Part shown: positions 1 to 64,000 of the stretch, piece after piece
Layout: each line of letters starts with the position of its first letter
Numbering within the stretch: the first letter of the stretch is position 1
The notes under the pieces: model-generated
What the model was told of the DNA's origin: nothing
Seen by the model: the letters and a program-made list of their open reading frames with translations, nothing else
Databases searched by the model: none
Translations under genes and position numbers: made by a program
NCBI RefSeq assembly: GCF_029889745.1
Contig: NZ_CP123639.1
Location: forward strand, 596,501-660,500
DNA length: 64,000 bases
DNA from: Ligilactobacillus faecis
GTDB taxonomy: Bacteria > Bacillota > Bacilli > Lactobacillales > Lactobacillaceae
Direction of reading: 5' to 3'

Positions 1-296
1 ACGTCGTTCCATCTTCTGACTTTACGACTTCACTTGATTTGATCAAACAAGACCGCGCTAAAGGTGCGATCAATTCGATGTCAGCTTGGTACGCTTATAA
101 AAAAGATCACTCAACTAAAGGTCTAAAAGCAACTGATGTTTCCAGTGAAGAAGATCCAGCTAAGATCGGTGCTCTGATGGCTAAGAAAAATACTGCGCTC
201 CAAAAGAGCGTCAACAAAGCTCTCGATAAACTTAGAAAAGACGGACAATTAGAAAAACTTTCTAAGAAATACGTCGGAGGCGACATCACAAAATAA
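1..296 (+). CDS. Amino-acid ABC transporter substrate-binding protein, C-terminal part
   Basis: The reading frame is open from base 3 and stops at 294-296, so only the last ~97 residues are present and the start lies outside the window. The segment has the look of the C-terminal lobe of a family-3 (SBP_bac_3) periplasmic-type binding protein: a hydrophilic, Lys-rich stretch ending in the pattern ALDKLRKDGQLEKLSKKYVG, where a helix 'lxkLkadGtlakixkkyfG' closes the fold in cystine, glutamine and polar amino-acid binding proteins. In lactobacilli these are lipoproteins on the outer face of the membrane feeding an ABC permease. A terminator follows at once, so it is the last gene of its unit. The substrate cannot be told from this fragment. 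Confidence 0.75.
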   Translation, partial: VVPSSDFTTSLDLIKQDRAKGAINSMSAWYAYKKDHSTKGLKATDVSSEEDPAKIGALMAKKNTALQKSVNKALDKLRKDGQLEKLSKKYVGGDITK

Positions 297-305
297 GCGC
301 ACATA

Positions 306-342
306 AAAAAGAGTGGTACGGATCCTAAGTACCACTCTTTTT
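306..342 (+). terminator. Rho-independent terminator of the binding-protein gene
   Basis: AAAAAGAGTGGTAC and GTACCACTCTTTTT form a 14-bp stem separated by 9 nt and ending in a T-run, 10 nt after the stop codon. The stem is A/T flanked on both sides and may work in both directions. Confidence 0.9.
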
Positions 343-1025
343 GTGTGAGAAAAAATCTCAGAAAGCCCTTCACTAAAAGGGAGCTAATTTCGCTCAATTA
401 GAGCCATCTCTGTAAAGCTCTTAACCAAATAAAAAATCCCCAGTTATCGGAACCAACGACAAACTCGGGGAGTAGAGGAAATATACTGTATCAACTAACT
501 ATAACTAATTAGCCTGTTAAGTCAATTTATTTATATTTAAATGATACTATACTAATAATGAAAACGCAATACAAAAAAATACACTTAAAATATTTTTAAT
601 GGAGACTGGAAATTTATGTTAATCGTTACCAGAAAAAACAAGCTATTGTCGAGAAATACGACAATATGGATGAAAAGTTCTATATCCAACTTTTTTGCGC
701 AAAAAAAAGGACATTATGTCCTCTCGTTTACAATGGATCCACCATAAACTAATAATAATCTCTGAAGTAAAATCGGCAGCATTGACCTAAAAGTTCAGTA
801 CTAGCGCTTTATTCGCAAAATCCTCCCGAATACTAAGTCGTTTTCATATCTTCCAGTTAACTGGACATGCTTTAAATAGCCCTCGAATCGTTCTCACTAG
901 ATCATTGAATAAGCTCTGCCTAATATAGACGAAATACTATGAATTTTATTTTCGTATCCATATCATATCTTTCTAGTGAATACTGCTTTACCAAATACTT
1001 TATATACTTATTTTCTGTAAAGTAC
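343..1025. other. Gene-poor stretch of ~680 bp with a possible coding remnant
   Basis: No intact gene is seen. A short plus-strand frame at about 600-752 encodes a protein-like string (LEIYVNRYQKKQAIVEKYD) bounded by stops. It could be a gene remnant, but I cannot assign it. The stretch also holds a minus-strand terminator-like hairpin at 429-471. Composition is AT-rich and otherwise featureless. Confidence 0.35.
429..471 (-). terminator. Possible terminator for the capsule operon
   Basis: Read on the minus strand, CCCC-G-AGTT (470-462) pairs with AACTGGGG (445-438), with one bulged G, followed by ATTTTTTATTT. It lies about 550 bp downstream of the GT14 stop, the last minus-strand gene of region 1, and would end a read-through transcript. 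Confidence 0.5.
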
Positions 1026-1973
1026 CTATTTTGCACACTGTACACGAATAAACTTCTTCAATTCTGGTGATTTTTCAAGATCAAATTTTCGCGCAAAAAA
1101 ATGACCTAATTCAGTCGCATCCTCTAATCTATGTTCATCGCCATCTTGCCACACATATGGGGAACTACCAGATAGGCCTTCTTCCCACCAATTGATATAT
1201 CTTAAATTTCCTTGTAACTCATCTGGCCGATCATGAAGTTCAGCCTGTAAATAAAGCTTATCTTCCATTTTTTCTCTGGATATCATCGTTGGTATAAAAA
1301 CTTCATCACAAAGCACTGAGCGCTTAAAAACGTGCTCAATATATTTTTCATTTTTAATAAGCATTTGGGCTGCTTCATCATCGATCGTGAACCATTGCGA
1401 TGCATACCCCACTTCAGTTAGACCATTTTGGGCTAACCAATTTTTCTTTAACATTTTTTGGATCTTGACGCCCAATCTATCTGCTTTTTGATAAAATTTC
1501 CCTAATGATTTTACACGTAAATTTTTGCTTTGCATTCGATTGAAATAATGTTTATATTTTACGCGCTCATCAATTTGATTTTTCTCTTTGATTTCTGAAC
1601 TAACATTTGAAATGAAAATCTTATTAGGATGTTGATCAAAAAATGCATGGATCTTATCTTGTGATACTAAAGGAAGATCACTTCCTGACAGAAGATGATA
1701 ATATTCATAATGCCGTTTTCCCGCTTCTTCTAGTAAAATCATTTCTGCTTTTATAAGGCTATAATCGCCCCAGCGAACATCTATTCTTTCAACTAACCGC
1801 ACTTTAGAGACACTACAAGCACTTTCTAACGCTTTAAGTTCAGACGGTGATATTGTAGCTTTTTTATCGATCATTAAAAAAATATCGTTACGCTCGTCGT
1901 CTAATAAGCCAAGTAAAAATTTAAGTTGTTCAAAATTATTATGCGCCATTATCAAATATGCGTGCCTCTTCAT
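1026..1973 (-). CDS. GT14 core-2/I-branching-type beta-1,6-N-acetylglucosaminyltransferase-like protein
   Basis: A 315-residue protein, the usual length for bacterial GT14 proteins. The N-terminus MKRHAYLIMAHNN matches the family hallmark (hxYLIxAHN), followed by a DDERNDIFLMIDKK strand-turn and HYEYYHLLSGSDLPL, the conserved 'LSGxDlPl' motif. In capsule clusters such enzymes add a side sugar to the repeat unit. The start at 1973 is chosen over an in-frame ATG 63 bp upstream because GAGAGGG lies 8 nt before it, nearly the same SD context as that of cpsD. It is separated from cpsB by ~640 bp of gene-poor DNA, so it may have its own promoter. A second GT14 gene is at 16510. The sugar specificity is unknown. 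Confidence 0.8.
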   Translation of the reverse strand: MKRHAYLIMAHNNFEQLKFLLGLLDDERNDIFLMIDKKATISPSELKALESACSVSKVRLVERIDVRWGDYSLIKAEMILLEEAGKRHYEYYHLLSGSDLPLVSQDKIHAFFDQHPNKIFISNVSSEIKEKNQIDERVKYKHYFNRMQSKNLRVKSLGKFYQKADRLGVKIQKMLKKNWLAQNGLTEVGYASQWFTIDDEAAQMLIKNEKYIEHVFKRSVLCDEVFIPTMISREKMEDKLYLQAELHDRPDELQGNLRYINWWEEGLSGSSPYVWQDGDEHRLEDATELGHFFARKFDLEKSPELKKFIRVQCAK

Positions 1974-2036
1974 TTTCAATACCCTCTCGTAATATAAATT
2001 TTTAGGGGACATCTTCGATACCCCGCAAAAGATCAA

Positions 2037-2615
2037 ATAAAATATTTCTCAATATATCCAGATTTACCTTCGATATTGTGGTCCACCTAAGATAAAATTC
2101 ATTAGGAAAGGATCCTTATAAGTAGTTATATTCCCCTTTGTTGCCTGACTTCTTAAAAAGCATAGTGCCTAGACCACTGTTACATGCCAACACGATGTTT
2201 GTTGCGTCACTTGTTGATCGAATACGGCAATAGGATTCTGCTATGCGAGGATGTTATAGCCAGTATTATCTTGGATAGCCAATAGTATCGAAACCACGAT
2301 CTCAGTAAGAAGACATATTCCTGAATAGAGAGTTCTGTCAAAAGAAAACTAACGAGCATTTCCCATAACATAATAAGCACAAACAAGCTGTCATTATAAC
2401 CGCGCAAAAAAATTTACGCGTCTGGTTTACACCCTAACTAAGTGAACCGTAACTCTATATACCAAATGCTAGAATCAGTCTTAGCCGAAGAGTTCCCAAA
2501 CTAGGGCGTGAGAACTTTTTTCAAATCCGATCACGATCTAAAGGTACTAAACATATCCTTTTTAACTACCTATATTGAATATTCTCTCTTTTTTTATCCA
2601 ATGTGCTTTATTTGC
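2037..2615. other. Gene-poor stretch between GT14 and cpsB
   Basis: Neither strand carries a convincing gene. The open frames present have no good SD and no protein-like composition. The plus strand has a weak hairpin followed by T6 at about 2487-2517 (AGTTC...GAACTTTTTT) with no gene in front of it. It is probably decayed sequence left by rearrangement at the edge of the capsule locus (inference). Confidence 0.4.
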
Positions 2616-3392
2616 TCAAAAGAAGAAAAATTTCTTTTTCTTCTTTAGCTTTTGATAGTCCTTTGCAAAAACTGGTTCAGAATTTAAGATATTCTCAGCA
2701 TTTTTTTCAAATGAATATGCTACTTCTTCACCAAAATCAGCACCGATTTTCTCTAGAGCTTCACGTAAAACAAAATTACGTCCACTAAGAACATGTGCAT
2801 CAGAAGCTACAACTTGAACTAAACGGTTTGCTACTAGTTTTCTCGAAAATTCGGCTACTTCTTCGCCAAATCCTCCGATATAACTTGTTGCCGTTACTTG
2901 GGCTAAAGCTCCTTGCTCAATAAATTCATATAAAAGATCCGGATTTTTTAAGATCTCTTTGTTACGTTCTGGGTGAACGATCATTGGGATCGTTCCGATT
3001 TTTTGTAGTTCAAAGATCAACCGCTTTGTATACGCTGGAACATTACCATGTGGTAGCTCCAATAGCATGTACTTTTTACGTACATCTGCCCCTAAAAGAT
3101 CAGCATATTTCTGTATCAATTCACCATTGATATGTACTTCTTGACCAGGAAAAACTTTTAATTCAATATTCCGCTCATCTAACTCTTGCTGGAAAGAATC
3201 AACTGCTTTAAGTACATCTTCCTTATGATTAATATAATTTCGATCCAAATGGTGGGGTGTCGCTAAAATATGCGTCACTCCATCTTTTATTGCAGCATTG
3301 GCTAACTGTAACGAATGCTCTAAATCAGGCGAACCATCATCGATCCCGGGTAAAATATGACAATGTAGATCTACAATTTTTTCAAAATTCAT
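2616..3392 (-). CDS. cpsB: Capsule tyrosine-protein phosphatase, CpsB/YwqE type (PHP domain)
   Basis: This 258-residue metal-dependent phosphatase removes phosphate from the tyrosine cluster of the CpsD kinase and so tunes polymer length and export. The PHP signature DLHCHILPGIDDGSPD is at the N-terminus. LATPHHLDRNY, EVHINGELI, IVHPERN and VASDAH supply the other metal ligands in family order. It is the last of the contiguous cps genes: cpsD ends at 3398, 5 bp upstream. ATG at 3392 is preferred over GTG at 3401, since the ATG keeps AGAAGTGAG at usable spacing. The last residues, KLKKKKKFFFF, are low complexity and are encoded by a 12-bp inverted repeat, so the tail is probably not part of the folded domain. 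Confidence 0.93.
   Translation of the reverse strand: MNFEKIVDLHCHILPGIDDGSPDLEHSLQLANAAIKDGVTHILATPHHLDRNYINHKEDVLKAVDSFQQELDERNIELKVFPGQEVHINGELIQKYADLLGADVRKKYMLLELPHGNVPAYTKRLIFELQKIGTIPMIVHPERNKEILKNPDLLYEFIEQGALAQVTATSYIGGFGEEVAEFSRKLVANRLVQVVASDAHVLSGRNFVLREALEKIGADFGEEVAYSFEKNAENILNSEPVFAKDYQKLKKKKKFFFF
2619..2646 (-). repeat. AT-rich hairpin overlapping the cpsB stop
   Basis: AAAGAAGAAAAA (2619-2630) and TTTTTCTTCTTT (2635-2646) are perfectly complementary with a 4-nt loop. The repeat encodes the odd Lys/Phe tail of CpsB. It may act as a weak transcript end, though no clear extra U-tract follows. Confidence 0.5.
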
Positions 3393-3397
3393 TGATC

Positions 3398-4129
3398 TCA
3401 CTTCTCACTTGCTGTTTTGCCGTAGTAACCATAATAACCTGCTTCATCACTATTAACATCATTTAAGATCGTCCCGATAAGTTCACCGTGAACATGTTCG
3501 ATCAAGTTAACTGCTCTTCGAACATGTTCTTTTTCAGCAACATTTTCACGAACTGTCAGGATCGTTCCATCGACTTTAGTTGCTAAAATCTGTGCATCCG
3601 TTACAGAAAGAACAGGTGGAGCATCGTAAATAACAAGATCAAAGGCTTCTTGTAAACTATAGATCAATTTCTCCATTCTTTTTGAACCAATTAATTCAGA
3701 AGGGTTAGGAGGAACTGGACCGCTTGGTAAGACGTACAATCCTTCAACCGAGGTTTTATAAAAAATATCATTGACACTTGTTTTGTGTTCGGTTAAGAAA
3801 TTCGTTAGTCCAGTTGGGTTACTTATCGCAAATGTTGCATTGATCGTTGGACGTCTTAGATCTGCGTCTACAAGCAAGACTCTTTTACCTTGTCTTGCAA
3901 AAGAAACTGCCATATTAGCTGCAACTGTCGACTTACCTTCAGAAGCCGTAGCTGAAGTCATTACGATCGATCTAAATGTTTTATCAACACTTGAAAATTC
4001 AATATTTGTACGAATCGTATTGAATTGTTCCATGTTCACAGATGAAGGTTTAGCTACAGTAACTAGATAAACCCCTTTTTCCATACTATTAGTATCAAGT
4101 TCTCTTTTTTTCTTTTTAAATAGCTTCAT
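3398..4129 (-). CDS. cpsD: Capsule tyrosine kinase (BY-kinase), CpsD type
   Basis: This 243-residue cytoplasmic BY-kinase autophosphorylates on a C-terminal tyrosine cluster and works with CpsC to control chain length. Walker A is SATASEGKSTVA at ~59-70, Walker A' is VLLVDADLRRP at ~84-94 and Walker B is LVIYDAPPV. The Tyr cluster EAGYYGYYGK lies just before the C-terminus. It is a separate polypeptide from its membrane activator CpsC, as is usual in Gram-positives. The SD GAGAGG lies 7-8 nt before the ATG, and 16 bp separate it from cpsC. The activator-kinase-phosphatase trio is intact but at the 3' end of the operon, not in its usual 5' position. Confidence 0.95.
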   Translation of the reverse strand: MKLFKKKKRELDTNSMEKGVYLVTVAKPSSVNMEQFNTIRTNIEFSSVDKTFRSIVMTSATASEGKSTVAANMAVSFARQGKRVLLVDADLRRPTINATFAISNPTGLTNFLTEHKTSVNDIFYKTSVEGLYVLPSGPVPPNPSELIGSKRMEKLIYSLQEAFDLVIYDAPPVLSVTDAQILATKVDGTILTVRENVAEKEHVRRAVNLIEHVHGELIGTILNDVNSDEAGYYGYYGKTASEK

Positions 4130-4145
4130 TTTTCAATACCTCTCG

Positions 4146-4916
4146 CTACACTCGTCTATTATCTTGCCAATTACCTGGATCTTTTTCATCCTTGACAACA
4201 ACTCTAGCCACATTATAATCTCTGTCACTCAAGTTTAAGTGATTTACTTTCCCCAAAATCGTCAAGCCCAGCTCTTCAACAAGGAACTCTTCACCATTGA
4301 TCGTTGTATCTCTCATTTCAGCAATAAATGCGATCATTAAGCCGACCATTAAGCCAACAAGAGCTCCTAAAGCAAGATTCAATTTTTTCCTAGGTGAAAC
4401 TGGATCTGTGTCAACTGTAGCTTTATTTACAATCGTAACATTATCAACTTTCATGATCTTTTTGATCTTACGGGTAAAGACATCCCCGATCATATTGGCA
4501 ATATCTGTAGCAACATATGGATTTTTATTAACAACTGTTACACTAATAACTTGTGAGTTATTTTCATTAGAGATCGAGATATCACTCTTTAATTGATCGA
4601 TACTACCAGTATAATTATCTTTTTGTTTTGCTTCTTTCAAAACATCATTCAAGATAACACCTTTTGTCAAAACATCTTTATATGTTCTGATCGCCTGTAG
4701 GTCAGCTTGCTGTACATTATATTGAGCGGCTACGTCATTTGTCCGTTGATTAACTAAGAGATCAACAGTCGACTTATATTTAGGTGTCATAAAACCAAAT
4801 GTCACTACTACTGCAACTACGATCCCAATGCACATCCACGTAATGATCATCGCCATATGCTTCTTAAATATATTTAAATACTGTGTAAAACTTATAAAAT
4901 TCTCTTTATTATCCAT
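4146..4916 (-). CDS. cpsC: Chain-length determinant / kinase activator, CpsC (Wzz-like)
   Basis: A 256-residue polysaccharide co-polymerase. TM1 is at about 20-43, then an extracytoplasmic domain of ~135 residues, then a Pro-containing motif (DTDPVSPRKK) leading into TM2 at about 179-201, followed by a ~55-residue cytoplasmic tail. The tail is the part that activates the CpsD BY-kinase in the family. The protein sits in the membrane and sets polymer length together with the Wzy polymerase. The SD GAGGAA precedes the ATG. The neighbours are cpsD downstream (16 bp) and the polymerase upstream (31 bp). Confidence 0.92.
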   Translation of the reverse strand: MDNKENFISFTQYLNIFKKHMAMIITWMCIGIVVAVVVTFGFMTPKYKSTVDLLVNQRTNDVAAQYNVQQADLQAIRTYKDVLTKGVILNDVLKEAKQKDNYTGSIDQLKSDISISNENNSQVISVTVVNKNPYVATDIANMIGDVFTRKIKKIMKVDNVTIVNKATVDTDPVSPRKKLNLALGALVGLMVGLMIAFIAEMRDTTINGEEFLVEELGLTILGKVNHLNLSDRDYNVARVVVKDEKDPGNWQDNRRV

Positions 4917-4947
4917 CTAAAATTTCCTCTTCTTTACTAAAAATAAA

Positions 4948-6234
4948 TTATGTTAGCTTTTGACAAAATGTAGCTTTATTTGAAATAACTAAAAACCAAG
5001 CTAAAATAAATACCAATAACAATGAACCATAAACGATCAAAATAAATAATATAGCAATGACTACTAAAGAAAAGATCCAGATTTCATTTTTATATTTGAT
5101 CCCCATTACTAAAACTTTTATCATCGGATAAGCATATAGAGCTGTCAAATATATCCCACCATATGCCAACATCGCTGACCAACCTAAGCTATACCAAGCT
5201 TGGTTCATTCCCATATACATATAGAAACGTTCTGCCGCCATAAATTGTTGGATCGAAGCTAAATTATCTAATCCTGACCCCATAAATGGATGCAGCAACC
5301 AAGCATAATATCCAGCTCTAAAATCATCTGCTCTCAATGATGTTGATAAAGTATCGTTAGATGATTTAAAGTTTAAGATCACTATGAAAATATATACTAC
5401 TACAAGGAGTAATATTGGGATGAACGTTCTTAAAATAAGTTCGTACTTATTGCCTCTAATTTTCTTTAAGAAGTACCACAAGATCACAAAAAGTGCTACA
5501 ACAACAGCCGTAGTCGAAAGCGTGGTAAACATTGCTACCAATAAATAAACTGTCTTCCTAGAATGATCTTTTCGGACAAAATATCCGTAAGTAAGCGCAA
5601 TGATCAACACAAATGCGTACATTGGTGCTTCAGGATAAATACCAGAATTTCGAAAGATATTGATCCCCATAAAATTATATGTCTGACTCTCAAAATAGAT
5701 CTTTAAAAAATTTTCAGTACTGCGATATCCCCCCCAAAAATATTCTGTTTCACCAGTTGTTGGAATAATCCTTAAAACTGAGATCAATAGCCAACATACA
5801 ATGCTAACTATCGCTAAAACAACTACTAATAAATAAACTTTGTCGATCACCCCATTGATTATCGTATGTTCTTGAGAATTTTTGATCCCCAAATAGATCA
5901 CGAACAAGGCAAAGAGCATGATCACTAACATATAGGTGACACGATCGAACTCACTGTATACGCTAGCCGCATAGAGATAATATATCCCTAATAAAATTAC
6001 ATAGACCATCACTCGCAGCAATAGTAAACTCAATTCATTTACGCTGACCCTATTAGTCATCAATTCAACAGTGATCGCAAGGCAAAGTAGAACTAACACT
6101 ACTGCATAGATATATTTGGCAGGATAAACTAGACTATAGATACTTGAACTACATACGATCAAACTTCCCGCTATCAAAAATTCTAAGATGGAGATCAGTT
6201 GTTGCCATCTCGATTTTTTTTCATAGGTTCCCAA
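4948..6234 (-). CDS. Wzy-like polysaccharide polymerase / O-antigen ligase-type membrane protein
   Basis: A 428-residue, almost wholly hydrophobic protein with about 10-12 membrane segments and one large outside loop (roughly residues 160-215, containing TEYFWGGYRSTENF). This is the layout of Wzy polymerases, which join lipid-linked repeat units on the outer face of the membrane. Sequence identity in the family is very low, so the call rests on topology and place. The start is TTG directly after the stop of the upstream GT2 gene, with GGGAG ~10 nt before it; no later Met is reasonable. This suggests strict translational coupling to GT2. Confidence 0.75.
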   Translation of the reverse strand: MGTYEKKSRWQQLISILEFLIAGSLIVCSSSIYSLVYPAKYIYAVVLVLLCLAITVELMTNRVSVNELSLLLLRVMVYVILLGIYYLYAASVYSEFDRVTYMLVIMLFALFVIYLGIKNSQEHTIINGVIDKVYLLVVVLAIVSIVCWLLISVLRIIPTTGETEYFWGGYRSTENFLKIYFESQTYNFMGINIFRNSGIYPEAPMYAFVLIIALTYGYFVRKDHSRKTVYLLVAMFTTLSTTAVVVALFVILWYFLKKIRGNKYELILRTFIPILLLVVVYIFIVILNFKSSNDTLSTSLRADDFRAGYYAWLLHPFMGSGLDNLASIQQFMAAERFYMYMGMNQAWYSLGWSAMLAYGGIYLTALYAYPMIKVLVMGIKYKNEIWIFSLVVIAILFILIVYGSLLLVFILAWFLVISNKATFCQKLT

Positions 6235-7206
6235 CTAGTTCACACTCCCACTTTTCACTTGTCCTCTCAACTTTTTGATCAAAAAATATAATCTAGTTTT
6301 CAATAATAGATACTTGACCTTATTCTTTTTATTTATTTTACCATTTGTTTCATAAAAACGCTGATCGATCTCATTGATCAAACTCGCTGTATATTTACTT
6401 CCATAACTTTGATCCAAAAACAAAAAAAGCATGTTTAATTCTAAATTGATCAATCTATGACTCACTGCTGGATAATTTTCAGCTATGTAGGTCGCGATTT
6501 CTTCTAAATTTAACTTAGTATCCAAATAATCTTGATATTTCCAAGTTTTAGTGATCGAATTCATATTATTTTGATAATAATAGTACAAATGCTTATCTAG
6601 GTATCCTATCTTTTGGCTGTTTCCTAATAAGCGATAGGTCGTCCCTAGATCCTCATAAGTTCTTCCCTCAGGAAAATAGATCCCATTATTCTTGAATAGA
6701 TCTAATTTTGCTAAACTCGACCAAGCGTAGTTACCAAACCGGCAATCAAAAAGAGCGGTTAAAGCTTCGTCTGGTGTATATAAACCATCAGGTCGATCGG
6801 AGAACCATTCTTGTTTTTTATATTCAGTTGAACTTTGAGCTAGATAGAAATCAAAAAATACCATATCTACCTGCTTTTCTTCTAAATAATCAACACACAT
6901 TTCAATTAGCTCAGGGGCGATCCAATCATCTGGGTCTAAAAAATAGATATATTTCCCTGTTGCCTCATCTATCCCTGTATTTCTTGCACCTGAAAGACCT
7001 TTATTTTTTTGGTTGATCAATCGATAACGCTTGTCTTTGGCTACGATCTCTTCTAACAATTTTTGGGTGTTATCAGTCGAACCATCATTTACAAAAATTA
7101 CCTCATAATTACTATACGTTTGTTGTTCTAAGCTTTCAACACAGCGTGCGATATAATTTGCAACATTATAGGCTGGTATTACGATAGAGACTAGACTATC
7201 AGCCAT
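6235..7206 (-). CDS. Family 2 glycosyltransferase (capsule)
   Basis: A 323-residue GT-A enzyme that opens with VSIVIPAYNVANYIARCVES, the GT2 start. NDGSTDNT (nucleotide binding), GLSGARNTGIDEATGKYIYFLDPDDW (the DXD-like acidic motif) and AWSSLAKLDLF follow in the expected order. It probably adds one sugar of the repeat unit to the lipid carrier on the cytoplasmic face. The SD GGGGGG lies before the ATG. The gene is 4 bp from DUF4422 upstream and abuts the polymerase start downstream. Sugar donor and acceptor are unknown. Confidence 0.9.
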   Translation of the reverse strand: MADSLVSIVIPAYNVANYIARCVESLEQQTYSNYEVIFVNDGSTDNTQKLLEEIVAKDKRYRLINQKNKGLSGARNTGIDEATGKYIYFLDPDDWIAPELIEMCVDYLEEKQVDMVFFDFYLAQSSTEYKKQEWFSDRPDGLYTPDEALTALFDCRFGNYAWSSLAKLDLFKNNGIYFPEGRTYEDLGTTYRLLGNSQKIGYLDKHLYYYYQNNMNSITKTWKYQDYLDTKLNLEEIATYIAENYPAVSHRLINLELNMLFLFLDQSYGSKYTASLINEIDQRFYETNGKINKKNKVKYLLLKTRLYFLIKKLRGQVKSGSVN

Positions 7207-7210
7207 TATT

Positions 7211-7990
7211 TCATCCCCCCAAGATTTTTTTAGCTACATAGGAGCGTTCTCTAGTTCGCGTATCAAATACTGGCAAATACTTGATCTTCTTTTGTGGATC
7301 ATGTTGTAACCATACATTGAAGAGACGTTCTGATAAAAAACCATATATTCTTGCTTGATAATCATCATAGTCTTTGATATCAACTCTAATTTCAACTTCT
7401 TCTAAAATATCAAAAAGCCATTGACAATACTTATCGAACTCTTCTTTAGAAGTGTAACACATATTGAATTGACTAAATTCGTTCCCTGCTAAAACTCTAT
7501 CAAATGTTGCTGTATATTCTGGATAAATTTCAGAAATGACATCCCTAGTAGTTACCAGATCTTTTTCATAATGGAAGTTGACATAATTTTCATAAAGATC
7601 TTTTTCACCATCTTCTAAGGCGATCTTTTCTGGAACGATCCAGTCATTTTCTTCTAAATATTTATCTAGCCGAGCGATCTTTACCGGATTTACCCAACCT
7701 TTGAACAAAGCTTCTGCATATTCTGTTAATTTGCTCTTATCTGAAAAATATCGTCTATAGTGAGAGACACCTACATTTTTCTTGTCTGAATTTTTCCAGA
7801 TCCAATACATTCCTGTAAGCTCACAGTAATTCTTATTTTTTTGTGAAATATTTTCTTCAGTATCATCATACAAATAATTATCGACACCTTTTAAATTGAC
7901 CCGATTACTAGTAGCTCCTACTAATAAGTTACTATAGCCTTCAGGTAATTTATAGCTATTTTCCTTATGTGTCATTACATACATTGTCAC
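7211..7990 (-). CDS. DUF4422 capsule/EPS glycosyltransferase-like protein
   Basis: This 259-residue protein has the DUF4422 signature: an N-terminal 'VMTHKEN' strand, the central ELTGMYWIWKNSDKKNVGVSHYRRYF motif (Y/W/HYRRYF is the hallmark), and YGFLSERLFNVWL near the end. The domain occurs in capsule and EPS clusters and is thought to be a GT-like transferase; no activity is established to my knowledge. The start is GTG at 7990, because GGAGG lies 8 nt ahead of it and is too far from the next ATG. It is 3 bp from the GT4 gene and 4 bp from GT2, so the genes are co-transcribed. Confidence 0.85.
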   Translation of the reverse strand: MTMYVMTHKENSYKLPEGYSNLLVGATSNRVNLKGVDNYLYDDTEENISQKNKNYCELTGMYWIWKNSDKKNVGVSHYRRYFSDKSKLTEYAEALFKGWVNPVKIARLDKYLEENDWIVPEKIALEDGEKDLYENYVNFHYEKDLVTTRDVISEIYPEYTATFDRVLAGNEFSQFNMCYTSKEEFDKYCQWLFDILEEVEIRVDIKDYDDYQARIYGFLSERLFNVWLQHDPQKKIKYLPVFDTRTRERSYVAKKILGG

Positions 7991-7993
7991 TTT

Positions 7994-9217
7994 CTAGTCC
8001 TCCAATTTGGTTACAAAATCGTTGTAGAATTCCTTTGTTCCCCAGCCCTTTGTTTTTTGTTTCAACAACTCTGTCATTTGCTCGCGTTTTTGCTCATCAT
8101 TAGCCAACATTCGTAATGCATGCGCAATATTATCACTTATTTTAGCATCAGGTTCTAAAATAATACTTGATCCACGCTCAGCATATTCTGGTGTCCCACC
8201 AGTATTTGTCGTTATCAGGGGTTTATATGCACTTAAAGCTTCAATGATCGTCAAAGCCGCAGGTTCATCCCACATTGATGGTGCAGCTACTATATCAGCT
8301 AAAGCCAGTATATCTGGCATTTCTTCATAATTTATAAATCCACTAAAGACGACACGATCTTTCATTTGATCAGCCAACTCTTTGATCTCTTCTTCATAAG
8401 GGCTTTTCATCCCACTACCAAAATAATAGCTACCTACGATCAATAACTTCGCCTTGATGTCTGGCACTTGTTTCCAAGCTAAAAGCAATTCTTTGATCCC
8501 TTTTTCCTTATTTAATCGTCCTGAGAACAAAACTACTAATTCGTCATCTTTTATGTTAAATCGTCTTTTCAATTCTTTTTGACGCTCAACTGTTAGCTTA
8601 CGTCTAAATTTTTCACTATCGATCTTATTACGTAGAACATCATACTTGATCGTACTATCTCCGACTGTGTCTTTTAAGGTTCCATTGATATAATTGCTAA
8701 CGCCTAATACTTTATGAGTGTTTAAGATCACCTCTTCACAGCCATACATGCTTTTTACGACATTATGCAAGTGATAGTAGTAACGACCTGCATATTTAAG
8801 ATAATTCTTACGTTTTTTCAACGTCATGAAAAGAGTAGCATGATTTTCTAAGACAACTTTATCATAGTCATTTTTTTTCAGAGCTACTGATACTTTATCA
8901 ATAAAATGCAGCCGTTGCAAAATATATCTATATGACATCCCTTTCGATTTTCTTAAGATCTTAGTACAGATAAAATAGATCATCAAGTCAAGTAATTGAA
9001 TTATCTTTGGTGTTTTGATAAAGCTAAACGTTGTATTTTTATACTTTTTGCTAAACTCTACCGCCTTTTCGTCGTAGGAAGAGAATATATGGAACATTAA
9101 TTTTTTCTCTTCTTCATTTTCATCTATCAAATTCTCGACCAGGGCCTCAACTGCCCCACCCCTAGTGGCTGGAACTGGAAAATATCCCGTAGTTACTACC
9201 GCTATCTTTTCTTTCAT
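7994..9217 (-). CDS. Family 4 glycosyltransferase (capsule)
   Basis: A 407-residue GT-B fold enzyme. The N-terminal half has the Gly-rich acceptor loop GYFPVPATRGGAVEALVENL. The C-terminal half carries VVLFSGRLNKEKGIKELLLAW and the donor-site ADIVAAPSMWDEPAALTIIEALSAYKPLITTNTGGTPEY, the EX7E motif of retaining GT4 enzymes. ATG at 9217 is chosen over GTG at 9220, with GAGGAG upstream. Its job is most likely a retaining sugar addition during assembly of the lipid-linked repeat unit. Confidence 0.92.
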   Translation of the reverse strand: MKEKIAVVTTGYFPVPATRGGAVEALVENLIDENEEEKKLMFHIFSSYDEKAVEFSKKYKNTTFSFIKTPKIIQLLDLMIYFICTKILRKSKGMSYRYILQRLHFIDKVSVALKKNDYDKVVLENHATLFMTLKKRKNYLKYAGRYYYHLHNVVKSMYGCEEVILNTHKVLGVSNYINGTLKDTVGDSTIKYDVLRNKIDSEKFRRKLTVERQKELKRRFNIKDDELVVLFSGRLNKEKGIKELLLAWKQVPDIKAKLLIVGSYYFGSGMKSPYEEEIKELADQMKDRVVFSGFINYEEMPDILALADIVAAPSMWDEPAALTIIEALSAYKPLITTNTGGTPEYAERGSSIILEPDAKISDNIAHALRMLANDEQKREQMTELLKQKTKGWGTKEFYNDFVTKLED

Positions 9218-9236
9218 CACATAACTCCTCTAGTTG

Positions 9237-10241
9237 CTACTTATTATTGCTCCTTAATCTATAGAAGACTGGTCTCATATATATTTGAAAACCTGCAGCT
9301 AGTATCAATACTAAATGTTTCGGTAAAATTTTGACTAGCCTTTTGAATTTTTTAGGTTTTCGACTCCTAAAATCATCTTCAGTCCAATCACTTTTATCCC
9401 TATAACTGATCCACAAATCTTTCAATGGATGAGTACATCCTACTTCCCACGGTCTTTGTGTCATAAAGCTACTAGTATAATGAATGATGACTGGATCTTT
9501 CTTCGCAACTGCGATCTCTTCTTGACTATAGAAAGCATGGGGACTGCGGTAAAGCTTTAACTCAGCATAAGTAAGCTCATATAACACTGATACCATATTG
9601 TAGCGTGGATCTAATACCTTAGTTCGATCACTTAAAACTGCATTTAGCAATCCTTGATCTCCTTGCTGTATTTCGCCACCATATTGATTCATTACAGCTA
9701 ATAAATCATCTTCAACATTGAATGAGCGCCACTTCTTCAGATCGATCAACATGATGCCTGAATTAAACATTACTGCATCTTCAGCTAATCCTACATTTCT
9801 CCGATAATACTTACTAAATGCGTCATTAAAAGCACCTATGATATTACCGTCTAAGTCTAAATTCCATAATTCGCTCAGACTACTTACTATTAACGTATCA
9901 CAATCCAGATACAGCACCCGATCGATTTCTTCAGAAAATATCTCCGATAAAAAAATTCTAGCATACTGACTAACTGAACCCCTATCGGTATTTACACGCA
10001 TACCTATCTTATTTTCAATATTCGTGGCAACTACCCAATTAGGGGTCGACCTTCCATATTTTTCACAGAGATCCTCTATCTTTTTCTTATTTTTGCTAGA
10101 AATATTAGTATCTAATATTGTTAATGAAATATTTTTTGCATCTTGGTTATTTTCAAAAAGAGATAGTATTGATATTCCCATAATTGGGGCAAAATTATCG
10201 TCTGCGGCATACACTACATTATATGAACTATGTTGAAACAT
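9237..10241 (-). CDS. Family 8 glycosyltransferase (capsule)
   Basis: A 334-residue GT8 enzyme (LgtC/galactosyltransferase-like). YAADDNFAPIMGISILSLFENN is the N-terminal UDP-sugar site, RVLYLDCDTLIVSSLSELWNLDLDGNIIGAF carries the DxD motif, FNSGIMLIDLKKW and GDQGLLNAVL are the family blocks, and IIHYTSS...PW is the closing motif. A basic hydrophobic C-terminal stretch (KILPKHLVLILAAGFQIYM) probably binds the membrane. It is the first gene of the contiguous operon, with ~280 bp to rfbB. SD GGGAG is 13 nt from the ATG, rather far. Confidence 0.92.
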   Translation of the reverse strand: MFQHSSYNVVYAADDNFAPIMGISILSLFENNQDAKNISLTILDTNISSKNKKKIEDLCEKYGRSTPNWVVATNIENKIGMRVNTDRGSVSQYARIFLSEIFSEEIDRVLYLDCDTLIVSSLSELWNLDLDGNIIGAFNDAFSKYYRRNVGLAEDAVMFNSGIMLIDLKKWRSFNVEDDLLAVMNQYGGEIQQGDQGLLNAVLSDRTKVLDPRYNMVSVLYELTYAELKLYRSPHAFYSQEEIAVAKKDPVIIHYTSSFMTQRPWEVGCTHPLKDLWISYRDKSDWTEDDFRSRKPKKFKRLVKILPKHLVLILAAGFQIYMRPVFYRLRSNNK

Positions 10242-10519
10242 TTTTAATTACCATCTCCCATTTAAAAAATTAGTTCCTTTTATTAAGATAAGCTATATTG
10301 TATGTGGCGGGCGAAATCATTTGACTTCGATATTTGATAAATAGACTATAATTACAAGAAACAACATTTTTTCTAAAAAGCCCTAGAATTTCTTAAAGAT
10401 ACCACCAGATATATTCAACAATGATCTTTTTTCACAATACGAGCTTTGTAAGCATACTATATGTTGGATCCTATATTTAAGTAAGCCCCAGCCTCCATTT
10501 CCTCTAAAATTTTTGTGCG

Positions 10520-11512
10520 TCAATCACATTTAAACATCGCCTGCTCTTTTAATGGTCGCCACCAATTTTCATGCTCTAAATACCACGCTACTGTCTCGGC
10601 AAGTCCAATATCAAAAGTATATTTAGGGCGCCATCCCAGTTCAGACTCGATTTTTGTAGGATCGATCGCGTAACGTCGATCATGGCCTAAACGATCACGG
10701 ACATGTTCGATAGAATTTTCATCAAGTGCTAACTCTTTAACGATCATATTTCCGATATCATTGTTAGTCCGCTCATTATGCCCACCAATATTATAAACTT
10801 CGCCCTTACGCCCTCTATGTAATACAAGATCAAGTGCTTGACAATGGTCATAAACATGGAGCCAATCACGAATATAATTACCATCACCGTAAATCGGTAA
10901 TTTTTGTCCATCTATTCCATTTGAAATCAGCAAAGGAATCAGCTTTTCTGGAAATTGATATGGACCGTAGTTATTTGTGCAACGTGTAATATTTACATTT
11001 AAGCCATAAGTTTCATAGTAAGCCTGAACAAGTAGATCAGCTGAGGCTTTACTTGCGGCATATGGAGAATTAGGCGCTATTGGGGTCGATTCATTAAAAT
11101 ATCCTGTTTTACCTAAAGTCCCATAAACTTCATCCGTAGAAATTTGCAAATACTTTTTGATCGCTAATGCTCTAGCAACATTCAAAAGCGATACAGTTCC
11201 TTGAACATTTGTTTTTACAAAAATCTCTGGTCGTAGTATCGAACGGTCAACATGGCTTTCAGCAGCAAAATTAACGATCGTATCGATATTATACTTTTTA
11301 ACTAAATATTCAACTAATTCTTGATCAAGAATATTTCCGTGTACAAAAAAATAATTAGGGTTCCCCTTTAAATCGTCTAAATTATGTATATTTCCCGCAT
11401 AAGTTAAAGAATCTAAGTTGACGATCCGATATCTTGAATATTTATTTAATATATAACGTATAAAATTACTACCAATAAATCCTGCTCCACCAGTTACAAG
11501 TAAGTTCTTCAT
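10520..11512 (-). CDS. rfbB: dTDP-glucose 4,6-dehydratase
   Basis: A 330-residue short-chain dehydrogenase that turns dTDP-glucose into dTDP-4-keto-6-deoxyglucose, the second step to dTDP-rhamnose. The NAD motif is TGGAGFIGSN (7-16), the catalytic triad region is STDEVYG (125-131) and YAASK has Tyr151/Lys155. FNE near 139-141 and the rhamnose-type C-terminal GWRPKYTFDIGL also fit. The SD CGAGGAG sits before the ATG. Unusually it stands alone: rfbA, rfbC and rfbD are not in the window, so they must be elsewhere or the product feeds another pathway. Direct repeats lie in its upstream region. Confidence 0.95.
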   Translation of the reverse strand: MKNLLVTGGAGFIGSNFIRYILNKYSRYRIVNLDSLTYAGNIHNLDDLKGNPNYFFVHGNILDQELVEYLVKKYNIDTIVNFAAESHVDRSILRPEIFVKTNVQGTVSLLNVARALAIKKYLQISTDEVYGTLGKTGYFNESTPIAPNSPYAASKASADLLVQAYYETYGLNVNITRCTNNYGPYQFPEKLIPLLISNGIDGQKLPIYGDGNYIRDWLHVYDHCQALDLVLHRGRKGEVYNIGGHNERTNNDIGNMIVKELALDENSIEHVRDRLGHDRRYAIDPTKIESELGWRPKYTFDIGLAETVAWYLEHENWWRPLKEQAMFKCD

Positions 11513-11693
11513 TGCTTAGTCTCCTCGTAAAACATTTCCGAAATATAACTATTCTTCTGAGATAAGATCAATTTATAGGTATGTAGTAATCAGCATAGTT
11601 TTTTAACGATTGACCTTTTTACATTTTCGGCAATAAATCACCTCTGAGGCTCGATAATTTTCATCTACTTACACCGTATTATGATTACATATA

Positions 11694-11726
11694 TTTTCAT
11701 AAATTTCCATTACATTTACGTTACAT
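11694..11726 (-). promoter_or_regulatory. Three TTACAT repeats upstream of rfbB
   Basis: ATTACAT at 11694-11700, ATTACAT at 11709-11715 and GTTACAT at 11720-11726 read as ATGTAAT/ATGTAAC on the rfbB strand, ~180 bp before its start. The clustered direct repeats look like a regulator binding array, but the protein is unknown. Confidence 0.3.
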
Positions 11727-11748
11727 AATTGACAAATTTACTACCTAT

Positions 11749-12276
11749 TTACCCTTTTTCATTTTCCTTGTTTAATCTTTTATATTTTTCTTGCAACTTT
11801 TTACGCAAATTGTAGACAGTTTGCCGGCTGACGCCCAGTCTCAACGCCACTTCTGTAGGAGTTTTCTCTTCAAATATCAGTAAAATTAGGCACTCCTGTT
11901 CCAGAGGACGACAATTTTGATAGAGCTCTGACAAAAATTCTTGCTGTACAACTTTTTTTTCGGCTCCGTTGCTGACCCCACCTTTTTCTAATAAAATTTC
12001 ATCACCAATGTTTGCCTCTCTAAGCTTTAATTTGTTTTCTTTCCGCAACAGATCAAGCAAACGCCAGGTGACATTTTGATAGAGATAAACGTTCAATCTT
12101 ATTTTAGGAGAACGCTTATAGTATTCTTCATACGCTTTAGCATAGCTGATCCGTGCTTCTTGGAGAAGATCTTCATATATCGGAGCAGTGCGCATAACAT
12201 GCAATTTTTTTAAGACGCCATAGATCAACTTTTCGTGTTCAGCTTCAAATAAATACGCAAATCCTTTTTCATACAT
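11749..12276 (-). CDS. Sigma-70 family factor, ComX/SigH-like
   Basis: A small sigma factor of 175 residues. Region 2 spans about 8-90 (LIYGVLKKLHV...YEDLLQEARISYAKAYEEYY...YLYQNVTWRLLDLLRKENKL), and region 4 is a C-terminal helix-turn-helix, LEQECLILLIFEEKTPTEVALRLGVSRQTVYNLRKKLQEKY. Size and layout resemble the competence sigma factors of lactococci and streptococci (ComX) and the SigH proteins of lactobacilli. SD GAGGTGAG precedes the ATG. It is divergent from comK with ~250 bp between. Competence control is inferred from family and neighbour. Confidence 0.75.
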   Translation of the reverse strand: MYEKGFAYLFEAEHEKLIYGVLKKLHVMRTAPIYEDLLQEARISYAKAYEEYYKRSPKIRLNVYLYQNVTWRLLDLLRKENKLKLREANIGDEILLEKGGVSNGAEKKVVQQEFLSELYQNCRPLEQECLILLIFEEKTPTEVALRLGVSRQTVYNLRKKLQEKYKRLNKENEKG

Positions 12277-12528
12277 TTTTTCTCACCTCATATTTAAAAC
12301 TGTTCCTACCATATAAAAAAGTTGATCTTTGTCCTAGACTGCATATCTTCATAAAAATACCTGCATTCAGACTCTGAAACACCACTTTTCCTTTAAAAAT
12401 AAAGCGTTGACGCTACAGCATTGCCATGTATTTTTTTTATAAAAATTCAGTAAAAAGATAATCATGTTTATTTAATTATTTTTCTTCAATAAAGTACTTA
12501 TAATATGTATAAAAAAGGAGGGTTTTAT
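12277..12528. promoter_or_regulatory. Divergent region between the sigma-factor gene and comK
   Basis: This region must hold the promoters of both competence-type regulators. For comK, TATAAT lies at about 12500-12505, and AAAGGAGGG (12514-12522) is 6-7 nt from the ATG. A short perfect hairpin AGCGT-tg-ACGCT is at about 12413-12424. I see no convincing ComK box (AAAA-N5-TTTT pair). Confidence 0.45.
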
Positions 12529-13275
12529 ATGCATCACATCCACTTGCTCCACCTTGATAAAGAGGGATTAACACACTTATATGAAAAAGGGACCTATTTT
12601 CCTGAATTACGTTTGAATCGTTATACGACCTTATTGATCTTAGACTGTCACGAACTTGCCTTACCTAAATGCCGTTCTTTAGTTATTGACGCAGCTTTAG
12701 GCGTTGTCTTTAGCGAACGTACGACGACTTACCTCATCAACCATTTTATCGACCAACAAACAGTCGACCTGCTTTTTATCCGTACGCTCCTCACTACTCT
12801 TTTCCCAACTAAAACGCCGTGTCTTCCTTTTGTTTGGGGCGAGATCGCCTTGATGCCTTTGGGCGGGCAGACACGTCATCCAACAAGTTGGGTCATGCTC
12901 CACCATGCTTATCACAATTTTTTATCAGGTCCAAATGAAGTTACCTTTATCTTTAAACAAGATCAAACATTGCGTTTTCAGATCCCGATCAACAAAAAGA
13001 TCTATACGACTAATCTGCAAACGACTCTTGATCTATATGCCACGCTCCATCATTTTATCGATGAGATCGTGACTGAATTCAATTCGAGTTTGCCACATTT
13101 AGCCCACTTAGCCCTTTCACGCTCAGAACCACAGTTTTTTCCTTCAGCCAAACAGATCTTACAAGCGCAGTTACCATTTTTTGTCGGTCTGACTTATCGT
13201 CATGCTGGGATCTTTTCACTGGAACAAGTCCAAATTTTAAGCAACCAACTTCAAAAGAAATATGGACGTTTGTAA
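12529..13275 (+). CDS. comK: ComK-family competence transcription factor
   Basis: A 248-residue ComK homologue; in Bacillus ComK binds A/T-tract boxes and turns on DNA-uptake genes. The most telling stretch is TPCLPFVWGEIALMPLGG, then SWVMLHHAYHNF, matching ComK's 'pCvPv...lyffPt...WislhhI' core. N-terminal strands and a central YTTLLILDC..ELALPKCRSLVIDAA segment also fit. It is longer than B. subtilis ComK (192 aa), mostly by its C-terminal half. The start at 12529 (MHHIHLL) is chosen because AAAGGAGGG is 6-7 nt upstream; an ATG at 12505 precedes that SD. It is a monocistronic plus-strand gene followed by degV with its own promoter. Confidence 0.8.
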   Translation: MHHIHLLHLDKEGLTHLYEKGTYFPELRLNRYTTLLILDCHELALPKCRSLVIDAALGVVFSERTTTYLINHFIDQQTVDLLFIRTLLTTLFPTKTPCLPFVWGEIALMPLGGQTRHPTSWVMLHHAYHNFLSGPNEVTFIFKQDQTLRFQIPINKKIYTTNLQTTLDLYATLHHFIDEIVTEFNSSLPHLAHLALSRSEPQFFPSAKQILQAQLPFFVGLTYRHAGIFSLEQVQILSNQLQKKYGRL

Positions 13276-13304
13276 CGCTAGCTAGACTTAGATTCTATGT
13301 CTTA

Positions 13305-13332
13305 TTGATTCACAAGCCATAAAAGTTATAAT
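13305..13332 (+). promoter_or_regulatory. Sigma-A promoter of the degV gene
   Basis: -35 TTGATT (13305-13310), a 16-bp spacer and -10 TATAAT (13327-13332) lie ~50 bp before the start. A second TATAAT-like string follows at about 13349. Confidence 0.75.
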
Positions 13333-13381
13333 ATAATGGAAATGACTATAATATGAAGCTATCCAAGGAGCGGTACGCATT

Positions 13382-14248
13382 ATGACACAACCGATCAAAA
13401 TCGTTACTGATTCATCAGTTCAATTAACGCCAGAAGAGATCAAAGAACACAACATTACGATCATTCCTCTTTCTGTTGAGGTCAATGGTAAAAACTATAT
13501 CGATGGTGAGACGATCACCCGTAAAGAACTGGTAGATGAACTTAGAAAAGGCAATATCCCCAAAACAAGTCAACCAGCCATGGGACGTTTTATCGAAACA
13601 TTCGATCAACTCGGAGCAGATGGTAGCAAGGTCTTAGCGATCTTGATCTCAGATGTTTTAAGTGGAACTTATGAGACTGCTCTGACGGCTGCTGAGATGT
13701 CTGAAGCCGACGTAACTGTCATCAACAGTAAATCGACCGACCGCGGGCTAGCTTTTCAAGTTTTAGCGGCTGCTAAAGATACAAAAGCCGGCAAAACGAT
13801 CGCAGAGATCAAAGCACACTGCGAAGACATCTTCGCCCGCACGACGATCGATGTTTTAGTTGATAATTTAGACTGCTTAGTCGCTGGTGGACGCGTCAGT
13901 CGCTTTGCTGGAGCCTTGACAAAATTGATCAACTTAAAGATCATCGTACGTTTACGTGAACATAGTTTAGATGTTTACGCTAAAGGGCGCAGTCGAAAAA
14001 CATTTATCAAACATTGCAAAGAATTAGCTGAGCGTCATCAAAACAATCCGATCGAAGCTCTCTCACTTTCAAATGTCGGGACTGATCCCGAATTTTTAGA
14101 AAAGATCAAAGATACTTTGCTCCCAGCCGACAGCCAAGCTACTTATATCGCACGCTTGACTAGCCCGATCATCATGACGCACACCGGCCTCAATGCAGTT
14201 GGGGTGATCACTTTAGCAGAAAAACCTGAACCAGAAGAATATCGTTAA
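13382..14248 (+). CDS. DegV family fatty-acid-binding protein
   Basis: A 288-residue DegV protein. The N-terminal KIVTDSSVQLTPEEI is the DegV opening, GKNYIDGETITRKEL and PKTSQPAMGRFIETF form the conserved SQP block, and DNLDCLVAGGRVSR is the family's second landmark; both line the fatty-acid pocket. In Gram-positives such proteins (FakB) present bound fatty acid to the FakA kinase for phospholipid synthesis; that exact role is inferred. SD AAGGAG is 9 nt before the ATG, and a clean terminator follows at 14256. Confidence 0.92.
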   Translation: MTQPIKIVTDSSVQLTPEEIKEHNITIIPLSVEVNGKNYIDGETITRKELVDELRKGNIPKTSQPAMGRFIETFDQLGADGSKVLAILISDVLSGTYETALTAAEMSEADVTVINSKSTDRGLAFQVLAAAKDTKAGKTIAEIKAHCEDIFARTTIDVLVDNLDCLVAGGRVSRFAGALTKLINLKIIVRLREHSLDVYAKGRSRKTFIKHCKELAERHQNNPIEALSLSNVGTDPEFLEKIKDTLLPADSQATYIARLTSPIIMTHTGLNAVGVITLAEKPEPEEYR

Positions 14249-14255
14249 ATGTTTT

Positions 14256-14284
14256 GAGACACTCCAACGAGTGTCTCTTTTTTT
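14256..14284 (+). terminator. Terminator of the degV gene
   Basis: GAGACACTC (14256-14264) pairs with GAGTGTCTC (14269-14277) across a 4-nt loop, followed by T7. Confidence 0.95.
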
Positions 14285-14371
14285 GTCCTAATTGAGAATA
14301 TTTTTCATTTATCTTTTGAACAATTAAATTTAAAAAAACCTTATATATCAAGCTTTTGCCACTTGTAATTG

Positions 14372-14400
14372 AGAATGATTTTTATTTAGAATCATTCTAA
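14372..14400 (+). promoter_or_regulatory. Fur/PerR-type operator before the metal ATPase
   Basis: TTAGAATCATTCTAA (14386-14400) is a perfect 7-1-7 palindrome of the Fur/PerR box type (consensus TTATAATnATTATAA). An overlapping inverted repeat, AGAATGATT (14372-14380) with AATCATTCT (14390-14398), extends it to the left. It lies ~157 bp before the ATPase start, so a long leader follows. It suggests control by a Fur-superfamily metalloregulator (inference). Confidence 0.7.
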
Positions 14401-14427
14401 TTTACTTTGTTTTTTTTGAGTGTTACG

Positions 14428-14556
14428 GTTTAAGTGGAAATAATAAGACTTACTTCTACTAAGAAAAAATGTGAGGTAGAACAAACACTTAAACTAAAAT
14501 GAAAGGACTAGCTATCTTTTTCTTTAACCATCACATTGAGATAGCGGGACAAAACA
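14428..14556 (+). promoter_or_regulatory. Structured leader and hairpin-bridged SD of the metal ATPase
   Basis: GTTTAAGTG (14428-14436) is complementary to CACTTAAAC (14486-14494). Then GAAAGGA (14501-14507) lies 49 nt from the ATG, too far to work directly. GCTATCT (14511-14517) pairs perfectly with AGATAGC (14539-14545). Folding this 7-bp stem leaves the SD 14 nt from the ATG. Only a weak GCGGGA sits close to the start. This is one of six such sites in the window. Confidence 0.6.
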
Positions 14557-16365
14557 ATGAAACACTCAACTAAACTTAGTTTGATCATTTTGATCGCGCT
14601 CAGTGCAGCTGTCCTTGAATTTGGTTTTAAAGCTACTCTTAGCGCTCAGATCATCGTGACTTTGACAGGTACTCTCATGGCTTTATCAATGTTAGTCGAA
14701 ATGATCAAAACTTTACGTGCTGGCAACTATGGCGTCGATCTTTTGGCGATCACTGCTGTAGCAGCGACCCTTGCGGTAGGACAATACTGGGCTTCCATGA
14801 TTGTGTTGATCATGTTAGTCGGTGGTGAGTCTTTAGAAGACTATGCCGCTAAAAAAGCCCACACTGAGTTAAAAGCGTTGTTAGATAATTCGCCTCAAAC
14901 TGCACACAAGTTAACAAAAGACGGAGAAACTAGTGATATCAGTGTTGAAGAAGCTCAGATCGGGGATAAACTTCTCGTTCGCCCAGGAGAAACAGTTCCT
15001 GTCGATGGACATATCATTTCTGGGAGCAGTCTCTTTGATGAAGCGAGTTTGACAGGTGAATCACGCCCGATCGCAAAAGATCAAGGCGACACGATCTACT
15101 CTGGTTCGATCAACGGTGACAGTGCGATCACGATGGAAGTCGACAAACTCGCTAAAGACAGCCAATATCAACGTCTCGTTCAATTAGTCAAAGAAGCAGA
15201 CAGCACACCAGCAGATTTTGTCAGACTAGCTGATCGCTATGCCGTCCCTTTTACCGCGATCGCTTTTGTGATCGCTGGGATCGCCTGGTTCTTATCAAAA
15301 GATCCGGTTCGTTTTGCTGAAGTTTTAGTCGTTGCCTCACCTTGTCCGCTGATCTTAGCTGCTCCAGTCGCGATCGTTTCAGGGATGAGCCGTTCTTCGA
15401 GAAATGGGATCGTCGTCAAAACTGGGAATGTGCTTGAAAAGCTTGCCAGCGCTAAGACCGCAGCCTTTGATAAAACGGGCACGATCACTAGTGGGCGCTT
15501 ATTTGTCGACAAGGTCGTCCCAACTTCAGGTACGACTAAAGAAGAGCTTTTACAATACGCTGCTAGCGCTGAACACTCTTCAGGTCACATTTTAGCGCGT
15601 TCACTTTTAGCTTATACTTCAAAACAAGCCCTTAGACCCTTAGCAGTCACTGAGTTGATCGAAGTTACTGGTAACGGCGTCAGCGCCAAACTCAACGAAC
15701 AAACTTTAAAAGTCGGAAAAGCTTCTTTTGTCGTTTCTGAGCCTCAAAAGCTCACTTTACCAAATCAAACGAGTATCTTTGTTTCCCTTGATGGTAAATA
15801 TCTTGGCTATATCTCTTTTATCGATAAATTACGGCCAGAAGCTGCTGAGACGATGCAAGTTTTAAAACGCCATGGGATCAAAAACTTATTGATGTTGACT
15901 GGTGATCAGCCACAGATCGCCCAAAAGATCGCTAAAGCCGTTGGGATCACGACGGTCAAAGCCAAACTCTTGCCTGAAGAAAAGATCCAAGCTTTAAAAG
16001 ATGTGCCTAAAGCAGAGCATCCTGTGATCATGGTCGGAGATGGGGTCAACGACGCGCCTTCTTTAGCTGTGGCTGATGTGGGGATCGCCATGGGGGCTCA
16101 TGGAGCGACCGCTGCTAGTGAGTCAGCAGATGTTGTCATCTTAAAAGATGATCTCCTAAAAGTCGCTAAAGCCGTCGAGATCGCCCAAGACACGATGAAG
16201 ATCGCGCGCCAAGCAGTTTTGATCGGGATCTTTATTTGTATCTTCCTGATGTTAGTTGCCAGTACTGGGGTGATCCCAGCGATCATCGGAGCGCTTTTCC
16301 AAGAAGTGATCGATACCGTTTCGATCCTTTGGGGCTTACGAGCTCGTTTTTCAAAAGAAAAATAA
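14557..16365 (+). CDS. Heavy-metal P1B-type ATPase
   Basis: A 602-residue metal-exporting P-type ATPase. It has no N-terminal CxxC metal-binding domain. Actuator TGES is at 166-169, the transmembrane metal motif SPCPL at 261-265, the phosphorylation site DKTGT at 305-309, and the hinge GDGVNDAPS follows. SPC in place of CPC is typical of P1B-4-like transporters such as Fe/Co exporters (PfeT, FrvA, CoaT). However, the last membrane helix reads QEVID (582-586) instead of their HEGG motif, so the metal is uncertain. A Fur/PerR-like box upstream would fit iron or peroxide stress. It is monocistronic, with a strong terminator right after the stop. Confidence 0.88.
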   Translation: MKHSTKLSLIILIALSAAVLEFGFKATLSAQIIVTLTGTLMALSMLVEMIKTLRAGNYGVDLLAITAVAATLAVGQYWASMIVLIMLVGGESLEDYAAKKAHTELKALLDNSPQTAHKLTKDGETSDISVEEAQIGDKLLVRPGETVPVDGHIISGSSLFDEASLTGESRPIAKDQGDTIYSGSINGDSAITMEVDKLAKDSQYQRLVQLVKEADSTPADFVRLADRYAVPFTAIAFVIAGIAWFLSKDPVRFAEVLVVASPCPLILAAPVAIVSGMSRSSRNGIVVKTGNVLEKLASAKTAAFDKTGTITSGRLFVDKVVPTSGTTKEELLQYAASAEHSSGHILARSLLAYTSKQALRPLAVTELIEVTGNGVSAKLNEQTLKVGKASFVVSEPQKLTLPNQTSIFVSLDGKYLGYISFIDKLRPEAAETMQVLKRHGIKNLLMLTGDQPQIAQKIAKAVGITTVKAKLLPEEKIQALKDVPKAEHPVIMVGDGVNDAPSLAVADVGIAMGAHGATAASESADVVILKDDLLKVAKAVEIAQDTMKIARQAVLIGIFICIFLMLVASTGVIPAIIGALFQEVIDTVSILWGLRARFSKEK

Positions 16366-16409
16366 AAAAAGACGCATTTTGTTGCTAAGGTAGCAAAATG
16401 CGTCTTTTT
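16366..16409 (+). terminator. Terminator of the metal ATPase gene
   Basis: AAAAAGACGCATTTTG (16366-16381) pairs with CAAAATGCGTCTTTTT (16394-16409): a 16-bp stem ending in T5, starting one base after the stop codon. Confidence 0.95.
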
Positions 16410-16432
16410 GAGCGAACTTTTCAACTTGTTTT

Positions 16433-16460
16433 TTGACGCTTAGATAGCTAAGATAAAAAT
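16433..16460 (+). promoter_or_regulatory. Promoter of the GT14 gene with a palindromic spacer
   Basis: -35 TTGACG (16433-16438) and a -10-like TAAAAA(T) at about 16454-16460 are spaced 15-16 bp. The spacer is the inverted repeat CTTAG-ATAG-CTAAG (16439-16452), a possible operator. Confidence 0.5.
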
Positions 16461-16473
16461 AACGGAATCTAAA

Positions 16474-16509
16474 CGAAAGGAAGGTCTCAAACAGACCTAA
16501 ATCATTTTT
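16474..16509 (+). promoter_or_regulatory. Hairpin between SD and start of the GT14 gene
   Basis: GAAAGGA (16475-16481) is 28 nt from the ATG. AGGTCT (16482-16487) and AGACCT (16493-16498) form a 6-bp stem with loop CAAAC directly after it, leaving 11 unpaired nt before the ATG. No other SD lies closer. It has the same layout as the other bridged sites, but the stem sequence differs. Confidence 0.6.
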
Positions 16510-17385
16510 ATGCAAGCTATTTTGATCTTAGCCCACAAAGATGTCGAACACGTTAAGCGTCTGGCGCTCAAATTACAGCGCTCGTTTGCTATTTATATTC
16601 ATTTTGATCAAAAATTAAAACTCACGCCAGCCGACCAGGCTTTTTTTGAAAAACATGGGATCCACTATATCTCAGAAGTCGCCGTCAACTGGGGCAGTTG
16701 GAGTATCGGCGAAGCAACAGTCCGCTTGATGCAAAAAGCGTTAGCTGACCCCTCGATCACTTACGTTCACGTTATTTCAGGACAAGACTGGGTCACTCAA
16801 AATGTCCCCAAACTCTATCAGCGTTTTGAAAATGACGACAAGATCTACATGACTTATGAGCGTGCACGTGACGTCAAAAAATCTGGAGAACCGATCATCT
16901 GGTGGCAACAATACTACTTTAACTATGACCGCATCAAACGTCGAACGCTCTTTGGTAAGATCTATCACCGCTTTTCGTTAGCTATCCAAACACTTTTACG
17001 TGTCAATAAGTTCAAACGTCTCGGGATCGAGCTTGAGATCTATGCTGGAGCTAATTGGGTCGATCTGCCACGCGATGCTGCTCTTTATTGCTTAGATTAC
17101 TTAAAGACCCACCCTGATCTGCAAAAGATGCTTGCAACTGGCTGTTTTTCAGATGAATTTTGGATGCAAACGATCTTATGTAACGCACCTCAATTTACTT
17201 CACGGATCACAAACGACCATCACCGTTTCATCAAATGGGAACCACAACATGGCAGTTATCCAGCGATCTTGGACGAACGTGATCTATCTGCTTTAAAAGA
17301 AAAAGAATACTTCTTTGCGCGCAAATTAGAATCTGGTCTTTCAGATACTTTGATCGCTGAACTCGACACTCATAATCAGAATTGA
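16510..17385 (+). CDS. GT14 core-2/I-branching-type glycosyltransferase
   Basis: A 291-residue GT14 protein. MQAILILAHKDVEHVKRL is the family start, VNWGSWSIGEATVRLMQKA is the acidic/WG block and ITYVHVISGQDWVTQN the 'ISGxD' motif. FSDEFWMQTILCN and a closing RxLDERDL complete the pattern. It is a distant relative of the 1026-1973 gene. The cytoplasmic enzyme probably attaches a branching sugar to a cell-surface glycan. It is monocistronic with its own promoter after the ATPase terminator; the start needs the hairpin-bridged SD described upstream. Confidence 0.82.
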   Translation: MQAILILAHKDVEHVKRLALKLQRSFAIYIHFDQKLKLTPADQAFFEKHGIHYISEVAVNWGSWSIGEATVRLMQKALADPSITYVHVISGQDWVTQNVPKLYQRFENDDKIYMTYERARDVKKSGEPIIWWQQYYFNYDRIKRRTLFGKIYHRFSLAIQTLLRVNKFKRLGIELEIYAGANWVDLPRDAALYCLDYLKTHPDLQKMLATGCFSDEFWMQTILCNAPQFTSRITNDHHRFIKWEPQHGSYPAILDERDLSALKEKEYFFARKLESGLSDTLIAELDTHNQN

Positions 17386-17695
17386 GCACGAGAAATAGAT
17401 GCAACATTGTATAAAAAATAGTATCATGGTTACTGAGTGCTTTATTTACCACAGCCTATTCTGAGGAAGATAAAGTTTTATTTGTTTAGCAACTAAAAAT
17501 GATCCTAACAGTCTCAGATCCATTGGAAAATCAAAATGTGGAATGGATCAGTCTCTCCTGCGGATCCCTACGAGTTAGACTCGTTTTCATCAAAGAGTTT
17601 CTACGATATTTTTATGAAAGGACAGGCTATATTTTTTCCAAAAAAACGACTTAGCTCTTTTAAGTCTATTTCACACGTTATATAGCAATATCATT
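17386..17695 (+). promoter_or_regulatory. Structured leader of the GT2/GT4 pair, with hairpin-bridged SD
   Basis: This 310-bp gap holds several hairpins: GATCCATT (17517-17524) with AATGGATC (17542-17549), and ACGAGT-tag-ACTCGT (17570-17584), which is followed by TTTTC and could be a weak terminator. Then comes GAAAGGA (17616-17622), with GCTATAT (17626-17632) perfectly complementary to ATATAGC (17680-17686), and 9 nt to the ATG. No SD lies near the ATG itself. No coding sequence is apparent. Confidence 0.55.
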
Positions 17696-18694
17696 ATGCT
17701 GATCTCTTTTATCATTCCGACTTACAATGCCGTGAAAACATTAGAAAGAACAGTCGCTAGTATCCTGGACCAACAAATGGAGACTGATTACGAAGTCTTA
17801 CTTGTCGACGATGGTTCAACTGACAAGACTTTAGCATTAGCTCAAAAGTTGGCACACGATCATCCAAAAGTAAAATGTTTCACAGCAGGACACGGCGTTT
17901 CACACGCGCGAAATATCGGCTTAGCTCATGCTAAAGGAACATACATCACTTTCATCGATGCTGACGATCACTATTTACCCCAAACATTACCTCAAGTCGT
18001 AACAAAGTTGAAACAGACTGATAGCGATCTAACTATTTTTAGTTTTGAGCATGGGCAAACTCCTGTCATTTTGAATTTAGCTGGACTAGATCATGCCCAA
18101 AGTCTAGCCTTGATGCTCAGCAAGCCAACAAACTATCTCACTGCTTGGGGAAAATTCTTCAAACGTTCATTGCTTATCAAACACCAGCTCTACTTTGATG
18201 AAGAGCTCACGATGGCTGAAGATAGTGACTTTGTGATCCGCTATTTATTAGCTTGTGAAACGATCGTCTCCTCTGATTTGGTCATCTATCACTATACGAT
18301 CGATACACCTTCGGCTACCCGAACTTTTGATGAGACTAAAACAGCACGTTATTTAACAGCGTTAGCTAAACTCAAACCGTTGATCGCAAAAAGTTCTGAA
18401 CCGCTGACGACAAGTTTTTACAAATATGTTTTGATCCAACTAAATATCATCGCCGTGCGCACGATCTATCCGAAAAATAATCCTGAAACATCACAGGAGA
18501 AAAAGCGACGCTTAAACCGCGTCCTACACGATCCGGTGATCAGTGAAGCTTTACAAAAGATCTCACTTAAAGATTGTTTGACACCTCACTTACTTCCCGG
18601 GTTATTTTTAAAACTTCAGTGGCGCGCATTAGCGATCGCATTATTCAAATTACGTAGTCAACAAAATTATAATAAGGAAAATTCTAGCAAATAG
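17696..18694 (+). CDS. Family 2 glycosyltransferase
   Basis: A 332-residue GT-A enzyme starting ISFIIPTYNAVKTLERTVASILDQ. VDDGSTDKT and GVSHARNIGLAHAKGTYITFIDADDHYLP supply the nucleotide-sugar and DXD-type metal motifs, and AWGKFFKRSLL with MAEDSDFVIRYL are later family blocks. The C-terminal third is helical and basic. It is 2 bp from the GT4 gene downstream, so the two act in one pathway, probably on a wall or EPS glycan. There is no SD beside the ATG; a hairpin-bridged GAAAGGA is proposed. Confidence 0.9.
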   Translation: MLISFIIPTYNAVKTLERTVASILDQQMETDYEVLLVDDGSTDKTLALAQKLAHDHPKVKCFTAGHGVSHARNIGLAHAKGTYITFIDADDHYLPQTLPQVVTKLKQTDSDLTIFSFEHGQTPVILNLAGLDHAQSLALMLSKPTNYLTAWGKFFKRSLLIKHQLYFDEELTMAEDSDFVIRYLLACETIVSSDLVIYHYTIDTPSATRTFDETKTARYLTALAKLKPLIAKSSEPLTTSFYKYVLIQLNIIAVRTIYPKNNPETSQEKKRRLNRVLHDPVISEALQKISLKDCLTPHLLPGLFLKLQWRALAIALFKLRSQQNYNKENSSK

Positions 18695-18696
18695 TT

Positions 18697-19728
18697 ATGA
18701 AATTAAAGTTTTTATGTATGTTTCTTTCTGGCACCGGTGGCACAGAGACTGTCTTAGTCAAAGTCTTGAACGAACTTTGCCATCAAAATGAGATCGAACT
18801 CATCTTGACCAATCGACCTCAAGAAGATACTTGGTTAAAAAAGCTCGATCCAAAGATCACGCTCAGTATCTACGAAGGGAAGTTCAAACGTCTTTCTCGG
18901 ATCGCTTGGACTTTCTTGACCGCTTCAAAAGATACATGTTTTATCTCACTTAGTCCTAAAATGATCAAACTTGGGGCTAGGCTGCGGCAGTTATTTCACA
19001 AAGACTATAAACTTATCTCTTGGATCCATTTCTCATTAAATGAGCAAAACATGTTTGATGCGCAAACAACTTTACCGTTAGCCGACGGGCATCTGGCGAT
19101 CAATTCTGTGATCAAAGAGCAACTCATCAGTTACGGGATCGCACAAGAGAAGATCTTTTTGATCCATAACCCGATCGAACCAGTCGCTAAAGCGCTCAAA
19201 CCTAGCACTAAACCTAAAAGTTTCTTTTACGCTGGTCGGATCACTTTTTTAGGTCAAAAAAACCTCAAAGAACTTTTAGATGCTCTAGCTCTTGTTGAAG
19301 ATGCAACGTTAGATGTCTATGGTACAGGCGAAGATCTGGAAAAATGTCAGACTTATGCTGCTTCACTAGGGATCGCAGAGCGGATCACCTGGCATGGCTT
19401 TACCGCTGAGCTTTGGGAGCAGATCAAGGTCAGGCCAAGCGCTTTGATCTTGACTTCGACCTTTGAAGGATTACCGATGATCGCGCTTGAAACTGCTGCA
19501 CATGGGATCCCGATCATCTGTAGTAACTTTAATGGCTATCGGGACATTTTACAAGAAGATCGCAACGGTTTCAGTTATCAACTCCACAACATCGAGCAAC
19601 TTGCCCAAAAGATGAATATGATCGATCAAGTTGCCTTTGGACCAGAGCAGATCAAGGCTAGTATCCAAGCTTTTTATCCGCAAACTTATTTTAAAAATTT
19701 TGAAAAAGCCTTGCATAAATTAAAATAG
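18697..19728 (+). CDS. Family 4 glycosyltransferase
   Basis: A 343-residue GT-B enzyme. The N-terminus has FLSGTGGTETVLVKVLNEL (acceptor loop, Gly-rich). The C-terminal half has KSFFYAGRITFLGQKNLKELLDAL, YGTGEDLEKC, ITWHGF and the donor motif LTSTFEGLPMIALETAAHGIPIICSNFNG with the EX7E pair. It begins 2 bp after the GT2 stop; AAGGA is 17 nt upstream, far from ideal, so translation may be coupled. It ends inside a strong bidirectional terminator. Confidence 0.9.
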   Translation: MKLKFLCMFLSGTGGTETVLVKVLNELCHQNEIELILTNRPQEDTWLKKLDPKITLSIYEGKFKRLSRIAWTFLTASKDTCFISLSPKMIKLGARLRQLFHKDYKLISWIHFSLNEQNMFDAQTTLPLADGHLAINSVIKEQLISYGIAQEKIFLIHNPIEPVAKALKPSTKPKSFFYAGRITFLGQKNLKELLDALALVEDATLDVYGTGEDLEKCQTYAASLGIAERITWHGFTAELWEQIKVRPSALILTSTFEGLPMIALETAAHGIPIICSNFNGYRDILQEDRNGFSYQLHNIEQLAQKMNMIDQVAFGPEQIKASIQAFYPQTYFKNFEKALHKLK

Positions 19729-19771
19729 GAAGTTCTCATCACTCTCGTATGAAGTAATGAGAACTTCCTAT
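19725..19771. terminator. Bidirectional terminator between convergent glycan units
   Basis: ATAGGAAGTTCTCAT (19725-19739) pairs perfectly with ATGAGAACTTCCTAT (19757-19771). The stem contains the plus-strand GT4 stop codon and ends at the stop of the minus-strand polymerase. Confidence 0.9.
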
Positions 19772-20947
19772 TTATATTGCTTGCTTTTGCGGTAGTTTGG
19801 CAAACAACGCCAAGAAGATAAAATTATATGAGATATTCCAAAGGTGTTGGTCGATCCCTGAAGTTAAAATAACTAGTAGAAAACAGATGATCCAGTAATT
19901 TAGTTCAACTTTTTTGAATCTTACAAAAAGCACATAGATCAATACAAGTAGTAGTGAAAAGACAACTAGACCATGCATCATCAATGTCCGGACATACGAT
20001 GAATCAAGATAGAAATAATCTAAGATCTTAAAGCCACCACCAAAACCATTTTGGTAAATGAATTGCCCTAAGATCGGAACATTATAATTTTCAAAAGCCA
20101 CATGCTCATAAAAAAGCCGCCCTGACAGAAAATTATTTATCTTTGCCAACAATCCAAACTGGGGCGAGTAAAAATATCCCGACAAAATGATCACAAAAAT
20201 GTAAAGCGTACTCAATAAACTTAAGGCTTGCGCACTTAACTTTTTCAAAAAAACATTTAAGCGTTCATAAAAGAAAATACATCCGATCAATAAGAGCATC
20301 AACATCAGATCGATCCGAGTATCAGTTACGACATAGATCAATAATGTCAACGCCACATAAGAGATATACTCAGCAACAGTCAACTTAAAGCGTTTTAAAA
20401 CAGCATAAGCCATCATCATAAAAAAGACTCGGGAAGCTAGATCAGTTGGATAGACAGCCCCAAGAGCAAAACGTAACGCTGGTGAATCACTGCGCGTTAC
20501 GATCACACTCTTTACGCTCCCTAAGCTTGAAAACACAAAGGCCAGACCGATCACAAAAAGATTGACACTGAGAAAAACTTTTAAGATCTGATCGATATTG
20601 ATCCCTTGCGCACCAACGATAAAAAATAAAAAGTAAAAGATCAAAAATTCGTCGGCACTTGTTCCAACTGCAAACAAAACTACTTCCAACAAGAAAAAGA
20701 TCGCTAAGTCTTTTAGATCATGTTCATCTAGAAAAACGATCTTTAATAAGACTAAAAACGCAGGTAAAGCAGAGAGATAAAAGATCCCGCGCTGGGTGAT
20801 CAAAAAATTGACTAACATCGTTCCTTTGAGTGCCATCGCTAAAAGATAGATACTCAAAGCCCCTAAATAGATCCAGGTCCTTAGCTCCGGAAAGCGTGTC
20901 GTCAACTTCGCCTTGTACTTATTTCTAACCGTCATTAATTCTTCCAT
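19772..20947 (-). CDS. Wzy-like membrane polymerase
   Basis: A 391-residue protein with about 10-11 hydrophobic segments and few charged stretches, closing with NYWIICFLLVILTSGIDQHLWNISYNFIFLAL. It is clearly paralogous to the 27791-28981 gene: shared blocks include 'LVLLKIVFLDEHDLK', 'YPTDLASRVFFMMMAYAVLKRFKL', 'DTRIDLMLMLLLIG' and '...HLWNISYN'. A role as polymerase of a lipid-linked oligosaccharide is inferred from topology and from the glycosyltransferases upstream in the operon. Its ATG overlaps the upstream stop by one base, with AAGGA before it. Confidence 0.7.
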   Translation of the reverse strand: MEELMTVRNKYKAKLTTRFPELRTWIYLGALSIYLLAMALKGTMLVNFLITQRGIFYLSALPAFLVLLKIVFLDEHDLKDLAIFFLLEVVLFAVGTSADEFLIFYFLFFIVGAQGINIDQILKVFLSVNLFVIGLAFVFSSLGSVKSVIVTRSDSPALRFALGAVYPTDLASRVFFMMMAYAVLKRFKLTVAEYISYVALTLLIYVVTDTRIDLMLMLLLIGCIFFYERLNVFLKKLSAQALSLLSTLYIFVIILSGYFYSPQFGLLAKINNFLSGRLFYEHVAFENYNVPILGQFIYQNGFGGGFKILDYFYLDSSYVRTLMMHGLVVFSLLLVLIYVLFVRFKKVELNYWIICFLLVILTSGIDQHLWNISYNFIFLALFAKLPQKQAI

Positions 20948-21987
20948 TATGCTCGATCCTTTTCATCTGTTAACTTTGCTACTGCAGTTTTGATAAAGTG
21001 TCCTGTACGTAATTTTTCTGCTAAAGCAACTGCATTTTTTTTCATCGTTGAATATTCTTCCGGACGCATCGTTTCTAAGCGACTGGCAACATCTGTTAAA
21101 CTTTCAACGGCAAAACCCAGGTTATTTGTTTCGACAAAATCAGCGAGCGCTGCTTGGCGCCAAACAATGATCGGTAAGCCACTACTCAAATATAACGAAG
21201 CTTTATGGGGATCATTATATTTAGTATACTCACCAAAGAGCCCATCACATTCAGTCAAACTCGTTCCGTCCCAAACAAGGCCAAAATTTTGCGTCAAATA
21301 TTTAGGTAATTCTTCTGGACTATAGACCCCTAAATATTGTACATTCGTCGGATAATTAGCTGCAGGATTTGGTCCAAAAAGTTTCAGCTGAAAATCAGCT
21401 TTGGCTAATTTAGTCAAAAATTTCGATTTTTCTAAATTACCAGCAAATACGACTGAACGATCAAACGTGTAAGTCTCAGCTAATTTTATCGGATTATGGT
21501 AATCAAAGAGACCTAGATCAACGAGCGGTGTTTTGATCCCTTGAGCTTTTAACCAAGCATGCATCTTTTCATTATGATCGATGATCCCGTCGACTTCATT
21601 GAAAATTCTCAATTCATTTGCCACAAATTCGGGGTCATCTTTAAAGAGCCGTAACGTTTCGATGTCATGGATCACCAGATATAATTTAGCATTTGTATAT
21701 TTTCGGATCGCTGCGATCAAAACGTTTGTCAAATAAGTCGAGTAGATCGGATATTGTAACAAGATCATCTCAGCTTTGATTTTTTTTAAGACTCGGGGAA
21801 TATAGACTTTGCCTAAATAAAGCTTGTGCAATTTAGCTTTAAAACTGGCATCTTCAGGATCTAGGTCGAGTTTTAACGGTAATCTTTCAAAATTTTCTTG
21901 TTCTAAAAAGTATAAAATATCTTCTTTAGCTTTAGGTCCGGCATTATTTTTCTTTGGATCTTCAATCGTTAAAATATATTTACTCAT
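20947..21987 (-). CDS. Glycosyltransferase, galactofuranosyltransferase-like (copy 2)
   Basis: A 346-residue GT-B-type sugar transferase of the kind annotated as beta-1,6-galactofuranosyltransferase. Landmarks are KLYLVIHDIETLRL, DGIIDHNEKMHAWLKAQG, VVFAGNLEKSKFL, FGLVWDGTSLTECDGLFGEYTKYNDPHKASLYLSSGLPIIVW. It shares all these with the gene upstream (21980-23008), so the two are tandem paralogues. The start at 21987 (MSKYIL) is chosen because GATGAGG lies 7 nt before it; the genes overlap by 8 bp, implying coupling. The nearby glf gene supports UDP-galactofuranose as donor (inference). Confidence 0.82.
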   Translation of the reverse strand: MSKYILTIEDPKKNNAGPKAKEDILYFLEQENFERLPLKLDLDPEDASFKAKLHKLYLGKVYIPRVLKKIKAEMILLQYPIYSTYLTNVLIAAIRKYTNAKLYLVIHDIETLRLFKDDPEFVANELRIFNEVDGIIDHNEKMHAWLKAQGIKTPLVDLGLFDYHNPIKLAETYTFDRSVVFAGNLEKSKFLTKLAKADFQLKLFGPNPAANYPTNVQYLGVYSPEELPKYLTQNFGLVWDGTSLTECDGLFGEYTKYNDPHKASLYLSSGLPIIVWRQAALADFVETNNLGFAVESLTDVASRLETMRPEEYSTMKKNAVALAEKLRTGHFIKTAVAKLTDEKDRA

Positions 21988-23008
21988 TTTTTTCCTCATC
22001 ATCTAGTTTTTTGATCAAAGTTTCGATCGCCTGGCGCATAAAATATCCATGTCGCATTTTTTTTGCAATTCTGACTGTATTTTCATAAAGTTCAGTATAC
22101 TCTCTAGGCGTCAAGCGGTCTAAAATATCACTTACTTCAGTTAAGCTTTTGACCGTTAGCCCACAACCATACCGTTTGATAACTTTGGCAACAGCGGCTT
22201 CTTCCCAAACAATGACGGGAAGACCAGAACTCAAATAAAGTGACGTTTTGTGGGGCGCATTATATTTGAGATATTCGCCAAAATTACCACTACACGTTGT
22301 AACTTCTGGTCCATCCCAGATCAGACCAAAATCAGCCTTGAGTTTTGTCGGTAACTCTTCAGGACTGAAGACTCCTTGATACGTGATCGAGCTAGCGTAT
22401 TCATCAAGCTGTGGCTCCTTGCCAAAAAGCAGTAATTTATTTTTTAACGCATATTTTTTCAAAAAAGTTGATTTAACTAGATTCCCAGCAAAACAAAGAC
22501 TCTTATCATAGGCATGTTTAGGTTGGATCGGTTGGGGATTGTCATAATCCCAAATATTCAATTCCGTGATCGGAGCCACGACATTTCTATCTCGAAGCCA
22601 AGTCGTCATTTTAGGACTCAAAGAGATCAGTCCGTCAGCCATTTGTAAAAACTCTAACTCCTGCTTATTTTCGTCAGCATGCTCTTTGCCAACATGTAAT
22701 CTTAGCGCTTCGATATCATGAATGACCAAGATCAATCTGGCGCCCGAAAGATGCTTGATACCGTTCAAGATCCATCGACGGAGAAAAACTTTTCCCGAAG
22801 GAAATTGGACGATCACATTGCCCTGTCTGATCGTTAAAAAGATGAACGGTAAGACAAAAAAAACGTATAAAACTTTGGCCACTTTACCATAAGGCGTATC
22901 AATGACCTTATAACCTTCTGCTTTAAAAAACTCATTTGTATCTTCTTTTGCCTTTATCCCACCATCTGCACGTACACTATCATGCCATAATAAGACATAA
23001 TTTTCCAT
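21980..23008 (-). CDS. Glycosyltransferase, galactofuranosyltransferase-like (copy 1)
   Basis: A 342-residue paralogue of the next gene. Shared blocks are ARLILVIHDIEALRL, ADGLISLSPKMTTWL, LCFAGNLVKSTFL, FGLIWDGPEVTTCSGNFGEYLKYNAPHKTSLYLSSGLPVIVWEEAA. It has an extra hydrophobic stretch near 46-62 (VLYVFFVLPFIFLTI) that may attach it to the membrane. It is the first gene of a three-gene unit (two GTs and a polymerase), with GAAAGGA at a normal 8 nt from the ATG and an extended -10 promoter (TGATACAAT on the minus strand, about 23069-23077). Confidence 0.82.
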   Translation of the reverse strand: MENYVLLWHDSVRADGGIKAKEDTNEFFKAEGYKVIDTPYGKVAKVLYVFFVLPFIFLTIRQGNVIVQFPSGKVFLRRWILNGIKHLSGARLILVIHDIEALRLHVGKEHADENKQELEFLQMADGLISLSPKMTTWLRDRNVVAPITELNIWDYDNPQPIQPKHAYDKSLCFAGNLVKSTFLKKYALKNKLLLFGKEPQLDEYASSITYQGVFSPEELPTKLKADFGLIWDGPEVTTCSGNFGEYLKYNAPHKTSLYLSSGLPVIVWEEAAVAKVIKRYGCGLTVKSLTEVSDILDRLTPREYTELYENTVRIAKKMRHGYFMRQAIETLIKKLDDEEKNE

Positions 23009-23097
23009 TTTCTGAATCCTTTCCTTAAAAGCAAAAAGTAACTGCTGTAGTAACTTTATTGTATCAAAAAAATTTCTTTGATATAGCGCTACTTTTC

Positions 23098-23136
23098 AAA
23101 AAAAGAGCCACGCTCGTTTAATACGTGACCCTTTTT
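23098..23136 (-). terminator. Terminator of the glf-wzx unit
   Basis: Read on minus, AAAAAGGGTCACG pairs with CGTGGCTCTTTTT (two G-U pairs) around an 11-nt loop, followed by a T-run. It begins at the flippase stop codon. Confidence 0.85.
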
Positions 23137-24565
23137 AAGCTCGCTTTACTTTACTTTTTATGATCTGCTCAACTTGAGTCAACGACGTTGGGCGTAAAAT
23201 GTAGATCATCACTACATAGACCACGACGCCTAACAAGATCTCTAAAGCTAAGCTCAAGATACTTGTTTTAACTGTATTACTCAAGAAAAAGACGGGGATA
23301 AACATCACGATCCCAGCGATCAAATATTTGGGAATATTGATAAACATCTGCTTAAGTTGCACGATATTTCTAATATACCAGAGTTGGTAAGCGGTCACCA
23401 TAACTTCAGAAAGTACAGTTGCAAACATTGCCCCATTCAAGCCCCAGAGATAGATAAATGGGAAGTTGATGATGATATTGATGATCGCGCCTAACATGAC
23501 CGAAGTCGTAAAGGCTTTGACTTTATTTGTTGGTAGTAGATATTGTGTCCCAACGGCATTACTCCAGGCGATCAAAATGATCACAATAGATTCGATCAAC
23601 ATCGCTGGCCCAACTGGTCCAAAACCTGCGCCAAAGAAATATGGACCTAATTGAAGTGAGATCGCAGCGATCCCAAACATCATCGCCATCGATAAGAGTG
23701 AGATAAAATCAAACGATGTATAGAGCAACTTATTGACTTTTTCTTTATCTCCCTTAGCAAAAGCTGCCGCCATATGCGGTAACATAACTGTTCCAAGCGA
23801 AGTCGCTAACGTCAAGACGATCTTGATCAACTGATCAGCATTATTGTAATAACCAGAATACTTCGCACCGATCATCGCCCCAAGCATCGTTTTATTCAAC
23901 TGCAAGTAAACTGAAGTCGCAACTTGCGGGATAAATAACGAGACAGTCGCATTGAAATGCTTGAACGGATGCAGATCACGTAACTTGACTGGCACTAGCA
24001 ATTTACGCAATTGTGGCCATAAGATCAAATTCCCAAGTAAGGCTGAAAAGCCCACAATAAAGATATAGAGACCAACATCGCCAGCATCTCTAACTAAAGT
24101 CAAGATCAAGACGACTGATAACAATTTAACAAACGTATTGCGGATCACAGTCTTTTTAAAATCTTCGATCCCCATATATAGCCATGAGATATCAAACGCG
24201 ACCGCGATGACGTTGATCGATTGGATCCACAGATACCACGTATATTTCGTGTAGATCTGTAAAAAGATGATGAACCCGATATATGTTACTAAGGTCGTTA
24301 ACGTCTTTAAGATCTGGATCTCCCAAAAAGTTTCTGAGAGTTTTTGCCGATCTTCTCTGCGATAAGCGATCTCACGGTTGCCATAATAACCGACACCAAG
24401 ACCTGCAACTAAAACAAAATATTGGATGATCGAATTCGTATATGCATTAGCACCGACACCAGAAGCGTGTAGCACACGGCTGATATACGGACTTGTGATC
24501 AACGGAACGATGATCGCTAAGACTTGATAACCCGCATTATAGAGGTAATTGCGGAGAACCTTCAT
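23135..24565 (-). CDS. Wzx-type polysaccharide flippase (MATE/MVF superfamily)
   Basis: A 476-residue protein with about 12-14 membrane helices. It opens with LYNAGYQVLAIIVPLITSPYISRVLHASGVGANAYTNS, the standard start of RfbX/Wzx polysaccharide transporters, and contains FIPQVATSVYLQLNKTMLGAMIGAKYSGYYNNADQLIK, the family's central motif. It moves lipid-linked repeat units across the membrane. It lies 2 bp after glf and ends in a terminator. It is the only flippase in the window, so it could serve both glycan regions. Confidence 0.93.
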   Translation of the reverse strand: MKVLRNYLYNAGYQVLAIIVPLITSPYISRVLHASGVGANAYTNSIIQYFVLVAGLGVGYYGNREIAYRREDRQKLSETFWEIQILKTLTTLVTYIGFIIFLQIYTKYTWYLWIQSINVIAVAFDISWLYMGIEDFKKTVIRNTFVKLLSVVLILTLVRDAGDVGLYIFIVGFSALLGNLILWPQLRKLLVPVKLRDLHPFKHFNATVSLFIPQVATSVYLQLNKTMLGAMIGAKYSGYYNNADQLIKIVLTLATSLGTVMLPHMAAAFAKGDKEKVNKLLYTSFDFISLLSMAMMFGIAAISLQLGPYFFGAGFGPVGPAMLIESIVIILIAWSNAVGTQYLLPTNKVKAFTTSVMLGAIINIIINFPFIYLWGLNGAMFATVLSEVMVTAYQLWYIRNIVQLKQMFINIPKYLIAGIVMFIPVFFLSNTVKTSILSLALEILLGVVVYVVMIYILRPTSLTQVEQIIKSKVKRA

Positions 24566-24567
24566 TT

Positions 24568-25683
24568 TTATTCACCAAATTCCTGTGCAACTGTTGTCAA
24601 AGCAGCAGAGATAACTTGATCCATATTATAATAACGATACTGGCCTAAACGCCCACCAAAGATCACATTTTGAGCTTCATTAGCTGCCAATTCTTGATAT
24701 TTTGTATAAAGTGAATTGTTCTTCTTATCGTTGACTGGATAATATGGTTCATCGCCCCGTTTCCAGTCAGCTGGATATTCACGGGTGATCACAGTCTTAT
24801 CTTTATCACCTTTGCCGAATTCAAAGTGTTTATGTTCAATGATCCGAGTGTATGGTGTTTTGGCATCTGTATAGTTGACGACTGCATTTCCTTGGTAGTT
24901 ATCAACATCTAAGTTTTCTGTTTCAAAGCGTAAGCTCCGATATTCTAATTCACCTAATTTGTAATCAAAGAATTGATCGATCATCCCAGTGAAGAGAACT
25001 TTATCATAATCAGCTAAATACTGGTCTTTCTTGTCAAAGAAGTCAGTCTTTGTCTTAACTGTGATCTGGGGATGATCCAACATCTTTTCAACGATCTGAG
25101 TATAACCGCCGATCGGGATCCCTTGGTATGTATCGTTGAAATAGTTATTATCGTAAGTCAAACGTACTGGTAAACGTCGGATGATGAAAGCTGGTAATTC
25201 TGTTGCTTTCCGCCCCCATTGTTTTTCCGTGTAGCCTTTGATCAATTTTTCATAAATATCAGTTCCGATCAAAGAGATCGCTTGTTCTTCTAGATTTTCT
25301 GGTTTTTTACCTTTTAAGACTGCACGTTGTTCATCGATCTTAGCTTGGGCTTCTTCTGGTGTCACGACTCCCCAAAGCTTATTGAACGTATTCATATTGA
25401 ATGGTAAGTTATAGATCTCACCGTTGTAATTTGCGATCGGTGTATTTGTGTACCGATTGAATTCTGCAAACTGATTGACATATTCCCAAACTTTTTTATT
25501 TGAAGTGTGGAAAATATGTGCGCCATATTGATGAACTTGGATCCCGTTGACCTCTTTTGTGTAAATATTACCTGCAAGATGATCACGTTTTTCGATCACA
25601 GTCACTTCATGCCCTCGCTTAGCAGCTTCATTTGCAAAAACAGCTCCAAACAAACCTGCACCAACAACTAAATATTTAGACAT
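24568..25683 (-). CDS. glf: UDP-galactopyranose mutase
   Basis: A 371-residue flavoenzyme that interconverts UDP-galactopyranose and UDP-galactofuranose. The FAD site is YLVVGAGLFGAVFANEAAKRG at the N-terminus, then VTVIEKRDHLAGNIYT and HQYGAHIFHT. KGYTEKQWGRKATELP, RLPVRLTYDNNYF and VIFGGRLGQYRYYNMDQVI are the substrate-site motifs. The start at 25683 (MSKYLV) has GGAGG 9 nt upstream; a TTG/ATG further up is ignored. The leader contains a terminator-like hairpin. Partners are the flippase and two galactofuranosyltransferase-like genes. Confidence 0.97.
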   Translation of the reverse strand: MSKYLVVGAGLFGAVFANEAAKRGHEVTVIEKRDHLAGNIYTKEVNGIQVHQYGAHIFHTSNKKVWEYVNQFAEFNRYTNTPIANYNGEIYNLPFNMNTFNKLWGVVTPEEAQAKIDEQRAVLKGKKPENLEEQAISLIGTDIYEKLIKGYTEKQWGRKATELPAFIIRRLPVRLTYDNNYFNDTYQGIPIGGYTQIVEKMLDHPQITVKTKTDFFDKKDQYLADYDKVLFTGMIDQFFDYKLGELEYRSLRFETENLDVDNYQGNAVVNYTDAKTPYTRIIEHKHFEFGKGDKDKTVITREYPADWKRGDEPYYPVNDKKNNSLYTKYQELAANEAQNVIFGGRLGQYRYYNMDQVISAALTTVAQEFGE

Positions 25684-25723
25684 TATTATGTATCCTCCAA
25701 AAATGTTCAATTTATTTAATCAA

Positions 25724-25781
25724 ACAAAAAGCCGTCTAAAGACGGTGATCCTTTTTGCATTATACCACATAACATTATGTG
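25724..25781 (-). promoter_or_regulatory. glf promoter, palindrome and 5'-leader terminator hairpin
   Basis: On minus: an extended -10 TGGTATAAT (TATAAT at 25764-25759). Just upstream is the 7-2-7 palindrome CACATAACATTATGTG (25766-25781), where an operator would sit. About 14 nt after the expected transcript start, CCGTCT and AGACGG (25732-25745, loop of 2) are followed by CTTTTTG, an intrinsic terminator within the leader, ~50 nt before the ATG. This looks like an attenuation point. Confidence 0.6.
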
Positions 25782-25907
25782 CGCCTACTTTTCCAAAAGA
25801 GCAAATATCAATAAAAAAATATTACCAAGTTTTTGATGTTGCTAAAAACAATTTTTTCACTAGATTTCTCATGATCAAGTAAGCCGTTTCCTACTCAAGT
25901 TATCCTA

Positions 25908-25952
25908 CAAAAAAGCAGCTAAAGATCTTTGTTTTTGATCTTAAGCTACTCG
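25908..25952 (-). terminator. Terminator of the YfhO-like gene
   Basis: On minus, AGCTTAAGATC and GATCTTTAGCT form an 11-nt stem (one mismatch) followed by a T6 run, directly after the stop at 25961. Confidence 0.85.
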
Positions 25953-25960
25953 AGCATATT

Positions 25961-27673
25961 TCACTGTGAAATATTTTGACTCTGTTTAGTTTTATTGCCT
26001 CGTTTGCAAGAGCTTAAGCTACCATACACCAACAAAATAAAGATCGTTGAAACTGAAATGATCTTTGCCAGCTTGATCTTATTATTTGGTACATATACAA
26101 CTTTGACATCATACTTGCCCTTATTTAGATCTACAAGCACTGTATGCCGACTAGATATGCCTGACATTATTTGTTTTTTGTTAGCGTAGACTTTGTATTT
26201 AAAGCCACCGTAGGCTAACATTGGTAGATCGACCTTTGATCGTTGAGTAAGTGTAATATCTTTAAATACCACACCATTGACGATCCCTTTTGTTTTTACA
26301 ACTTTAGTCTGCCCATTGATAATAGCTCTATGATCTTCTAAAGCGCTATAGTATTCAGTCGCTTTCTGAGGCCAATAATCCAAACTTCCTACGCCATTAT
26401 AATTTTTATTGACTATATTGTTATAATTTTTTGTATTACTTATTTTAAAGTTGACAAATGGCAAGCTCTTTGTCATTGTTGGCCTATAATCTAATTCTGT
26501 ATAAGCAGTTCTAGCATTAAAAAAATCTATACTATTGCTGAGCCATAAAAGGACTGATAAAGTGAGCAAGACGCCACAATAGACTCTTCTAGAAAAAATT
26601 TCAACAAAAAGTCGGTCAGAGACTGAAACGACCAGTGCAATGACTAGAAAGACTAATAATACTCTAAATCTTCCAGGCCACTGGATCATTTTTAGCGGTG
26701 TTTTGGAAAGATAATACCATAAAAAATTAGAAATATTAGTTAACATGACTGCATAGATCAAGGCATACATCGCTAAATATTTTTCAGAAACAGTAAATTT
26801 TTTCCAGGCACAGAGACTAATTATAAAGGCAAGCGCCACAACTATCCCTAAGATCACATTTATTAATGAATTAGAAAAAGAAGCAAGATTTTCACCTGTT
26901 ATCGCCGCTTTAAACTCTGTAGTGTATATTGTGGTATCACTGTATATGCTCCTAAACGAGACCCAATAAAATAAAGTTGCACTGATCGTTACTAAGATAG
27001 CCAAGCCAAAATAAATATAACGTCTCACATCAATCTGCTTTACAAGAGCTGTTAGGAATAATAATGCTACTAAAGATGAATATATCAATGTGCTGAGCAA
27101 ATGAGTATATATCACCCCTGTCATACCCAAACTAAGGATCCACCATTCTCGCATATTCGTAAAGAAGATCGCATAAGCTCCATAAGCGATCATTGGCAAG
27201 AACAACATTGCTGAAGCTTGGCCTAAGCTAAAGCTTCCAAAATAGATATCAAAGCTGTAGGCAGAATAGGTATATAAAAGCGCAAATAGTACGGCTTTAT
27301 ATCTTGAATGCCAAAATTTATATGCGCTAAAATATGCGATCACACTCGTTAAAAGCAATAATATGTATATCCCTAAATAAATTGCAGTTATTTTGTTTTT
27401 TACGACTAACATGGCTACTGCTAGCGGATATACAGGTAAAACACCATACACCATATTTACTGCTGTCCCGACATTATTCAAACTTTGAGTATTCAAGTAA
27501 CTAAATATATGCCCACTTTTCAATGTATTATATACTTCTGATACTCTATTTAGATGAAATCCCATATCAACACCAGTATACAAGATCCCATGCCTAATAA
27601 AGGGTACGATAGCGATCAGCCCCGTAACTGTCAGCAAGAGTAGATCCCAAAACATTTTTTTATTTCTTACCAA
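25961..27673 (-). CDS. YfhO-like large membrane protein (GT-C type)
   Basis: A protein of about 570 residues with ~12 hydrophobic segments and a C-terminal outside domain. The first loop reads GVDMGFHLNRVSEVYNTLKSGHIFSYLNT, where the D/H-rich motif after TM1 is typical of polyprenyl-phosphate-sugar GT-C enzymes. It is paralogous to 33481-35268 (both have an early D-x-x-FH motif, Q(W/L)P.R.R(V/Y)L, N.NYQ/YNG...YWPQ). YfhO of B. subtilis glycosylates lipoteichoic acid; that role is inference here. The start is placed at TTG 27673 because the hairpin-bridged SD points there; an ATG 18 bp downstream and a TTG at 27709 are alternatives. Confidence 0.7.
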   Translation of the reverse strand: MVRNKKMFWDLLLLTVTGLIAIVPFIRHGILYTGVDMGFHLNRVSEVYNTLKSGHIFSYLNTQSLNNVGTAVNMVYGVLPVYPLAVAMLVVKNKITAIYLGIYILLLLTSVIAYFSAYKFWHSRYKAVLFALLYTYSAYSFDIYFGSFSLGQASAMLFLPMIAYGAYAIFFTNMREWWILSLGMTGVIYTHLLSTLIYSSLVALLFLTALVKQIDVRRYIYFGLAILVTISATLFYWVSFRSIYSDTTIYTTEFKAAITGENLASFSNSLINVILGIVVALAFIISLCAWKKFTVSEKYLAMYALIYAVMLTNISNFLWYYLSKTPLKMIQWPGRFRVLLVFLVIALVVSVSDRLFVEIFSRRVYCGVLLTLSVLLWLSNSIDFFNARTAYTELDYRPTMTKSLPFVNFKISNTKNYNNIVNKNYNGVGSLDYWPQKATEYYSALEDHRAIINGQTKVVKTKGIVNGVVFKDITLTQRSKVDLPMLAYGGFKYKVYANKKQIMSGISSRHTVLVDLNKGKYDVKVVYVPNNKIKLAKIISVSTIFILLVYGSLSSCKRGNKTKQSQNISQ

Positions 27674-27742
27674 AATTGATGACCCACTATACTTCTTTCC
27701 TAAATACAATGTGATTTCAGAAAGAAGATAGTTTTTCCTTTC
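27674..27742 (-). promoter_or_regulatory. Hairpin-bridged SD of the YfhO-like gene
   Basis: On minus, GAAAGGA (27742-27736) is followed by AAA and the arm ACTAT-CTTCTTTC (27732-27720). The arm pairs with GAAAGAAG-T-ATAGT (27699-27686), 13 bp with one bulged base: the longest stem of the six sites. Then 12 nt lead to TTG at 27673. Confidence 0.6.
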
Positions 27743-27790
27743 CTAATTATTTTCAACACAAATCTTTTTTTACCTTGTTGGGTTTAAAAG

Positions 27791-28981
27791 TCAGCTATCC
27801 AACCGACTGTTTTGCTCTAGCTCTTTTCTGTCTGCTTTTAGACGCCTCCCCAATTGAGCACATGCTGCTAACGGTAGAATATTATATGAAATACTCCAAA
27901 AATGGTGATTGATCGCCATACTGAGCACGACAAGCAAAAGAGCGGCAACAATACTATAAGCCTGCACTTGAAAGCTTCTTTTAACAAGCTGACCTAATAA
28001 GCAAAGCATGCCAACAAAAAAGACGATCCCAAACATCATTAATGCCTGAATAAAAGCAGAATCAATGAAATAATAAATAGCGTATCCACGCGGATCACCA
28101 GTACCATTTTGATAAATATATTGACCAAAAAGGCGAAGTGGGTAGTTATCAAAGGCGATCTTGCCAAAAAATAACCGTCGTGAAAGTAAAATATCTAGCT
28201 TTTGATAGAAGGGAGACATGGGAGCATAAGCATACGTGAGCAATAGATCTAGGCCTGCATACGCCATGATCGCTCCACTAACTTTTAACGCTCCTATTTT
28301 TTTCAAGAAATAGAATAAATATCTCTGGTAGCGTAACATTCCTAATAATAACAGCATCAAAAGTGCATCTAAACGGCTATTAGTCACTGCAAAAACTAGA
28401 GTTGCGATCAAACTTAAATAAACTAGCTCTTGTCGGTTTAATTTAAAGTCTCGATAAATAGCATAAGCTAACATTACATAAAAAATATGCGAAGCTAGAT
28501 CTGAGGGAGACGCTAAACCTAAACCAGCGCGTGGGATCCCTTCCCCTTCTCGCCAAAGAATATTATTAGGAAGTAGCTTCAAAAGCGTCGCCCCATAAAC
28601 ACCGAACAACAAACTCAGTTCGGTGATAAGATACGTCTTTAATATCTTTTGATAGGCGATCTTATAGGCGCCTAACATAAAACACGTAATAAAAAACGGA
28701 TCAAGCTCGCGAGCTTGCTTACACACAACAAATAATAAGGTGAGTCCTCCACCAAATACTAAAAGTTTTTTCAAATCATGCTGATCTAAAAAGAAAACTT
28801 TAACTAAGACTAAAAAGGCTGCGAACTGTGAAAATCGTAAAAAGAGGACGATCGTATTTAAGCCATAGACTCTAGAAAACGTTGTTCCTGCCATAAAATT
28901 AACGATTAAATACAAAACTAAACTAAAGAAATATAATCGTTCACCTAATCTATTTTGATTCAAGTCCAGTGTTTTTATCAT
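27791..28981 (-). CDS. Wzy-like membrane polymerase (paralogue)
   Basis: A 396-residue, ~11-TM protein paralogous to 19772-20947. Shared blocks are FLVLVKVFFLDQHDLKKL, LASPSDLASHIFYVMLAYAIYRDFKLNRQEL, TNSRLDALLMLLLLGML, LFGQYIYQNGTGD and NHHFWSISYNILPLAACAQLG. The outside loop with 'LFGQYIYQNG' is the best-conserved part and may be functional. The ATG at 28981 is chosen (AAGGA 10 nt upstream); an ATG at 28987 is possible. It sits between GtrA and the YfhO-like gene in one minus-strand operon. Polymerase function is inferred from topology. Confidence 0.7.
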   Translation of the reverse strand: MIKTLDLNQNRLGERLYFFSLVLYLIVNFMAGTTFSRVYGLNTIVLFLRFSQFAAFLVLVKVFFLDQHDLKKLLVFGGGLTLLFVVCKQARELDPFFITCFMLGAYKIAYQKILKTYLITELSLLFGVYGATLLKLLPNNILWREGEGIPRAGLGLASPSDLASHIFYVMLAYAIYRDFKLNRQELVYLSLIATLVFAVTNSRLDALLMLLLLGMLRYQRYLFYFLKKIGALKVSGAIMAYAGLDLLLTYAYAPMSPFYQKLDILLSRRLFFGKIAFDNYPLRLFGQYIYQNGTGDPRGYAIYYFIDSAFIQALMMFGIVFFVGMLCLLGQLVKRSFQVQAYSIVAALLLVVLSMAINHHFWSISYNILPLAACAQLGRRLKADRKELEQNSRLDS

Positions 28982-28999
28982 GATCATTTCATCCTTAAA

Positions 29000-29383
29000 T
29001 CACACTTCTTCTTTAAAAGCCCAAAAGCGTTGCCCTAGATAATTCAAGCCAACAAAAAAGACTGAACCAGCTAACATTGCAAGATTATTTTGCACATGTT
29101 GATCAAAACCTGTGAACATCCAGACTGCTAATGGCTTCGCCACTCCATAAGCGATCAGGTAGCAAACCGTGATATTGACCGTAAATTTAACGATCGTCAC
29201 TATACTTTTTGACTTATTTTGGAAAGTATAGTGTTTATTCAAAAAATAACTTAAAATACTGCCAAAAATATAATTAGAAGCCGATGATACCCAATAACTG
29301 AAATGAAAGAAGTTATAAAAGATAAACATTATGCCCATCCCAAAAATCGTATTGACGATCCCTACTAAGATGAACTTCAACAT
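29000..29383 (-). CDS. GtrA family membrane protein
   Basis: A protein of 127 residues with four membrane helices. FILVGIVNTIFGMGIMFIFYNFF opens the GtrA domain and FLNKHYTFQN is its conserved loop. GtrA-like proteins are thought to flip undecaprenyl-phosphate-glucose made by GtrB-type enzymes; a GtrB-like GT2 is the next gene upstream. The visible ATG (29383) has no SD. In-frame codons upstream read LIISKLKNLFDKT, a normal-looking GtrA N-terminus, but only non-ATG codons (ATA, CTG) are available near AGGGA. The true start may be a rare codon. Confidence 0.85.
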   Translation of the reverse strand: MLKFILVGIVNTIFGMGIMFIFYNFFHFSYWVSSASNYIFGSILSYFLNKHYTFQNKSKSIVTIVKFTVNITVCYLIAYGVAKPLAVWMFTGFDQHVQNNLAMLAGSVFFVGLNYLGQRFWAFKEEV

Positions 29384-29529
29384 CGTTTTATCAAATAAAT
29401 TTTTAAGTTTACTTATGATAAGTATCAGTCCCTATATCTTATTTTTTCTTCTTGAATAGTGTAACACATGCTTTTTTTCTTCTAAAACTGCTATTTACCA
29501 ATTGAAAAAGTTCCTCGATCTGCTAGATT

Positions 29530-29545
29530 TGTTTCACGTGGAACA
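29530..29545. other. parS: parS centromere-like site
   Basis: TGTTTCACGTGGAACA is an exact match to the Spo0J/ParB consensus TGTTnCACGTGAAACA read on the minus strand with n = C. It lies between the GtrA and GT2 genes, just beyond the GT2 stop. ParB loads here and spreads to help segregate the chromosome. Such sites cluster near oriC. No other match was found in the window. Confidence 0.9.
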
Positions 29546-29549
29546 TCAT

Positions 29550-30482
29550 TTATTTCTTTTCTTTGATAATATAGACCGGTCTATTTTTCACCTCAGTAAA
29601 AATTTTCCCGATATATTTGCCAACGATCCCCAAACAAAAGAGTTGGATCCCGCCGATAAATAACATGATACAAATAGTAGAAGCCCAACCACTCGTTGGA
29701 TCACCGTGGACTAAGTAACGAATAATGATAAATAAGATCGCAAGTCCTGAGATCACTGAGGAGCCAAAACCAACGAAGGCCGCAATATCAAGTGGAAACT
29801 GCGAAAAATTTACGATCCCGTCGATCGAATATTTAAAGAGACTCCAAAAATTCCAACTAGTTTTACCGGCTACTCGTTCTTGATTTTCATAATTTAAATA
29901 TTTAGTTTTAAAGCCGACCCAACTAAAGATCCCCTTAGAAAAGCGATTATATTCACTCATTTGAAGGATCGCATCGACCATTTGACGGGTCATCAACCGA
30001 TAATCACGTGCGCCATCAACGATCTCTGTGTCTGAGATCTTATTGATCAGCCTATAAAACATTCGCGCAAAAAACGATCGTACTGGTGGTTCTCCTGCCC
30101 GATCGATCCGGCGAGTCCCCACACAATCATAGTCACTTGTCTCCACGATCTCAAGCATCTCAGGCAACATCGCTGGCGGATCTTGCAGATCGACATCCAT
30201 TACGGTCACATAATCGCCGGTAGCTTCGCGCAATCCACAATATAGTGCTGCTTCCTTTCCAAAGTTACGTGAGAATGAAACATAGTGGACATGCTTAGGA
30301 TCTTTGGCCTGTAACGCTTGCATCTCTTTTAAAGAATTATCTGTCGAACCATCATTAATAAACCAATATTCTAGTTCGACTCCTTTGAGTTGATCTTTTA
30401 TTTCCTCTACTGCTTGATAAAATAAAGGGATCGACTCTTCTTCAAAATAACATGGAACAATGATCGATAATTTTTTTGTCAT
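29550..30482 (-). CDS. Polyprenyl-phosphate glycosyltransferase, GT2 (GtrB/CsbB/DPM1 type)
   Basis: A 310-residue GT2. LSIIVPCYFEEESIPLFYQA, INDGSTDNSL, SRNFGKEAALYCGLREATGDYVTVMDVDLQDPP (DxD) are the DPM1-like motifs. VDGARDYRLMTRQMVDAI and RFSKGIFSWVGFKT follow, and two C-terminal membrane helices lie at about 230-305. It makes undecaprenyl-phosphate-linked glucose or a similar sugar on the inner face. With GtrA as flippase and the YfhO-like protein as outer-face transferase it forms a three-part surface glycosylation set (inference). SD AGAGGAA precedes the ATG. Confidence 0.92.
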   Translation of the reverse strand: MTKKLSIIVPCYFEEESIPLFYQAVEEIKDQLKGVELEYWFINDGSTDNSLKEMQALQAKDPKHVHYVSFSRNFGKEAALYCGLREATGDYVTVMDVDLQDPPAMLPEMLEIVETSDYDCVGTRRIDRAGEPPVRSFFARMFYRLINKISDTEIVDGARDYRLMTRQMVDAILQMSEYNRFSKGIFSWVGFKTKYLNYENQERVAGKTSWNFWSLFKYSIDGIVNFSQFPLDIAAFVGFGSSVISGLAILFIIIRYLVHGDPTSGWASTICIMLFIGGIQLFCLGIVGKYIGKIFTEVKNRPVYIIKEKK

Positions 30483-30513
30483 GATATATTCCTCTAACTT
30501 AATAATAATTGCT

Positions 30514-31575
30514 TTATGGTATCAAGATCTTACCTAGACGGAGCTTTTTGATCAACAATACACAAGGCGTGAGTATAAAATATGCGATGATCGGCAGGAT
30601 TAAAATATGGATCAATGAACTCAAAACCTCAAGGTAAGCCGGCCAATCTCTAACAGATGTTTTGAAGACGATCTTATCAAAAAATGCATAGAATAGTGGG
30701 TGTAATATATATATCCCTAAACTTGCACCTGAAAAAATTTGAAAACTGGCTAAAATTTTTTCATTATTGATCTGCGCAACTACTCGTTTAACGATCAAAT
30801 ATAAAGCGACCGAGTATAAAAATGACGAGTAACCACTTAAGAAAATATATTTACCGTCAGTGATCACATCTGCAAGCGAAGCACTCAAAGTGAGCAAGCC
30901 TAAAAAGATCAAAATATTTTGAACCCGCTTAGAAAAATAATCTTCTCTGATCAAATAGCCCATTAAAAAAAAGCCTAGCCACGACGATGTAAGTAACGGT
31001 TGTGCAATATGTTGCGTAACAAGTTGATAACCTGTTACATGGCTCACATAACTTAAGACATCATTAAAAAAGAAATAAATACAAACGACATAACACAAAA
31101 CGTCTTTGTGCTTATCTACTAAAGTTGAAAAGATCGGTGTCACTAAATATAAAGCAATAATTGCATAAAAGAACCAAAAAAGATTATTGATATCATTATT
31201 CAAAAAAGCTTTGATAAATTTAGCAAAACTTATCCCTGCACTATGATCAGATGGTCCAGGAAACGCTCTGAATTTTGCATCAAAAAAATAATAAGCGAGC
31301 GACCAAAATAAAAAAGGTAGTCCGACTCTTAGAAAACGTCTTTTAGCAAATTCTGCTGTTGTTTGTCGTTTGCGATAAGTAAGTAAAGTTGCCCCTGAGT
31401 TCATGAAAAAGATAAAAACAGCGGGAATGCATACTGCCTGTAATATTGTCGCTAATAGATAATTCGGTGCATCTTTACCCCCAAAATGAGCTAACTGTGC
31501 TGAATGTAAAACTAACACAAAAAAAATAGCGATACAATTTAATACATCTATGTAATTCAACCTTACTCTCTTCAT
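30514..31575 (-). CDS. Acyltransferase 3 family membrane protein
   Basis: A 353-residue protein with about ten TM segments. RLNYIDVLNCIAIFFVLVLHSAQLAHFG carries the AT3 start with the catalytic-type His, FIFFMNSGATLLTYRKRQTTAEFAKRRFLRVGLPFLFWSLAYYFF is the second hallmark (R...R.lP...), and WFFYAIIALYLVTPIF the third. Such proteins acetylate surface sugars. The start at 31575 has GGGGA 6-7 nt upstream; an ATG at 31581 lies inside the SD. It is first in the minus-strand operon that ends at 25961, divergent from the permease leader. Confidence 0.9.
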   Translation of the reverse strand: MKRVRLNYIDVLNCIAIFFVLVLHSAQLAHFGGKDAPNYLLATILQAVCIPAVFIFFMNSGATLLTYRKRQTTAEFAKRRFLRVGLPFLFWSLAYYFFDAKFRAFPGPSDHSAGISFAKFIKAFLNNDINNLFWFFYAIIALYLVTPIFSTLVDKHKDVLCYVVCIYFFFNDVLSYVSHVTGYQLVTQHIAQPLLTSSWLGFFLMGYLIREDYFSKRVQNILIFLGLLTLSASLADVITDGKYIFLSGYSSFLYSVALYLIVKRVVAQINNEKILASFQIFSGASLGIYILHPLFYAFFDKIVFKTSVRDWPAYLEVLSSLIHILILPIIAYFILTPCVLLIKKLRLGKILIP

Positions 31576-31704
31576 TCTCATTCCCCGATCTTTCAGTTAG
31601 TTATGTAGATCTTTAGCTTAGAACTACTATATACACTAAGAAGTATATTACATTTTTTTGCACTATACTACAAATTTTGACTTACTATTGTTAAAAATTT
31701 CAAC

Positions 31705-31733
31705 TTGCATGTCCCTAGCCTTAATGGTATTCT
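31705..31733 (+). promoter_or_regulatory. Promoter of the attenuated permease unit
   Basis: -35 TTGCAT (31705-31710), a 17-bp spacer and -10 TATTCT (31728-31733) lie ~30 bp before the leader peptide start. Confidence 0.6.
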
Positions 31734-31763
31734 AACCTTATAACAATCTCATGGAGGTCAATT

Positions 31764-31835
31764 ATGCTATATTTTAGAGCATTGATAAACTTGAACAATA
31801 ACACAACGACCACCACCTCAACCACAACTATTTAA
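31764..31835 (+). CDS. Threonine-rich attenuator leader peptide
   Basis: A 23-codon frame with a very good SD (GGAGG at 31753-31757, 6 nt before the ATG). The first 12 residues are ordinary; then come Asn codons and a block of five Thr, one Ser and three Thr before Ile and the stop. Thr codons ACA, ACG, ACC and ACT are all used, so the block tracks threonyl-tRNA as a whole. The stop codon (31833-31835) directly abuts the antiterminator arm. It has the same logic as the thrL-type peptides of enterobacteria. It is probably too short to have another function. Confidence 0.85.
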   Translation: MLYFRALINLNNNTTTTTSTTTI

Positions 31836-31932
31836 GCTGGTTGGGGCTCTTTGAGATAATTACAGATGCCGATAAAAGCTAACTGACCAGCCTAAGACTA
31901 ACTAGATCTTCAGGAGGGCAGTTAGCTTTTTT
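31836..31932 (+). terminator. Threonine attenuator: antiterminator and terminator
   Basis: Terminator: AAAAGCTAACTG (31874-31885) pairs with CAGTTAGCTTTT (31919-31930), with T-run to 31932. Antiterminator: GCTGGTTGGGGCT (31836-31848) can pair with AGCTAACTGACCAGC (31877-31891) with a bulged AA and three G-U pairs, which ties up the terminator's left arm. A ribosome finishing the leader would cover 31836-31848 and allow termination; stalling on Thr codons would free it. Confidence 0.8.
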
Positions 31933-31962
31933 ATCTATTCAACAAGAAATGGGGAATTTATT

Positions 31963-33348
31963 ATGAGTAAGGAACAAAATGAGCAATCGCATCAACATTT
32001 GAATCGCTCATTGACATCAGGCCAAATGGAAATGATCGCCTTAGGTGGCACGATCGGAGTCGGACTTTTCATGGGATCAACTTCAACGATCAAATGGACT
32101 GGTCCTTCTGTCTTACTTGCTTATGCTTTTGTTGGGATCGTTTTATACGCAGTAATGCGTGCTTTAGGTGAAATGATCTACATCAAACCTGGGACAGGAT
32201 CTTTCGCTGATTATGCCACTGATTACATCCATCCTTTAGCAGGATATTTAACTAAATGGAGCAATATTTTTCAATATATCGTTGTTGGGATCAGTGAAGT
32301 CATCGCTGTGACACAATACTTGAACTTTTGGTGGCCTGATCTACCCGACTGGGTCTCAGGCCTTGTCGTGATCATCACTTTGACTTTAGCTAATCTGGCT
32401 TCTGCTAAAGCTTATGGAACGCTTGAATTTTATTTTGCGTTGATCAAAGTCGTGACGATCGTTTTGATGATCGTTGTTGGTCTGATGGTGATCTTTTTAG
32501 GTTTTGGTAACGGTTGGCATCCACTTGGACTTTCAAACCTTTGGTCACATGGCGGTTTCTTCACTGGTGGCTTTAAAGGCTTTATGTTTTCACTTTCGAT
32601 CATCGTCGGTTCTTATCAAGGGATCGAACTTTTAGGGATCACTGCTGGGGAGGCTGCTGATCCTAAAAATGCGATCGTATCAGCAGTCAAATCGATCGTG
32701 TGGCGGATCTTGATCTTTTATATTGGTGCGATCTTTGTGATCGTTACGATCTATCCTTGGGATCAACTAGCTGCGATCGGCTCACCTTTTGTTGAAACAT
32801 TTTCTAAAGTCGGGATCACTGGAGCTGCTTCGATCATCAACTTTGTTGTTTTGACAGCAGCTATGTCTGGGGCCAACTCAGGGATCTATAGCTCGAGTCG
32901 AATGCTCTTTAAACTTTCGATCGACCGTGAAGCACCAAAAGTCTTTAGTAGACTTTCTAAACACGTTGTGCCAAATATCGCGATCTTAGCGATCTCAGGT
33001 GGGATCTTACTTGGCTTTATCTTAAATATCATCATGACAAGTTTGAGCAAAAGTACAGCTAATCTTTTCGTGGTCGTTTATAGTTCCAGTGTTTTACCTG
33101 GGATGATCCCGTGGTTTGTGATCTTACTTTCTGAACTGCGTTTTCGACGCCAAAACCAAACAGCACTGACAGAGCATCCTTTTAAGATGCCACTTTACCC
33201 TTTTTCAAATTATTTTGCGATCATCTCGCTTTTAGTGATCATGATCTTTATGTTCATCAATCCAGATACGCGCGTCTCAGTCTCAGTCGGAGCGGCCTTT
33301 CTCCTGCTCTTAACAGTGATCTTTTTCCTCAAAGAGCGTAAGAAATAA
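31963..33348 (+). CDS. Amino-acid permease (APC superfamily, AAT family), probably threonine-responsive
   Basis: A 461-residue protein with 12 membrane helices. LTSGQMEMIALGGTIGVGLFMGSTSTIKWTGPS is the AAT-family start with the GxIGxGLF substrate motif in TM1; ALGEMIYIKPGTGSFADYATDYI and ELLGITAGEAADPKNAI are the other signatures. It imports amino acids with protons. The leader peptide upstream points to threonine (perhaps also serine), in line with Bacillus AAT-family transporters. SD ATGGGGA is 7 nt before the ATG. It is monocistronic, ending in a nested inverted repeat. Confidence 0.9.
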   Translation: MSKEQNEQSHQHLNRSLTSGQMEMIALGGTIGVGLFMGSTSTIKWTGPSVLLAYAFVGIVLYAVMRALGEMIYIKPGTGSFADYATDYIHPLAGYLTKWSNIFQYIVVGISEVIAVTQYLNFWWPDLPDWVSGLVVIITLTLANLASAKAYGTLEFYFALIKVVTIVLMIVVGLMVIFLGFGNGWHPLGLSNLWSHGGFFTGGFKGFMFSLSIIVGSYQGIELLGITAGEAADPKNAIVSAVKSIVWRILIFYIGAIFVIVTIYPWDQLAAIGSPFVETFSKVGITGAASIINFVVLTAAMSGANSGIYSSSRMLFKLSIDREAPKVFSRLSKHVVPNIAILAISGGILLGFILNIIMTSLSKSTANLFVVVYSSSVLPGMIPWFVILLSELRFRRQNQTALTEHPFKMPLYPFSNYFAIISLLVIMIFMFINPDTRVSVSVGAAFLLLLTVIFFLKERKK

Positions 33349-33356
33349 CTAAAATG

Positions 33357-33476
33357 AGGCTGAAAAAACTCGATCACTAAGTAAAAATAACTAGTTATGA
33401 CATTAGAAAAACGCTAGGGACAACTTTTTAAAGCACTGTTCCCTAGCGTTTTTGCTATTTTGAATTTTTTCAGCCT
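33357..33476. repeat. Nested inverted repeat / bidirectional terminator
   Basis: Outer arms AGGCTGAAAAAA (33357-33368) and TTTTTTCAGCCT (33465-33476) enclose inner arms AAAAACGCTAGGGA (33407-33420) and TCCCTAGCGTTTTT (33440-33453). The inner hairpin is a good terminator. The 120-bp unit with perfect ends also resembles a small non-coding repeat element. Confidence 0.65.
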
Positions 33477-33480
33477 ATTT

Positions 33481-35268
33481 TTATTGTTGTGTTTTCTTGC
33501 ATCGAATAAGATCCCACAAGATCCAACCAAGCAATAGCCCCCAACCCAGCAAAGCAACTTTTCCGCCTAAAAAGAACCAGCGTGATGGCTGATAGCTGAT
33601 CGTTAATTGGTGTTTTCCTTTGGGAACTTGGAGTGCGATCGTTTGCCGTTTGCTATTTTGATAGCTCACCTCTTGACCGTCAAGGATTACGACCGTGTGT
33701 TTATAGTGGATGATCGGTAGGTCTAACATCGTTTGTTTAGCTAGATCTAATGTATAGTCAAAACGATTAGCTTGGGTGACTGGCCTTAACGGACTGCTTT
33801 TTCCATCAACATAAGTTTCATTGCTGATGATGCTATAAACATCTTTATTAGTTCGGTAAGCTTTTTCCCAATCCATCACGATATATTCTAAAAAGTGATC
33901 TTTTTTTAGCGTCTTAGTCGGAAAATAATCGACTTCGCCTGTTTGCGCCCAATAATCAAATGGGTATTGATAATTCTTATTGTTCAAAAGCCCAGCGTAC
34001 AAGATCTTTTGTTCACCTGGAGCTAATTTTTTCAATACGGTCGCTTTATTTTTTTCAGTCGATGCTAAGCGGTCAGTCAAATTACTGATCGAACCAAAAT
34101 AACCTAACAACATCACGATCAATAAACTACAGACAGTGGCCTTTTTTCCTTTTGGTGTCAAATACCACTTTTGCCGAAGGAAAAAAGTCTCGAGCCCCCG
34201 GGCAGCTAAGATCGCAGTAAATAAAATAACATAGATCAAATAACGGTACGGCAATTGAAGCACCGTCAAAAAGGTCCCGTTAAAATATTTCCAAGGAAAT
34301 ACTGAAGTCGAGAGCAGTGTCAAGATCAACGCTGCCACATATAAAGGAAGCTCATAAGAATCTTTTTTGATCCACTTCCAGCCACTCAGTAAGACAAGTA
34401 ATAAAACTAGGCCTACACTCGAGCTTGTCGCAAGGTTACTAAACGAAGCAACGACAACTTCACCTAACGTTTGCAACATTCCTACTCCAGGATAAGTAGC
34501 TGTGATCCCTTGGCCTACATAATCGGTCAACAGTGGGATCAAGATCGGCAAGCCTAAGATCAATACAACTAGCGCACTTGCACACAAGGTCAATAAACGC
34601 GACCAAGCCAGCTTTTTTTGTTTGAATGACCCCCAAAGTAAAAGACCAACTAAGATCTCAGCCGTCAATAAAACGCTCAGCATATGACTATAAAGTAATA
34701 AAGTCATCCCAAGCGAAAGCAAATACCATTTCGAACGTTTTCCCCACATAACTTGATAAAACCCTAAGAAGACTAAAGGAATAAACGCTGTGGCCACAAA
34801 TTCTCCGATCACAAAACTAGCCGGTCCAAGATACAGGTGATACGGCGCCATAGTGTACAAAAGAGCAAACAGCAGGCTTCTTACATGAGCATTTTTTGAA
34901 AAAGACAACATGCTAAAATAGCTGATGACCATTGTCAAAAAGAGCACACCTGCGACCCAAGCATAGTACGCTTGAACTGGCGCTAAAACAAAGCGCAATA
35001 ACGCCCACGGGTAGATAAAAACAACTGGATAAAACAAAAATGATCCGACACCTGTTCCTTGAAACGTTGAAGTCGCAATATAAGTAAACAAACTACCTTC
35101 TTTTAAATTGCGATAGATCTGTTCAACACGCGAGGCGTGAAAAAGCCAGTCGACTTGTGCTGCGATCCGCCCAGTTGTAACTAACGGACTGACCATGAGT
35201 ATGGCAAGCAATAAAAAGAGTAATACGACACTGCAATTGATCATGAAATTATTTTTTTTATTCAACAT
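33481..35268 (-). CDS. YfhO-like large membrane protein (second copy)
   Basis: A 595-residue paralogue of the 25961-27673 gene. TM1, then the loop QVDWLFHASRVEQIYRNLKEGSLFTYIATSTFQGTGVGSFLFYP with the D-x-x-FH motif, followed by about 11 more membrane segments. The C-terminal outside domain (about 410-560) has NYQYPFDYWAQTGEVDYFPTK, and the final TM is followed by a basic tail. It is likely a GT-C enzyme moving a sugar from a polyprenyl carrier to a wall or teichoic polymer on the outer face; LTA is attractive since the LTA-synthase-like gene lies 35 bp upstream in the same operon (inference). Confidence 0.72.
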   Translation of the reverse strand: MLNKKNNFMINCSVVLLFLLLAILMVSPLVTTGRIAAQVDWLFHASRVEQIYRNLKEGSLFTYIATSTFQGTGVGSFLFYPVVFIYPWALLRFVLAPVQAYYAWVAGVLFLTMVISYFSMLSFSKNAHVRSLLFALLYTMAPYHLYLGPASFVIGEFVATAFIPLVFLGFYQVMWGKRSKWYLLSLGMTLLLYSHMLSVLLTAEILVGLLLWGSFKQKKLAWSRLLTLCASALVVLILGLPILIPLLTDYVGQGITATYPGVGMLQTLGEVVVASFSNLATSSSVGLVLLLVLLSGWKWIKKDSYELPLYVAALILTLLSTSVFPWKYFNGTFLTVLQLPYRYLIYVILFTAILAARGLETFFLRQKWYLTPKGKKATVCSLLIVMLLGYFGSISNLTDRLASTEKNKATVLKKLAPGEQKILYAGLLNNKNYQYPFDYWAQTGEVDYFPTKTLKKDHFLEYIVMDWEKAYRTNKDVYSIISNETYVDGKSSPLRPVTQANRFDYTLDLAKQTMLDLPIIHYKHTVVILDGQEVSYQNSKRQTIALQVPKGKHQLTISYQPSRWFFLGGKVALLGWGLLLGWILWDLIRCKKTQQ

Positions 35269-35303
35269 TTAATATCTCCCCCTCTAAGAACTCAGTAAAT
35301 CTC

Positions 35304-38285
35304 TCACTTGTCAAAATTTTCTTTTGCCAGATATTGTTTTCCAGCAGTTATATCATATTGAACTAGTTGATAATCATGCAAGATCTGCTTTTGTTCTTGG
35401 GTAAGCTCTTTTTTAGTAACTTGAGCACCTTTTTCATCGATCAATTCTAAGCTTGTATTATAACTATTACTTGTACTCTCAGAAGTGTTCATCGTAAGTG
35501 CTGGAAGTTTATTAGTCACATCAGTCAATAAAGCATAATAAGCTGAGATCTTTGCATTGGTCTGCTCAGTCGTTAACGCTGGAAAATCAGTTGGCGTAAC
35601 AAGCTGAGTCGCTTTTGTCAACTTTCTAGCGCCTAATTTCTGAGCATAAGCATTTGAATAAATAAAGTAATCCGTCTCATGTAATGTCAGCCCATACTTT
35701 TTCATATCGACTGTTGGATAAATACCTGGTAAATGATCGCCGTAAAAAACAAAGGTGATCGGTTTATCGATCAGATCGATCTGTTTGATGAACTCTTGTA
35801 CAGCTTTATCAGAGTGGGATAATCCTGTGGCGTAGTCCTTGACCATCGTCTTGACATCTGCACTTGCTGCTTCACCTTCTGGTTCAAATTTATTTGAATC
35901 ATTATAGTAGTGCTTATTATATGGATAATGATTTTGCATCGTAACTAAATTGATAAATAGCCCACTTTTAGCTTGCTTTATTTGAGCTAATGTATTCTTG
36001 TAGGCAGTCTCATCTGAAAGATACGGACTTCGATCGATCTTCTTTTGGTACTTGATCGGATACTGACTCCCAAGATACATAAAGCGATCAAACCCAAATT
36101 TTTGATAAACACTTTGTCGATTATAGTAAACGCCTATATATGGGTGGATCGCAACTGATTCTGGGAAATATTGTGTGATATTTGGAGCATAGCTTTGCCT
36201 TGAAACTAGTTGCGTATATGGCGTCGGTAAAGTTGGTGAGAAATTAGCTAAATTTAGCCCAGTTAGCGCCATATATTCCATATTTGCAGTTCCACCACCA
36301 TAACCTGAACTAAGCATATAGCCTGAAGTCGTTGCTTGTTTTAAAGAACGCACATAGGGGATCGGATCATTTGGCAAAGCGAGCCCTGGAATACGCGTTG
36401 GATCAGCAAAACTCTCACTTAAACCAAAGATCACGATTTGATCGCCTAAGTTATTTTTCCGTGTTTTATTGATCTGTTGTGCTCGTTTTGTATAGCGCCT
36501 AGCGATCTCTTGCATCGTTTTTTCAGAATAATCTGCTGGCTTAGCCATGATCTCGACATCAAGGTTGTTCACAAATTGCAAAATCGGACCATTTCTTTGT
36601 GCTCCAGCTAATTGGTTATAAAAAGTTGGTAGATTCCCAATTTTATCCATAAAGACTCTGACATATGAATTAGGATGGTTGATATAAAAAGAACTGCTAA
36701 AAAATAAAATCGGTACAAACACCCAAATCAAGCGTTTTGGCCAGCTTTTTCTACCAAATGGATATTTTCTTTCCAGATAAATACTCAAACCGACTGCTAA
36801 CGCCAAGACACACAAAGCAGTGATCACGATCCAATTTTCTACCATACTAAGTAAACTACCGAGGGCTTTGACCATCGCTAATTCAGATGGTATGATCGGC
36901 TCGGCTCGAGTCTCGATCTTTAAGCGGTTAGCAACTGTCCAAATGATCACAAATGAGCCTACCAAAATCTCTGATAGCCAATAACGATCTGTTAAAGCCC
37001 AAACAAACTTAAACAGTAGGCAGATCACAACAGTCGTTAATAAGACCTCGATCTGACGAGCCCCTAATGTATAAGCAAAAATATTATAATGAACATCGAC
37101 ATCGATCTCGATCGACCATGACGTATTCATAAATAAAAATGACAGACAAGCCAAGATGTAGGCCCCTATAAGTCCGCTCAAATAAGGCATATGACTCTGA
37201 CAAAAGTCTCTGACTTGAACTAACCGTTCTTTGAGCCATTGATCTGCTGTTTCGACAGTAAAAGGAGGTAAAGCTTTTGTGATCTTCTGTCCGATTCTTT
37301 GTACAAATGGTAAATTGATCAAAATAAAATTGATAATAAAAATACAACTTAATCCTAGCACGACCTCTAGTGTTATAAGACCGGCTACTTTCAGAGTAGC
37401 TTTCCCAACTACTTTATCATTAAATGCGATGATCATATTAGTTACATCGTTTAAGTTACTGATCACTAATACAGAAAGGACTAAATATTCTACATGGCCT
37501 CTCATTTCAAACCCCAAATACCTCTTGAGCAATAAAAATAAGCAGACCGCTAGCGCTACAGTGAGAAACGAAGCTGCAGTATAAAATCTTCCTATCGTAT
37601 TTAGATCATTATGAGCCGCCATTGAAAATGTCGGCATAATAGCGGCTAACAATAGTTGCAAAACTACGCTCACACTTAATAAGCACCAAACTTTGCCATT
37701 CGTCAATTTTAACGGTGCTATAGTCAAAGTGCTCCCAAGATAAAACAACGCTAAACTTGCCACTATTGAATCTCCACCACTAGTACCAAAGATATCTTTA
37801 TCAAAAATCATCGGTAATAAAAAAATGATCCCTAAAAAGACATATGTAAAGTAAGGCGCTTTGGCAACTATACGTTGATAAAATGGCAATAACACTAAGC
37901 CTATGATGATCCCAGTTATTATTGGATACGTATTACGTAAAATCGGTAAAAAAACACCATAGAGCAACCAGGCCGAAATATCTTTCTCTACTAAAAAATA
38001 TACCAACGCCATCAAAAGACCACAAAAAAAAGTATACAGCCAAAACTTTGCAGCTTTTGCAACTGGATTTTTACTTTGAACACTATATGCTCCTAACCCA
38101 AGCAAAAGTAGGGGTTCCCCGATCACTGTCAAACTATGGAACATATTTAATGAACTTAACTGTAATGACGGTTGCGTATAGTATGAGACTACATTTGGAG
38201 TCGTAGCCCAAAATAGATCAGCAGTTGCAAATATAAATACCCCCACGAGCATTATGATCTGACCTTTTATCGAATTATCTTTCAC
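35304..38285 (-). CDS. LTA-synthase-like sulfatase-fold protein with an extra N-terminal membrane module
   Basis: A 993-residue protein. The C-terminal half (about 365-993) is a full LtaS-like enzyme: five TM helices (~370-535), then the phosphoglycerol-transferase domain with ESFADP (Glu624), GGGTANMEY (Thr666 as likely nucleophile), NHYPY and FYGDHLPG. This domain polymerises glycerol-phosphate outside the membrane. The N-terminal ~330 residues form about ten more TM segments resembling acyltransferase-3-type modules, though the catalytic His motif is not clear. Usual LtaS is 640-700 aa. The start is GTG at 38285 with AGGCGGTG upstream. A different alditol-phosphate polymer is possible. Confidence 0.8.
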   Translation of the reverse strand: MKDNSIKGQIIMLVGVFIFATADLFWATTPNVVSYYTQPSLQLSSLNMFHSLTVIGEPLLLLGLGAYSVQSKNPVAKAAKFWLYTFFCGLLMALVYFLVEKDISAWLLYGVFLPILRNTYPIITGIIIGLVLLPFYQRIVAKAPYFTYVFLGIIFLLPMIFDKDIFGTSGGDSIVASLALFYLGSTLTIAPLKLTNGKVWCLLSVSVVLQLLLAAIMPTFSMAAHNDLNTIGRFYTAASFLTVALAVCLFLLLKRYLGFEMRGHVEYLVLSVLVISNLNDVTNMIIAFNDKVVGKATLKVAGLITLEVVLGLSCIFIINFILINLPFVQRIGQKITKALPPFTVETADQWLKERLVQVRDFCQSHMPYLSGLIGAYILACLSFLFMNTSWSIEIDVDVHYNIFAYTLGARQIEVLLTTVVICLLFKFVWALTDRYWLSEILVGSFVIIWTVANRLKIETRAEPIIPSELAMVKALGSLLSMVENWIVITALCVLALAVGLSIYLERKYPFGRKSWPKRLIWVFVPILFFSSSFYINHPNSYVRVFMDKIGNLPTFYNQLAGAQRNGPILQFVNNLDVEIMAKPADYSEKTMQEIARRYTKRAQQINKTRKNNLGDQIVIFGLSESFADPTRIPGLALPNDPIPYVRSLKQATTSGYMLSSGYGGGTANMEYMALTGLNLANFSPTLPTPYTQLVSRQSYAPNITQYFPESVAIHPYIGVYYNRQSVYQKFGFDRFMYLGSQYPIKYQKKIDRSPYLSDETAYKNTLAQIKQAKSGLFINLVTMQNHYPYNKHYYNDSNKFEPEGEAASADVKTMVKDYATGLSHSDKAVQEFIKQIDLIDKPITFVFYGDHLPGIYPTVDMKKYGLTLHETDYFIYSNAYAQKLGARKLTKATQLVTPTDFPALTTEQTNAKISAYYALLTDVTNKLPALTMNTSESTSNSYNTSLELIDEKGAQVTKKELTQEQKQILHDYQLVQYDITAGKQYLAKENFDK

Positions 38286-38403
38286 TTTTTCACCGCCTGA
38301 ATTCTTAAATTAGATACAAAGTTTATGATACACTACATCAGTTCTGATATTCAATGCTGACTAATTGCTTCAGCTGGATCTCCCACTAGTTTAATAGCAC
38401 TAA

Positions 38404-38437
38404 ACAAAAAAACACTAGGAGATCCTAGTGCTTTTTT
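38404..38437. terminator. Terminator of the fructosyltransferase gene
   Basis: CACTAGGA (38413-38420) and TCCTAGTG (38423-38430) form an 8-bp stem with a 2-nt loop, flanked by A7 and T6, so it can act in both directions. Confidence 0.9.
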
Positions 38438-38491
38438 AGTAGCGTAAATATCAGATTTTACTTTGGACTAAGTTTTCCCAGTCCTAAAAAT

Positions 38492-40951
38492 TTAGTTTGA
38501 ACGCCGCTTTTTAGTTGATCTTAAGCCTAATCCCATCAAGACCGCACTCATGCCAGCTGCAAGCATAGCTAAACTACCACCTTTTTCTTCATTCAATTGT
38601 GGTAATTCAGTTTGTGTATCTTTAGCAACATGCGAAGTTGGTTCAGTTGGAACAACGTACTTATCAGGTACAACTGGTGTTTCTGGCGTTGTTGGTACTT
38701 CTGGCACACTTGGTGTCTCTGGAGTCGTTGGTACTTCCGGATTACTTGGTGTCTCTGGAGTCGTTGGTACTTCCGGATCACTTGGTGTTTCTGGTGTTGT
38801 TGGCACTTCTGGTACACTTGGATTTGTTGGTTCAGTTGGTTTTGCTGGCGTATGTGGTTTTAAGCCATAACCGATCAGATCCCAATCAACTGGCTTTTCA
38901 CGTTCGCCTGGTAAAGCAGCAGTTTCAAGGGTTCCCATCATTTCAGGATTTTCACTACTATCATCCCAGATCCAATCACCTTGGTTAGTCATTTTAGCTA
39001 ATACTTGAGTCGTCCCATCCGGGTTAATTTGAACTAAAAAGCTTGGTGACCAAGTAGAGTTCTTACCTTCACCTGCTACTTCACCACGATTCGTCATATA
39101 TGCTGTAACTAAGACACGGTCACTATATCCCTCGACTGGAACGGCATAGTATGAATAAGTCGCAGTTCTCCAGTTAGCAGGAACTGAGGCAGTCAACACT
39201 ACTCCAGAACTATTCAACGGACGATAGCCACTCTTCAAATTATCTGAAACATAACCCAGCATAATAACGTTATCACCAACCGTTTGGTTAGCCTTTGTGA
39301 TTAAATCAGTATCTACACCTCTAGTCAACCGACTAGCTGCAAATAAGTAATATTTATCTCCAAGTTTTACAACATTAGGACGTTCGATCTCATCGCTTAC
39401 CATTGGAGCAGTTACCAAAGGATCAAAAATAGTTTCCACTTCTGGACGTTTTTGATCATTAGTTAATTTCAAAATTCCAATAGCTGCATTAGCCCACTTA
39501 GCACGTGACTTTTTATCAGCATTACTTAAAATATTAAAGAAACTATTTGTATTAAAAGCTGCATCGCCACCATAGTTAGACCATTTATAGATCTGGTGCT
39601 CACCCTGATAGTCTTGCATTCCTGTATTAGCTTCAAAAACTAAGTAGCGATCACCATTTTCATCTTCTACAACATGAGAATCACGCAAAGTAAAGTCATC
39701 ATCAAAAGTTTTATGATTTGCCCATTGATCATAAGTTTGGTAGTGATAGCCATCACCAGAAAAGATCACACGATCATTTTCAACTTTAGCAATCGAAACT
39801 TCATTATTATTGTGATCTAAGTAGATTGTTGCAGTCGCTACACGTTGATCATTGTGGCGCCCATTTCCGGTATTATTCTTAGTATAAAATAATTGGATGG
39901 AATTGTCTTTGTTTACAATAGCTGAACCAGACCATTCTTGAATATCTGGTGTTTCGTTATACCCAAAGATCGAACCTGCATTCTTCCAATGTGAGAAATC
40001 ATTATCTCCATATTTATTATAGAGTAAGTAAAGATGGTTATCTTCATATCCTGGACGTCCCATCATTGCGATCACAAGTTGATATCCGTTCCAATTTGAA
40101 ACATATCCTGTTTGTGCATCTTGAACAGGCCAAGAATCCCAAATATCTAAGTCGGCATATTCACCTGTCTCTGCATCACGTGTGTATGCAGCTGGCATAT
40201 TTTTGATTTGTGAGGCATTAAAATATGGAATAGCATAACGTGAATCTTGATTGATCAAAGCATTTGCAATGTCTTCAAAGTTTTTGTAAGTCATTTTCGT
40301 TCCATTTGAATCATCTACAATAACTTTATTTAAAGCATTGATTTGTTCATCAGTTAAATCATTAGTATTTAACTTAGCTTCATCTGCAATTTTTTGAGCT
40401 GTCTCATTTAATGTTGGACGAGTACTTTCATTTTTTACTGTCGCTTCAATTTTTGTAACTGCAGACGTTGTCTTATCGCTATTTTGTGTAGCTAACTTAG
40501 CTGTTGTTGAAATCTTGGTCTCACTAGCTGTCGTAACTTCGTTGTTTACTGATGTCGCGTCTTTTGAATTTTCCACGCCAACAGTTGTATCAACTTTTTC
40601 TGTTTGTTCTGGTACTGATGCTTGTACTGAGCTAGCTAACTGAGCTTCATCCTTACTCGTATCCGTTACGTTAGAAGATGTAGTTTCTTGTGCTTCAGAT
40701 ATGTTTTTTTCAGCACCTGACTGAATATCACTATCGTTTGTCACCTCTTTTTGATCAGCTTGTGTAGTTAACTCCACCTCATCACTTTGTGTTTTTGCGA
40801 CACTCATTTCAACTTGAGGTGTATCTTTTGCTGTTACTGTATCATTTTGATCGGCAGATACTGCATTGGTCCCAGCTAATAGTGAAGAGGCTACAACAGT
40901 TGCTACGACCCAATGCTTACCAGACTTATACATTTTCTTACGTTCGATCAC
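38492..40951 (-). CDS. Surface GH68 fructosyltransferase (levansucrase/inulosucrase)
   Basis: An 819-residue secreted enzyme that makes fructan from sucrose. Parts in order: KxYKxGKxW-type signal (MYKSGKHW), Ser/Thr/Glu-rich stalk (~35-180), GH68 domain (~190-690), Pro-rich wall domain with four 12-residue repeats, a sorting-like tail with TM and RSTKKRRSN. Catalytic residues: nucleophile Asp272 in DIWDSWP, stabiliser Asp424 in LRDSH (RDP in many relatives), acid/base Glu523 in EIERPNVV. The sorting motif reads LPQLN, not LPxTG. GTG at 40951 is chosen, with GAAGGAG 5 nt upstream. It is monocistronic. Confidence 0.93.
38666..38818 (-). repeat. 36-bp tandem repeats encoding the Pro-rich wall domain
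   Basis: Four copies of a 12-residue unit ([12 protein letters not shown]) within the fructosyltransferase gene. Copies differ by a few bases, mainly in the codon for the last residue (D, N, V). The number is likely to vary between strains. Confidence 0.85.
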
Positions 40952-40985
40952 AAGTACTCCTTCTTTCATTATAGTTATTCATTCA

Positions 40986-41007
40986 ATATGTTAATCGTTT
41001 AACATAT
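40986..41007 (-). promoter_or_regulatory. Palindrome upstream of the fructosyltransferase gene
   Basis: ATATGTTAA (40986-40994) and TTAACATAT (40999-41007) form a perfect 9-4-9 inverted repeat 35 bp before the start. A TATAAT lies at 40977-40972 on minus, so the palindrome overlaps the -35 area. Probable operator; the regulator is unknown. Confidence 0.55.
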
Positions 41008-41121
41008 ATATCATCGGTGCTATGTTACTATAATTTTTTAATTTTTTCAAATTATTTTTTACGTTTTATGTAATTAAATACGAAAAAAGTTCAAAGTTAC
41101 TTTTAATAAGCTTTTTAGCAC

Positions 41122-41218
41122 AAAAAAGGTAGTCGAACTTTCTAAAACTTTCGACTACCTTTTTTCATTTCTACTTTATAAAGAAAAGAGTTAGTTAAAC
41201 AGATCAACTAACTCTTCT
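41122..41218 (-). terminator. Two tandem terminators after fruA
   Basis: Next to the fruA stop, AAGAGTTAGTT and AACTAACTCTT (about 41186-41217) pair. Further on, AAAAAAGGTAGTCGAA (41122-41137) pairs with TTCGACTACCTTTTTT (41150-41165), a 16-bp stem with T6. The second is the stronger. Confidence 0.85.
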
Positions 41219-41225
41219 TACTTTA

Positions 41226-43187
41226 TTATTTACGTTCTTTTTTCCAAAGACCTAAGATCACACCAGCGATGATCGAACCGATCACAACTGCCCCGATGTA
41301 ACCTAATGGATTCGTAGCTAATGGTGTTACCCAGAAACCGCCGTGTGGGGCTGGCACAGACACATGCCAAAGCCCAACAAGAGCTCCCCCGATCGCAGAA
41401 CCGATCACACATGATGGGATCACGCGACCTGGATCTGCACTAGCAAATGGGATCGCACCTTCTGTGATAAAGGAGAAACCTAAGACCCAGTTGGAGACCC
41501 CAGCACGACGTTCTTCTTCAGGGAATTTATTTGGGAAGAAAGTCGTTGCGATCGCTGTTGCAAATGGAGGAATCATCCCGCCGACCATCACGGCTGCCAT
41601 CAAACCAGCAGCTGCAACAGATTTAGGATCGTTAGCAAAAGCCCCAGAAGCAAAGACATAAGCAGCTTTGTTGAATGGGCCTCCCATGTCGACGGCCATC
41701 ATCCCAGCTAAAACAAGGCTCAAGACAACAGTATTTCCTGTTCCTAAATGATTCAAGAAGTTCGTGATCCAAATGTTGACTGTTGAAAAGATCGGATTGA
41801 TGATGTAATACATGATCAACGCAATGAACAACAAGCCTAAGATCGGGTAGATCAACATTGGCTTCATACCTTCAACTGAACGTGGTAAGTTAGCACAAAG
41901 CTTCTTTAAGCCAACCATCAAGTAACCAGCGATAAAACCAGCAGCGATCCCACCTAAGAAACCAGCAGCCGATTTAGCATCTGACATTACGTTTGCTGTA
42001 TAAGCTCCGCCAAATGACCCAGAGTAAACTGTCGCCATGAAACCACCGACAAAACCAGGCATCAAGGCTGGACGATCACCGATCGCTTCAGCGATATAAG
42101 CGGCTAAAACAGGGACCATGAAGGCAAAAGCCATGTTCCCAGCGTTATTTAAGAAGATAAAAGCTGGTGATTTAGCGCCTCCCATATATTGCTCAACGAT
42201 AAAGGAGATCGCCATCAAGATCCCACCACCAATAACAAATGGTAGCATGTGAGAGATCCCGTTCATCAATTGTTTATAGATATTGCCCCAAACTGAACCG
42301 TTCGAGCTTTCTTCTTCGTCTGCTGTAGCATCAGAAGCACTAGCGTGATAGACCGGTGCCTTATCTTCTAACACTTCATTGATCAATTTTTCTGGTTCTT
42401 TGATCGCGTCTGTTACCGGACGGTTGACTAATTCTTTACCGTCAAAACGAGCCATCTCGACTTTTTTGTCAGCTGCCACGATAACACCTTTAGCTCGTTT
42501 GATCTCTTCTGGTGTCAAACGGTGCTTGATCCCTTCAGAACCATTCGTTTCGACTTTAATGTCGACGCCCATTTCTTTGGCTTTTTTCTTCAAGTTTTCT
42601 TCGGCCATATATGTGTGCGCGATCCCATTAGGACAAGCTGTTACGGCAACGATATATGGCTTAGAATCATCGACTGGTGCATTTTGAGCTGCTTTTTCTT
42701 GTTCTTCTTGAGCTTTATTTTCAGCTTCTTTTTTAGCCACAGCTTTAGCAAAAATATCTTGTACTTTTTGTGGCGTATCAGCTGCTTTCAAAGCACTAAC
42801 AACTGCTGGATCAAGTAAAACTTGTGACAAAGCAGCTAAAGCTTTTAAGTGCGTGTTGTCGCCACCTTCTGGGGCAGCGATCATAAAGAACAAGTGCGCT
42901 GGTTGCCCGTCCATCGATTGATAATCGACACCTTTGACACTGCGCGCAAACATCACAGCTGGTTTTTTGACAGCTTCATCATGTGCATGTGGGATCGCGA
43001 TCCCATCGCCCATACCAGTTGAGCCTTCAGCTTCACGCTTTAAAATATCTTTTTTGTAAACTTCTTCGTTATCGATGATGCCATGTTCGTAAAGATTATG
43101 CACCATTTCATCGATAACTTCTGCTTTTGTCGTGGCATCAAGATCCATGATCATGATATCTGTCATCAACAAATCGCGAATATCCAT
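41226..43187 (-). CDS. fruA: Fructose PTS transporter, IIABC fusion
   Basis: A 653-residue protein that imports fructose as fructose-1-phosphate. IIA domain at about 1-150 with the phospho-His in GIAIPHAHDEAV; IIB at ~175-275 with the phospho-Cys in VTACPNGIAHTYMAEENLKKKA; IIC membrane domain from ~305 with eight or nine helices, including PFVIGGGILMAISF and VDMGGPFNKAAYVF. Order A-B-C is usual for Firmicutes FruA. The ATG at 43187 has AAGGAAG upstream. It is the last gene of fruRKA; the surface fructosyltransferase is the next gene downstream. Confidence 0.96.
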   Translation of the reverse strand: MDIRDLLMTDIMIMDLDATTKAEVIDEMVHNLYEHGIIDNEEVYKKDILKREAEGSTGMGDGIAIPHAHDEAVKKPAVMFARSVKGVDYQSMDGQPAHLFFMIAAPEGGDNTHLKALAALSQVLLDPAVVSALKAADTPQKVQDIFAKAVAKKEAENKAQEEQEKAAQNAPVDDSKPYIVAVTACPNGIAHTYMAEENLKKKAKEMGVDIKVETNGSEGIKHRLTPEEIKRAKGVIVAADKKVEMARFDGKELVNRPVTDAIKEPEKLINEVLEDKAPVYHASASDATADEEESSNGSVWGNIYKQLMNGISHMLPFVIGGGILMAISFIVEQYMGGAKSPAFIFLNNAGNMAFAFMVPVLAAYIAEAIGDRPALMPGFVGGFMATVYSGSFGGAYTANVMSDAKSAAGFLGGIAAGFIAGYLMVGLKKLCANLPRSVEGMKPMLIYPILGLLFIALIMYYIINPIFSTVNIWITNFLNHLGTGNTVVLSLVLAGMMAVDMGGPFNKAAYVFASGAFANDPKSVAAAGLMAAVMVGGMIPPFATAIATTFFPNKFPEEERRAGVSNWVLGFSFITEGAIPFASADPGRVIPSCVIGSAIGGALVGLWHVSVPAPHGGFWVTPLATNPLGYIGAVVIGSIIAGVILGLWKKERK

Positions 43188-43208
43188 TCTTTGCACTTCC
43201 TTTTTGTT

Positions 43209-44123
43209 TTATTTATACTCTTCGATCTTGATCAATGGTAAGATCTCATCGATCTTTGCTTTATCAGCAAGATCTTCAGAAAAGGCTGTGGCTGAACCAC
43301 AAGCTAGCCCATAGCGGAAAGCTTCCAAGGGATCATTTGTTTTAGCAAATGTTCCAGTGAACCCCCCGATCATTGAATCGCCAGCACCGACAGAGTTGAC
43401 CACGGTTCCCTTTGGTGCATACGAACGGTAAACTTTATCTTTTGTGATCATCAGACCACCATCGCCAGCCATTGAGATCAACACGTGTTGGGCTCCCATT
43501 TCAAGGAGCTTTTTCCCGTATTTGACGATATCAGCGATACCATCTAACTCAACATCAAACAATTCCGCCAATTCATGGTTATTTGGTTTTACGACCAATG
43601 GCTTTTCAGGCAACGTTTTTAACAAGCTTTCCCCAGTCGTATCGATCACAAATTGGGCACCTTTTTGGCGGATCACTTTGATCAGATCAAAATAAAAATC
43701 ATCGTCTAAACTTGGGACTAAACTCCCTGCAAAAATAACGACATCATCTGGTGTCAATTTATCAAATTGTGCTTTGAAACTAGCGATCTCTGCTGCGCTC
43801 AACTGCGGTCCACGCCCGTTGATCTCTGTTTCAGCTTGTGCTTTGATCTTTACGTTGATCCGCGTGTCGTCTTTGATCGGAGTAAAATTCGTCTTCAAAC
43901 CTGTCTTCTCTAAAGCTTCTTTGACAAATTCACCTGTAAAACCACCAAGGAAACCCAAAGCTGTATTATCAAGACCAAGTTCTTTTAAGATCCGTGAAAC
44001 ATTGATCCCTTTGCCTCCAGGTAATTTGTTATCATAATCCATTCGGTTGACTTCGCCTAAAGTCAATTCTTTTAATTGGACGATGTAATCGATCGATGGA
44101 TTGACGGTTACAGTATAGATCAT
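43209..44123 (-). CDS. fruK: 1-phosphofructokinase
   Basis: A 304-residue PfkB-family kinase that turns fructose-1-phosphate into fructose-1,6-bisphosphate. MIYTVTVNPSIDYIVQL opens the family, KLPGGKGINVSRILKELG is the sugar-binding motif, and TVVNSVGAGDSMIGGFTG contains the catalytic GAGD. VVKPNNHELAELF is also typical. It overlaps the fruR stop by 4 bp (ATG/stop), with GGGGG as SD, and is 21 bp ahead of fruA. The operon supplies fructose catabolism. Confidence 0.97.
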   Translation of the reverse strand: MIYTVTVNPSIDYIVQLKELTLGEVNRMDYDNKLPGGKGINVSRILKELGLDNTALGFLGGFTGEFVKEALEKTGLKTNFTPIKDDTRINVKIKAQAETEINGRGPQLSAAEIASFKAQFDKLTPDDVVIFAGSLVPSLDDDFYFDLIKVIRQKGAQFVIDTTGESLLKTLPEKPLVVKPNNHELAELFDVELDGIADIVKYGKKLLEMGAQHVLISMAGDGGLMITKDKVYRSYAPKGTVVNSVGAGDSMIGGFTGTFAKTNDPLEAFRYGLACGSATAFSEDLADKAKIDEILPLIKIEEYK

Positions 44124-44881
44124 CTTATTGCCCCCTGAATCGTTGTTTGTTCACTATAGCGTGCGTTTAACTGTGGTGAAAGACCAGTCGTAATGATCGT
44201 AGCTTGCGAAAGATCAGCAACTTTGACAAATGAAACGATATCAAACTTAGTCGGATCAGCTAAAACAAAAGTTTCCTCACTTTGTTCTAGTGCCATTTGT
44301 TTGACTTCAGCTTCATCTGGATCAGGTGTCGTAAAGCCATATTTATGGTGGATCCCATTTATACCTAGAAATGCTTTATTGAATCTAAATTGACCTAAGT
44401 AACTGACAGCTTTGACACCTACGATCGCTTTAGTCGTGTTCTTCAAAGCACCACCAACTAAGATCGTCCTGATCCCACGATCAGCTAGATATGACGCATG
44501 TAAAACACCGTTTGTTACAACTGTTAGATCATGCTTTTCTGCTAAATATGGGATCATCGCTAAAGTCGTCGTCCCTGCGTCTAAGTAGATCACATCATCA
44601 TCTTCGATCTGTAAGACAGCTTCTTTAGCCAGGAGCGCTTTTTCAAGCACATTTTTAGTGGCTTTGCCATCCATGTCTAACTCTTGTTGAAGCGAATGTT
44701 TGATCTTTGCTCCACCATGGATCCGCACTAAGCGTCCTTGTTCTTCTAATAGTTGAAGATCACGCCGCGCCGATGATTCCGAACAAACGGCTCGTTCACA
44801 GATCTCTTGTAGCTTAACAACGTTGTTTTCTTTCAACATCTGCATGATCAGTTGTTGCCTTTCTTCTGCAAGCACTTTCAT
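44120..44881 (-). CDS. fruR: DeoR-family repressor of the fructose operon
   Basis: A 253-residue regulator. The N-terminal winged HTH (EERQQLIMQMLKENNVVKLQEICERAVCSESSARRDLQLLEEQGRLVRIHGGA) is the DeoR motif. The C-terminal sugar-phosphate sensor has IYLDAGTTTLAMIPYL, VVTNGVLHASYL, ILVGGALKNTTKAIVG and FLGINGIH. In lactic acid bacteria it represses fruRKA until fructose-1-phosphate appears. ATG at 44881 is chosen (GGGAGG 4 nt upstream) over an earlier start at 44893. Confidence 0.94.
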   Translation of the reverse strand: MKVLAEERQQLIMQMLKENNVVKLQEICERAVCSESSARRDLQLLEEQGRLVRIHGGAKIKHSLQQELDMDGKATKNVLEKALLAKEAVLQIEDDDVIYLDAGTTTLAMIPYLAEKHDLTVVTNGVLHASYLADRGIRTILVGGALKNTTKAIVGVKAVSYLGQFRFNKAFLGINGIHHKYGFTTPDPDEAEVKQMALEQSEETFVLADPTKFDIVSFVKVADLSQATIITTGLSPQLNARYSEQTTIQGAIR

Positions 44882-44980
44882 TACACCTCCCAAATTATCT
44901 TAGCACTCATTTAGCTAAAAATCAATCACAAAACTTCAAAATCATCCAAAAACGAGCAAAAAGTATGCAAAAATTTCCTA

Positions 44981-45025
44981 AAAAAAGATACTAGTTTACG
45001 CTTTTTCCCACATATCCTAGTATCT
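44981..45025 (-). terminator. Terminator of the DUF711 gene
   Basis: On minus, AGATACTAG (45025-45017) pairs with CTAGTATCT (44994-44986), followed by T6. It separates the unit from fruR. Confidence 0.85.
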
Positions 45026-45064
45026 ATCGCTCCTATTTATTCAATTTCTTTCAAAAACATTCGC

Positions 45065-46408
45065 CTAATTCTTAAAACTATGGATCGGAGCTGGGATCGA
45101 TCCACCACGTTCGATCAACTTTCGACTATCAGCACGTACATAATCCATCAGTGGCGCATAGCCTAAAAGTCCGCCAAATTCAACTTCTTCTCCTACCTTC
45201 TTTCCTGGGACTGGTAAGATCCGAACTGCTGTCGTCTTATTATTGATCATCCCGATCGCTGCTTCATCGGCAATCATTCCACTGACTGTTGTCGCAGGGA
45301 TATCTCCAGGAACGGCGATCATATCAAGGCCAACAGAACAAACAGCTGTCATTGCCTCTAATTTAGCTAGTGAAAGCGTCTTTTCTTTAACAGCTGCGAT
45401 CATCCCTGCATCTTCCGAAACGGGGATAAAAGCACCTGAAAGTCCGCCAACATGGCTACAAGCCATAATACCACCTTTTTTAACAGCATCATTTAGTAAC
45501 GCTAGTGCTGCTGTCGTACCATAGGCCCCTACTTGTTCCAACCCGATCTCTTCCAAGATCTGTGCAACTGAGTCGCCCACTGCTGGCGTAGGTGCTAACG
45601 AAAGATCAACGATCCCAAAAGGCACATTTAGACGCTCAGATGCGATCGTGCCAACTAATTGTCCCATACGTGTAACTTTAAAAGCCGTCTTTTTGATCGT
45701 TTCCGCCACCTCATCTAAAGGTCGACCTTTGACTTTTTCTAGCGCCACTTTGACAACGCCTGGTCCAGAGACGCCAACATTGAGAACGACATCTGGCTCA
45801 GAGACGCCATGAAATCCACCAGCCATAAACGGATTATCTTCGACTGCATTGCAAAAAACAACTAGTTTAGTATTAGCACGATAATCGATTTTAGCTGCTT
45901 CAGTGATGACTTCACCCATCTGACGGACTGCATCCATATTGATCCCACTCTTGCTCGAACCGACATTAACTGAACCACACACAAGTTTAGTTTGTGTCAA
46001 AACTTCTGGTAAAGAAGCGATCAACCGCTCATCTGCTTTAGTCATGCCTTTTTGCACAAGCGCAGAAAAACCTCCGATAAAGTCTACTCCTAAATCTTTT
46101 GCAGCACGGTCAAGCGTTTTTGCATATTTAATATAATCTTTAGCCTCAGAATCTGCTGCCACTAAGGAGATCGGGGTCACCGTGATCCGTTTATTGATGA
46201 TCGGGATCCCATATTCCATCTCGATCTGCTCAGCAACTTTAACGAGGTCCTTAGCCTTAGTCGTAATTTTAGTGTAGATCTTTTGGCAAGCTTTATTACT
46301 ATCGCTATCAACACAATCAAGGAGGGAGATCCCCATTGTGATCGTGCGTACATCTAAGTTTTGGTCTTTAATCATCTGGATTGTTTCTAAGATCTTTTCA
46401 AATTCCAT
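45065..46408 (-). CDS. UPF0210/DUF711 family protein (PFL-like)
   Basis: A 447-residue protein of the widely conserved UPF0210 family, structurally related to pyruvate-formate-lyase-like barrels; no enzyme activity is established. Landmarks: [15 protein letters not shown] near the start, [86 protein letters not shown]. It is nearly always next to an ACT-domain gene, as here (46595). The start has no SD at normal distance; a hairpin-bridged GAAAGGA is proposed. Confidence 0.92.
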
Positions 46409-46445
46409 CGACTCACACTGCTATATATAATATAGTCTTCCTTTC
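46409..46445 (-). promoter_or_regulatory. Hairpin-bridged SD of the DUF711 gene
   Basis: On minus, GAAAGGA (46445-46439), AGA, then CTATAT-tat-ATATAG (46435-46421), then 12 nt to the ATG. Unfolded, the SD is 30 nt away; folded, 15 nt. This is the shortest loop of the set. Confidence 0.55.
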
Positions 46446-46594
46446 TTGATTTTAATTAATACCGACAACATTAGTGTTTTCATATCTTAACAAATAAGAA
46501 ATGACACTTGATCTTTCAGATTTTTCTTTAGCATTTGATACTCGATACAATATTCGTCCTACATTTTAACTTTCTCACGAACGTTATATCACTT

Positions 46595-46861
46595 CTATAG
46601 TTGATGCATCGCATTATAGACAGCTTCATTCCTTAAATTGATCTCCACTTTTAGCTCTTGCCCCAAGGCAGATAGCTTAGTCTCGAGCTCTTTTAGATCA
46701 CACTTTTCGGGAATATATACCGCCATCATCATCGTAAAATATTTATCTAAGATCGTCTGGCTGATATCTAAGATATTGATCTGTTCTTGTGCCAAAAATT
46801 GACTCACAGAAGCAACGATCCCGACCTTATCTTGTCCCACTACTGTTAAGATAGCTTTCAT
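46595..46861 (-). CDS. ACT domain protein (UPF0237)
   Basis: A protein of 88 residues, a single ACT domain: MKAILTVVGQDKVGIVASVSQFLAQEQINILDISQTILDKYFTMMMAVYIPE. The fold usually senses amino acids. The partner is the DUF711 gene 186 bp downstream, a pair conserved in streptococci and lactobacilli. The start at 46861 has GAGGTG upstream; ATGs at 46864 and 46870 are alternatives. Confidence 0.93.
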   Translation of the reverse strand: MKAILTVVGQDKVGIVASVSQFLAQEQINILDISQTILDKYFTMMMAVYIPEKCDLKELETKLSALGQELKVEINLRNEAVYNAMHQL

Positions 46862-46975
46862 CATGTACACCTCATTTTCAAACTAAGATCACTATACTAC
46901 TATATTTTTCATTATACATTTCATTCCCAATCATTTTCTAGTTTAAATATCATCATTTTGTAATCACACAAATAC

Positions 46976-47018
46976 ATTGCAATTAAATGCAATAGCATGT
47001 ATCATATTAAATGCATTT
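46976..47018 (+). promoter_or_regulatory. Repeat cluster before the MFS pump, probable MarR operator
   Basis: ATTGCA-attaaa-TGCAAT (46976-46993) is a perfect inverted repeat. ATTAAATGCA occurs directly repeated at 46982-46991 and 47006-47015, and AAATGCATTT (47009-47018) is a palindrome. They cover the likely promoter just before the SD. Confidence 0.55.
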
Positions 47019-47045
47019 ACATTTATTTTTGAAAGGAATTTTTTA

Positions 47046-48416
47046 ATGGTCAATATCGCTAAAACGATCGATCCTAAGATCAGGCTGATCGTAACTGCTT
47101 TGCTTTTATTCTCTAGTTTTATCAGCTTAACGAGTCAAACGATGATGATCACTGCTTTGCCTGTGATCGAACATGAAATGGATACGAGTTTGACTTTAGT
47201 TCAATGGCTCACAACAGGCTATACTTTGATGATCGGGATCATCACTCCGTTATCGTCTAATATGTATGAAAAATTTAAAAATCGTAATGTCTTTTTGAGT
47301 ACGATCGCAACATTTTTACTTGGAACTTTGATCGGTTGCTTTGCAACGAATTTTTGGTCGTTGCTCTTAGCCCGGCTCGTACAGGCCTGTGCTAGCGGGA
47401 TCTTGATGTCCTTTCAAATGACAACGATGATCTCGATCTATCCGTTAGAAAAACGCGGTACGATCCTTGGAATGTCTGGCCTTGTGATCGCATTTGGACC
47501 AGCGATCGGACCAACGCTTTCTGGTTTGATCGTCAATAGCCTAGGTTGGCGTTACATTTTCATCATTGTCTTTCCACTGATGATCTTAGTTTGGTTGATC
47601 GGTTTCTTGGTATTTCCTAATTTTACGACACCAAAAGAGATCAAGATCGACTTTTTCTCAGTCTTTTTATCTCTTCTTGGTTCTGGCTTAACGCTTGCTA
47701 GTTTGACCTTTTTCCAAACACAAGCTCTGCTTGGTTGGATCATGTTACTAAGTGGTCTTTTGATCTTATCTTTCTTTGTCAAACGCCAACTCACTTTAAA
47801 ACAACCGATGTTGAAAGTGCAATTGATCAAAAATCGTTCTTTTAGACTGATGACTTTAGTGGGGATCTGCGCTTTTATGGTCTTACTTGGCACAGAACAA
47901 ATGCTCCCGATCTTTACCCAAAACGTCTTACACGTCAATAGTATGGTCTCTGGGATGATCCTCTTACCAGGAGCAGTCGCCAATGCATTGAGTGCTGCTT
48001 TAGTAGGCCGTTTTTACGATAAACACGGTCCAAAATATCTGATCATCTCAGGGGGGATCTTGATGTTGATCGCAGCGATCCCCTTTGTCTTTATCTCTAA
48101 AACAACACCGCTTTGGCTTTTAACAGTCGCTTATATGTTGCGCATGATCGGAAATGCTCTTGTCTTTTCTCCTGCGATGTCAGAGGCTTTCATCGAGATC
48201 GCACCTGAAAATGTCAGTCATGCCACAGCACTCAATAACAGCTTACGTCAAGCCTTTGGCGCTTCTTCTGTTACACTCTTGATCGTTATCGCCAATATCC
48301 CAACGAACTTTATCACAGGAATGCGTCTTTCGATGTGGACGACTGTTATTTTAGTTTTACTCATGCTTTTTGCTTTTCTCACTTACTTGCGCCACAGTCC
48401 ACGAAAGGAAGCTTAA
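47046..48416 (+). CDS. MFS multidrug efflux pump, DHA2/EmrB-like
   Basis: A 456-residue antiporter with 12-14 membrane helices. SLTSQTMMITALPVIEHEMDTSLTLVQWLTTGYTLMIGIITPLS is the DHA2 start, LARLVQACASGILMS is motif B, and GLVIAFGPAIGPTLSGLIVNSLGWRYIFII is motif C (antiporter motif). The start at 47046 is fixed by GAAAGGA 8 nt upstream; an ATG at 46977 lies within the operator region. The MarR gene follows after 4 bp, implying local repression and induction by a toxic compound. Confidence 0.93.
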   Translation: MVNIAKTIDPKIRLIVTALLLFSSFISLTSQTMMITALPVIEHEMDTSLTLVQWLTTGYTLMIGIITPLSSNMYEKFKNRNVFLSTIATFLLGTLIGCFATNFWSLLLARLVQACASGILMSFQMTTMISIYPLEKRGTILGMSGLVIAFGPAIGPTLSGLIVNSLGWRYIFIIVFPLMILVWLIGFLVFPNFTTPKEIKIDFFSVFLSLLGSGLTLASLTFFQTQALLGWIMLLSGLLILSFFVKRQLTLKQPMLKVQLIKNRSFRLMTLVGICAFMVLLGTEQMLPIFTQNVLHVNSMVSGMILLPGAVANALSAALVGRFYDKHGPKYLIISGGILMLIAAIPFVFISKTTPLWLLTVAYMLRMIGNALVFSPAMSEAFIEIAPENVSHATALNNSLRQAFGASSVTLLIVIANIPTNFITGMRLSMWTTVILVLLMLFAFLTYLRHSPRKEA

Positions 48417-48420
48417 GATG

Positions 48421-48852
48421 GTCAAAGAAGTCGACAAATATGCCTCGATCTTTAATAATAAAGTGCGCCAGGAGTTGAACTATCACTGTGAGCAACTTGG
48501 CTTAAGTGAATCAAATTACTTTTACTTAAAATTTCTTGCAGAAACGCCTGGGATCAGTCAAAACTATTTTATCGACTCACTTCACCGCGAACAAAGCGTC
48601 GTGACTCGCCAGATCAATCGCCTCGTACAAGATGGTTGGATCGATAAAAAAATCTCTGCGACTGACCATCGACGCTCTGAACTATATTTGACTGAAAAAG
48701 GGCAAGGTGTTTTAAAAAAGTTAGATGCGATCACTGCTCTAGTTGATGAACATGCTTTAGCAGGTCTGACTTCAACAGAAGCTGAGACTTTTGCGCACCT
48801 CTTAAAAAAAGCTGCTTTAAGTTACTCAGTCGAAAAATACACAGATCTGTGA
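48421..48852 (+). CDS. MarR-family transcriptional regulator
   Basis: A 143-residue winged-HTH protein. LAETPGISQNYFIDSLHREQSVVTRQINRLVQDGWIDKKISATDHRRSELYLTEKGQGVLKKLD covers the MarR recognition helix and wing. It most likely represses its own operon with the MFS pump. The start at 48421 has GAAAGGA 8 nt upstream, inside the end of the pump gene. A 17-bp terminator follows. Confidence 0.93.
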   Translation, partial: VKEVDKYASIFNNKVRQELNYHCEQLGLSESNYFYLKFLAETPGISQNYFIDSLHREQSVVTRQINRLVQDGWIDKKISATDHRRSELYLTEKGQGVLKKLDAITALVDEHALAGLTSTEAETFAHLLKKAALSYSVEKYTDL

Positions 48853-48872
48853 GATATTTCTCGGGAAATACT

Positions 48873-48920
48873 AAAAGTCTCACTTCTCTAAGACAAGTGT
48901 CAGAGAAGTGAGACTTTTTT
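48873..48920. terminator. Terminator after the marR gene
   Basis: AAAAGTCTCACTTCTCT (48873-48889) pairs with AGAGAAGTGAGACTTTT (48902-48918), ending in T6. It lies between convergent genes and can serve both. Confidence 0.95.
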
Positions 48921-48938
48921 ATTTGCTGTCAGAAGTTA

Positions 48939-51548
48939 TTAATAACTTAACGCTCTTTGTCTATCAGCATTCCAATGCGTATAGAATTGTCCAAGTGTCA
49001 GCTGTTCTTTATGAGCAGTCCAAGGATTGTTATAATAAACGAGCCCATTATGATACCCAGTTAACGTAACCGCATGATTTATAAAACCATTCATATGCGC
49101 TACCCATGCCACAACTAAATGGCCTTTTAGCAATTGTTGGTATATCTCAGACCAGCTAGCTCCTGTCATGACCTTGCTAGTGCCTAGGTGATGATCGACT
49201 ACTGGAGCTACGCCTGTGGGAAAGACCCACCAGCCAGTCACACTAAATGGATCACCAACAAAGCCATAGTCTCCATTGTTACTTCGTGGCATTTCATGAG
49301 CTAGTTGGATCTTATTAACATCTTTTCCCGCATAGCGCAACATCATTGTTACCGCTGTTATCTCACAGCCAGTAGGCAATTCAGGATTTTGTCCGATAAC
49401 TTCAGCATCATTTAACACTCCAATGATCGAACCTGTAACTAGATCTGTATAATATGTTATCTTCCCTGCACGAACTGTTCCATACTGCATTTGCCCATTA
49501 TTAGCATAGTAGACTGTCTTATTTTGATCAGAAATATATTGAAGTCCAGTCTTCATCGCTCCGTTGAATGTATCAAATAAGTACCAATGACCAGCGATCT
49601 TTTGTTGCCCATATTTCATTTGACCTTGGTCATTATAGTAGACTGTCTTATTTTGATCAGCCAAATATTGGAAGCCTCGCGCCATTACACCCGTAGCAAG
49701 ATCAAAATAATACCAAGCTCCATTTAATTTTTGTTGGCCTGTGATCACCTGCGTGTGATTCAATAAATATGTTTGTCCTTTGAGGGTTATGAACTGTTGT
49801 CCTAAAACTCTAAGGATCCCAGTGGTAAAATCATATGTTTTACCATCTAAAATGATATTACCTACTGTTTGTTTTCCATCCTTAGCGTAATAACTCAAAG
49901 TTCCAGTTTGTCTATCATAACCCGCACCATCTATTTTTAAAGCGCCTGTGATCGGATCGAAATAATATTTGGCTTGTTCTATCTGTTGTACCCCATACAA
50001 CATCCAACCATCTTGATTATAATAGACTGTTTTATTTTGCTCGGGAATATTTTGGAAGCCTCGTTGCATTGCACCTTTTTGATCAAAAAGATACCAATGG
50101 CCATTCAGCTTTTGCTGTCCGATCGCCATCTTACCATCAAAAGTATCAAAATAGCGGGTCGCATTATCGATCCACTGCCAGCCGTATTGCATTTGTCCTT
50201 TTTCATTGTAATAAACTATCTTATTTTGAGTCGGAATATTAACGAAGCCGCGTTTCATCGCTCCGTCATACGTATCAAAATTGTACCAATGACCATTCAA
50301 TTTTTGCTGACCATAAAGCATCCAGCCATCTTGATTATAGTACACAGTCTTATTTTGTTCGGGAATATTTTGGAAGCCTCGTTGCATTGCACCTTTTTGA
50401 TCAAAAAGATACCAATGTCCATTGATCTTTTGTTGTCCGATCGCCATCTTACCGTCAAAAGTATCAAAATAACGCGTTGCATTATCGATCCACTGCCAAC
50501 CATATTGCATCCAGCCATCTTGGTTATAGTACACAGTCTTATTTTGTTCGGGAATATTTTGGAAGCCTCGTTGCATTGCACCTTTTTGATCAAAAAGATA
50601 CCAATGTCCATTGATCTTTTGTTGTCCGATCGCCATCTTACCGTCAAAAGTATCAAAATAACGCGTTGCATTATCGATCCACTGCCAACCATATTGCATC
50701 CAGCCATCTTGGTTATAATAGACTGTCTTATTTTGCTCGGGAATATTTTGGAAGCCTCGTTGCATTGCGCCTTTTTGATCAAAGAGATACCAATGTCCAT
50801 TGATCTTTTGTTGTCCGATCGCCATCTTACCGTTAAAAGTATCAAAATAACGCGTTGCATTATCGATCCACTGCCAACCGTATTGCATTTGTCCAGACTG
50901 AGCGTAGTAAACCACTCGGTCATCTTTTAATTTTTGAAAGCCTGTATACTGCGTATTAGTTTGTGGATCATACAAGTACCAATGGCCAGCTTCCTTTTTC
51001 TCCACATAGTTTTGAGGTGTTTTGAAATCAGCCTTTGGATTTGAAGTATCCTTTTGGTTTTCTGAGCGGATCTCTTGTTTCTCAAGTGTGCTTGAACTCT
51101 GGGCTGGTAATTCTTTGACCACTTGCTTTGAACTTTCTGAAACGCTCTCAATAGAAGTTTCGCCTGAACGATCAAGTTCGACGGCCTGATCTGTAGTCGT
51201 TTTTTCAGTTGTAACTTTTGGAGCAGTTTGACTTGAACTTTCAGTTTCCTCAGTCACTTTATGTGAATCTTCTGAAGTAGCTGCGTCATTTTCTTTTGTC
51301 ACGGTCGCTGATAAAGTTGGGACTGTTGTTTGCTCCTGACTTTCTTTAGTTTGCGTTTCAGTGTCTGTTTGTGCTGTCGTTGCTGCCACTTGGCTAGCAG
51401 TATTCGTTTGGAGAGCTGTATCTGCTAAAGCAGGCCTCACATTTACACTGGCCCCTAGAGCTATCCCTAAAAAAATCAACGGTAACATGACCCAGTGTTT
51501 TTTGGCTTTGTACATCTTATAGCGAAGCTTACATTCACGCTTTAACAT
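48939..51548 (-). CDS. Surface protein with cell-wall/glucan-binding repeats and a C39-like peptidase domain
   Basis: An 869-residue secreted protein. A KxYKxGKxW-like signal (MYKAKKHW, with a hydrophobic core ending ALADT), then a Ser/Thr/Glu-rich linker (~45-180), then ~20 WYLFD/TVYYN-type choline- or glucan-binding repeats (~185-710), then a C-terminal Peptidase_C39-type domain with the likely triad Cys728 (LPTGCEIT), His825 (FINHAVTL) and Asn841 (YYNNPW). No sorting motif; attachment would be by the repeats. It may cut a surface peptide or protein. Repeats of 189 bp are nearly identical at DNA level. Confidence 0.88.
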   Translation of the reverse strand: MLKRECKLRYKMYKAKKHWVMLPLIFLGIALGASVNVRPALADTALQTNTASQVAATTAQTDTETQTKESQEQTTVPTLSATVTKENDAATSEDSHKVTEETESSSQTAPKVTTEKTTTDQAVELDRSGETSIESVSESSKQVVKELPAQSSSTLEKQEIRSENQKDTSNPKADFKTPQNYVEKKEAGHWYLYDPQTNTQYTGFQKLKDDRVVYYAQSGQMQYGWQWIDNATRYFDTFNGKMAIGQQKINGHWYLFDQKGAMQRGFQNIPEQNKTVYYNQDGWMQYGWQWIDNATRYFDTFDGKMAIGQQKINGHWYLFDQKGAMQRGFQNIPEQNKTVYYNQDGWMQYGWQWIDNATRYFDTFDGKMAIGQQKINGHWYLFDQKGAMQRGFQNIPEQNKTVYYNQDGWMLYGQQKLNGHWYNFDTYDGAMKRGFVNIPTQNKIVYYNEKGQMQYGWQWIDNATRYFDTFDGKMAIGQQKLNGHWYLFDQKGAMQRGFQNIPEQNKTVYYNQDGWMLYGVQQIEQAKYYFDPITGALKIDGAGYDRQTGTLSYYAKDGKQTVGNIILDGKTYDFTTGILRVLGQQFITLKGQTYLLNHTQVITGQQKLNGAWYYFDLATGVMARGFQYLADQNKTVYYNDQGQMKYGQQKIAGHWYLFDTFNGAMKTGLQYISDQNKTVYYANNGQMQYGTVRAGKITYYTDLVTGSIIGVLNDAEVIGQNPELPTGCEITAVTMMLRYAGKDVNKIQLAHEMPRSNNGDYGFVGDPFSVTGWWVFPTGVAPVVDHHLGTSKVMTGASWSEIYQQLLKGHLVVAWVAHMNGFINHAVTLTGYHNGLVYYNNPWTAHKEQLTLGQFYTHWNADRQRALSY
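50319..50890 (-). repeat. 189-bp near-identical tandem repeats
   Basis: The same 63-codon block (GWQWIDNATRYFD...GQQKINGHWYLFD...QDGWMQY) recurs at 50319, 50508 and 50697 with exact 189-bp spacing and few base changes; more diverged copies flank it. Such arrays expand and contract by recombination. Confidence 0.9.
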
Positions 51549-51619
51549 CTCTTCACCCTTTCTATTTTTTAATTAACTTTATAATAATTTAATATTTTTT
51601 TGATTTCAATTTTTTTGCG

Positions 51620-51668
51620 TAATTTAAAAGACCAACTTGCTTAGCAATATCTGCTTGCAAGTTGGTCT
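51620..51668 (-). terminator. Terminator of the NrtR-like gene
   Basis: On minus, AGACCAACTTGC pairs with GCAAGTTGGTCT (arms 51657-51668 and 51629-51640), followed by TTTTAAATT. A 12-bp stem with a moderate U-tract. Confidence 0.8.
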
Positions 51669-51680
51669 GATCTTTTTTAC

Positions 51681-52379
51681 TCAAAATTGAACTTCATCTT
51701 TTAGTCGATATAAGCGCGCTGGACGTCCAGGGCTCTTTTTCATCACTTGTCCGACTTCGACTAAGATCTTACGGTGCGTCTTTTTGAAATTTGAATTATC
51801 AAGCTGATTGATCTTGATCTGCAAAAAACTTGCATAGACGCTCCGCGCTTCACGTAATGTGAAACTTTCACCTAAGATCTTTAAGATCAAAGGCATTTGT
51901 TCAAGCGAACGTTTGATATAACGACATGCGTATTGTAGGGCATATTCATAAACTAACGGGCTTGTTTTATTTACTTCGTGATATTTAGCTTCATCTGCGA
52001 TCGCCGTGAGTGAAAAAGCTACTTCACCGCGATAAAGCTGATATTTACTATTGCTCGTCCGTAATGTAAAAAGTTTATGCACTGTTGTATCTAGCGTTGG
52101 ATAAAAAGGCAAATAGGTCATATACACTAAAATGACTTCACGTTCCCCAGCATGAACTAATGTTGGATGTGATAAAGTCGTCAGCTGTTCGACATGATCG
52201 GCATCTAGCACTTGTCCTGTGACCTGTTCTGTCAACCGTAAGATCGCTTCTGTGCCACTTTCAGCTTGTCCCAAATTTGTTTTGGGGAGTTGCCAAGTGG
52301 CATCGTGCTCTAAGATCACTTTGACCTGTTCTGCTTCACGGTCATAGCACCACATAATATTTAGCAATTTTATGTGCAT
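51681..52379 (-). CDS. NrtR-like regulator: Nudix-type domain plus winged helix
   Basis: A 232-residue protein. The N-terminal ~135 residues follow a Nudix fold (QVKVILEHDATWQLPKTNLGQAESGTEAILRLTEQVTG), but the GX5EX7REUXEEXGU catalytic box is degenerate, as in regulators that only sense a ligand. The C-terminal part, GESFTLREARSVYASFLQIKINQLDNSNFKKTHRKILVEVGQ...GRPARLYRL, matches the NrtR winged helix. Relatives control NAD or sugar metabolism; the ligand here is unknown and no target gene lies next to it. The start at 52379 has GTGGGGA upstream. Confidence 0.8.
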   Translation of the reverse strand: MHIKLLNIMWCYDREAEQVKVILEHDATWQLPKTNLGQAESGTEAILRLTEQVTGQVLDADHVEQLTTLSHPTLVHAGEREVILVYMTYLPFYPTLDTTVHKLFTLRTSNSKYQLYRGEVAFSLTAIADEAKYHEVNKTSPLVYEYALQYACRYIKRSLEQMPLILKILGESFTLREARSVYASFLQIKINQLDNSNFKKTHRKILVEVGQVMKKSPGRPARLYRLKDEVQF

Positions 52380-52397
52380 CATTGTCCCCACTTTCAA

Positions 52398-52817
52398 ATT
52401 CTCTTGACTATATTTCTACCATGGCTTAGCTAGATCAATAATTTCCTAGTCTTTTGGCGCAATCTTCAGCAATGATGTAACTCAAAAAGACGCTGCACCC
52501 AACCTAATAGAGTCGACCAGTCAACAAACTTTCAGAATGGCTCCTAAAAACTCTCGTGGACAACTTTACGACTCGTTTGGCAATTGCTTTGTTTCAAAAA
52601 TTATTTGTAAGCCGCTTAAACTAAAAATTCAAGTTTAGCTTAACTGGAACTGATCTGATCCCCTCTATACCGTTAGCAAAAGCCTTCGGTACTATTTTCT
52701 TAAGGTCTGTTGAGCTAGAGCTATCTAAGATAGCATAATGTTTGTCATTATTATATTTTATAATGCATTTTAGTCAGCTATAATAAGGGTAAAACTAACT
52801 TAAGGAGTGTAACGATC
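52398..52817. other. 420-bp intergenic region
   Basis: No gene seen on either strand. A TATAAT at about 52780-52785 probably drives the next plus-strand gene. Short AT-rich inverted segments occur but no strong terminator or known RNA. Confidence 0.4.
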
Positions 52818-53159
52818 ATGTTTCATTTGATCCCAGACGATCTTGCTCAAGCAAAAGAAAAATTGGCTTGGCTCAAAGAAAATGGCTATGAAACTTCCAC
52901 GATAACAAGCGTTACCAATGATATGACCAAAGACGGCGTCCAAGATATGCTAGACGTTGCGCTTGAAGGTCCTTATTTTGGTACTAAATGGGAAAAGCCT
53001 GGTCAAGTCTTACTCATCACAGATGCTACAGGAGCTAAGATCTGCCAAGTTTTGCCCCGTCAAGGATTCACATCATTTTTAGCCGACCTGGAAAATAACA
53101 ATATTTTATATTGGCGTAATCTTTCAGCTCAAGTCAGCCAAGCGATCGGTAGTGATTAA
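52818..53159 (+). CDS. Small conserved-looking protein of unknown function
   Basis: 113 residues, soluble, acidic N-terminal half, no signal or membrane segment. It starts MFHLIPDDLAQAKEKLAWLKENGY and ends NNILYWRNLSAQVSQAIGSD, with a central ITDATGAKICQVLPRQGF strand-turn. SD AAGGAG sits 10 nt before the ATG and codon use resembles its neighbours, so it is a real gene. I do not recognise the family. Monocistronic; no clear terminator follows. Confidence 0.7.
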   Translation: MFHLIPDDLAQAKEKLAWLKENGYETSTITSVTNDMTKDGVQDMLDVALEGPYFGTKWEKPGQVLLITDATGAKICQVLPRQGFTSFLADLENNNILYWRNLSAQVSQAIGSD

Positions 53160-53322
53160 CTCTTAGTAATAACTAACATTAGCACATCTTTTATTTTCAA
53201 ACTAGTTTCTTTACGTCCCTCTTAGACACGTAGGAGGCTAAAACCCTTGAAAACATTGAACAAAACTTGAATGATTAAGAAATGTTTAAATGTTTTTATC
53301 TTTATATCAATGAAAATTGACT

Positions 53323-53350
53323 TGCATTTACATTTTACTGTGATAAAATT
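53323..53350 (+). promoter_or_regulatory. Promoter of the 82-aa gene
   Basis: -35 TTGCAT (53323-53328), 16-bp spacer, extended -10 TGATAAAAT (TAAAAT 53345-53350), ~28 bp before the ATG. Confidence 0.75.
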
Positions 53351-53378
53351 TAAGTAATTTTTCAAGGGGGAAAATATT

Positions 53379-53627
53379 ATGGTTAAATTTAGACGTATTC
53401 CTGCGTTTGAATCAAGTACACGTAAAGATCTAGTTGTCGAAAAAAAAGATATCCAGATCTCTGGTCATACGATCAAAAATGTACCAGTTCAGGTCGAAGA
53501 TACAAAGTCTGAAGAAATCAACTATCTTATTTCAGACCCGATCTTCAAACGTCTTTATTCGCTGATCAGAAAAAACAGCGAAGACGTTGTCCTTGATTTT
53601 GACAATTTGTCGTCTAAACAAATTTGA
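53379..53627 (+). CDS. Small hypothetical protein, 82 residues
   Basis: MVKFRRIPAFESSTRKDLVV then a ββ-like region (DIQISGHTIKNVPVQVEDTKSEEINYLISDPIFKRLYSLIRKN). Basic N-terminus, acidic C-terminus, no membrane segment. It has a strong SD (AAGGGGG), an extended -10 promoter and a terminator of its own, so it is a true single gene. The family is not recognised. Confidence 0.75.
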   Translation: MVKFRRIPAFESSTRKDLVVEKKDIQISGHTIKNVPVQVEDTKSEEINYLISDPIFKRLYSLIRKNSEDVVLDFDNLSSKQI

Positions 53628-53643
53628 TTAAATTATGAAATCC

Positions 53644-53674
53644 AACCACGCTCAAAGTAAGCGTGGTTTTTTTT
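53644..53674 (+). terminator. Terminator of the 82-aa gene
   Basis: AACCACGCT (53644-53652) and AGCGTGGTT (53660-53668) pair across 7 nt, followed by a T-run to 53674. Confidence 0.9.
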
Positions 53675-54440
53675 AGACTTCTTTTCCGTCTATCTTAAAT
53701 AAGATCCCAGCAAATTCAGTAGCGCCATCTTTATCTTTCATAAATTCTAAAGCTTCGCGCCTCGTTTGGCTCAAGTCGATCCCTTGTTGCTTAGCTGCAA
53801 ATATACATCCACAATAACACTGGCGGTAAATATCATATTCTTTACACATCTCGACTGAGCGACGATACCCGTTACCTTTTTTGAAATCACTTGGTAAATA
53901 ATTAACATCGTAAAAACTTTGAACTTCGATCCCAACTGCATTGATGACTTGCGAATTTTTATGAGGGCTGATCGTCAATGCGCTCCCAAAGTAATCAAAA
54001 CCTAACTCGACCGCTTTTTTAGCGACCATATCTAGCCGATAATCAAAGCAGGCGCGACACCGATCACCACCTTCGGGTTCTTTTTCTAACCCCCGGACAG
54101 CTTGAAAATATTCTTGTGGTTTATACGGAGCCGCTAAAAATTGAACGTTATTTTCAGTTTTTTCATTAAAATCATGAATAAATTTTTGTTGGACATATTC
54201 CCGCCGTTGATATTCAGTACGCGGATGGATATTTGAATTTGCAAAATAAACAGTCACATCTGCAAACTCCGTCAAACGCTCGAGAGTCGTTGTGCTACAT
54301 GGGGCACAACATGAGTGCAATAAGATCTTAGGCCGTAATTCATTTTTTTGCCACGTAGCGACCATCTTCATCATCACTTTATCGTAATTGATCTTTTGAT
54401 TTAAGTTCATTTTGGCTAAGATCTCTTGTAGATCGATCAT
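53673..54440 (-). CDS. queH: Epoxyqueuosine reductase QueH
   Basis: A 255-residue enzyme for the last step of queuosine synthesis in tRNA. LLHSCCAPCSTTTLERL (Cys44, Cys45, Cys48), VYFANSNIHPRTEYQRR, GGDRCRACFDYRLDMVA and RQCYCGCIFA carry the cysteines for Fe-S and metal binding in the DUF208/QueH family. It is cytoplasmic and monocistronic; GAAGG is the SD. Other que genes are not in the window. Confidence 0.95.
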   Translation of the reverse strand: MIDLQEILAKMNLNQKINYDKVMMKMVATWQKNELRPKILLHSCCAPCSTTTLERLTEFADVTVYFANSNIHPRTEYQRREYVQQKFIHDFNEKTENNVQFLAAPYKPQEYFQAVRGLEKEPEGGDRCRACFDYRLDMVAKKAVELGFDYFGSALTISPHKNSQVINAVGIEVQSFYDVNYLPSDFKKGNGYRRSVEMCKEYDIYRQCYCGCIFAAKQQGIDLSQTRREALEFMKDKDGATEFAGILFKIDGKEV

Positions 54441-54562
54441 CGGTAGGCCTTCTTTCGTAAAATTTCTAAGTCAAAGTATAGCACAAGTCACAGTCTTTTT
54501 ACGGTATAATGAGATTAAAGTTTTTATCAGGAAGGTGTTGAAGAGGCTTTTTTGCTGTTAAA

Positions 54563-54793
54563 ATGGAACGATATCGTCTAAAACTCATCTGTTTGAGCGT
54601 AGTTTTACTTTGCTTAACGTTTTTAGCTGCAACTGCTTTTAGCTATTTTTGGTTTTCAGCTGGCAATAAATGGCTCCTGTTGGCTTGTTTGCTCTTCCTC
54701 TTTTTAGCGTTGAGCTCCTTTATCTCCACGCTTGTGATCTTATTCTTACCACTTTTACGAAAATTAATGCAGAACAATAAAAAAACAAAGTGA
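54563..54793 (+). CDS. Small membrane protein, two TM helices
   Basis: 76 residues: MERYRLKL, then two hydrophobic segments (about 8-34 and 37-66), then a basic tail KLMQNNKKTK. This is a small integral membrane protein with both ends inside. A TATAAT lies at about 54505-54510. GAGG is ~15 nt before the ATG, and an upstream GTG-initiated mini-frame overlaps the start, so translation may be weak or coupled. The family is not recognised. Confidence 0.6.
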   Translation: MERYRLKLICLSVVLLCLTFLAATAFSYFWFSAGNKWLLLACLLFLFLALSSFISTLVILFLPLLRKLMQNNKKTK

Positions 54794-54817
54794 TCACTAA
54801 CGACCACTTTGTTTTTT
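54780..54817. terminator. Bidirectional terminator
   Basis: AAAAAACAAAGTG (54780-54792) pairs with CACTTTGTTTTTT (54805-54817), between convergent genes. Confidence 0.92.
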
Positions 54818-55142
54818 ATTGTTCTTCTTGCCAGATCTCTTTAGCTAAACCAAAAGCCGACCATGCTTTGGGCCAGCCAACATAAAAAGCTAAATGTGTA
54901 ATGATCTCTGCGATCTCATCTTTCGTGATCCCATGAGCTTTTCCTAACATCATATGGGCTTTGACTTGTTCAAAATTGCCCCCTGAGATCAAAGCAGCTA
55001 GTGTGATCATACTCCGATCATGAGCAGAAAGTTGCTCTTCGCGTGACCAAACTTCACCAAATAAAACATCATCATTTAATTGGGCAAATTTAGGCGCAAA
55101 TTCCCCTAAATTATCGCGCCCTGCTGTTTGTTTCTTGACCAT
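54816..55142 (-). CDS. Carboxymuconolactone decarboxylase family protein
   Basis: 108 residues, all-helical CMD domain: SAHDRSMITLAALISGGNFEQVKAHMMLGKAHGITKDEIAEIITHLAFYVGWPKAWSAF. It lacks the CxxC of AhpD-type peroxidase partners, so it is closer to gamma-CMD-type proteins of unknown substrate. It follows the cupin gene by 13 bp; cupin-CMD pairs are common, often in small-molecule or redox metabolism. SD AGAAAGG precedes the ATG. Confidence 0.9.
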   Translation of the reverse strand: MVKKQTAGRDNLGEFAPKFAQLNDDVLFGEVWSREEQLSAHDRSMITLAALISGGNFEQVKAHMMLGKAHGITKDEIAEIITHLAFYVGWPKAWSAFGLAKEIWQEEQ

Positions 55143-55155
55143 TTTTCTTACCTTT

Positions 55156-55587
55156 CTATTCTTGAGCAGTCAATGCATCATACCAAGCATCACTGACTTC
55201 TTCACACCATTCGCTCGTGCCTTTAGTGATCGCGATATGCGCAAACCAGCTAGCTTTTGTCGCTCCATGCCAATGTTTGATCCCTTCGTTGATCTTGACT
55301 GCATCCCCGACTTTCAAAAGACGTGCTGGCTTGCCTTTTTCTTGATACCAACCTTCGCCAGCTGTTACTAGCAAAAGTTGGTAGCCATCGTGATGAATGT
55401 GCCAATTATTGCGACATCCAGGTTCAAAAGTAACGTTAGCAACATTGACATCAACGTTATCATCGCCTGAGATCAAAGGCTTCAAATAGCTAGCTTTATT
55501 AAAATATTTAGCGTAAGCTTCATTTTTTGCGCCAAATCCAAATGGATCATTTTTGGCTTCCCGTTCAAAATTACTCATCGATAGCAC
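55156..55587 (-). CDS. Cupin domain protein
   Basis: 143 residues, single cupin barrel. Metal-binding motif 1 is NNWHIHHDGYQLLLVTAGEGWYQEKG and motif 2 is VKINEGIKHWHGA. It likely binds a divalent metal and works on the same small molecule as the CMD protein encoded next. SD GAGAGGG lies 8 nt before the ATG. First gene of a two-gene unit. Confidence 0.92.
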   Translation of the reverse strand: MLSMSNFEREAKNDPFGFGAKNEAYAKYFNKASYLKPLISGDDNVDVNVANVTFEPGCRNNWHIHHDGYQLLLVTAGEGWYQEKGKPARLLKVGDAVKINEGIKHWHGATKASWFAHIAITKGTSEWCEEVSDAWYDALTAQE

Positions 55588-55761
55588 CCTCTCTATATTT
55601 TTCTCTTTTAGTCTAACCTTTCTATTATTTAATGTAAAATACTTATATCAAGTAATAAATCATCCATTTTAAACATCGTTTTAGAGCATGCTAATAAGTT
55701 AACTACTTGGGCAATTTTATTAAAAATAAAATAAATTAAACGACCGTTTTTAGTCTATCTG

Positions 55762-55953
55762 TGATATACTTCACTCAACATACATAATGCTTTATGTAGG
55801 CGTGTTCATCAGAAAGTGTAAAAATGAGGGGTGCACACGCTGAGCAAACATACCTGCTCAGGAAAAGTCGTTTTCAAACTCATAGAAAGGAAAAGCTATA
55901 TTACTTTCTCTTAGTTAATTACTGAGCCTTTATTTTGTATAGTAGGGTCGCAT
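55762..55953 (+). promoter_or_regulatory. ilvE promoter, structured leader and hairpin-bridged SD
   Basis: Extended -10 TGATATACT (TATACT 55765-55770). The leader has GCGTGT (from 55800) pairing with ACACGC, then CTGAGCA-N8-TGCTCAG. GAAAGGA (55885-55891) follows, with AAA and GCTATA (55895-55900), complementary to TATAGT (55938-55943, one G-U), then 10 nt to the ATG. A weak AGGG sits at 55944. A 33-codon frame from 55824 rich in Leu/Tyr also crosses the leader. Confidence 0.5.
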
Positions 55954-56976
55954 ATGTCAACAGTTGAACTAGATTGGGAAAACTTAGGATTTGATTACAT
56001 GGAATTACCATACCGCTACCGGGCCTATTATCGTGACGGTAAGTGGCAAGAAGCTGGCCTAACTACAGATGCCAACATTACTTTAAATGAAGGTTCACCT
56101 GTTTTTCACTATGGTCAAGCTGCTTTTGAAGGACTTAAAGCTTATCGGTGTAAAGACGGCAGCATCAATCTTTTTCGCCCTGATCAAAATGCCAAACGTC
56201 TCCAAAACAGTTGTCAACGGCTTTTGATGCCTGAAGTACCAACTGACATGTTTATCGAAGGCTTAAAACAAGTCGTCAAAGCAAATGAAGCCTATCTTCC
56301 ACCTTATGGTACTGGAGGAACTTTGTATTTGCGTCCAAATATCATCGGAGTCGGACCAAACATCGGGGTGCACCCAGCTAAAGAATATATCTTTACGATC
56401 TTTGCGATGCCAGTCGGAAACTACTTCAAGGGTGGTTTGACGCCAACTAACTTCTTAGCTGCTGATTATGATCGGGCAGCCCATAAAGGTACAGGGCAAA
56501 GTAAAGTCGGGGGAAATTATGCTGCTAGTCTTTTGCCTGGCGCTCAAGCTAAGGCAGCTGGCTTTGCTGACTGTATTTATTTAGATCCACTGACACATAC
56601 TAAGATCGAAGAAGTCGGATCAGCTAACTTCTTTGGGATCACCAAAGATAACGAATTTGTCACACCAAAGTCTCCTTCGATCTTGCCAAGTGTAACTAAA
56701 TATTCTTTACTCTACTTAGCTAAGCACCGGCTTGGGATGGAAACAAAAGAAACTGATATCTATTTAGATGATCTTGATCATTTGACTGAAGCTGGCGCTT
56801 GTGGGACAGCTGCTGTGATCACTCCGATCGGTGGCTTCCAGATCGGCGATAAACTTCACGTCTTTTATTCCCAAACTGAAGTCGGACCAGTTACTAAGAA
56901 GCTTTACGCTGAGTTGACTGGGATCCAATTTGGAGATGTCAAAGCACCTGAAGGGTGGATCGTCAAAGTCGATTAA
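55954..56976 (+). CDS. ilvE: Branched-chain amino-acid aminotransferase
   Basis: A 340-residue class IV PLP enzyme that interconverts Leu/Ile/Val and their 2-oxo acids. SPVFHYGQAAFEGLKAYR, then NAKRLQNSCQRLLMPEVP, and the PLP lysine Lys184 in GTGQSKVGGNYAASL. EVGSANFFGI and LTEAGACGTAAVITPIG close the phosphate-binding site. Length is standard for BCAT-II type enzymes. Monocistronic; it has a long structured leader and an unusual SD arrangement. Confidence 0.97.
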   Translation: MSTVELDWENLGFDYMELPYRYRAYYRDGKWQEAGLTTDANITLNEGSPVFHYGQAAFEGLKAYRCKDGSINLFRPDQNAKRLQNSCQRLLMPEVPTDMFIEGLKQVVKANEAYLPPYGTGGTLYLRPNIIGVGPNIGVHPAKEYIFTIFAMPVGNYFKGGLTPTNFLAADYDRAAHKGTGQSKVGGNYAASLLPGAQAKAAGFADCIYLDPLTHTKIEEVGSANFFGITKDNEFVTPKSPSILPSVTKYSLLYLAKHRLGMETKETDIYLDDLDHLTEAGACGTAAVITPIGGFQIGDKLHVFYSQTEVGPVTKKLYAELTGIQFGDVKAPEGWIVKVD

Positions 56977-56982
56977 AGCTAA

Positions 56983-57011
56983 AAAAAACGTCTCAAGTCG
57001 AGGCGTTTTTT
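56983..57011. terminator. Terminator after ilvE
   Basis: AAAAAACGTCTC (56983-56994) pairs with GAGGCGTTTTTT (57000-57011), one G-U. It also reaches the stop of the convergent flavoprotein gene. Confidence 0.92.
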
Positions 57012-57760
57012 CATTTGCGCTTATGTTTGACGACAGTAAAGAAATGTAAAGTGACTGCTAGTAAAGTATAAAAGATCACTACAAATGAGATAAAATTATT
57101 CCAAAAACCTAGCGTCTGCCCTAATAAGTGTAGTAAACCAGCTTGAATAAGCATCGTAATAAAAGCCATCACAGTAACGATAAAAAATAATTCAACATAA
57201 CGTTTCATGCGCTGATCATCCTTTTTTTCTGCATTTCGTGCTTTTTGCCCTAATTTCAAGAGCTCTGTTTTTTTCTTAGGTGAAAGTTCCGTTATAAAAT
57301 ACGTATTTGTTTGAACTGCTTCGCCTAATTTGAGTAATCCGGCTGTCGTTAAGACTTTATCCATCGTGCGCAAAGCGCTATCAGTCACCCCAGTCACTAG
57401 ATTCTCAAACGTCTTACTGTAACAATTTGTTAGAAGCAGGTAATGTTTGTCTTTAAATGTTGGCAGTGGATGTGGATCACCTTTTTTGTCAAAGCGTAAG
57501 ATCTGAGCCCGTAAAGCATCTAAAAAGCTTTTCATTATTCCTGAAAGTCCCCCAAAATACGTTGGCGCCGCTAAGATCCAAACGTCTGCTGCTTTTAATT
57601 TTTCCAATAATTTTTGTTGATCTTTACTGTTTGGTGCCAGATCATAGTCGAGCAAAAAGATCGTTTCTGTTTCTTGTTGTGTACCTTTGAGTACTTCATT
57701 CAACATTTTGCCAGTGATCCCATCTCGCTTATAGCACCCCGCGATCCCGATGATCTTCAT
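57011..57760 (-). CDS. Flavodoxin-like NAD(P)H:FMN reductase with a C-terminal membrane anchor
   Basis: A 249-residue protein. The first ~185 residues form an NADPH-dependent FMN reductase domain: KIIGIAGCYKRDGITGKMLNEVL (FMN phosphate loop), ADVWILAAPTYFGGLSGIMKSFLDAL (isoalloxazine loop), LLTNCYSKTFENL. Then a charged linker and two hydrophobic helices (~193-216 and ~222-245) with tail VVKHKRK. The anchored form is unusual. The start at 57760 has AAGGGAAAG upstream. Monocistronic. Confidence 0.85.
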   Translation of the reverse strand: MKIIGIAGCYKRDGITGKMLNEVLKGTQQETETIFLLDYDLAPNSKDQQKLLEKLKAADVWILAAPTYFGGLSGIMKSFLDALRAQILRFDKKGDPHPLPTFKDKHYLLLTNCYSKTFENLVTGVTDSALRTMDKVLTTAGLLKLGEAVQTNTYFITELSPKKKTELLKLGQKARNAEKKDDQRMKRYVELFFIVTVMAFITMLIQAGLLHLLGQTLGFWNNFISFVVIFYTLLAVTLHFFTVVKHKRK

Positions 57761-57867
57761 CTTCTTTCCCTTCTTTATCACTTAGTATCCTTATCTTACT
57801 GCTAAGCCGACTTCTTTGACCAGTATCTAGCTTTTTAAAATTTTAACTAAGCCTAAATTCAGTGTTA

Positions 57868-57876
57868 TGGTATATT
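57868..57876 (+). promoter_or_regulatory. Extended -10 of the fused transporter gene
   Basis: TGGTATATT (TATATT 57871-57876), no clear -35. The SD AAGGGG lies at about 57901-57906. Confidence 0.45.
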
Positions 57877-57913
57877 AATATATATATCATTTTTTAGTTT
57901 AAGGGGAATGCTT

Positions 57914-59359
57914 ATGTCGAAAAAGCTACTTATCATCTTAAGTACGCTATGTACTTTGCTTTTTTTTACTAGCTTTAGTAGCACAGCTAAAGCACAAAAA
58001 ACTTATCAGATCGGAACAGATGTGACTTATCCTCCATTTGAATTTGCAAATAAAGATAATCAATACGTTGGGATCGATATCGATATTTTAAAAGCGATCG
58101 CAAAAGCAGAAAATTTCAAAGTCGAGATCAAGCCAGTCGGTTTTAACGCAGCTGTTCAATCGCTCCAATCAGGACAGTTAGATGGGGTCATGGCTGGAAT
58201 GGCGATCACTGATGAACGTAAAGTAAAATTTGATTTTTCCAAACCTTACTATAAAACTGGTTTTGTCATGGCAGTCGCTAAAGATAGTTCGATCAAAAGT
58301 TTAGCGCAACTCCGTGGAAAACGCGTTGCTTTAAAAACTGGGACAGCCGCCGCAGAATATGCGCTATCATTAAAAGACAAATATGGGTTTTCAACAGTAA
58401 CTTTTGATGATTCTGATAATATGTATAACGATGTTGTCACTGGAAATTCAGTCGCTTGTTTTGAGGACGATCCAGTCATGCAATATGCGATCAAAACTGG
58501 AACTAAATTAACGATCGTCACTAAGCCAGCACGTGGGGGCTACTACGGTTTTGCCGTTGCTAAAGGTAAAAATCAAGAACTCTTGCAAAAATTCAATGCT
58601 GGGCTAGCTAAGATCAAGCAAAATGGTGAATATGCTAAGATCAAAGCCCGCTATTTGAGCACAAAAACAGTCAGTCAACAAAAAGAAGCTAAAACAGATA
58701 GCGCAAATGAAAGAACTTTTTGGGGCTTGCTCAAACAAAATCGCGAAGCCTTGTTGAAAGGTCTGGGTGAAACACTTTACTTAACGATCGTAGCGATCTT
58801 TTTTGCAACGATCTTTGGAGTTATCGTTGGTCTTTTAGGGATCTTACCTAATAAGTTTGCTCAAGGACTTTCAACAACGATCATTTATATTTTCCGAGGC
58901 TTACCACTCCTTGTCTTGGCACTCTTCATCTATAATGGGATCCCTTCCTTAACTGGGGTCAAGATCCCTGCCTTTATCGCTGGGGTCATTACTTTGATGT
59001 TAAATGAAGGAGCTTATACCGCTGCCTTTGTCAAAGGTGGGATCGAAGCTATCGATAAAGGGCAAATGGAAGCAGCCCGTTCATTAGGTCTTCCTTTTGG
59101 TAAAGCGATGCAAAAAGTCATCTTACCCCAAGGTTTGAGGCTGATGGTCCCTTCATTTATCAACCAATTTATCATTACATTAAAAGATACTTCGATCTTA
59201 TCGATCATTGGGATCTTAGAATTGACTCAAACAGGTAAGATCATCATCGCCCGTAACTTAGAAGGTTTCAAAGTTTGGACGATCATTGCTTTGATCTACT
59301 TGATCGTGATCACGTTACTTACTTGGCTCTCAAATTACGTTCAAAAGAAAATGAATTAA
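57914..59359 (+). CDS. Fused amino-acid ABC transporter: binding protein plus permease
   Basis: A 481-residue protein. Signal peptide ~1-28 (KKLLIILSTLCTLLFFTSFSS...AKA), then an SBP_bac_3 domain (~30-255) with YQIGTDVTYPPFEFANKDNQYVGIDIDILKAI, GVMAGMAITDERK and LRGKRVALKTGTAAAEYAL, then a HisM-type permease (~270-480) with the EAA loop EGAYTAAFVKGGIEAIDKGQMEAARSLGLPFGKAMQKVILPQ. The substrate is probably a polar amino acid such as glutamine. The start at 57914 is used because the ATG at 57908 is too near AAGGGG. The ATPase gene does not follow; it must be elsewhere. Confidence 0.92.
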   Translation: MSKKLLIILSTLCTLLFFTSFSSTAKAQKTYQIGTDVTYPPFEFANKDNQYVGIDIDILKAIAKAENFKVEIKPVGFNAAVQSLQSGQLDGVMAGMAITDERKVKFDFSKPYYKTGFVMAVAKDSSIKSLAQLRGKRVALKTGTAAAEYALSLKDKYGFSTVTFDDSDNMYNDVVTGNSVACFEDDPVMQYAIKTGTKLTIVTKPARGGYYGFAVAKGKNQELLQKFNAGLAKIKQNGEYAKIKARYLSTKTVSQQKEAKTDSANERTFWGLLKQNREALLKGLGETLYLTIVAIFFATIFGVIVGLLGILPNKFAQGLSTTIIYIFRGLPLLVLALFIYNGIPSLTGVKIPAFIAGVITLMLNEGAYTAAFVKGGIEAIDKGQMEAARSLGLPFGKAMQKVILPQGLRLMVPSFINQFIITLKDTSILSIIGILELTQTGKIIIARNLEGFKVWTIIALIYLIVITLLTWLSNYVQKKMN

Positions 59360-59394
59360 AAAAATTCCGGCAAGTTCATTGCCGGAATTTTTTT
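59358..59394. terminator. Terminator of the fused transporter gene
   Basis: TTCCGGCAA (59365-59373) pairs with TTGCCGGAA (59379-59387), flanked by A7 and T7. Confidence 0.95.
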
Positions 59395-59397
59395 AGC

Positions 59398-59940
59398 TCA
59401 AAGTGTGATCAGCTGATCGATCGGAATATCAAAAGCTTCCACGGTCCAAGTTGCCGTTGGATAAGCCATTGCCGGGGCGACTAAAGCGATCTTATTTCCT
59501 GGGAAATCTTTTAAATAACGATCGTAATAACCGCCCCCAAATCCGACCCGATAGTGTGTATCAAGTGCAAAAGCGATCCCCGGAACGATCAGCAGATCTA
59601 TGTTAGAAATGATCCGTTCAGGAACATATTTAGGCTCTAAGACCCCAAAAGAGCTTCGTTCTAGATCTGCCGCTGTCAAAGCTTCTAAAAAGATCATTTG
59701 CCGTTTAGGTAACGTTCTTGGAAAAGCAACTTTTTTCCCTTCTGCATAGGCTTTTTGAATGAGTGCTTCGGTCGGAACTTCGATCTCACCTGCTAACGTC
59801 ACTCCGATCGAGCGAGCGTTTTTCCAAGCCGATGTTTGCACTAATTTAGCTAGCAAATGTTGTGCGGCTTCTTTTGTCGCTTCCTTTTGCGCTGCTAATT
59901 TAGTTAGTTGTTGTTGACGAAATACTTTCTTTTCAAGCAT
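59398..59940 (-). CDS. 5-formyltetrahydrofolate cyclo-ligase
   Basis: A 180-residue enzyme that converts 5-formyl-THF to 5,10-methenyl-THF with ATP. LEKKVFRQQQLTKLA opens the family, ARSIGVTLAGEIEVPTEALIQKAYAEGKKVAFPRTL contains the folate-site region, and LLIVPGIAFALDTHYRVGFGGGYYDRYL is the GxGGGYYDR nucleotide motif. SD GGGGGG precedes the ATG. It lies 66 bp from the clpL stop with a terminator between. Confidence 0.95.
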   Translation of the reverse strand: MLEKKVFRQQQLTKLAAQKEATKEAAQHLLAKLVQTSAWKNARSIGVTLAGEIEVPTEALIQKAYAEGKKVAFPRTLPKRQMIFLEALTAADLERSSFGVLEPKYVPERIISNIDLLIVPGIAFALDTHYRVGFGGGYYDRYLKDFPGNKIALVAPAMAYPTATWTVEAFDIPIDQLITL

Positions 59941-59971
59941 AGTAGTCCCCCCTTTTCTTTATCTTACTACA

Positions 59972-60002
59972 AAAAAAGGATCGAGTTTCCCCGATCCTTT
60001 TA
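59972..60002 (-). terminator. Terminator of clpL
   Basis: On minus, AAAAGGATCG (60002-59993) pairs with CGATCCTTTT (59984-59975), ending in a T7 run. Confidence 0.92.
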
Positions 60003-60006
60003 AAAA

Positions 60007-62145
60007 TTAGTCTTCTTTATCTTCTTTAGTAGCATCGTCAGTTTGACGTTCTTTAATGACTAATTCACCGTCTTGCATAACAGCTTCTAAATGCTTAACA
60101 TCAATGTTTTCCAAGTAGAAGTCTGTAACTTTGTCTCTGATCTGTTGTTCGATCACACGACGTAATGGACGTGCCCCCATGGCTTCATCGTAACCTTGTT
60201 CGATCAAGTAGTCTTTTGCTTCTTCATCAACGACAAGGTCGATATCTTTCTTAGCTAAGTTGCGGTTAACGTCACTCAACATCAAATCAACAATGTGGTG
60301 TAAATCTTCTTTGTTCAAATGCGAGAATTCGATCACACCGTTGAAACGGTTCAAGAATTCTGGTCTGAAGTATGGAGCTAAACGCTTCATGATCTCTTCA
60401 TCTTTTTGATCATCACCTGTCAAAGCTTCATTACCAAAGCCGGCGTTTGAAGTTGCAATGATGACAGTATTCTTGAAGTTGACTGTATTTCCTTGACCAT
60501 CTGTCAAGCGTCCATCATCTAAAACTTGTAATAACAAAGTAATAACTTGTGGATCTGCTTTTTCGATCTCATCTAATAAAACGATCGAATATGGTTGACG
60601 ACGAACACGTTCTGTCAAAGTGTTGCTATTGTCATCATAACCAACATAACCCGCTGTCGTCCCGATCAATTTCGAAACAGCCGTCCGATCAGAGTATTCA
60701 GACATATCTAAACGAATGATCGCATCTTTGTTACCAAACATGTCGTAAGCCAATTGTTTAGCTAATTCTGTCTTACCAACACCTGTTGGTCCAACAAATA
60801 AGAAGGAACCAATTGGTCGATTACCGTCATCAAAACCAGCACGGTTACGACGAATAGCCCGTGAAACGGCTTCAACAGCTTCATCTTGTCCGATAACTTT
60901 ACCCTTCAAACGACTTTCGATGCTTCTCAAGCGTTCGATATCACTAGCCCCCATCTTCGAAACTGGGATACCAGTCAAACGTTCAACTGATTCAGCCACA
61001 TCATTAACAGTTGCAGTAACTTTTTGAGCTTCAGAATTACTGTTCAATTGTTTTTCTAATTCATCGATCTTAGCTTTAACATTCAAAGCTTCTTCATAGT
61101 CTTCTTTATCTGCTGCTGCTTGTTGTTCATCTTTAGCCTTCTTGATCTCAGCTTCAAGTTGTTTGGCATCAACAACTGTATGTTGTGATGCTAAGTGTGC
61201 TGAAGTCATATCTACAAGGTCGATCGCCTTATCTGGCAATGTTCTTTGTGGGATATATTGAACTGAGAAATCAACAGCAGCTTTCAAAACATCATCTGGT
61301 AAGATCACGTTGTGGTGATCTTCATAAAGCTTTCTGATCCCTTCTAAGATCTTCAATGTGTCTTCTGGACTTGGTTCATTAACGACAACTTCATTGAAAC
61401 GCCGTGCTAAAGCAGCGTTCTTCAAGATCGTATTCCGATATTCGTCTTGTGTCGTAGCCCCGATCACAGAGATCTCGCCCCGTGACAAAGCTGGCTTCAA
61501 AATATCAGCAAGTCCTTTAGAACCACTATCACCGCCAGTTGAACCAGCCCCTAAGATCTGATGGATCTCATCAAAGAAGAGGATGATATTGCCAGCTTCT
61601 TTAACTTCGTTGACTAAGTTTTGAATATTTTCTTCAAAACTACCACGATATTGTGTACCAGCTTCAAGCGAAGAAATATCAATACTTACGATCTCTTTGT
61701 TCTTGATCGCTGCTGGAACATCACCTTTGACGATCGCTTGCGCAAGTCCTTCTACAACAGCCGTCTTACCAACACCAGCATCCCCTACTAAAACTGGATT
61801 GTTCTTTGTTCGACGTGCTAAGATCTCAGCTGTTTCTTGGATCTCTTTCTTACGTCCGATAACAGGATCTAACTTGCCTTCACGTGCATCATTTGTCAAG
61901 TTACGTCCTAATTTTTGTAAAACGCTACCTTCTTGTTGACCAGCTTGTTGCATTGCTTGTTGTTGCGCTGCAGCTTGTTGATTTTGTGGAAGTTTACCTG
62001 TTTGACGATATTGTCTGAATTCTTCCGGTGTCACTTCATGACCGTTGATCATGTAGCGACTGTTTTCATTACCTAAGCCATTGTTTCCCCATAATTGATT
62101 GAAAATGTCGTCCATATCTCCAAAAGGATCTGTATATCTTGCCAT
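60007..62145 (-). CDS. clpL: Clp ATPase, ClpL type
   Basis: A 712-residue two-AAA-domain unfoldase/disaggregase of the ClpL group, found in lactobacilli and streptococci. A short Gln-rich N-terminus (~1-85) takes the place of the usual ClpC/E N-domain. D1 Walker A is GDAGVGKTA and Walker B ILFFDEIH; a middle coiled coil spans ~335-390; D2 Walker A is GPTGVGKTE and Walker [13 protein letters not shown], then the sensor ATSNAG. No IGF/LGF ClpP loop is evident, so it likely acts as a chaperone. SD AGGAGTGAGGGA. A clear CtsR heptad pair was not found upstream. Confidence 0.92.
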
Positions 62146-62242
62146 AATTATCCCTCACTCCTGTTTTTAATAACTCTTTCTTTATAACATCTGTAATTTA
62201 CAACTTATTTTTTGAATTTGCAACCAATAAGACTCACACATC

Positions 62243-62291
62243 AAAAAGCCCAAGTTCACCTAGCACATATCGTACTTAACTAGAGCTTTTT
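62243..62291 (-). terminator. Terminator of the small HTH gene
   Basis: On minus, AAAAAGCTCTAGTT (62291-62278) pairs with AACTTGGGCTTTTT (62256-62243), with one mismatch and one G-U; the arm ends in T5. Confidence 0.8.
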
Positions 62292-62322
62292 TGTCATAAA
62301 CCGTTTGCCATCATCGACTTAG

Positions 62323-62550
62323 TCACTTCCAAGTCAGATAATTCTCCTCTAACTCTTGCAACACTTGCCACATCGTCACGTGCTGTGCTTTAGCTAAAGC
62401 ATCAAGATCACGGAGATTCAGAGAAGTCGCACGGGTCTGTTGCTTATTGAACGATTTATGCAGGGTCGTATATCCATAACCCGACCTCTTGGATACTTCA
62501 TAGATCGTGAGTTCTTTTTCACGTAAGTACCCTTTGATGTCGATCTCCAC
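62323..62550 (-). CDS. Small HTH (XRE-like) DNA-binding protein
   Basis: 75 residues, one helix-turn-helix: LREKELTIYEVSKRSGYGYTTLHKSFNKQQTRATSLNLRDLDALAKAQHVTMWQVLQEL. The pattern is that of short Cro/CI-like regulators. The start is set at GTG 62550 (MEIDIKGYL), with GGCAGGTG 6-7 nt before it; a GTG at 62559 is possible. Palindromes overlap its promoter, suggesting self-repression. It sits next to an IS element. Confidence 0.75.
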   Translation of the reverse strand: MEIDIKGYLREKELTIYEVSKRSGYGYTTLHKSFNKQQTRATSLNLRDLDALAKAQHVTMWQVLQELEENYLTWK

Positions 62551-62611
62551 GAAGGTCACCTGCCATTTCGATTTTTAGGAGAAGATCATCATTGATCATC
62601 CTCACAAATAT

Positions 62612-62647
62612 AGTATATCACATCTGTGGAGTTTTACAAGTGTAAAA
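62612..62647 (-). promoter_or_regulatory. Promoter and operator of the HTH gene
   Basis: On minus: -35 TTGTAA (62639-62634), 16-bp spacer, extended -10 TGATATACT (TATACT 62617-62612). The palindrome TTTTACAAGTGTAAAA (62632-62647) covers the -35. Confidence 0.65.
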
Positions 62648-62658
62648 TACCAAAAATG

Positions 62659-62683
62659 TGAAATAATTTTTAAAATTATTTCA
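62659..62683. repeat. Perfect 12-1-12 palindrome
   Basis: TGAAATAATTTT (62659-62670), a central T, and AAAATTATTTCA (62672-62683). It lies 20 bp upstream of the HTH gene's -35; it could be a second operator or part of the insertion border. Confidence 0.6.
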
Positions 62684-62737
62684 TACTCTTTTTTATGTAA
62701 AAAAAACACCACTGACTAGCGCAATGTCATTAAGTTA

Positions 62738-62790
62738 AGAGAGCTTGTATCAAATTTCAATTTAGAAATTTGATACAAGCTCTCTTTTTT
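62738..62790 (+). terminator. Hairpin shielding the transposase from outside transcription
   Basis: AGAGAGCTTGTATCAAATTTC (62738-62758) has its exact complement at 62765-62785, then T6: a 21-bp stem just inside the IS end. It would stop read-in from neighbouring promoters. Confidence 0.85.
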
Positions 62791-62838
62791 GACATCTATG
62801 ACGTTAATAGAGATTATTAATGTACGGAGGTGAGCATT

Positions 62839-64000
62839 ATGAATATAGCACAACTGAAAAAGTTATTTTTAACTACCCTTGACTCGATCGACCAAGAAAA
62901 AGAAAAATATGTTGTCGATCCCAAACGTGATTTTATACGTCAGAGAAAACTTGTTTTTAAAGACACGCTACTTTATATTCTATCAATGGGTGGCGGGACT
63001 ATTCTAAGTGAATTATCACAACTAACAGGAGGTATACCGGAACTCACTGTTTCAGCTTTTACACAACAAAGATATAAAGTAAAAGCTGAGGCGTTTAAAA
63101 AATTCTTCCATCTGTTTTCCGATCGATTATCACAAAACACTCAAAGTCAAATCAGGATCCTAGCTATCGATGGCTCTAGTATTCATATCCCAACTGATCC
63201 AACTGATAAAAGCTCTTATTTTCCATCTCCAAATGGTCGCAAAGCTTATAATTTACTTCACCTTAACGCACTCTTTGACTTAGACAAACAAATTTATACA
63301 GATGTGATCGTCCAAAAAGGTATGGATAATGAGCGCAATGCCTTGAATAAAATGATCGCTCGTTCTAAAATCCCTAAGGCGCTCATTATTGGCGATAGAG
63401 GATATGAATCTTATAATACCTTAGCGCACATCCAAGAAAAAGGTTGGTCTTTCTTGATCAGAGTACGAAACAACAATGGCGTGATCAGTGGAATAGCACT
63501 TCCAGATGAACGCCAATTCGATAAACATTTCACACTAAAATTAACACGTAAACAAACTAGAGAAACTAAGGAATTATTTAGAGAACGTAATTCTTATAGA
63601 TTTATACCGGCCAATGTGACCTTCGATTTTTTATCACAAAAAACCAAGAAAGCTGACCCAACTGAATTTTATTCACTTGAATTTAGAATAGTACGTTTTT
63701 CTGTATCCGAAGACAAGGATGTGACTGTAGTAACTAATCTAAATCAAAGTTCATATCCAGCTTGGAAACTAAAAAAGCTTTACCATTTACGTTGGGGGAT
63801 AGAAACAGCATTCAGGACATTGAAACATACCTTGGGATTATTGAACTTTCACGCTAAAAAAATAGTGGGGATCCTTCAAGAGATCTACGCTAAACTTATA
63901 GTGTACAATTTCACCCAAATGATCATAGATCATGTATCACTCCAAGAAAAGGCTCGATCATATCAATATAAAGTTAATTTTACAGTCGCTGTGAGACTGT
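62839..64000 (+). CDS. IS4-family DDE transposase, partial at 3' end
   Basis: 387 codons are visible without a stop. MNIAQLKKLFLTTLDSID starts after GGAGGTG. DDE residues: first Asp in LAIDGSSIHIP, second in LIIGDRGYESYNTL, Glu in YHLRWGIETAFRTLK, which is also the YREK signature (Y-2-R-3-E-6-K) of IS4 transposases. The frame looks intact as far as it goes. Confidence 0.93.
   Translation, partial: MNIAQLKKLFLTTLDSIDQEKEKYVVDPKRDFIRQRKLVFKDTLLYILSMGGGTILSELSQLTGGIPELTVSAFTQQRYKVKAEAFKKFFHLFSDRLSQNTQSQIRILAIDGSSIHIPTDPTDKSSYFPSPNGRKAYNLLHLNALFDLDKQIYTDVIVQKGMDNERNALNKMIARSKIPKALIIGDRGYESYNTLAHIQEKGWSFLIRVRNNNGVISGIALPDERQFDKHFTLKLTRKQTRETKELFRERNSYRFIPANVTFDFLSQKTKKADPTEFYSLEFRIVRFSVSEDKDVTVVTNLNQSSYPAWKLKKLYHLRWGIETAFRTLKHTLGLLNFHAKKIVGILQEIYAKLIVYNFTQMIIDHVSLQEKARSYQYKVNFTVAVRL

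Follow-up and report, generated by a model that had tools for sequence, protein, structure and literature searches.

IS607-family transposon right ends as putative hairpin-bridged ribosome-binding sites in Ligilactobacillus

Recurrent hairpins upstream of start codons in the genome of Ligilactobacillus faecis are, on well-supported sequence grounds, the right ends of an IS607-family transposon, which carries a TnpA serine recombinase and TnpB. Most of these ends are relics, many of them old ones that now appear to provide ordinary genes with a working start signal. We consider it probable that the explanation holds as a whole, namely that the transposon separates the Shine-Dalgarno (SD) sequence of a gene from its start codon, that its right end supplies a hairpin-bridged SD, and that relics are retained because the gene depends on them.

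Results

A distant SD and an intervening hairpin recur across the genome

The window analyzed here is a stretch of 64,000 nucleotides of contig NZ_CP123639.1, in which a sequence-only reading had described six genes with a distant GAAAGGA and a complementary arm before the start. All six sites lie where they had been placed (Table 1), and the arrangement extends to far more than six genes. The pattern GAAAGGA-N3-(R)CTATNT (GAAAGGANNNRCTATNT) has 38 matches in the whole 2.38-Mb genome, 18 and 20 on the two strands, compared with 1 for the reversed pattern. One of the 38 loci (L019) is a chance match. In the remaining 37, the complementary arm follows 3-54 nt after the first arm, and in about 30 of them an open reading frame (ORF) of at least 50 aa begins 7-14 nt past the complementary arm (24 of the 38 by the script's own arm choice, with L002, L007, L014, L015, L023, and L036 added by eye).

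The loops in the window span 3 to 47 nt and the hairpin ends 9-12 nt before the start, both as previously claimed. The three-nucleotide linker is present at the 14557, 17696, 27673, 46408, and 55954 sites, and the folded SD-to-start distance in these five is 12-15 nt, where 11-15 nt had been given for all six. At the 16510 site, AGGTCT abuts GAAAGGA directly, and we can list this site only as a candidate member of the family.

Table 1. Elements in the window, with their SD sequences, pairing strands, and distances from hairpin to start codon.
Element	Span	Strand	Downstream gene	SD	H1 arms	H2 strands	Loop	Distance to start
Solo element	14468..14556	+	P-type ATPase gene (14557)	GAAAGGA 14501-14507	GCTATCT 14511-14517; AGATAGC 14539-14545	AATGTGA 14468-14474; TCACATT 14531-14537		11 nt to ATG
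16510 site (candidate)	16475..16509	+	ATG 16510	GAAAGGA 16475-16481	AGGTCT 16482-16487; AGACCT 16493-16498			11 nt to ATG
Solo element	17616..17695	+	Glycosyltransferase gene (17696)	17616-17622	GCTATAT 17626-17632; ATATAGC 17680-17686	Weak	47 nt	9 nt to ATG
Solo element	27674..27742	-	ORF starting TTG 27673 (in-frame TTG at 27709 would give a longer ORF)	27742-27736	ACTATCTTCTTTC 27732-27720; GAAAGAAGTATAGT 27699-27686 (one mismatch)			12 nt to TTG
Solo element	46409..46445	-	DUF711 gene (46408)	46445-46439	CTATAT 46435-46430; ATATAG 46426-46421		3 nt	12 nt to ATG
Solo element (L011)	55821..55953	+	ilvE-like aminotransferase gene (55954)	55885-55891	GCTATAT 55895-55901; GTATAGT 55937-55943	AAAATGAGGG 55821-55830; CCTTTATTTT 55927-55936		10 nt to ATG

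Within a sample of 464 kb (the window together with 20 stretches of 20 kb), a stem scoring at least 6 and placed 7-13 nt before an ORF start bridges 17 of 108 GAAAGGA sites; 40 shuffles gave 2.4 such sites on average and never more than 6. Where GAAAGGA is used directly in the same sample, the start is most common at a distance of 8 nt (8/36; range 3-12). Some bridging stems differ in sequence (TCTATAAA/TTTATAGA, AATGTTTTT/AAAAACATT). Separately, GAAAGGA is bridged by stems unrelated to CTATAT in L057 (minus strand, near 17893), L043, L054, and L040, for example CATACG/CGTATG before a der-like gene, and these are possibly bridged SDs of other origin.

An Rfam scan of the window returned no relevant family. 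A sub-threshold match to mir-583 at 19720-19776 on the minus strand (32.6 bits, with a gathering threshold of 80) is probably due to chance. Elsewhere in the genome, 5_ureB_sRNA (RF02514, 76.7 bits) matches L007 at 620-917 in the urease region, one gene of which has a solo element.

The motif is the right end of an IS607-family transposon

Eight of the loci have a long repeat in common, and their alignments stop within a few nucleotides of arm 3 plus AG. In seven of these eight, an open tnpB lies upstream, with a serine-recombinase frame further upstream; Pfam assigns Resolvase to a 205-aa piece of the latter, and OrfB_IS605, HTH_OrfB_IS605, and the Cas12f1-like TNB domain to TnpB. The IS607-type element is about 2.03 kb long, with tnpA upstream of tnpB, left junctions that contain GGAG, and right ends that finish in CAG. 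Diverged tnpB ends persist in L004, L020, and L032, such that the 38 motif loci comprise 7 with open tnpB, 3 with tnpB remnants, and 27 solo elements in addition to the chance match.

All seven tnpB-bearing copies have a match to the Rfam family Transposase-1 (RF03014) about 20 nt upstream of GAAAGGA, and none of the other 31 motif loci has one at the gathering threshold. The tnpB-bearing loci scanned gave Transposase-1 and not RAGATH-18, a model that our Rfam copy may lack. The motif is absent from the 3' ends of the 11 genes inspected among 13 further TnpB genes in the genome. In all five copies for which a tnpA start was found (L079, L080, L081, L084, and L085), tnpA is interrupted early; tnpB is open in seven genome copies. 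That the loci have the arm sequence in common follows from their being right ends of this transposon.

At left ends such as that of L079 (about 2290-2325), the leader of tnpA contains ATATCTAC/GTAGATAT on either side of its own GAGG, and these strands could form a hairpin around the tnpA SD. A dispersed repeat beginning GAAAGGAGACGATCGAAAGAAATTTTGG in L044, L045, L047, L050, L052, and L056 is apparently an unrelated insertion sequence.

Insertion occurs on GGAG, mostly before start codons

GGAG directly precedes all 23 distinct left ends that were located, after chance pattern matches inside genes had been set aside by eye and the duplicates L198, L210, and L227 dropped. On the other side, 33 of the 46 distinct insertions have the start of an ORF (at least 60 aa) 4-13 nt past the right end, compared with 1965 of 24,800 random positions (7.9%) and 91 of 435 AGGAG sites in a genome sample (21%). 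Part of this excess may reflect purging of insertions that fell within genes. Of the 62 loci entered, 46 were scored; 5 repeated another locus, and for 11 the script located no right end or no tnpB 3' end. Among the 13 misses are L162 (right end misplaced; ATG at 7 nt by eye), L166 (frame cut short), L184 (GTG at 3 nt), and five of the genome's seven tnpB-bearing copies, which do not lie before a start; L199 was counted among the 33 at a misplaced end, and its ATG is 7 nt away by eye. Overall, insertion on GGAG, mostly directly before start codons, is well supported by these comparisons. Judging from N-termini read without a database, the genes behind the right ends look like gyrB, polA, pyrH, copA, and truB, and in Agrilactobacillus the N-terminus resembles recA.

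Covariation supports a first helix, and complementarity suggests a second

The hairpin formed by the two arms (H1) was examined in 29 elements, those left of the 38 loci once L019 and the eight transposon-like copies had been removed. Paired bases occupy 197 of 203 cells. When the 3' arms are exchanged among elements, the mean is 185 and the highest value 192, and 0 of 2000 trials reach 197 (one 3' arm, in L007, is misassigned in this count). Pair 6 is A-U in 22 elements, C-G in 4, U-A in 1, U-G in 1, and mismatched in 1, and pair 1 is G-C in 15, A-U in 6, G-U in 5, and A-C in 3. The compensating stem changes that had been noted at the six window sites are borne out by covariation across the set. 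An operator for a transcription factor was set aside because of this covariation and of an arm separation that ranges from 3 to 54 nt.

Thermodynamic folding backs H1 only modestly. The RNAfold minimum-energy structure includes H1 at 14557, 16510, 17696, 27673, and 55954 and lacks it at 46408; the centroid structure lacks it for 17696 and 55954, and the z-scores of the six window sites range from -2.1 to +0.5.

A second helix (H2), which the sequence-only reading missed in describing H1 alone, would form between the bases directly 5' of arm 3 and a strand upstream of the SD. Examples include TAAAATGTGAA/TTCACATTTTA (L006), AAAATGAGGG/CCTTTATTTT (L011), AAGATGTG/CACATCTT (L013), and CTAAAGTGTCG/CGATACTTTAG (L025). 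For the 23 elements with a loop of at least 14 nt, the mean H2 score is 7.61 with the element's own partner and 6.46 with swapped partners; none of 5000 permutations reaches the own mean, with the best coming close at 7.58 (the 3' arm of L036 is misassigned in this scoring). A good H2 is absent in L009, L010, L014, L020, and L038. Taken together, H1 and H2 would constitute an H-type pseudoknot.

For the transposon copies, the tnpA leader, about 2 kb away (AAAATGTGAGG in this genome), is the likely H2 partner. L162 combines the tnpA leader GAAAATGTAGG with the right end TTCTACATTTT; L163 does not fit this pairing (AAATATGGAG with TTCTACATTTT). Transposon ends that are complementary in this H2-like way could equally be repeats to which transposase binds. 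A further pairing is possible in many copies, between GAAAGGA itself and a downstream UUCUUUC.

The right end carries an SD-like sequence in a fixed place

When the hairpin was searched without requiring GAAAGGA, two patterns were mildly enriched over their reversed forms (40 compared with 34, and 27 compared with 16; for the first, the upstream sequence was read at 30 of the 40 places). An SD match of at least 5 nt lies directly 5' of the arm in 25 of the 33 hairpins followed by an ORF of at least 50 aa, and a 5-nt SD match near the start is present in only 2 of the 33. Most of these hairpins belong to the same elements as the 38-locus set, and hence they are not an independent sample. Variant SD-like strings occupy the same place in several elements: GGGAGG (L313), GAGGGG (L316), AAGGAAGGA (L336), and GAAGGG (L337 and L343). 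A distant SD, an intervening hairpin, and compensating changes, the marks of a hairpin-bridged SD, are all found in the sequences. Spacing and covariation are likewise consistent with the parallel drawn earlier to phage T4 genes 25 and 38, with a distant SD that the hairpin would bring near the start.

Alternatively, GAAAGGA and H1 could be kept purely as a scaffold for the TnpB guide RNA, with host genes translated by other means and the relics being scars; insertions would then lie before starts because the transposon-adjacent motif (TAM) is AGGAG. TnpB guide RNAs of such type are described as ending in a pseudoknot of the last scaffold nucleotides (PMC11061315), the GAAAGGA:UUCUUUC pairing would suit such a role, and a more distant group of elements that lacks GAAAGGA still lies before starts (see below). 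However, the 27 solo elements without a detected tnpB remnant or, at the gathering threshold, a Transposase-1 match keep the SD, H1 pairing, and start spacing; in some, another SD-like string takes the position of GAAAGGA; and a 5-nt SD match close to the start is seen in only 2 of the 33 hairpin-bearing ORFs. We regard this reading as unlikely for the set, while it could still apply to the intact copies.

Distribution of the element and its absence from orthologous loci

The motif is concentrated in a few members of the same genus, with 38 matches in this genome, 20 in G222, 16 in G090, 15 in G254, 5 in G205, and 3 in G059, and 0-2 in every other one of the 397 genomes of the family searched. 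Loci from G059, G205, and G238, which belong to this genus, Ligilactobacillus, are duplicates of loci from L. ruminis, L. agilis, and Ca. L. avistercoris. Loci of the element come from Ligilactobacillus, Limosilactobacillus, Lactobacillus, Loigolactobacillus, Companilactobacillus, Agrilactobacillus, Schleiferilactobacillus, Weissella confusa, and a Lachnospiraceae bacterium. By eye, GAAAGGA is kept and H1 rewritten yet paired in Loigolactobacillus (TATGCAA/TTGCATA), Companilactobacillus (TATGTAA/TTACATA), and Weissella (TACATGAA/TTTTATGTA). The relatives in Agrilactobacillus and Schleiferilactobacillus, whose TnpB is 44-46% identical, have no GAAAGGA, although they lie before starts. In elements L212-L218 and L222 (Agrilactobacillus, Schleiferilactobacillus, and a Lactobacillus MAG), the terminal sequence is TTTAGAAAGCAG or one like it, and the host ATG follows 7-11 nt later.

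No such element precedes truB in 25 other genomes of the genus, ilvE in 16 other genomes, or DUF711 in 14 other genomes (full matches, with four weak matches left out). For these three genes, relatives mostly show an ordinary SD in place of the element, and an AGGAG-type SD precedes ilvE in all 17 loci from the 16 genomes. In the truB start region of G320 (L094), which ends TTTTATATAGTAGATAAATA-ATG and has no GAAAGGA, GGGAG abuts TATGTAAA, which could pair with TTTATATA; this is perhaps an independent bridged SD. The scpA-scpB junction is uninterrupted in relatives, with GGTGA before the ATG in G090, G254, and G222; in this genome, the scpB start region reads GGTGGGAG, then the whole transposon, then AG-AAACA-ATG. 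Four pairs of solo elements precede the same genes in G222 and G254 with their pairing kept (10 fetched from each), and some solo elements are hence old. Taken together, the sequence comparisons support descent from the transposon well.

These comparisons also bear on a host origin, in which the motif would be a cis-regulatory leader of a regulon, bound by a protein or acting as a switch, that was later captured at a transposon end. The many unrelated genes, the conserved arm, and the alternative pairing of GAAAGGA with UUCUUUC would all be compatible with such a leader, and the sequence-only reading had taken the conserved arm to imply a binding protein or switch in a host motif. That claim is not supported, given the presence of the same right end on full-length tnpB copies in several other genera; moreover, the tested orthologues (truB, ilvE, and DUF711) are without the element, and the genes, as read from their N-termini, have no evident common pathway. 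The transposon match and the orthologue comparison led us to drop a host riboswitch or regulon, and we consider a captured leader very improbable. Equally doubtful are solo copies as mobile, non-autonomous (MITE-like) derivatives moved by TnpA from elsewhere. Solos often join a tnpA-leader-like AAAATGTG strand to the right end, as expected from an internal deletion, but those among the 38 differ strongly in sequence, and tnpA is interrupted early in all five copies of this genome for which its start was found; a MITE reading of the near-identical copies was likewise dropped once tnpB was found in them.

Discussion

The preferred explanation, that of right ends acting as bridged SDs, would involve the following steps. 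The transposon goes in immediately 3' of GGAG, in many cases separating the SD core of a host gene from the start codon. Its right end, which makes up the 3' portion of the guide-RNA region of TnpB, brings its own SD-like GAAAGGA, followed by the 5' strand of H1, whose partner strand consists of the final nucleotides of the element. The fold would remove the intervening RNA from the path and place the new SD some 11-16 nt from the original start codon, such that translation of the host gene is kept through a hairpin-bridged substitute SD; in many solo copies, H2 beside H1 would stabilize the bridge as a pseudoknot. While tnpA and tnpB decay, the right end would be retained, since the gene no longer has an SD of its own.

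This proposal draws on transposon identity, GGAG at the left end, starts beyond the right end, absence from orthologues, H1 covariation, and element-specific H2 complementarity, all of which are read from the sequences. Translational bridging itself we infer from covariation, spacing, and SD variants, and given that the solo copies have kept these features, a bridged ribosome-binding site is the best explanation for them. GAAAGGA would accordingly be a working SD in this proposal, H1 and H2 would form in the mRNA, and selection on translation would keep the relics.

A variant that we regard as possible, with a low likelihood, is a right-end RNA with two states, in which GAAAGGA paired with UUCUUUC belongs to the TnpB guide scaffold and the open, bridged SD is the host ribosome-binding site, with host translation tuned through TnpB binding or processing. 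If so, the relics could stay under the control of TnpB from intact copies elsewhere in the genome.

Self-splicing introns, including IStrons, are mobile elements that ease the cost of their insertion through an RNA fold. In contrast, nothing is removed from the RNA here, and the fold would serve initiation. The closer precedent is phage T4, where a hairpin between SD and AUG cuts the spacing from 27 to 11 nt in gene 25 and from 22 to 5 nt in gene 38, with the effect of the split SD demonstrated by mutation and reporters (PMC3014915). Those are single phage genes, whereas here a mobile element has been carried to dozens of genes.

For IS607 itself, (G)GG is reported as the preferred target (PMC6188088). 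Transposons of the family are not known to create a target-site duplication, and they have a 2-bp exchange core, GG, in common (PMC6188088). Ren et al. (2024) describe related IS607 TnpBs with the TAM AGGAG (18 of 22 strains) or GAGGG (4 of 22), and IS607 elements, ISFba1 among them, with TnpB and a RAGATH-18-derived guide RNA, in which the last nucleotides of the scaffold form a pseudoknot and the AG-rich TAM adjoins the left end (PMC11061315). The present elements have in common with these the TnpA/TnpB pair, a non-coding scaffold downstream of tnpB, and the AG-rich TAM at the left end; unlike them, the scaffold matches Transposase-1 in Rfam. The 59-nt RF03014 model stops before GAAAGGA and H1, and the solo elements have no match to it at the gathering threshold. 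The published TAM AGGAG is an SD core. The main text of PMC11061315 does not contain the words Shine-Dalgarno or ribosome and is not known to assign the right end a part in translating the host gene, and among titles and abstract openings of the open-licence literature searched, none ties a TnpB or IS607 target or end to an SD role.

If correct, the explanation would account for the resemblance of some TnpB TAMs to SD sequences. The transposon would land on ribosome-binding sites and yet keep its targets translated, also before gyrB-, pyrH-, polA-, and truB-like genes, and the end of a guide RNA would have been domesticated as a 5' leader. Dozens of independent natural bridged SDs would then be available for measuring the rules of structured initiation.
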